Virus record (IMG/VR): IMGVR_UViG_3300042507_001316
Coordinates: 1 to 22,377 of that record
Length of the DNA: 22,377 nucleotides
Direction: 5' to 3' (one strand)
Source of the DNA: a virus
Both the position numbers and the translations under genes were made by a program. Positions within the stretch are counted from its first letter, which is position 1; each line of letters begins with the position of its first letter. Shown here piece after piece: positions 1 to 22,377 of this stretch. Below the pieces are notes generated by a model. It saw only the letters and a program-made list of their open reading frames with translations. It did not search any database and was not told where the DNA came from.

Positions 1-1
1 G

Positions 2-193
2 TTTGGGTTTGAATATAGTGAATTTGAGGATCTCTATCAAAAGGGTGGATATGATGTTGACACTAAAGATAATGTGTATTGTCATTTCTACATAAATGAG
101 TATGGTGATTGGTATAAGGATATTGAGTATGTTCACCAACTACAAAACCTGTACTTTGCACTCACAGGTGAGGAGCTAACAATCAAATGTTAA
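2..193 (+). CDS. Conserved Bacteroidota phage protein, C-terminal end (partial)
   Basis: An open frame runs in from the left window edge and ends at TAA 191-193, giving the last 63 residues of a protein whose start is outside. The end reads YVHQLQNLYFALTGEEL followed by TIKC. I recognise this tail from a family of short proteins that is very common in Bacteroidota genomes and their phages and has no known function; this recognition is from memory and was not searched. The visible part is rich in aromatic and acidic residues (repeated Tyr, Phe, Asp, Glu) and has no membrane segment or signal peptide. It is followed after about 57 bases by the recombination genes. A function cannot be given. 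Confidence 0.75.
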   Translation, partial: FGFEYSEFEDLYQKGGYDVDTKDNVYCHFYINEYGDWYKDIEYVHQLQNLYFALTGEELTIKC

Positions 194-225
194 TAACTTT
201 ATTTATTATATATGCAAAAGTTTCT

Positions 226-233
226 TATCTTTG
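226..233 (+). promoter_or_regulatory. Candidate Bacteroidota-type promoter -7 box (TATCTTTG)
   Basis: TATCTTTG matches the TAnnTTTG -7 element of Bacteroidota primary-sigma promoters. It lies 17 bases before the ATG at 251 and inside the short extension that would be translated from the ATG at 212, which favours 251 as the real start of the ERF gene. No good TTG/TTTG -33 element is visible at the usual distance, so this is tentative. Confidence 0.4.
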
Positions 234-250
234 ATGAAAATAAAAACAGT

Positions 251-805
251 ATGGAAAAAGAAATTAAAACAGCTACCGAGAAAATAAAGGAGCTGAACGA
301 GTTAGGGGGAGTCCTAACTCTACATCAAAAGTTACACCGGGCAAAGTTAGCCATCGGTAAGGTAACTAAGAACGCACAAAGTCATCATTCTAAGTATGCA
401 GATCTCAATGCCATCCTTGATGCTGTTGAGCCTGTATTACAAGAAAACGGCTTGTTATTAATCCAACCGATACATGGTAACAGTGTATGCACTCAAATAG
501 TCGACATTGACTCAGGTGCCATGTTGCAATCAACAATGGACTTACCTCAAAATGTCAACCCTCAACAGATGGGTAGTGCAATTTCTTACTATCGTAGGTA
601 CACCCTTCAAAGTGCTCTCTCATTGCAGGCAGTGGATGATGATGGCCAACAGGCATCTAAGGAACAACCAACTGAGACTAAAAAAGAATCATTGTCAACT
701 GAACGTTTCAATAATGCTCTTGCTAAGATTAAGGCTAATGAGTTCACAGTTGAGGAGTTGAAAGCTAAGTTTTATTTAACCAAAGAACAGGAGGCACAAC
801 TATGA
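251..805 (+). CDS. erf: ERF-family single-strand DNA annealing protein
   Basis: This 184-residue protein fits the ERF family of phage single-strand annealing proteins, which bind ssDNA and promote recA-independent recombination, genome circularisation or repair. Visible family hallmarks are HSKYADLNAILDAVEPVL near residues 46-63, followed by ENGLLLIQ, and QQMGSAISYYRRYTLQSAL at 105-123, followed by the acidic DDDG at 129-132. The C-terminal 50 residues are charged and probably a flexible partner-binding tail. An upstream ATG at 212 would add 13 residues, but a promoter-like box lies within that extension, so 251 is preferred. The stop overlaps the start of the nuclease gene (ATGA at 802-805), suggesting coupled translation and a joint annealase/exonuclease function. 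Family assignment is strong; the exact start is uncertain. Confidence 0.9.
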   Translation: MEKEIKTATEKIKELNELGGVLTLHQKLHRAKLAIGKVTKNAQSHHSKYADLNAILDAVEPVLQENGLLLIQPIHGNSVCTQIVDIDSGAMLQSTMDLPQNVNPQQMGSAISYYRRYTLQSALSLQAVDDDGQQASKEQPTETKKESLSTERFNNALAKIKANEFTVEELKAKFYLTKEQEAQL

Positions 806-1425
806 AATGGCGTCCATCACAATTAGGTAAGCTCATGACTAACTCAAGGAGTAAGTCTGAGCTATTGTCTGAGACTGCTAAGTCTGAGATTAGAAAAATA
901 GCTAAACAGGACTTCTTTGGATACAGCTCAGACATTAAGACTAAGCCAATGATTAAAGGAACTGATTGGGAGCAGGATGGTATTGACTTACTCAATGATG
1001 TTCGTTTCACTAAAAAGTACAGTAAGAACACAATCAGAGTAACTAATGAGCTAATGTCAGGGTGTTGTGATATACTAATGGATGATCTAATCATTGACAT
1101 TAAGAGCTCATGGTCATTAGAGACATTCCCGGCAACACCATCAGAAGGTGAGAACTCAGACTATGAGTGGCAGGGTAGAGGGTACATGTGGCTCTATGAT
1201 AGGCCATCATTTGAGTTAGTTTATACCATGTATGATACAGATGATACTCTGCTCACTGATTGGGATAACAAATCAATTCATAAGGTTAAACACATACCTG
1301 CACACCATAGGGTGACTGTGTTAAGATATGAGAGAGACTTAGCCATTGAGGAACAAATAAAAGAGAGATTACGGGCATGCTCTGAATATTATGCTCAATA
1401 TGTAAACGAATTAAATAATAAATAA
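802..1425 (+). CDS. PD-(D/E)XK recombination nuclease (YqaJ/lambda-exonuclease-like)
   Basis: The 207-residue product has the layout of phage PD-(D/E)XK exonucleases. An acidic residue lies in the KGTDWEQDG segment (Glu57); the core SGCCDILMDDLIIDIKSSW gives Asp90 and the Asp99-Ile-Lys101 pair; and a Q-x3-Y motif lies in EWQGRGYMWLY (Gln124, Tyr128), as in the YqaJ and lambda Exo groups. Such enzymes degrade one strand of a DNA end and hand ssDNA to a partner annealing protein, here the ERF protein whose stop overlaps this start. An AGGAGG stretch lies 7 bases before the ATG, unusual for this host type, but it is also coding sequence of the previous gene and may be chance. The C-terminal 40 residues are helical and basic. 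I infer a two-component recombinase; the precise nuclease subfamily was not searched. Confidence 0.8.
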   Translation: MKWRPSQLGKLMTNSRSKSELLSETAKSEIRKIAKQDFFGYSSDIKTKPMIKGTDWEQDGIDLLNDVRFTKKYSKNTIRVTNELMSGCCDILMDDLIIDIKSSWSLETFPATPSEGENSDYEWQGRGYMWLYDRPSFELVYTMYDTDDTLLTDWDNKSIHKVKHIPAHHRVTVLRYERDLAIEEQIKERLRACSEYYAQYVNELNNK

Positions 1426-1456
1426 AATATTAACAATTTAAAATAAAACATAAACA

Positions 1457-1792
1457 ATGTCAGATTTAACAATTAAAGGAGCGGTTAAGCTCGTAAATGA
1501 GGTTAAAGTAATCTCAGACCGATTCTCAGTAAGAGAGTTCGTAATCACAACACTTGACTCTAAGTATCCACAGGATATCTTATTCCAGGCAGTCAATGAT
1601 AAAATCGATATGATAGATTCATTGAGGAAGGCTCAAGTTGTTGATGTATCATTCAACCTTAGAGGGCGTGAGTTCAATGGTCGTTATTACAACACTTTGG
1701 ACGTGTGGAAAGTTACACATGATAAGGAGTTTGTTGATCCAGCATCTACAAGTGTTCAACCACAAGCTGAAAAGGATGACTTACCGTTCTAA
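1457..1792 (+). CDS. DUF3127-type single-stranded DNA-binding protein (OB fold)
   Basis: A 111-residue protein with the pattern of DUF3127, an OB-fold family found in Bacteroidota and their phages and regarded as ssDNA-binding. The segments FSVREFVITTLDSKYPQDI, then a VNDKID element, then VVDVSFNLRGREFNGRYYNT and the ending VWKV follow the family closely. The C-terminus is disordered, acidic and ends in DDLPF, like the acidic tip by which bacterial SSB proteins recruit partners. It follows the annealing protein and nuclease, so the three genes look like a complete recombination set. The leader is 31 bases of A+T-rich DNA with no Shine-Dalgarno site. Its last 17 bases overlap the start of the next gene. 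Confidence 0.85.
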   Translation: MSDLTIKGAVKLVNEVKVISDRFSVREFVITTLDSKYPQDILFQAVNDKIDMIDSLRKAQVVDVSFNLRGREFNGRYYNTLDVWKVTHDKEFVDPASTSVQPQAEKDDLPF

Positions 1793-1994
1793 GACAGTAT
1801 ATTTAAAACTTGATGAGTCATTCACTGAGTGGCTCAGAAAGGAACTCAAAGACCAACTGTCAAACAGATATAAGATCATTCACATGGCAGAGGATATGGG
1901 AGTGCCAAACATCACGCTGTACAGGTTCCTGCATGGCAAAGAGGTAAGAACTCCATTCTATGATAGTGCGTTTAAATACTTGATAAAGAAATGA
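1776..1994 (+). CDS. Small HTH-like protein (putative DNA-binding regulator)
   Basis: A 72-residue protein in a different frame, starting at the ATG inside the last codons of the ssDNA-binding gene. The frame is open further upstream (to 1638), but that part only shadows the previous gene, so 1776 is chosen. Residues 36-55 (roughly HMAEDMGVPNITLYRFLHGK) look like the recognition part of a helix-turn-helix: a helix, a Gly-Val-Pro turn, then a second helix ending in a Cro/XRE-like 'FLHGK'. I infer a small DNA-binding protein. No wing or dimerisation segment is obvious. Its stop overlaps the start of the next small ORF (ATGA at 1991-1994). Function is inferred from pattern only. Confidence 0.6.
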   Translation: MTYRSKTVYLKLDESFTEWLRKELKDQLSNRYKIIHMAEDMGVPNITLYRFLHGKEVRTPFYDSAFKYLIKK

Positions 1995-2074
1995 ATTACT
2001 TAGTACAGATAATGATTGACATTGAAGGGCAGTATTACATCCCTCAATCAATACTTGATAAGATAAAACACTGA
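1991..2074 (+). CDS. Very small ORF (27 residues), hypothetical
   Basis: The ATG at 1991 overlaps the TGA of the previous gene (ATGA), the same junction used by several certain genes here. It encodes MNYLVQIMIDIEGQYYIPQS followed by ILDKIKH. The TGA at 2072-2074 is the first base triplet of a strong hairpin (2072-2089), so translation would end exactly at the structured region. No family is recognised. The coupling to the HTH-like gene and the lack of any other gene here are the only support. Confidence 0.35.
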   Translation: MNYLVQIMIDIEGQYYIPQSILDKIKH

Positions 2075-2089
2075 GGTTCGGCAACCTCA
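2072..2089 (+). other. Perfect stem-loop at the edge of the non-coding island
   Basis: TGAGGTT pairs exactly with AACCTCA around a CGGC tetraloop. It begins at the stop codon of the 27-residue ORF. It is followed by CCCCCTTG rather than a run of T, so it is not a standard intrinsic terminator. It could end or stabilise the upstream transcript, or be part of the structured RNA that follows. Confidence 0.55.
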
Positions 2090-2090
2090 T

Positions 2091-2142
2091 CCCCCTTGTT
2101 CAAATCAGAAACCTAGGAAATTATGAACACACAGCAAGGGGG
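2091..2142 (+). other. Long-range hairpin CCCCCTTG / CAAGGGGG
   Basis: CCCCCTTG at 2091-2098 pairs perfectly with CAAGGGGG at 2135-2142. A second inner helix, TTCA at 2099-2102 with TGAA at 2123-2126, continues the stem after an asymmetric CACACAG-type bulge. The stem ends five bases before the tRNA-like element, so the two may stack in one RNA. No protein-coding reading is supported here. Confidence 0.5.
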
Positions 2143-2146
2143 TTTA

Positions 2147-2254
2147 TAGTCAGGTGGCAGAATGGTAATGCACACACAGCGAGTCGATGTACACGACAAC
2201 CATAAACAGAGTTGTGTGGTGGTATAAATAGGGGTTCGAGTCCTCTCCTGACTA
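2147..2254 (+). ncRNA. tRNA-like structure with an expanded anticodon arm
   Basis: The ends and core are those of a tRNA. A perfect 7-bp acceptor stem is present (AGTCAGG 2148-2154 with CCTGACT 2247-2253, extendable by T2147-A2254). T and G occupy positions 8-9. The D arm is GCA/TGC with the loop GAATGGTAA. A canonical T arm has stem AGGGG/CCTCT and loop TTCGAGT (2235-2241). The middle is abnormal: instead of a 5-bp stem and 7-base loop there is an 8-bp helix CACACAGC/GTTGTGTG (2173-2180, 2211-2218; one G-T pair). It encloses 30 bases, including a small hairpin GTCG-ATGTACA-CGAC whose 7-base loop would present GTA (Tyr) after a T. The element is about 107 bases, well above a normal tRNA, and CCA is not encoded. 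It may be a decayed tRNA, a tRNA with an inserted helix, or a tRNA-mimicking RNA. Confidence 0.55.
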
Positions 2255-2339
2255 CGAAAGCAGTTCGAATCTGCAAATCCATATAGTACAGAAGAGTCGA
2301 TACTTCTATCAGCCTTCGAGGTGCAAAAGGTGTCCATTG
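2255..2339 (+). other. Structured spacer with a second T-arm-like hairpin
   Basis: GCAG-TTCGAAT-CTGC at 2260-2274 is a 4-bp stem with a perfect T-loop sequence, only six bases after the tRNA-like element. It lacks a matching acceptor or D arm. AGAAG/CTTCT (2290-2294, 2303-2307) forms another hairpin, with loop AGTCGATA. The octamer GAGTCGAT occurs both here (2294-2302 region) and inside the tRNA-like element (2181-2188). No ORF is supported. Confidence 0.4.
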
Positions 2340-2397
2340 GGGGAGTACTTTGTATGGTAACAGATGAGGGGGAGCACATGACTCCCCTTTGTCATGT
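2340..2397 (+). promoter_or_regulatory. Two mutually exclusive hairpins (attenuator-like)
   Basis: GGGGAG at 2369-2374 can pair with CTCCCC at 2382-2387 (7-base loop). An upstream copy, GGGGAGT at 2340-2346, can pair equally well with ACTCCCC at 2381-2387. Alternatively ACATGAC at 2376-2382 pairs with GTCATGT at 2391-2397 around TCCCCTTT. The last fold and either of the first two cannot coexist. The arrangement sits 26 bases before the GTG of the next gene, as a leader switch would. There is no strong T run, so classic termination is doubtful; control of translation is possible. Confidence 0.4.
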
Positions 2398-2422
2398 TGA
2401 TAACTTTAATTACCTTCGCTAA

Positions 2423-2713
2423 GTGTTAATCATTGACCTGCATAGAAAACAGAAACCATTTGCTGTTACTGTAAGTAATGAAACAATCGGACGGCTCTAC
2501 TCAATACTGTTCAAAGATAGATATATCAGATGCAATGACATGACCCGGTATGAAATACGTTGGTTTTGTGACAACATCAACCTGTTCAAAGTAACACATG
2601 AGACAATACATGGCAAAGTATATGAATACAGAAGGTTTAAAAAGTCAATTAATAACACAATGAAACACAATTTTTTAGTAAGAAATAAGATAATCAATGA
2701 TACATACATCTGA
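2423..2713 (+). CDS. Hypothetical protein (96 residues, GTG start)
   Basis: This is the first gene after the structured island. The only start near the beginning of the frame is GTG at 2423; the next methionine would remove more than a third of the protein. The product is basic and rich in Arg, Lys, Tyr, Phe and Asn, with the stretches VSNETIGRLYSILFKDRY and MTRYEIRWFCDNINLF suggesting helical segments. There is no signal peptide, membrane helix or motif I recognise. It overlaps the next gene by 17 bases in another frame. It belongs to a run of four small unknown genes between recombination and packaging, a place where phages often keep accessory host-takeover or anti-defence genes, but that role is only inferred from position. 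Confidence 0.55.
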   Translation: MLIIDLHRKQKPFAVTVSNETIGRLYSILFKDRYIRCNDMTRYEIRWFCDNINLFKVTHETIHGKVYEYRRFKKSINNTMKHNFLVRNKIINDTYI

Positions 2714-2882
2714 AATAATTAAAATCGCTCAGGATCATGATACAGCAATTAAATTAGTTGACATCATAACTGATATTGGATTTGACTATATTTGTAATCC
2801 TATTGATGCACTCAATTACGCCAAAAGAATAAACGTATTAAAGAACGAAATAAACAACTACTATGAACTCAAAAGAAAGTAA
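2697..2882 (+). CDS. Hypothetical small protein (61 residues)
   Basis: Starts at ATG 2697 inside the end of the previous gene and itself overlaps the next by 20 bases. The sequence (for example EIIKIAQDHDTAIKLVDIIT, then a YICNPIDALNYAKRINVLKNE-like stretch) is predicted by eye to be almost wholly helical, with a mixed-charge C-terminus. No family or motif is recognised. The tight overlaps on both sides argue that it is a real, translated member of the small-gene run. Confidence 0.55.
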   Translation: MIHTSEIIKIAQDHDTAIKLVDIITDIGFDYICNPIDALNYAKRINVLKNEINNYYELKRK

Positions 2883-3051
2883 GAACATCTACTCATTCAA
2901 CTTTGAGACTAAAACGGCATACATCAATGATGAGCCAATCGGAACCATTGTTGATCACTCAGATACTATTATAAACGTGGTATGGGATAATGGAATGAAA
3001 CAAGAGTTTAGACTGTACAATCAAGTAAAAAATATACACAATGAAGCATAG
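2863..3051 (+). CDS. Hypothetical small protein (62 residues)
   Basis: ATG 2863 lies within the end of the previous gene, and the stop lies 11 bases past the start of the next. The product is probably a small beta-rich domain: IYSFNFETKTAYINDEPIGT, then IVDHSDTIINVVWDNGMKQE, with alternating polar and hydrophobic residues and Gly/Asp turns, like a one-sheet or SH3-like fold. It has no cysteines, no membrane segment and no motif I can name. Function unknown. Confidence 0.55.
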   Translation: MNSKESKNIYSFNFETKTAYINDEPIGTIVDHSDTIINVVWDNGMKQEFRLYNQVKNIHNEA

Positions 3052-3262
3052 ATTTAAAGTAGCCTTAGGACTTACAATACTACCTGTATTTACAACTCTT
3101 TATTTTGCAGATAAGTTCGTTTTATTATTCATGCCATGGAAGAGTTCAGAGACCATCCAAAAGTGGCTGTATGACCCTAAAAAAGCAACTGAGAGCCTTA
3201 TGAGAGTCATAGTTGCACTGGCAATCATTGGACTTTATTATCTCGTGGTAAACATGTTTTGA
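3041..3262 (+). CDS. Small membrane protein (two transmembrane helices)
   Basis: A 73-residue protein with two clear hydrophobic segments. Residues about 7-31 contain VALGLTILPVFTTLYFADKF and continue to LLFM; residues about 54-73 contain MRVIVALAIIGLYYLVVNMF. They are separated by a polar segment, PWKSSETIQKWLYDPKKATE. A positive N-terminus (MKHRFK) suggests an inside N-terminus and hence an inside C-terminus. It sits directly before the terminase genes and after three small unknown genes. It could be an inner-membrane accessory protein, for example superinfection exclusion, but holin-like genes normally lie in the lysis region and the position argues against that. Function is not assigned. 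Confidence 0.6.
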   Translation: MKHRFKVALGLTILPVFTTLYFADKFVLLFMPWKSSETIQKWLYDPKKATESLMRVIVALAIIGLYYLVVNMF

Positions 3263-3271
3263 TTTATTGAG

Positions 3272-3279
3272 TATCTTTG
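3272..3279 (+). promoter_or_regulatory. Candidate promoter -7 box (TATCTTTG) before terminase
   Basis: TATCTTTG fits the Bacteroidota TAnnTTTG element and lies only 8 bases before the ATG at 3288. A transcript starting at the usual distance would be nearly leaderless. A TTG at 3259-3261 is closer than the normal -33 spacing. It would start the packaging transcription unit. Confidence 0.35.
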
Positions 3280-3287
3280 AAATAAAA

Positions 3288-3653
3288 ATGCCAAGACCAA
3301 AAGCAAATATCAACTGGGAAATGGCTGCCAGATTAGTTGAGGCAGGATGTGATGGAGTAGAGTGTGCATCTTATTTTGGAATAGATCCAGAGACTTTTTA
3401 CAACAGATGTAAAGAGGATTTAAATATGGGTTTCACCGAGTTTTTGAGACAAAACAGAAGTAAAGGAAATGCACTATTGAAAGCCAAACAATTTGAGGCT
3501 GCCCTTGAGGATAAAGATAGAGGCATGTTGATATGGTTAGGTAAGCAAAGATTAGGACAGTCAGACAAACAACAAATCGATCAAACCCAAACTAATGTAG
3601 ATCTCACTGGATTAAGCTCCGATGACATCAGACAACTCCTCAAAGGTGAATGA
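3288..3653 (+). CDS. terS: Terminase small subunit
   Basis: The 121-residue product begins MPRPKANINWEMAARLVEAG and continues with a helix-turn-helix-like stretch, VECASYFGIDPETFYNRCKE. It then has the conserved-looking RSKGNALLKAKQFEAALEDK and MLIWLGKQRLGQSDK. This order (basic N-terminus, HTH for DNA-end recognition, helical oligomerisation region) is that of small terminase subunits of Bacteroidota phages and prophages. The protein binds the packaging site and loads the large subunit. ATG 3288 is preferred over a TTG at 3267, because the N-terminus MPRPK is typical and a promoter-like box lies in between. Its last 32 bases overlap the start of the large subunit gene. Confidence 0.85.
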   Translation: MPRPKANINWEMAARLVEAGCDGVECASYFGIDPETFYNRCKEDLNMGFTEFLRQNRSKGNALLKAKQFEAALEDKDRGMLIWLGKQRLGQSDKQQIDQTQTNVDLTGLSSDDIRQLLKGE

Positions 3654-4995
3654 TAAGCAAAACGCCATACTACAGATACTACGCCTCGAATTGTGCCGTC
3701 GGGAATTTTGGGAATTTTGTCTCTACTATGACCCGCAATTCTTTGAAAGTAGAGTATTTCTCCAACATGTCGCAGAGGCATTCCAAGAGATAGAGGATGG
3801 CTCAATCAGATCATTGAGTGTATCCATGCCTCCAAGGGCTGGCAAATCTTATGTCAGTTCACTGTTTTGTGCATGGACCATTGGCAGGAATCCTGCAAGG
3901 TCAGTGATGAGAAACGCATGTACAGCAACACTATATCTGAAATTCTCTTATGATGTCAGGAACATTGTCAAGAGTGATAAGTTCAAACAGGTATTCCCAA
4001 CCGTTCAACTGAGTGAGGACAAAGCCAACCTTCAAGGATGGAACACTAATTCAGCTAAACAAGTGAGCTACTTTGGTGCAGGGGTGGGAGGTACTATTAT
4101 AGGGTTTGGTGCAGATAACATTGCAGTAACCGATGACCTTTACACAGGATTAGAACAGGCATTGTCAGATACTCAGAATGAAAGGATCATCCAATGGAAG
4201 GAGGCAACACATGACAGCCGTTTTGAAAGTGGATGCAAGAGAATTGACATAGGCACTCGATGGAGCTTAAATGACGTGATAGGTAGGCAAATGAATGATG
4301 GGATGTATGATAAGTCCATTGTTATCCCTGCATTGATAGATGGTCGCTCATTTTGTGAGTCAGTGATGACCACAGAGGAGTACCTGGATAAGAAAAAACG
4401 TACTGAGCCATCCATCTGGGAGGCTGAATATATGCAGTCACCTGTTGATATTGAGGGCAGGTTATTCAATGACCTCAAAACTATTCCACTAACTGAGTTC
4501 AACAGCATCAAAGATAAGGTCCAGGGGTGCATTGCTTACTGTGATGTGGCAGATGCCGGGGCTGACTTCACTGCATTCGCTATCTTAGCTGTGGCAGGTA
4601 ATGAGTTCTATCTGGTTGATTATGTGTTCAACAAGTCCAACACTGATATTACCATGCCATTGATATCAGATAAGCTCAACAAGTGGAACGTAACCTATTG
4701 CAGGGTGGAATCCAACTCAATGGGTGCCATGTTTGCAAGAGGGTTGCAAAAGATCACAACAGCCCGTATCCTTCCTGTTCATAACTCAGTGAATAAGATA
4801 ACACGTATCATCATGCAAAGCGTTTGGATACAACAACGCATTACATTCGTTAACAATGGCACCCCAGAATGTGAGTTGTTCCTGCAGAACGTACTCCATT
4901 TCAGTAAGGAGGGTAAAAATAAGAATGATGATGCACCCGATTGCCTGGCAGGTCTATCAATATTCGCTCAATCTATGTTCAAACAGCTGGCATAA
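3622..4995 (+). CDS. terL: Terminase large subunit (packaging ATPase and nuclease)
   Basis: A full-length 457-residue packaging motor. The ATPase domain shows Walker A SMPPRAGKSYVS (lysine near residue 75) and Walker B NIAVTDDLY (Asp171-Asp172). The RNase-H-like nuclease shows YCDVADAGADFTAFAIL (Asp308 and nearby acids), RVESNSMGAMFARGL (Glu363) and NKNDDAPDCLAGL (Asp437/Asp440), giving the expected acidic metal-binding set. It pumps DNA into proheads and cuts it. The gene starts inside the small subunit gene in another frame, which fits coupled synthesis. After its stop, a short gap holds a CCCCCTTTTTTG run without a matching stem and the next promoter-like box. Confidence 0.97.
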   Translation: MTSDNSSKVNDKQNAILQILRLELCRREFWEFCLYYDPQFFESRVFLQHVAEAFQEIEDGSIRSLSVSMPPRAGKSYVSSLFCAWTIGRNPARSVMRNACTATLYLKFSYDVRNIVKSDKFKQVFPTVQLSEDKANLQGWNTNSAKQVSYFGAGVGGTIIGFGADNIAVTDDLYTGLEQALSDTQNERIIQWKEATHDSRFESGCKRIDIGTRWSLNDVIGRQMNDGMYDKSIVIPALIDGRSFCESVMTTEEYLDKKKRTEPSIWEAEYMQSPVDIEGRLFNDLKTIPLTEFNSIKDKVQGCIAYCDVADAGADFTAFAILAVAGNEFYLVDYVFNKSNTDITMPLISDKLNKWNVTYCRVESNSMGAMFARGLQKITTARILPVHNSVNKITRIIMQSVWIQQRITFVNNGTPECELFLQNVLHFSKEGKNKNDDAPDCLAGLSIFAQSMFKQLA

Positions 4996-5027
4996 TTAAA
5001 CCCCCTTTTTTGTATTAAAATAATGCT

Positions 5028-5035
5028 TACATTTG
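5028..5035 (+). promoter_or_regulatory. Candidate promoter -7 box (TACATTTG) before portal gene
   Basis: TACATTTG fits TAnnTTTG and lies 15 bases before the portal ATG. A TTG at 5010-5012, within TTTTTTG, lies 15 bases upstream, slightly closer than the usual -33 distance. This is the best -33/-7 pair of the candidate boxes in the window. Confidence 0.4.
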
Positions 5036-5050
5036 CCAAAACAATATTGA

Positions 5051-6475
5051 ATGGCATTTAATTTTCTTAGTGCATTCGTTGATAATTACGCAAATACTGA
5101 CAAGTATCGTAACTTGACACGTCAAATATTCCCTCCTGCAGTGCAGATATGGGGTAAAAAAGAAGCCGTATGGCTCGATACTGGGGATGCATGGAGGTTA
5201 TTTGTTGACATTCCAGAGTTAAGGTCAGTTGTAAATAAGAGAGCTACAATGATGAGCTCTAATATTCCAACACTATTCGATAAGGATGGTAATATAGTTA
5301 CAAATCACTGGATAAATGAGCTCATTACTAAGCCAAATGGAGTGCAATCCTGGTCAGATGTAGTCTATTCAATGAGTGTTCAGGATGCATTGTATTCAAA
5401 TGTGGTTGCTTACTGCCCTGTGAGGTCGTTTGGACAGCGTAATTTGATTATAACACTACCAAATAACAAGATAAAAATTAATCTAAGTGGTAAGAAATTG
5501 AAACAAATGGAGATTAATGATCTCATTGATTCGTTTGTATTCACTTATGATGACGGCTCAAAGGAAACAATTGAGCTTGAAGACTCAATCTACTTGACCA
5601 CAGCGGACGGCATGAACATAGTGAGACCGATTTCACGTATTGACTCACTTAGATTACCACTGTCAAACATCATGGCAAGCTATAACAAGCGTAATGTATT
5701 ACTTGAGAACCTTGGTGCCATTGGTATATTGTCAGCTCAGAGTAATGACATGGGAGGAGCTATTCCAATGACTCCAGAGGAGAGACAAAAGATACAAAAA
5801 GACTGGTATCGTAGACAAAAAGATGAGTTAATTATCACTGAGTCCAATGTGAACTGGCAGCCAATGTCTTATCCAACACGTGACCTCATGTTATTTGAGG
5901 AGCTTACAGAGGATAAGTTGGCAATCATTGATGCATTTGGATTGAATTACAACTTATTCTCAAGTGAGAAGGGGTCAACATTTAGCAATGTGAGGGACTC
6001 AATTCGTATGGCGTACACTGATACAATCATTCCAGAAACTCAACAGATGTACGATTCAATGATAGCTCAATGGGGGTTACAAAGTGAGTACTATCTACAA
6101 GCTAACTTTGATCACTTGCCTATCCTTCAAGATGATGAGCAGCTAAAAGCCTCTGCAGAGAAAACAAAAGTTGATACATGGTCGGTTATGCTTAGAGATG
6201 GAGTGATCACTCAACAGCAATATGCAGAGGAGTTCGATATCGAGCTACAAAAACAGGATAGAACAGAAACGCAAGCGGCAGCACTTGCACAGGCTCAAAC
6301 CAATCTTAAAGGAACGGTTGGAGGTTTAGACGGTATTATTTCACTTAATAACGCAGTTAGCACGGGTCAAATGGATAGACAAACAGCTGTAAATACGTTG
6401 GTTAACTACTATGGTTATGATCCTGTAACAGCAAATTCAATGATAACTAATCCACAAATCAATGCCAATACCTAA
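5051..6475 (+). CDS. Portal protein (HK97 type)
   Basis: The 474-residue protein lies in the portal position, directly between the large terminase and the prohead protease. The central DIPELRSVVNKRATMMSSN, the GVQSWSDVVYSMSVQDALY stretch, and the ATP-portal-like 'AFGLNYNLFSSEKGSTFSNV' match the pattern of HK97-family portals (SPP1/HK97 fold). Twelve copies would form the channel at the capsid vertex through which DNA enters and to which the tail attaches. The C-terminus is longer than the core fold, with a Gln/Ala-rich linker (TQAAALAQAQTNLKG) and a small helical end, LNNAVSTGQMDRQTAVNTLV, likely located inside the capsid. The gene overlaps the protease by 14 bases. Confidence 0.9.
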   Translation: MAFNFLSAFVDNYANTDKYRNLTRQIFPPAVQIWGKKEAVWLDTGDAWRLFVDIPELRSVVNKRATMMSSNIPTLFDKDGNIVTNHWINELITKPNGVQSWSDVVYSMSVQDALYSNVVAYCPVRSFGQRNLIITLPNNKIKINLSGKKLKQMEINDLIDSFVFTYDDGSKETIELEDSIYLTTADGMNIVRPISRIDSLRLPLSNIMASYNKRNVLLENLGAIGILSAQSNDMGGAIPMTPEERQKIQKDWYRRQKDELIITESNVNWQPMSYPTRDLMLFEELTEDKLAIIDAFGLNYNLFSSEKGSTFSNVRDSIRMAYTDTIIPETQQMYDSMIAQWGLQSEYYLQANFDHLPILQDDEQLKASAEKTKVDTWSVMLRDGVITQQQYAEEFDIELQKQDRTETQAAALAQAQTNLKGTVGGLDGIISLNNAVSTGQMDRQTAVNTLVNYYGYDPVTANSMITNPQINANT

Positions 6476-7337
6476 GCCAACAGGAGGAGAGAATGAGGAG
6501 CAGTTCATTGGACGTTGCATGAGTGATGAGACAATGGCATCTGAGTATGAGAATGATCAAAGATTTGCAGTATGTCAAACAGCATGGACAGATAATAACA
6601 AGAGTATGAAATACGAAATAAAAAGCGGTTTTGAGATAAAAGACATGGACAGTTCACGCCGTGAAGTTGCTGTTTATTTGTCAAAGTTTGGTAATGTAGA
6701 CTCAGATAACGACGTGATCCAAAAGGGTGCCTTTAAAAAGTCTATTCAGGAACGTGGACCCGAGGCTGCAAGCAACCGTAAAATAGCCTTCTTAAGGCAC
6801 CACGACTGGGAAAAACAAATAGGGGTTTTCTCTAAATTACAAGAGGATGACAACGGGTTATTTGCAGTTGGTAGATTAGGAACCTCAACAATGGGTGAGG
6901 ATGCTTGGAGGGATTATCAGGATGGCATAATCAAAGAACATTCAGTTGGATTCCAACGGGTATCTGATAAGACTAAATGGGTAAAAGATACATCAAGTCC
7001 AATGGGTGGATTTACATTACTTCAAGAGGTTAAACTTTGGGAGGGTTCGGCGGTTACATTTGGAGCCAACGAAATGACCAACGTGGTGAGTGTAATGAAA
7101 AGTGAGGATAAAAAAACATACATAGATAAAATTTCCGATGACTTACAAACAGTAATAAAAGCCCTGGCAAATGGAAAAGGGTCAGATGAGCGTTTGTATG
7201 AACTCGAAATGAAAGCCAACTTCCTGTCAAGTCAATTGACTTTACTCGCACAATCAGAACCGGAAAGCCATTCTGTTGAATTGTATGAGCCGGAGCAAAA
7301 AGGATTCGACTGGAGTGAGGTAATTAGTAAACTTTAA
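6462..7337 (+). CDS. Prohead protease (HK97 U35-like) with extra N-terminal module
   Basis: A 291-residue protein. Residues about 50-210 match the HK97 prohead protease fold: REVAVYLSKFGNVDSDNDVI, QKGAFKKSI, the catalytic-type FLRHHDW (His113/114), IIKEHSVGFQRV (His160-Ser161) and LWEGSAVTFGAN (Glu194). It should cleave the scaffold and capsid N-termini during head maturation. Before it lies a separate module, residues 1-42, IPKPTGGENEEQFIGRCMSD followed by an EY...QRFAVC pattern. I know this module as an independent N-terminal piece in Bacteroidota and other phage proteins. The C-terminal 80 residues are helical and may act as scaffold or targeting sequence; no separate scaffold gene is present. 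It is followed by the capsid gene after a 20-base A+T-rich leader. Confidence 0.9.
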   Translation: MPIPKPTGGENEEQFIGRCMSDETMASEYENDQRFAVCQTAWTDNNKSMKYEIKSGFEIKDMDSSRREVAVYLSKFGNVDSDNDVIQKGAFKKSIQERGPEAASNRKIAFLRHHDWEKQIGVFSKLQEDDNGLFAVGRLGTSTMGEDAWRDYQDGIIKEHSVGFQRVSDKTKWVKDTSSPMGGFTLLQEVKLWEGSAVTFGANEMTNVVSVMKSEDKKTYIDKISDDLQTVIKALANGKGSDERLYELEMKANFLSSQLTLLAQSEPESHSVELYEPEQKGFDWSEVISKL

Positions 7338-7357
7338 TTTTTTAATTTAAAACAAAA

Positions 7358-8572
7358 ATGGAAAACAATTTAACACCTGAGCAAGTTGTTGAAAAAATCA
7401 ACGGTTTGTTCTCTGAAAAAATGGCAACAGTTCCAACTAAGGATGAGGTTGCTCAATTAAAAAGCGAGCTTGACAACTTCAAGTCTATCGAAGTTAAGAA
7501 CTCTGAAATGGAGAAAGCTATTGCAAAAATGGAAGGTCGTATTGAGGCAATGTCTGAGAAGGCAGTTGATGCACCAAAAGCAAAAGGAGCTAAAACATTG
7601 AAAGAGGCATTAGTAAAAACTTATTCTGACAATGTTAAGGCTATCACTGACTCAATTGAGAAAGGTAACAGAATTACATTAGATGTTAAGACTGACACTA
7701 CAATTGATGGAGATTACTCTGGTAATGTTGCATTGAGCGTATTGGAGCCAGGAGTAAACAGAATTGCACGTCCTATTCGTAGAATACGTGAGATCTCTAA
7801 CGTTGGAACAACTACATCAAAATTCGTTACTTACATCCAACAAACAAAACAAGTTGCTCCAGGAGCTGAAGAGACTCTATGGGTTAACGAGGCTGGTGCG
7901 AAATTTAACGGTGAGGTTAAATACGAAGAGGTATCTGAGGAAGTTAAGAAAATTGCTGCTTACATCAAAGTTTCAAAAGAGATGTTGGCTGACTTATCAT
8001 TCGTTAGATCTGAAATCAACACTGAATTGATGGAAGCTATCGAGCAAAACATTGATTTTTCATTAGTAAATGGTAACGGTGGTGTTGACTTAAATGGTTT
8101 ATTATCTGTTGCACCGGCATTCTCTGCAGGCACATTCGCAGGTACTATCCCAGGAGCAAACATTTCTGACTTAATCAGAGTTGCTAAGGCTCAGATTCAA
8201 GCTGCTAATTTTCAACCTACTCACGTAGTATTAAACCCAGAGGATGTTGCTAAAATTGAGTTGACTAAAACATCATCTGGTGAGTACACTTATCCAGCGT
8301 TTTGGGATGCTAACATGATGTTGGCTGGTTTGACTATCGTATCTTCAAACAACATCACTGCAGGTACTTTGGTTGTTGGTGATTTCACTAAATTCAACAT
8401 CAAGTTCAGAGAGGACATGAATATGTCAGTAGGATACGAAAATGATGACTTCACTCGTAACATGGTTACTATCTTATGTGAGGCTCGTTTGGTAGCTTAC
8501 ATCAAAGGTAATGATGTTAATGCGTTTGTTCAATCAGATATCGCAACAGATATAGCTCTAATCAACGACTAA
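7358..8572 (+). CDS. Major capsid protein (HK97 fold)
   Basis: The 404-residue product is a typical HK97-fold capsid protein. Its first ~75 residues are a charged coiled coil (VEKINGLFSEKMATVPTKDE and onward), corresponding to the delta/scaffold domain removed by the protease. Residues from about 110 show the shell: LSVLEPGVNRIARPIRRIRE, the E-loop-like stretch with WVNEAGAKFNGEVKYEEV, a spine-helix stretch KVSKEMLADLSFVRSEINTE, the P-domain THVVLNPEDVAKIEL and a C-terminal RNMVTILCEARLVAY. It follows the protease directly, and its codons look optimised compared with its neighbours, as expected of the most abundant virion protein. The leader AATTTAAAACAAAA is typical of strong SD-less starts in Bacteroidota. 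Confidence 0.95.
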   Translation: MENNLTPEQVVEKINGLFSEKMATVPTKDEVAQLKSELDNFKSIEVKNSEMEKAIAKMEGRIEAMSEKAVDAPKAKGAKTLKEALVKTYSDNVKAITDSIEKGNRITLDVKTDTTIDGDYSGNVALSVLEPGVNRIARPIRRIREISNVGTTTSKFVTYIQQTKQVAPGAEETLWVNEAGAKFNGEVKYEEVSEEVKKIAAYIKVSKEMLADLSFVRSEINTELMEAIEQNIDFSLVNGNGGVDLNGLLSVAPAFSAGTFAGTIPGANISDLIRVAKAQIQAANFQPTHVVLNPEDVAKIELTKTSSGEYTYPAFWDANMMLAGLTIVSSNNITAGTLVVGDFTKFNIKFREDMNMSVGYENDDFTRNMVTILCEARLVAYIKGNDVNAFVQSDIATDIALIND

Positions 8573-8585
8573 AATTTAATCCAAT

Positions 8586-8819
8586 ATGGAAAAGAAACCA
8601 CGCAAAAAGAAGATTGCTAATGTAGAACTTGAGAATAAGATTGAGGCACCACAAGTTGAGGCGGTTGAAACTGTTGAGGCTGTGAGCTTAGATCCATCCA
8701 AAGAGTACACATTCATTAGCAATGGCACCTTCCCTGGACTTGCAAAAGGTCAAGTGTGGAAGATGCTCGGTTTAAAAGCAGAAATTTTGGTAAAAAAAGG
8801 ATACGGTAAAATAAAATAA
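8586..8819 (+). CDS. Small capsid-region protein, function unknown
   Basis: A 77-residue protein just after the capsid gene. The first 12 residues are very basic (MEKKPRKKKIAN). The middle is acidic and repetitive (VEAVETVEAV). The last 40 residues form a small globular domain (EYTFISNGTFPGLAKGQVWK, then LKAEILVKKGYGKIK). This plan, an unstructured charged arm plus a compact C-terminal domain, recalls small head proteins or capsid accessory proteins encoded between capsid and connector genes, but I cannot name the family. It ends one base before the start of the connector gene. Confidence 0.6.
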   Translation: MEKKPRKKKIANVELENKIEAPQVEAVETVEAVSLDPSKEYTFISNGTFPGLAKGQVWKMLGLKAEILVKKGYGKIK

Positions 8820-8820
8820 A

Positions 8821-9603
8821 ATGATACTTTCAATACAAGATTTTACGGGCAAATATCAGGTATCAACTGGAATGTATGATCATGCTAAATTGCAGGATTA
8901 CATTAACAGATATGAGCCTCGATATTTGAAGGAGTTATTTGGAATTACTTTGTACAATGATTTTCAAAGTGACTTACTTAATAACGTGCCTCAAAGCCCT
9001 AATTTCTTGGTTCTATTCAATGCATTATCTGAGGATATTGGATACAATTTCTACTACTTTAACGGTACGTATGAAGGTATCAATCAAATCGATTCAGAGG
9101 GCATTAAAGAGATGTTGAAAGGATTTATTTATTTTGAGTACGTCAAAGACCTTAGTAATCAAATAACGCCAATAGGATTGGTAAAGCCAGATAACGAAAA
9201 CAGCACCGTTGCGAATACTTTATTCAGCATGATGTACACTCGCTATAATGAGGCAATACGGTCCTATAATTCAATTCGAGATTTCATAAGATATACCACA
9301 GCTCCCCCATTAGGTCAAGCGGTTACAATATCATTGACAGCGGGGGGAACTGGATACACTAATCAAACAAATGTATCTCTAACTGGAGGCACTGGGACGG
9401 GTTTAAAAGTAGACATCACAGAGGACGGCACTGGCATAGTTGACACGGTTACAATCGTAGAGGCTGGCAAAGGCTATTCAATAGGTGACACGTTCACTTT
9501 ACCGGGTGGAAATAATGATGCCACAATAGAGCTTACATACGTTGGTATTGGTGATTATCGAAAGTTTAGAGGAGTTCCTAAATTAACAGCGTATTGGTTA
9601 TGA
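8821..9603 (+). CDS. Head-tail connector protein with inserted beta domain
   Basis: A 260-residue protein in the adaptor position after the capsid. Residues 1-165 are helical: YINRYEPRYLKELFGITLYN, EMLKGFIYFEYVKDLSNQIT and NEAIRSYNSIRDFIRYTT. This matches connectors of Bacteroidota phages, which often end soon after this last helix with a short tail, as is also seen here at the very end (FRGVPKLTAYWL). Between them, about residues 166-240 carry a glycine/threonine-rich beta domain (LTAGGTGYTNQTNVSLTGGT and VEAGKGYSIGDTFTLPGGN, two related half-repeats). I read this as a surface-exposed domain inserted into the connector. The stop overlaps the next gene by ATGA. Confidence 0.75.
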   Translation: MILSIQDFTGKYQVSTGMYDHAKLQDYINRYEPRYLKELFGITLYNDFQSDLLNNVPQSPNFLVLFNALSEDIGYNFYYFNGTYEGINQIDSEGIKEMLKGFIYFEYVKDLSNQITPIGLVKPDNENSTVANTLFSMMYTRYNEAIRSYNSIRDFIRYTTAPPLGQAVTISLTAGGTGYTNQTNVSLTGGTGTGLKVDITEDGTGIVDTVTIVEAGKGYSIGDTFTLPGGNNDATIELTYVGIGDYRKFRGVPKLTAYWL

Positions 9604-10265
9604 CACAGGATGTATCACAAGCAATAGAGGATTTAGTTGGTCAGATAGATACATACGTTTATGGCATGTATGATCCAATACTGCAAAAGACGTTCACATG
9701 CGACACGTCATATGCAAGGGTTGGCAAATACATAACAGATCCTATAAACGGTTCTTTGTTAATAACAGGGGTTGAAACAGATGAGTGGATTGAGGCTGGA
9801 AATGCGACGGGGGTGTTAGAACTTCCAGAGCCTTACTTCGTGCCAGGGACTAAGATATCTGCAAACAACGAATGGACAAAGGTCAGCAATGATCTTACTC
9901 AAAAGACTCCATTAGTTTGGTTGTTGCATGATGTACGTTATCAAAGATTTGGACGTGAAAGCGTTTATGAGTGGGAGAGTGATTTGAGAATATTTTTCTT
10001 GGATGAGACTGACATCGTAAACTACTACACTAAGGACCACATTGATAATGTTGTTGTCCCTATGAGTAAGCTGGCTGAAAAATTTATTCAGGTAGTGGAT
10101 AACAATCCTTCATATAAGACCCTTGAAGGCTACGAGATAGTGAACTTCACTCGATTTGGAACTGAGCAGGCGAACGGTTATTTTCAAAACATATTGGATG
10201 CAAATTTAAGTGGTGTTGAGCTACGAATAAAATTAACGAAATATAAACAAAATTGTAAATGCTAA
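9600..10265 (+). CDS. Neck / tail completion-like protein
   Basis: A 221-residue protein starting at the ATG that overlaps the connector stop (ATGA 9600-9603); a TTG six bases earlier is less likely. It lies between connector and tail tube, where the head-completion and tail-terminator proteins of siphoviruses are encoded. Visible stretches are TPLVWLLHDVRYQRFGRESV, WESDLRIFFLDETDIVNYYT and NNPSYKTLEGYEIVNFTRFG; the alternation of helix and strand fits a tail-terminator-like fold, but I cannot prove it. The end is Cys-bearing (KQNCKC), and the next protein begins with a Cys cluster, which is noteworthy. Exact role within the neck is inferred from position. Confidence 0.6.
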   Translation: MTQDVSQAIEDLVGQIDTYVYGMYDPILQKTFTCDTSYARVGKYITDPINGSLLITGVETDEWIEAGNATGVLELPEPYFVPGTKISANNEWTKVSNDLTQKTPLVWLLHDVRYQRFGRESVYEWESDLRIFFLDETDIVNYYTKDHIDNVVVPMSKLAEKFIQVVDNNPSYKTLEGYEIVNFTRFGTEQANGYFQNILDANLSGVELRIKLTKYKQNCKC

Positions 10266-10277
10266 ATATTAGAAATC

Positions 10278-11183
10278 ATGGCAGGATGTAATTGTAATGC
10301 GGGACTTGGTAACACAGGACGTCCCGGTTGCGTTCCTATTCAGAGCGTAACAAGTAAATTAATAATGGTGCCGTTGACAGCCAATGACGGTACTTTAAAC
10401 GGTATAGATTTAAGCGCACCACTACCAACGTGGAACAGCTTAGTAAATGAGGCAGATGCATCAAAACGTTGGTTCCCTTTACCGGCATTTGAAAATGTAG
10501 AACTTCCAAAAGCTGAATCACAATTTGAAGAGGCAAACAGTGGACGTATGGCATTTTTGAGAGAGGGTAAAAGATCATTCTCTGGTGAGTTATGGGGAGA
10601 GGACTCAACTCCAACTTTATTAGGTAAGATGAAAGCTGGTCGTTGTGTTGGATTTGGAGTGTACGTTGTTGATGTACAAGGTAACTTGATCGGATCAAAA
10701 GTAGGTGGATATTTATATCCTATCCCTGTTGACAATCAATCATGGAACCCTACGTTTATGTTTGCAACTGATTCAACAGTTCAAAAAATCATGTTAACAT
10801 TTGACTTTGATCGTTTATTCGATGATTCAACTATGTACATGATCACTGCAACAGAGGCAAGCCTCGACTTCAACACATTGACTGGATTGATTGATGTTAA
10901 CTTAGTAGTTGCATCTCAAGTGGCTACAACATCTGTAACATTAGATGCAACATTTGACTATGGAACAGCGTTAAATCCCATCTTACTTCAAGGAGTAACA
11001 GGATTAACTGACTGGTCAATCTACGATGTATCTAATCAGGTAGCGTTTGGTAATCCAACTGGAGTATCTGAGTCACCTGCAGGAACTTACACTTTGTTGA
11101 AAGCGTTTGTAACTGGTGATGATTACACTGTTTCAGTTGTAAAAGATGGATTTACTGGTTCTGTAACGTTCACAGCGGCGTAA
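10278..11183 (+). CDS. Major tail (tube) protein with C-terminal Ig-like domain
   Basis: A 301-residue protein. It starts MAGCNCNAGLGNTGRPGCVP with Cys 4, 6 and 18; I recall this N-terminus from Bacteroidota phage tail proteins. Residues about 40-205 form the predicted tube domain, with LPAFENVELPKAESQFEEAN, REGKRSFSGELWGEDS and a strand-rich remainder. Residues about 206-301 are a separate Thr/Val/Gly-rich beta segment (ASQVATTSVTLDATFDYGTA, then GNPTGVSESPAGTYTLLKAF), like the Ig-like decoration domains on other phage tail tubes. Its place before the chaperone slot and tape measure supports the call. A strong terminator follows 15 bases after the stop. Confidence 0.85.
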   Translation: MAGCNCNAGLGNTGRPGCVPIQSVTSKLIMVPLTANDGTLNGIDLSAPLPTWNSLVNEADASKRWFPLPAFENVELPKAESQFEEANSGRMAFLREGKRSFSGELWGEDSTPTLLGKMKAGRCVGFGVYVVDVQGNLIGSKVGGYLYPIPVDNQSWNPTFMFATDSTVQKIMLTFDFDRLFDDSTMYMITATEASLDFNTLTGLIDVNLVVASQVATTSVTLDATFDYGTALNPILLQGVTGLTDWSIYDVSNQVAFGNPTGVSESPAGTYTLLKAFVTGDDYTVSVVKDGFTGSVTFTAA

Positions 11184-11198
11184 TTAAACTATAAACCC

Positions 11199-11237
11199 AA
11201 AAAAGAGACTCGTTCAGAAATGTACGGGTCTTTTTTT
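11199..11237 (+). terminator. Intrinsic terminator after the tail tube gene
   Basis: GACTCGT at 11207-11213 pairs with ACGGGTC at 11224-11230 (one G-T pair) around a 10-base loop. The stem is extended by the A run before it and the T run TTTTTTT after it (11231-11237). This is a textbook A-tract/stem/T-tract terminator and may act in both directions. It separates the head/tail-tube unit from the tail assembly unit and probably limits tape-measure expression relative to the abundant tube protein. Confidence 0.85.
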
Positions 11238-11238
11238 A

Positions 11239-11246
11239 TACCTTTG
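11239..11246 (+). promoter_or_regulatory. Candidate promoter -7 box (TACCTTTG) after terminator
   Basis: TACCTTTG fits TAnnTTTG, sits immediately after the terminator T run and 8 bases before the next ATG (11255). A promoter here would restart transcription of the tail assembly unit at its own level. No clear -33 element is visible. Confidence 0.35.
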
Positions 11247-11254
11247 ATTTTGAA

Positions 11255-11725
11255 ATGGAAGCCGCAATAAATTTATTTGATTACGTGATTAGTTTCTTGA
11301 AGCCTGATGAGGTTTGGAAGCGTGTGTTCATGGATAAGACTCTGCAAAATACTATCATTGTAGAGTATATTCAACGGGACCAATTACTAACTGAACACGT
11401 AGATGAGACGGGCGCACCATTACGCAACAAAGACAACGGTAGGACAACCTATTCAGCAACAACAGAGCTGTTGAGTAACGGTGCAAAGATGGAAGGGGAG
11501 CCGTATAACTTACTTGATAGTGGTGAGTTTTACCAAAGTATGGTATTTTTGTTGGGAAAAGAGTTTTTTGAAATAGATGCGGATCCAATTAAAGGCAATG
11601 ATAACTTATTTACAAAATTCGGGGAGGGCATTATTGGACTCACTGAGGAAAGCAAAAACAAATTACAAGTCGAATTACTTGAAAGGTACGACAAAGAAGT
11701 TAGAAGGATATTATCTAACTATTGA
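11255..11725 (+). CDS. Tail-region protein in tail assembly chaperone position
   Basis: A 156-residue protein encoded between tail tube and tape measure. Its second half has a pattern I have seen in Bacteroidota phage proteins: a Thr/Ser-x-x-Thr stretch (YSATTELLSN), LLDSGEFYQSMVFLLGKEFF, then EIDADPIKGNDNLFTKFGEG and IIGLTEESKNKLQVEL. No function is established for that pattern to my knowledge. By position it could be the first tail assembly chaperone, which would chaperone the tape measure before tube assembly. The C-terminal part reads as genuine protein up to its own stop, while the next gene's frame opens inside it (+1 relative). Confidence 0.6.
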   Translation: MEAAINLFDYVISFLKPDEVWKRVFMDKTLQNTIIVEYIQRDQLLTEHVDETGAPLRNKDNGRTTYSATTELLSNGAKMEGEPYNLLDSGEFYQSMVFLLGKEFFEIDADPIKGNDNLFTKFGEGIIGLTEESKNKLQVELLERYDKEVRRILSNY

Positions 11726-12161
11726 AGACCTTCCAATATACAACTGGTACAAATGTTTAAACGGTGAGATAAAGTACGTTAGAAGGGCTAAAAACGGCAC
11801 AGAAACGCAGGATTTAATAGTGTGGGAACGACTGCATGATGAGTACATTAAGGAATTTGGACTGTCAAAGGTACACGCAAAGATCCTGAAAGTCATAAAA
11901 GACAAAGCAATTCAGGAACTTGACTACGTGATTACAGGTGATCGGTTTAAATTAACCTTAATAGAGATGGAAGAGACAAGGTTAAAGAATATTTTGTCAA
12001 CGGCTGGCACTGGAATAAGCATCGAAGAGATGTTAATCCACATGTCGAAGTGGTTGGGTCAGTGGATTAAGACAAAGGAGATAAGTGTAAAGGAATTTTT
12101 TACACTACAAAAGGAATATGAACGTTATTTAAAGGCACAAAATGGCAAAAAAGATAAGTAG
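11679..12161 (+). CDS. Second tail-region protein, possible chaperone partner or frameshift extension
   Basis: The frame is open from 11577, but there is no ATG between 11598 and the convincing protein sequence. The nearest plausible independent start is TTG 11679, giving about 160 residues beginning with KGTTKKLEGYYLTIEDLPIY (first residue read as Met). The body is helical and charged (WERLHDEYIKEFGLSKVHAK, TLIEMEETRLKNILSTAGTG, SVKEFFTLQKEYERYLKAQN). It overlaps the previous gene by 47 bases in the +1 frame and the tape measure by 20. This is the slot of the frameshifted G-T chaperone, so translation by frameshift from the upstream gene is an alternative; an ATG at 11577 or 11598 is a third possibility. 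Confidence 0.6.
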   Translation: MKGTTKKLEGYYLTIEDLPIYNWYKCLNGEIKYVRRAKNGTETQDLIVWERLHDEYIKEFGLSKVHAKILKVIKDKAIQELDYVITGDRFKLTLIEMEETRLKNILSTAGTGISIEEMLIHMSKWLGQWIKTKEISVKEFFTLQKEYERYLKAQNGKKDK

Positions 12162-15100
12162 TAGCGATTTATTTGAGCAGGAAGACCTATTCAAAGGGGT
12201 TAGAGATTCAGCAAGTAAGACACTTGCAGTGTTCAATGAGCTTCAAGCTGAATTAAAAGCAACGGCAACGGGTTTAAAGAATGAATTGAGTGCAAATACT
12301 CAGGCATCAACGGCTCAATTAAAGCAATTTAGTGCGGCAAGTGAGCAGGCAAATAAGTTAATGCAACAGGCTGTCCAAATTGAGAAACTCAAAGCTCAGG
12401 CAGATCAACAAAAGATTAAAGCAGAGCAGGAAATTGTTAAGCTCCAAAAGATGCAAGCCCAAGAGGCGGCACGTTTAGCAAAGGAGCAAGAGAAGGCGGC
12501 TAAATTAGCATCTAATGAGGCAAGCGCATACAGTAAATTGAGTGCTGAATTAAACAAGGCACGCAAAGCATACAAAGATTTAGCGGTTACCAATCAAGAA
12601 AACACAGCAGAGGGTAAACAATTACTTGAAACTGTTACTCGATTAGATGCTCAATTGAAAAAAGTTGATGCAACTGTTGGTCAACATCAAAGAAATGTAG
12701 GTAATTACGAGGGTGCGACACGTAATTTGAAAAAAGAATTACGTGCATTGACTCAAGAATTAATGAACATGGAAACGAGTGACCCACGTTTTCAAGAAAT
12801 GACTCAAAGAGCGGGTGAACTTAAAGACCAAATTACAGATACTCAGGCTGTTGTTAAGGCTACGGCGGGTAGTGCAATGGAAAACTTCGCAGGTGCAACA
12901 GCAAAGGCGGGTCAAATTGGTGTGGCTGCCTTCCAAGGTGTTGAGGCATCCATGCAATTATTAGGTGTTGAGAATGAGAATGTTTTGGAAGGGATGCGTA
13001 GACTTCAAGCCCTTGCGGGGTTAGGTGATGCGTTGAAAACTTTGGGCGGATTAGGTGACTCACTTACTGAAATTAGAGCAGGATTTACGGCTGCAATTGC
13101 TAAAGCGGGTTTATTTACATCCGCACAACAGGCACAAAATACAGCGGTTGCGGCTGGTAGTACAGGCTTCACAACCATGGGTAAGTCCGCAAAGGCGGCA
13201 TTAACTGGAATTAGAGGCGGTATTGCAGCAACTGGGATCGGTTTATTAGTGGTTGCATTGGGTACTGTTGTGGCGTATTGGGATGACATTAAAGAACTTG
13301 TAAGTGGAGTTAGTGAAGAACAAAAGAAATACAATGAGCAGTTAAACAAAGATGTCGAGGCTCAAGAGTTTAAAAGGGAAATGTTGGGTGCTCAAGAAAA
13401 CACGTTAAGATTACAGGGCAAAAGTGAGGAGTATATTACAAACGAAAAAATAAAGCAACTTGATGGAGAGATACAAATCCAAAAGGCTAAACTTGCAACA
13501 ACTGAAATGGAGGTTGCACAACAAGTTGCAAGAGAAACTGATTACCAAAATTATTTAGCATGGTATATTCGTATTACATTGGAGGCAATGGCTCAGGTAG
13601 CTCGTATAGTTGCACTACCATTTGATTTAATGATAGGTCAAATAAATTTAGTTAGCGAGGCACTTGGTAAAGGTAAATTAATTAATAAAAACTTAAATGA
13701 ATTTATTAGTGAAGGGTTGGAAGCGGCATCACAATCGTTGGCTACTATGGTATTCAACCCGAAGACGGTTGCAAGTGAAGGATTAAAAGCGATTAACGCT
13801 CAAAAATTAGTTGTTGCAAAATTAGAAAATGAGAGAGATGGATTAAAATTATCATTAAAACAAAGCAATAAAGAAGGTTCAAAAGACACTATTAAAAACG
13901 CAGAGGATACAGGTGCCAAAGAGATTGACGTTTTACGTAGGATAGAGGATGAGAAAATGCGTATTAAGGATGATAGCCGTACAAAAGATTTAGAGCAGTT
14001 GGATATTGATTACAGGCGTAAATTAGAGGATGCAAAAGAGGAGCTAAAAGATGACAAGGATAAGGCTGCTAAGTTGGCACAATTAGAGGCTCAATGGACA
14101 GATAGTAAACGTGCTGACATTAAGGCAGTCAACGACAAGTGGGACAAAATAGATCAAGAGGCAGAGGATAAGTTAATGGCACAAATGGTAGCAGATGACC
14201 AAAAACAATACGAGGCACAAAAGAAATTGCGAGATGCTGAAACAGCTATATTAAAGGATGGACTTGAAAAGGATAAGGCGTTAATTGAAAATGCTTATCA
14301 AGATGAGTTATGGCAATTACAAAACTCATTAGATGAGAAAAAAATAACTCAGGAAGAGTATGATAAGTTAACAAAATTAGCTTACAAGAAACGCAATAAA
14401 GAGATTTCAGATGCTGAACAAAAGAATGCAGATGAGCAAAAAGAAAAAAACAAAAAGCTAAATGAAGAGCGTTGGCAAAGTACTCAGGAGTTCGCTCAAA
14501 AAACTACTGAATTTTTCAAACAACAATCAGATGAGCGCATTGCACAAATGGACAAAGAAATTTCAGCTGCTGAAAAACAAGCTGACTACTATCGTGAGTT
14601 AGCAGCCAATGGTAATATAAGTGCAAAGGAGTCACTTGCAGAACAGGAGCGAATAATAGCAGAGGGTAACCGTAGAAAAGAACGTGAACAGAAACGTCAA
14701 CAAAGAATGGAGTTAGCAAATACCATTTATCAGACCTATGCTGGTCACGCAGCAAAGGATCCAGAAACGGCATTGATGAAGACTATTAAGGATGCATCAT
14801 TACTCCAAGCGTTTATCAGTACGTTACCGATGTTCTACGATGGTACTGAGGACACTGGAAGAGGTGGAGGAGTTGACGGCAAGGGAGGTTTTCACGCTGT
14901 ATTGCATCCACATGAGAGGGTTATTCCTAAGTCATTGAATGATCAAATAGGTAACTTGACAAATGAACAGTTAACAAGGCTTGCAATGGAATATCAAAAT
15001 GGCAGATTAGTAGGTCAAGATGTGGCTCATAGCTCATTGGATTTAGCAATAATGGTTAATGAGTTACGGGACTTGAAAGAGGTAATCAAACAAAAGCCTG

Positions 15101-15207
15101 AGACCAACATCGAGCTCGGTCAAATAACACAAAGTGCAATGGAGATAGTACAATCCACTCGCAAAGGGAACACGACAGTTTACAACCGATTTAAAGTAAA
15201 ATCATGA
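12142..15207 (+). CDS. Tail tape measure protein
   Basis: The longest gene: 1021 residues. The first ~240 are Ala/Gln/Lys-rich coiled coil. A small hydrophobic stretch at about 360-380 (GIAATGIGLLVVALGTVVAY) and another at about 480-500 (IVALPFDLMIGQINLV) may be membrane-inserting parts used during DNA delivery. About 600-850 is a second, very charged coiled coil (for example EEYDKLTKLAYKKRNKEISD). The C-terminus carries a conserved-looking Gly-rich piece, TLPMFYDGTEDTGRGG, then GGFHAVLHPHERVIPKSL. Protein length sets tail length; by the usual rule of about 1.5 angstrom per residue the tail would be roughly 150 nm, which is an inference. No lytic-enzyme domain is visible. It overlaps its neighbours at both ends (20 bases before; ATGA after). 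Confidence 0.93.
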   Translation: MAKKISSSDLFEQEDLFKGVRDSASKTLAVFNELQAELKATATGLKNELSANTQASTAQLKQFSAASEQANKLMQQAVQIEKLKAQADQQKIKAEQEIVKLQKMQAQEAARLAKEQEKAAKLASNEASAYSKLSAELNKARKAYKDLAVTNQENTAEGKQLLETVTRLDAQLKKVDATVGQHQRNVGNYEGATRNLKKELRALTQELMNMETSDPRFQEMTQRAGELKDQITDTQAVVKATAGSAMENFAGATAKAGQIGVAAFQGVEASMQLLGVENENVLEGMRRLQALAGLGDALKTLGGLGDSLTEIRAGFTAAIAKAGLFTSAQQAQNTAVAAGSTGFTTMGKSAKAALTGIRGGIAATGIGLLVVALGTVVAYWDDIKELVSGVSEEQKKYNEQLNKDVEAQEFKREMLGAQENTLRLQGKSEEYITNEKIKQLDGEIQIQKAKLATTEMEVAQQVARETDYQNYLAWYIRITLEAMAQVARIVALPFDLMIGQINLVSEALGKGKLINKNLNEFISEGLEAASQSLATMVFNPKTVASEGLKAINAQKLVVAKLENERDGLKLSLKQSNKEGSKDTIKNAEDTGAKEIDVLRRIEDEKMRIKDDSRTKDLEQLDIDYRRKLEDAKEELKDDKDKAAKLAQLEAQWTDSKRADIKAVNDKWDKIDQEAEDKLMAQMVADDQKQYEAQKKLRDAETAILKDGLEKDKALIENAYQDELWQLQNSLDEKKITQEEYDKLTKLAYKKRNKEISDAEQKNADEQKEKNKKLNEERWQSTQEFAQKTTEFFKQQSDERIAQMDKEISAAEKQADYYRELAANGNISAKESLAEQERIIAEGNRRKEREQKRQQRMELANTIYQTYAGHAAKDPETALMKTIKDASLLQAFISTLPMFYDGTEDTGRGGGVDGKGGFHAVLHPHERVIPKSLNDQIGNLTNEQLTRLAMEYQNGRLVGQDVAHSSLDLAIMVNELRDLKEVIKQKPETNIELGQITQSAMEIVQSTRKGNTTVYNRFKVKS

Positions 15208-16940
15208 GGCATTTATTAAATGGCATTGAAATAAGCCCACGTAACAGAGATTCAATAGGTGTGATTAGTGACTTCACTGGCAACCCGGATGTACTTAGTT
15301 TAAACGTTGATTCGGTGATATTACCACGTGAGGCAAATCAATACATCAAACAATGGATACAAACGAACGGTTTATTTATTGGAATACCTTACACTATTGA
15401 GATGGATGGTAATATTTCACTTGAATATTACATTGATTTAGCAGATTCAAGCGCAAAGCCTATTGTCAGACAACATGAAATTGAAGTCAAGTTGAAACGT
15501 AGAAACGGGACAGATGACTTTTGGGAGAAGGCTCGGGGTACTTCCTTTGATGTTATGGTTAAAAACGGGTTGATATTTGACGTAAAAAGAGTTAGTTACA
15601 TTGTAGTAAGGGATGATGCTGGGATGATGGCGTTTCAAATATCAATATCAATCTTTTTAATGACTGTTCAATTAATAGATGCAATCAAAGAACTGGCAGA
15701 GGCTACGATTGATTTAATAGCAAATCCAATTTCAGGAGCTGGCAAATTTGTAGTTAAGTTAATCTACTTTGTTGGTTTATTAGCGGCATTAATCGAGTTA
15801 ATGAGTCAATTATTTCCGATCATATTTCCACGCATAAAGTACATGAGGGGGTTATATTACACTGAGATATTCAAAAAGTGTTGTTCTTATTTTGGATTTA
15901 CGGCGTTACCTTCCGAAAGTATTTTTAATTTACAGCCTGGTTGGTTTACTTTGCCTGTTCCATTAGACAAATCAAACGTGAGTTTTTTTGACGGGACATC
16001 GGATCAAATACCTGATGTGTTCACACGTGGTCACTGTTCAGCATCAGACACCACCCCAACATTCGGAGCGTGGTTGGATGAGGTATTAAAACAGTTCAAT
16101 GCAAAGTTATTCATTGATTCAGTTAATAAGACGGCACGCATTGAGAGAAGGGATTGGCTGGATAGTCAAACACAATTACAGTTAGATCCTGCATTGAACA
16201 TACAGCCTGACCGTGATGAGCAGTATACATACAATACAGAGGACATTTGGAAGAGATATTACATCAGTTACACCTTGGATTACACCGATACACATACGGT
16301 TGACGGCGTTATGTTTGGTCGACATCAAGCTGAATACTCTACTGAGAACAATGTATCAACACCAAATCAAGACTTAATTAACATCAAAGGATTGAACGAG
16401 GTCAGGATAAACTTTGCAATGGGTGCTCCAAAAGAAAAACTTAGTTACATTGAACAGTTAGGGGCTGGATTTGCATTGCTTGTTGACGTAGTGACCAATG
16501 TTGTTGCCTCGATATTTGGAGGTTCTGGCACCAACTATTATCAACAGATTCAGGATCGTGTTAATACCATGAAAATTAGCAATGAATATTTTGGAGTAAC
16601 GAAAAGTTTGTATGTAAAGCAATCAGTTAGCGGAGGTGATAGAGTGAATTTATACGCATCACAATATGATTCAATTGCGAGTGCAACGGCTCTATGGAAT
16701 AAGTTTCACTACATTAATTTTATAGCAAATAATGACTATCTTATCCATGAAGAGGCTCGAATAAGATTAAGACAAAATCAATTTGTACTTTTGCAAAGTA
16801 ATAATTTTATTTTTACCAACAATAAATGGTGCGAAGTATTGAAAATACAATGGATTGATGAGAAGAGTGATGCATCAATCACTTACAAAGAGCCATTTGA
16901 CTGGGCAGATGGTAAAGTTTTACTTCAAAAAATTAACTAA
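15204..16940 (+). CDS. Baseplate / distal tail hub protein
   Basis: A 578-residue protein directly after the tape measure, where the distal tail and hub proteins are encoded. The N-terminal part (LLNGIEISPRNRDSIGVISD, LSLNVDSVILPREANQYIKQ, EIEVKLKRRNGTDDFWEKA) looks like a beta-rich ring domain. Residues about 150-215 are hydrophobic (KFVVKLIYFVGLLAALIELM). The rest is mixed, with AWLDEVLKQFNAKLFIDSVN and TARIERRDWLDSQTQL reminiscent of hub proteins in which a small alpha/beta domain follows a ring domain. The hydrophobic stretch is unusual for a baseplate protein. Role is by position and shape; the family was not searched. Confidence 0.65.
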   Translation: MRHLLNGIEISPRNRDSIGVISDFTGNPDVLSLNVDSVILPREANQYIKQWIQTNGLFIGIPYTIEMDGNISLEYYIDLADSSAKPIVRQHEIEVKLKRRNGTDDFWEKARGTSFDVMVKNGLIFDVKRVSYIVVRDDAGMMAFQISISIFLMTVQLIDAIKELAEATIDLIANPISGAGKFVVKLIYFVGLLAALIELMSQLFPIIFPRIKYMRGLYYTEIFKKCCSYFGFTALPSESIFNLQPGWFTLPVPLDKSNVSFFDGTSDQIPDVFTRGHCSASDTTPTFGAWLDEVLKQFNAKLFIDSVNKTARIERRDWLDSQTQLQLDPALNIQPDRDEQYTYNTEDIWKRYYISYTLDYTDTHTVDGVMFGRHQAEYSTENNVSTPNQDLINIKGLNEVRINFAMGAPKEKLSYIEQLGAGFALLVDVVTNVVASIFGGSGTNYYQQIQDRVNTMKISNEYFGVTKSLYVKQSVSGGDRVNLYASQYDSIASATALWNKFHYINFIANNDYLIHEEARIRLRQNQFVLLQSNNFIFTNNKWCEVLKIQWIDEKSDASITYKEPFDWADGKVLLQKIN

Positions 16941-17164
16941 TGAACGAAAATTATTTAAACGAATTAAAGGCAACAGCTGAAAACCTAAGTAACTCATTAC
17001 AAAGTGTTTTGGCAATGGCTCACACCGCAATAAAACAAGTTGAAAAGGATGATCCTGAAAAGGCTCACCAACTTTTAAAGGATTTAGAGGCTGCACAACA
17101 AGCAAAAGACTTGAATAGTGTTAATAATTTAATGAATAAGTATGCCAATTACAATACTAAATAA
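16940..17164 (+). CDS. Small coiled-coil tail protein
   Basis: A 74-residue, almost entirely helical protein whose ATG shares a base with the preceding stop (TAATG at 16938-16942). Heptad-like spacing of Leu/Val/Ala (LNELKATAENLSNSLQSVLA) and the charged KDDPEKAHQLLKDLEAAQQA suggest a coiled-coil or helical hairpin. It ends 22 bases into the next structural gene. It may be a minor tail component or an assembly factor for the large tail protein that follows; I do not recognise a family. Confidence 0.6.
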   Translation: MNENYLNELKATAENLSNSLQSVLAMAHTAIKQVEKDDPEKAHQLLKDLEAAQQAKDLNSVNNLMNKYANYNTK

Positions 17165-19325
17165 GAATTTTAAAGATATGTTTTCCGTTAATCGGAATTT
17201 TTATCAAGCAAATGCGGGTGATAAACAAACATTTACATGTACGATAAAAGAAAATGTATCCATTACAGAGACTCCGAGTGTTCAATTTAGTTATTTTGCT
17301 GGGTTAAATCAAATATCACTTTCCGGAGGGAACTTTTTAACAGAAGGTTTTGAGCCAGGTGATGAGATTCAAGTAATAATTTACAACGCAAACGGTGCAA
17401 TACATCACACAAACACGGTTGATATTACATTTTTGAATGCAAATACAATGGGCGTGAATGCCACATTGACTTGGAAGAGCTCAACACAATATGTTCATAT
17501 TTTATTGACAAACAAAGCCGGTACAAAACGTAATGGATTGGAATTAAACTTGAATTTCATAACACAAACGGGGTCACTCAATTCGAATAGTTTAATTGAC
17601 GGGTCAGTAAATAGGATCTTATTTGATTTGACTGGTACTATTTTCAATCAGGTGGTGACCGGTACGCAGGTGAACATTAAGTCTGGTCAGTATGAAGTAA
17701 CGGCATTCATTAAAGATAAAACAACCTATCCAAATACATTAAGAACATACGAGCTCACAGTTGAGTTTACTCAAGGCGGTGCAATGTTGCCTTCAAGTTT
17801 CGACTTTGGCGGTTGTCTAAGGGCTTATTTTGGCACTCTTTGGTCACGTACATTTGGAAGCCCTGTTAATAATTATTCATTTGCAATATGTGACAACGCA
17901 GATACTGGCTGGTTTGATGAGCCTTATAATTTAGGGGTGGCAAATGCAACTTTAGTTAGTGGTATTTCAACACTGGAATATAACCAAATTCAAACAGGGA
18001 CCATCTCAATTGATTCAGCGAGTACAAGTTTTGGATTTGGATCTGGATATATTCCAACAGATGCAACGTATTACAAGAATAAAACATACGATCAAAGTCA
18101 GTTGAGTATGTTTGTTGAAACACAAACGAGTACAGCTCCTATCTTATTAACATCACCTCTCAATCCAACGGGTGCAGGATATACGCTTGAATTTAGCAAT
18201 CCAACAACAATTGGAACTGTCACAACATGGGACTGGGAGTTCACTCCGAACGGTAACTTCATTACATTAATGGATGGACGTAATGATGATGATAGATTGT
18301 TTTATATTTGGGCAAAGTATGGCACTGTAAATTTATTATTATTTGCTGACCAACTAACTAAACAGGCAGATCAGGGAGCTCCATTGGATATGATTACACA
18401 TCGTTTTGTTGATCACTCTCAAAACATAGTGATTCCAGATGTGACAAAGTTTGGTTTTGAAGGCAACGTTGAAGATGACCTTGCATTTTTAGGCGTGTTC
18501 TTAGTGGATAACGGCTCAGATATTACATTCACAAAAGCAGAAGTCTGGGCGGTTAACTCAGTAAGCAATGAAGAGTTTTTATTGAATATAGTGAATTTTG
18601 ATTTTACGGGCGTTCCAAAGGTCGGAGGTAAGTATCCTATCAATCAATCAATAAACGTCATCACAACGCTTCCAACGCCTTCAAACAAACGACAAGCGAC
18701 TTTGTCAAGATATACCACATTGGATACAGCAAGTAAGTACGCATTAAGTATTAACTTCCCGTTCTTTTATAGTTGGGAATATTGGATAAATCAACCGAAT
18801 GCTGCAGGGGATTTTTATCCTAATGATCAGACAAGGGACTGGGTTCCATACGGTACGTTTACAAACTGGGATTTAGAGGTAAGAATAACGGCAAATATTG
18901 ATACATTAGATTCTGTTTATAGTGAAAACATAGTCATTAAAGACTACGATTCAGATGCTAACATAGATCAAACAATGCAACTCGAAGTGGTTAGCACTAC
19001 TCAGAACGTTAATGTGATAGTTGAAGGTGAGCTTCATAAGGTTTATGCATATCACACCCTATTATCTGGAGCCTGGAACACGGGAACAGTTTGGGGCATG
19101 ATCACAGTTGAACCAACTGAGAGCGCACCACGTTGGATATGTTCAACAGTGATTGCAAGTGATGGTAATTTAGCCAACCCACTTACTCCGATTACAGGAT
19201 TAACAGCAACGTTGTCATTCCCTTCCCCGGATGTGGCATTGATTGAATGTTATTTTGATCCTAATAAAGTTAATTTGTCAAACGGCGTGAAATTCACGTC
19301 AAAAATAAAAGGTTGTTATGTGTAA
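17142..19325 (+). CDS. Large beta-rich tail-tip protein, possible receptor-binding component
   Basis: A 727-residue protein with the composition of a tail-tip or fibre: many Thr, Asn, Gly, Ser and aromatic residues in alternating strands, little helix, no signal peptide. Representative stretches are QFSYFAGLNQISLSGGNFLT near the start, TTWDWEFTPNGNFITLMDGR in the centre and RWICSTVIASDGNLANPLTP near the end. It is followed by another beta-rich Cys-bearing protein. I recognise the general type from Bacteroidota phages but no domain by name. It starts at ATG 17142 inside the small coiled-coil gene. A role in host binding or in the tail-tip shaft is inferred from position and composition only. 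Confidence 0.6.
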   Translation: MPITILNKNFKDMFSVNRNFYQANAGDKQTFTCTIKENVSITETPSVQFSYFAGLNQISLSGGNFLTEGFEPGDEIQVIIYNANGAIHHTNTVDITFLNANTMGVNATLTWKSSTQYVHILLTNKAGTKRNGLELNLNFITQTGSLNSNSLIDGSVNRILFDLTGTIFNQVVTGTQVNIKSGQYEVTAFIKDKTTYPNTLRTYELTVEFTQGGAMLPSSFDFGGCLRAYFGTLWSRTFGSPVNNYSFAICDNADTGWFDEPYNLGVANATLVSGISTLEYNQIQTGTISIDSASTSFGFGSGYIPTDATYYKNKTYDQSQLSMFVETQTSTAPILLTSPLNPTGAGYTLEFSNPTTIGTVTTWDWEFTPNGNFITLMDGRNDDDRLFYIWAKYGTVNLLLFADQLTKQADQGAPLDMITHRFVDHSQNIVIPDVTKFGFEGNVEDDLAFLGVFLVDNGSDITFTKAEVWAVNSVSNEEFLLNIVNFDFTGVPKVGGKYPINQSINVITTLPTPSNKRQATLSRYTTLDTASKYALSINFPFFYSWEYWINQPNAAGDFYPNDQTRDWVPYGTFTNWDLEVRITANIDTLDSVYSENIVIKDYDSDANIDQTMQLEVVSTTQNVNVIVEGELHKVYAYHTLLSGAWNTGTVWGMITVEPTESAPRWICSTVIASDGNLANPLTPITGLTATLSFPSPDVALIECYFDPNKVNLSNGVKFTSKIKGCYV

Positions 19326-20460
19326 TTGTATTAAAATTGAATTCGGTAGAAATCCTAATCCAAATATTACCTATCAATTAGAGGCTGCAGGTACTCACAA
19401 TGGTGAGAATTACTGGACATTTGTTTATTACGGTACTACGTATTATTTATGGACCGATGTGACTAATTCAAATTGGTATATATCTGTGACGTTAGGGACT
19501 CTTGCGGCTGTAAGTGAATTAAAAATGGGAGGTGATTGCCCGATTGCAAGTTCGACTACATGGGTCGCATCTGGTGGATTCACTGAGACAACGGCTTGCG
19601 CTGGTGATTGTGGTGAGGAGGATAGACAATTCTTTGAATATACGGCAATCAAGTTGCCTAAGATTTGCACCGATCAGGATAGAGGTTTTGAGGACTGTTG
19701 TTGTGAAGAGTTAGTGTTGGCAAAGTCAACATCAAACAGTTGGGAAACTGATAAGACAAGCGCATGGATGAAGCTAAGTGATCCGGCTGACTCAGTTACC
19801 TTTGACCTTTACAAAGATGGGGTTCTAACTACGTATGTTCCAACGGCGGTGGCATTCACAAAAGATCCAAACGCATATTACACTACAATAGAATGGATTG
19901 ATGTATTAAATTCAGACGGTATTGGCTGTTATGAATTGAAAGTAAACTACGATATTTCAGGCATTCAGGGAGTGTTCACATGGGGTAAATATAGATTACT
20001 ACCATTCACTATTCAAAACGCTCTCACAACGGCTCGAATTAGGGCTCAATTTGATGGATACCATGAGATAGAACAAATTGATTTCTCTGGATCTGGCATT
20101 GAAAGTACATTGAGATTCAATGGATATATAGGTAACAGGCAGCCAAATACTGAGATAGATAATATTATTTACAATAATCGAGAGATGAAACGTGTAATAC
20201 GTGAAAATCTAAACGAATATGAAATAATTACAGACCCTACATTAAAATGTGTAACAAAGCCTTTGATTGATTTATATTTCTTAAGTGAAAATGAGTTATA
20301 TATCTCAGATTACAACGCACATAACCATGACTATTGCATCAATGATTTGCCGGTTATTGTAAGTCAAAGCCCTGAGTTAACGTATTACGATTTCTCTCGT
20401 AAGGCATCAGTAAAATGTGTGGTAGCGGATAAATTTAAGAACAAAAGAACCTACTACTAA
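19318..20460 (+). CDS. Cys-rich tail-tip protein
   Basis: A 380-residue protein starting MCNCIKIEFGRNPNPNITYQ, eight bases before the stop of the previous gene. The N-terminal 140 residues are beta-like and rich in Cys, including ACAGDCGEEDR and DCCCEELVLAK (a triple Cys). The C-terminal part (RAQFDGYHEIEQIDFSGSGI, VIRENLNEYEIITDPTLKCV, LIDLYFLSENELYISDYNAH) resembles a domain I have met in Bacteroidota phage tail proteins. Twelve or more cysteines are unusual for a cytoplasmically assembled virion protein and point to metal binding or to disulfides formed after lysis. It ends the long tail transcription block. Confidence 0.6.
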   Translation: MCNCIKIEFGRNPNPNITYQLEAAGTHNGENYWTFVYYGTTYYLWTDVTNSNWYISVTLGTLAAVSELKMGGDCPIASSTTWVASGGFTETTACAGDCGEEDRQFFEYTAIKLPKICTDQDRGFEDCCCEELVLAKSTSNSWETDKTSAWMKLSDPADSVTFDLYKDGVLTTYVPTAVAFTKDPNAYYTTIEWIDVLNSDGIGCYELKVNYDISGIQGVFTWGKYRLLPFTIQNALTTARIRAQFDGYHEIEQIDFSGSGIESTLRFNGYIGNRQPNTEIDNIIYNNREMKRVIRENLNEYEIITDPTLKCVTKPLIDLYFLSENELYISDYNAHNHDYCINDLPVIVSQSPELTYYDFSRKASVKCVVADKFKNKRTYY

Positions 20461-20480
20461 AAACTAAAAAATTAAAATAT

Positions 20481-20488
20481 TAACTTTG
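20481..20488 (+). promoter_or_regulatory. Candidate promoter -7 box (TAACTTTG) before fibre cassette
   Basis: TAACTTTG fits TAnnTTTG in the only gap of the late tail region, 16 bases before ATG 20505. The gap is otherwise nearly pure A/T. No -33 box is clear. It may drive the fibre and lysis genes separately. Confidence 0.4.
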
Positions 20489-20504
20489 AAACAAAAATAA
20501 AATT

Positions 20505-20813
20505 ATGTCAAGTCCATCAGTTTACGAATTAAGTTCCAGAAATGGTAGTGATTCAGTTTTAACAGCAGCAAAAGGATCATATATATTAAACAATACATCT
20601 ACCTATTCAGCGAATAATGTTAAAGCTATTGTTGTATTACAGGACACTGTATTTAGCTCATTCAAGCATGTTGGTAATGCTGCTAATGTAGTATCAAGTT
20701 ACATTGCTACTCCAGCAACAGCAGTAAAAGCAGGTGCAATTATAACTCCATTAAGCAATAAGGAGTTCACAGCTATATTATTAACATCTGGCTCAGTTGC
20801 ATTGGTGCTATGA
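20505..20813 (+). CDS. Small tail-fibre-associated beta protein
   Basis: A 102-residue protein rich in Ser, Thr, Val and Ala with alternating strands (VYELSSRNGSDSVLTAAKGS, VKAIVVLQDTVFSSFKHVGN, IATPATAVKAGAIITPLSNK). It ends with a hydrophobic strand, ILLTSGSVALVL. It is predicted to be a compact beta domain like a fibre head, base or cap. It overlaps the next fibre gene by ATGA (20810-20813). I recall similar short proteins before LamG-like tail proteins in Bacteroidota phages, but function is unproven. Confidence 0.6.
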   Translation: MSSPSVYELSSRNGSDSVLTAAKGSYILNNTSTYSANNVKAIVVLQDTVFSSFKHVGNAANVVSSYIATPATAVKAGAIITPLSNKEFTAILLTSGSVALVL

Positions 20814-21625
20814 TAGGATACGGAAATAGTATGTTTATAGGTTCTATCTTTGATAGCACAAGTGGACCGTCTCTTGACCCCGATGCACAAGCATTCATAA
20901 CAGCGGCTTCAATAACTAACCCCACTCAACAAAGTGCAATAAATACTTTAGTAGTTGATTTAAAAGGTTATTCTATATGGGATAAAATGAAAGCTATTTA
21001 TCCAATAGTAGGTGGAACTGCTGCTACTCACAAATGGAACTTAAAAGATCCAAGAGATTTAGATGCTGCATTTAGGTTGACATTTTCAAGTAGTTGGACA
21101 CATAGTTCAACGGGGATGACACCTACAAATGCTTTTGCAGATACTAAATATAATTTATCTGCAAATAGCACAACAAGTAATGTTTCTGCTGGTGTATATT
21201 TAAGAACAAATGCTGTGACGGCAGGAACGCCAATAGGAGCTATTGACGGAACATTTTTAGGGTTACAGATAACACCTAAATTCACAGACAACAACACATA
21301 TTACGGATCAAATGATTCAATAGCAACTGGTTCTGGAAATTATGTTACAAACACTCAAAAATTATTCATAACAAATAGAGAAGGTATTGGAAGTAAAAGA
21401 CTATATAGAGATGGAGTTTCTATAAATACAGCAACACCAACAACTAATGCAGCACCGAATTTTACAGTTTATTTAGGAGCAAGAAATTACGCTGGAATTG
21501 GAAATGGATATGATTCAAGAGAATTAGCATTCTCATTTTTAGGAGATACTTTAACTGCTACTGATGTAACAAATTTAACAACAGTTGTACAAGCATTTCA
21601 AACAACTTTAGGAAGACAAGTATGA
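20810..21625 (+). CDS. Tail fibre / LamG-like (concanavalin-like) protein
   Basis: A 271-residue protein. The start SLDPDAQAFITAASITNPTQ, followed by QSAINTLVVDLKGYSIWDKM, is an arrangement I recognise from Bacteroidota phage and prophage tail proteins. The rest is Ser/Thr/Asn-rich, with a jelly-roll pattern ending in KRLYRDGVSINTATPTT, then FTVYLGARNYAG and the characteristic closing ELAFSFLGDTLTATDVTNLT with AFQTTLGR. The pattern 'short carbohydrate-like loop plus ..YLGARN' resembles LamG/concanavalin-like domains that bind sugars. A role in adsorption to a surface polysaccharide is inferred. Base use is more A/T-rich at third positions than in the head genes. Confidence 0.7.
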   Translation: MIGYGNSMFIGSIFDSTSGPSLDPDAQAFITAASITNPTQQSAINTLVVDLKGYSIWDKMKAIYPIVGGTAATHKWNLKDPRDLDAAFRLTFSSSWTHSSTGMTPTNAFADTKYNLSANSTTSNVSAGVYLRTNAVTAGTPIGAIDGTFLGLQITPKFTDNNTYYGSNDSIATGSGNYVTNTQKLFITNREGIGSKRLYRDGVSINTATPTTNAAPNFTVYLGARNYAGIGNGYDSRELAFSFLGDTLTATDVTNLTTVVQAFQTTLGRQV

Positions 21626-21846
21626 TGGAAGGAAGAATAGTTACAAACCAACAAGCACAAGAACTACAAGGAGTGTTCTTTGATGCTGATACATTTTTTA
21701 ATTTTGTTCAAGATATTAATGATGTATATTTTTTATTTTTAAGTGAACAAGATGAAGCGGATATTTTAAAAACTGAATATGCTTATTTATTGGATATTCC
21801 TTTGAGTCCGTTTGAACCAAAACCAACACCCCCACTATTTGAATAA
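21622..21846 (+). CDS. Small fibre-associated protein
   Basis: A 74-residue acidic protein that overlaps the previous gene's stop (ATGATG at 21622). Visible sequence is VTNQQAQELQGVFFDADTFF, then NFVQDINDVYFLFLSEQDEA and a Pro-rich tail, SPFEPKPTPPLFE. I recall similar short proteins after LamG-like tail genes in Bacteroidota phages. It may be a fibre assembly chaperone or cap, judged from its size and position only. Confidence 0.55.
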   Translation: MMEGRIVTNQQAQELQGVFFDADTFFNFVQDINDVYFLFLSEQDEADILKTEYAYLLDIPLSPFEPKPTPPLFE

Positions 21847-21849
21847 TAT

Positions 21850-22101
21850 ATGAAAATGATACCTATTAACCAATTCTTAGACGTAATAAAAAAACAAGGC
21901 GCAGTCGGAGTACTTGCATTATGGTTAGCTTACACGCACTTTGAGGTGCAAGATGTGAAAGCACGTTTGTACAACTGTTTAGATAAAAACGAATACTACA
22001 ATAGAAAACCTATTGAAGAACGTCAACCGATTTTACCTACTCAAAAAGAAGACACGGTTGCGGTGATTGAAAATAAAAATCGTAAATTAGCGAAAAAATA
22101 A
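21850..22101 (+). CDS. Holin-like small membrane protein
   Basis: An 83-residue protein with one hydrophobic segment near the N-terminus (KKQGAVGVLALWLAYTHFEV, residues about 14-34), then a charged, probably helical and soluble part ending RKLAKK. The design (short start, one membrane segment, basic C-terminus) and the place between fibre genes and a putative cell-wall gene resemble holin or holin-accessory proteins of Bacteroidota phages. One transmembrane helix would place it with class III-like holins, or it may be an accessory to lysis. Start ATG 21850 has an in-frame ATG two codons later that is equally possible. Confidence 0.55.
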   Translation: MKMIPINQFLDVIKKQGAVGVLALWLAYTHFEVQDVKARLYNCLDKNEYYNRKPIEERQPILPTQKEDTVAVIENKNRKLAKK

Positions 22102-22104
22102 TTT

Positions 22105-22377
22105 ATGAGTAACGTAAAAAACTATACCGATAAACAACTTTTGGATCGTGTTAAGTTAATGATTAACTACAAAGAGATTCCAACAAACTATTGGATATTA
22201 GGAGTACGATCAAATGAAGACCAAGCGAACGTGTTTGATGACAAATTCTATATTTTTAAAGGTACTACCTTTCACAGCGTTTTGACTGGCACAACAAATC
22301 CAGGAACTACAATTCTAAGAAATTTTTACAAATACAATTCAAAAGGCGCTGCAATACTTGCCTCAGACCGTTGGTAT
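22105..22377 (+). CDS. Putative lysis/cell-wall protein, N-terminal part (cut by window edge)
   Basis: ATG 22105 lies three bases after the holin-like stop and the frame stays open to the window edge (91 residues). The sequence begins MSNVKNYTDKQLLDRVKLMI and continues with NYWILGVRSNEDQANVFDDK, FYIFKGTTFHSVLTGTTNPG and FYKYNSKGAAILASDRWY. I recognise this arrangement from proteins in the lysis position of Bacteroidota phages; I believe they continue into a region with conserved His residues and act on the cell wall, but no catalytic residue is in view. The call depends on position and memory of the family. Confidence 0.55.
   Translation, partial: MSNVKNYTDKQLLDRVKLMINYKEIPTNYWILGVRSNEDQANVFDDKFYIFKGTTFHSVLTGTTNPGTTILRNFYKYNSKGAAILASDRWY

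Follow-up and report, generated by a model that had tools for sequence, protein, structure and literature searches.

A phage-borne tRNA-Leu-like RNA that carries a hairpin with a self-complementary loop in place of the anticodon arm

The window, i.e. the complete 22,377-nt stretch of IMG/VR virus record IMGVR_UViG_3300042507_001316 that was analysed, contains a tRNA-like RNA upstream of its terminase genes, with hairpins on both sides. In the numbering used here A1 is position 2148, U-1 is 2147, A73 is 2254 and C74 is 2255. The features are as follows.

2091..2142, + strand: upstream hairpin CCCCCTTG/CAAGGGGG (fold -15.7 kcal/mol, z -1.74)
2148..2255, + strand: tRNA-like RNA, A1 to C74 (Rfam tRNA model and two covariance models built here)
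2148..2154, + strand: acceptor stem, 5' strand AGTCAGG (double-sided changes in 7 of 7 pairs among homologues)
2157..2171, + strand: D arm of tRNA-Leu type, GCAGAATGGTAATGC (Leu is the best isotype match by a wide margin)
2173..2180, + strand: helix in place of the anticodon stem, 5' strand CACACAGC (double-sided changes in 6 of 8 pairs)
2183..2197, + strand: inner hairpin GTCG-ATGTACA-CGAC, stem 2183-2186/2194-2197 and loop 2187-2193 (double-sided changes in 3 of 4 pairs, 100% paired)
2188..2193, + strand: self-complementary loop TGTACA, proposed kissing-loop dimer contact (self-pairing tests on homologues)
2198..2210, + strand: unpaired linker AACCATAAACAGA, conserved in homologue alignments
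2211..2218, + strand: middle helix, 3' strand GTTGTGTG (same 6 of 8 pairs)
2219..2229, + strand: single strand GTGGTATAAAT, last base U48, conserved in the homologue alignment, in part because two of the search patterns impose it
2230..2246, + strand: T arm AGGGG-TTCGAGT-CCTCT (double-sided changes in 4 of 5 pairs)
2247..2255, + strand: acceptor 3' strand CCTGACT (2247-2253, pairing over 7 bp with 2148-2154), discriminator A73 and C74 (A73-C74 in 39 of 39 homologues)
2369..2387, + strand: terminator-like hairpin GGGGAG...CTCCCC followed by TTTGTC (surrounding 41 nt z -3.9)

The original prediction of a tRNA shell at this position with its anticodon arm replaced is borne out, all parts being present; it had not noticed that the loop is self-complementary, that the shell is of leucine type and that the family is large. 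The search with relaxed models that it proposed gave 40.9 bits for the Rfam tRNA model RF00005, above the cut-off of 29 bits, with permissive filters only. Standard annotation overlooks such elements: both default Rfam and ARAGORN skipped the window copy. The covariance models built here score it at 113.5 and 114.9 bits. Because the single-sequence fold energy is not unusual (z -0.38 in a shuffle test), the evidence is comparative. The 5-bp stem, 7-nt loop and U33 of a tRNA anticodon arm are replaced by an 8-bp helix and the inner hairpin, and no conserved U33 was detected across 39 homologues. An intron was rejected because, by inspection, no placement of exons around this helix yields a normal anticodon loop. 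Weak Rfam matches in the window, such as lysM-TM7 (E 0.047), were treated as chance.

The upstream hairpin closes 5 nt 5' of the tRNA-like RNA and contains a conserved inner ACCTAGGAA. Its version in the related phage L019 (CCCCCTCA../..TGAGGGGG) has z -3.3 with changed stem letters, and it is retained in three relatives that have no shell (L004, L005, L013). It probably belongs to the same precursor as the tRNA-like RNA. The terminator-like hairpin is also kept in relatives; a consensus terminator scan did not flag it. A search near the element found no sigma-70-type promoter, a type from which Bacteroidota promoters differ. An isolated T-arm-like hairpin, GCAG-TTCGAAT-CTGC, lies just 3' of the element at 2260-2274 and is absent in L009.

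Comparison of the same intergenic site in phages with 90-96% identical terminase revealed the window core in L009, L014 and L015, the shell with another middle in L006-L008, L010 and L011, a third middle in L019 and L020, a collapsed shell in L028, and no shell in L004, L005 and L013, where the flanking hairpins remain. The middle of L006 recurs in the unrelated phage L228. A normal tRNA at this locus, of which the window copy would be a disrupted version, was considered in the original prediction and occurs at the site in none of the compared relatives. Since alleles are swapped or absent among close relatives, the element is a dispensable, exchangeable accessory. Homologues are found in varied contexts.

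Homologues were collected by distant BLAST and three IMG/VR pattern scans (41, 51 and 27 contigs). The BLAST search returned one annotated phage, MW202828.1 (60.9 kb, Manatee Spring), with 77% identity over 110 bases. Parsing gave 39 distinct homologues, every one with 7 of 7 acceptor pairs. Two patterns prescribe both the T arm and the GTGGTATAAAT strand, and the third prescribes the 5' half as far as the 5' strand of the middle helix; the tests on the inner hairpin and its loop are unbiased by this collection because no pattern constrains them. A covariance model from a MAFFT alignment recovers the same five helices; the inner hairpin was then shifted outward by one pair and the sequences were realigned.

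In the 39 homologues, which are related sequences, standard pairs occupy 99.1% of 1053 pair cells, compared to 89.1% after shuffling and 31-44% with slid partners; the alignment was fitted to the modelled structure, a concern that the slid controls, where no signal appears, answer only in part. Double-sided changes occur in 21 of 27 pairs, and none of 500 shuffles reached the observed values. The compensatory changes are discernible by eye in the raw sequences, and the acceptor variants AGTGCAG, ACTTAGG, AACAGAG and GGAGAGA are all compensated. For the middle helix, where the original prediction proposed a test for covariation, six of the eight pairs show double-sided changes. The lack of compensation in acceptor and T stems that it named as counter-evidence was not encountered, since all seven acceptor pairs and four of the five T-stem pairs changed on both sides. 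Covariation of the acceptor, D and T arms together with the middle helix supports its proposal that selection maintains the ends of the tRNA although normal decoding is absent. At the level of sequence comparison, this establishes the element as a conserved, covarying, non-decoding tRNA-Leu-like RNA.

The loop of the inner hairpin is 7-8 nt long and, in nearly every member, self-complementary over its final six bases. The 6-mers include TGTACA, CTGCAG, CTCGAG, TAGCTA, AGTACT and CACGTG, as well as CTGCGG, CGTGCG and GTGCAT, which use wobble pairs; other loops keep a four-base self-complementary core (GGCC, TGCA). Full self-complementarity was counted in 31 of 39 loops against 5.2 expected (0 of 20000 shuffles) by an automatic parse that misread the 8-nt loops of L256 and L257, which by eye end in the self-complementary 6-mers GUGCAU (with wobble) and CACGUG. 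In the alignment the three loop self-pairs are standard in 93.2% of cells versus 51.9% after shuffling (0 of 500), with 54 double-changed cells, which are counts of sequences and not of events. The loop cores comprise eight different tetramers, and therefore at least seven changes took place. The two central, adjacent loop bases form a standard pair in 38 of 39 homologues, which points to a loop-loop contact between two copies because adjacent bases cannot pair within one molecule. Tolerance of G-U wobbles suggests a symmetry of RNA rather than DNA. Among 145 other shells no excess of palindromic loops was found (11 versus 11.9 expected), so the self-complementarity is a property of the window core. 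The signature of a kissing-loop dimer, a conserved self-complementary loop with compensatory change, is thereby present in the sequences, and it strongly suggests that the window RNA forms a homodimer through its 6-nt loop.

The shell is of the leucine type. Over 27 nt the generic shell has, in its D region, exactly the sequence of a tRNA-Leu(CAG) of E. coli type, and Leu is by far the closest isotype among the ordinary tRNAs of the same phage contigs. The set A14, A15-U48 and A73 is found in 27 of 31 Leu, 11 of 12 Gln and 14 of 23 Arg tRNAs of phages, and in none of the phage Ser, Phe, Gly, Asp, Thr and Trp tRNAs; tRNA-Gln and tRNA-Arg need anticodon contacts. In the element U8, A14, A15, U48, A73 and C74 are invariant in 39 of 39 homologues, G18G19-N-A20a is present in all of them, and the acceptor opens with A1-U72. 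LeuRS of E. coli recognizes A73, the A15-U48 pair, G18G19, A20a and the contacts between D and T loops, the anticodon and variable arm lie outside this set, and variants of E. coli tRNA-Leu that lack the anticodon arm and the long variable arm are still charged (PMC9976931). The complete determinant set occurs in all 39 homologues, and an 11-nt single strand (2219-2229) is found where tRNA-Leu would have its long variable arm; a Leu anticodon is missing as well. Because the determinants read by LeuRS are kept and the parts that it ignores are replaced, these data suggest that the element is leucylated by host LeuRS, a prediction that we consider somewhat probable and that uses rules from E. 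coli, not Bacteroidota.

The ends are also those of a tRNA. RNase P prefers U at position -1, and the U that precedes A1 in 144 of 170 shells fits cleavage by this enzyme. Use by RNase P, the CCA-adding enzyme and a synthetase, as envisaged in the original prediction, is consistent with this U-1, with A73-C74 in all 39 homologues and with the LeuRS determinants. Processing of the element by RNase P and the tRNA 3'-end enzymes is suggested and appears quite likely.

The window core belongs to a broader family with the shell AGTCAGG-TGGCGGAAT(T)GGTA(GA)CGC ... ACAGGTTCGAATCCTGTCCTGACT-AC, which also encloses over 140 other middles, 20-141 nt in length; a scan with one shell pattern gave at least 120 contigs, and more than 180 distinct shells are present overall among the matches listed. 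Clustering of 184 elements produced 121 singletons, most other middles being mutually unrelated, and the window core is the largest cluster in part because it was searched for. A single phage genome can hold up to 14 shells. Arrays of shells with mostly unrelated middles are present in L089, L122, L130, L135, L228, L230 and others. The other middles tend only slightly towards a common fold (closing helix in 52% versus 45%; mean MFE z -0.73). Among 84,980 cellular genomes the shell matches in 8 contigs only, mostly of Bacteroidota MAGs and several with phage genes nearby, which argues that the shell is phage-borne. The carriers are freshwater phages that probably have Bacteroidota hosts, and the DUF3127 protein in the window points to the same hosts. 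The shell is a general carrier for many different RNA cores, of which the window core is one conserved version.

Several further elements were observed in these contigs. L228 has two shells with an identical middle about 530 bases apart (7991-8077 and 8524-8610). In L155:13030-13101 (reverse strand) the acceptor AGTCAGG belongs to a shell with an ordinary anticodon arm and a Lys-like loop, CTTTTAA, so the shell acceptor is also possible on a regular-looking tRNA. Members of the window subtype in L102:3150-3288, L103:168-295 and L257:1315-1447 have an extra D-loop insert of about 20-35 nt. After the MW202828 homologue a second tRNA-like stretch (L002:632-700) contains hairpins that resemble acceptor, D and T arms and seems to lack an anticodon arm. 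A phage-encoded tmRNA (L107:3181-3529, Rfam 91.9 bits) lies directly upstream of several shells. A recurring hairpin GCTC-GGAAAGAC-GAGC (or with a GGAAAGAC-like loop), often shortly 5' of the next shell, occurs at L107:3696-3711, L228:9170-9187, L228:11337-11353 and in L091 downstream of 4087; it is possibly another conserved RNA.

Several other explanations can be considered. The shell could act as tRNA punctuation, a processing signal excised between phage genes, with a middle that is free to drift. This would account for the frequent location of shells between small genes (L228), their tRNA-like ends and the 121 singletons among 184 middles. However, the middle of the window subtype is conserved and covarying, and processing alone would retain neither the LeuRS set nor the self-complementary loop, which leaves this explanation rather unlikely. 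If the ends of the shell were instead recombination or transposition ends, the family would spread as a DNA cassette, in line with the swapping, presence and absence of alleles at one locus between phages with 90-96% identical terminase, the recurrence of the L006 middle in the unrelated phage L228, and the finding of one and the same core in a wide range of contigs. The swapping is also explained by ordinary recombination within shells that are repeated, and since acceptor changes are compensated, the elbow letters of the D and T loops persist and the loop accepts G-U, selection acts on the RNA; we regard such a cassette as improbable. Neither punctuation nor mobility at the DNA level accounts for the conserved core and loop.

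The loop palindrome itself could be a DNA site for a dimeric protein, as the 6-mers are palindromic as DNA in most members, but CTGCGG, CGTGCG and the L256 loop pair with themselves only by way of G-U wobble and form no DNA palindrome, a covarying RNA hairpin holds the loop, and the letters of the palindrome vary widely; such a site likewise seems improbable. The Rfam tRNA match and the reading of ATGTACA as U33-GUA would allow a functional tRNA that decodes by way of an unusual anticodon arm, and the original prediction mentioned a tRNA-Tyr with GTA on a long arm. This is contradicted by the homologues, which have UGC, GGC, UCG, AGC and other triplets there and conserve neither U33 nor purine 37, and the extra 8-bp helix separates the shell from the hairpin, so that a decoding function is very improbable. 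A decayed or disrupted tRNA gene devoid of function would explain the unremarkable single-sequence folding and the collapsed shell in some relatives (L028), but its probability is negligible given 7 of 7 acceptor pairs in all 39 homologues and compensatory change throughout. With no anticodon loop conserved, a role as decoy for anticodon nucleases seems unlikely.

On balance we favour a small phage RNA with a non-decoding tRNA-Leu-like shell that dimerises, is processed by the host and can probably be charged with leucine. A kissing contact between their 6-nt loops would join two copies into a homodimer, host RNase P and the enzymes for tRNA 3' ends would trim the RNA and add CCA, and host LeuRS would charge it with leucine. 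The stable, possibly leucylated two-headed product could engage LeuRS, EF-Tu or another protein that binds the tRNA elbow; it would stay out of decoding and serve during infection either as a decoy or, alternatively, as a non-ribosomal leucine carrier. We infer these four steps with support that falls in this order, the last one being the weakest. That the phage gains from a leucine carrier, or from an RNA that diverts LeuRS or EF-Tu as decoy or sink, is weakly indicated and doubtful. Tentatively, the family could represent a new class of RNA in which leucine-chargeable shells bear interchangeable modules where the anticodon arm would be, occur in many versions per phage and move between phages, and in which the window homodimer presents two charged heads to host factors, with LeuRS, EF-Tu and a tRNA-dependent defence or transferase as possible targets.

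If true, phages would use the only tRNA parts that processing and leucine charging require as a chassis for other RNA functions on a large scale, which would lengthen the brief roster of tRNA-like RNAs in nature, provide a natural counterpart of the tRNA scaffold of RNA engineering, and allow direct tests of how phages benefit from non-decoding charged tRNA mimics. No published description of the element was found in the open-access literature, although a subscription paper or preprint could exist, and the family is apparently a large undescribed set of phage RNAs.

Similarities to known systems are partial. The phi29 pRNA, which acts in the packaging motor, is likewise a small RNA of a phage and forms multimers through contacts between loops, but it has no tRNA shell. 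The GOLLD and ROOL phage RNAs are located near tRNAs and self-associate partly via kissing loops (PMC12286853); these are 600-900 nt long, without a tRNA shell, and their Rfam models gave no match in the window or in 13 related loci. Allo-tRNAs and other non-canonical tRNAs, which are classed by anticodon and altered acceptor and T-stem lengths (PMC7609411), share with the element a departure from the standard cloverleaf and their discovery in metagenomes, whereas its acceptor and T stems are standard and its anticodon arm is gone. Bacterial tRNA-Leu corresponds in the D arm, G18G19-N-A20a, A14, A15-U48, A73 and the T arm; the element differs by the absence of an anticodon arm and long variable arm, by the 8-bp helix and hairpin, and by A1-U72. 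Compared to tmRNA the element is much shorter and has an intact D arm, its U3-A70 is not the AlaRS determinant G3-U70 (37 of 39 homologues have U-A or U-G as third acceptor pair, and none has G-U), the 46-nt middle has space for at most a very short tag-peptide reading frame, and Rfam gives no tmRNA match in the window. What it has in common with tmRNA is a tRNA half that looks aminoacylatable and an anticodon replaced by another RNA domain.
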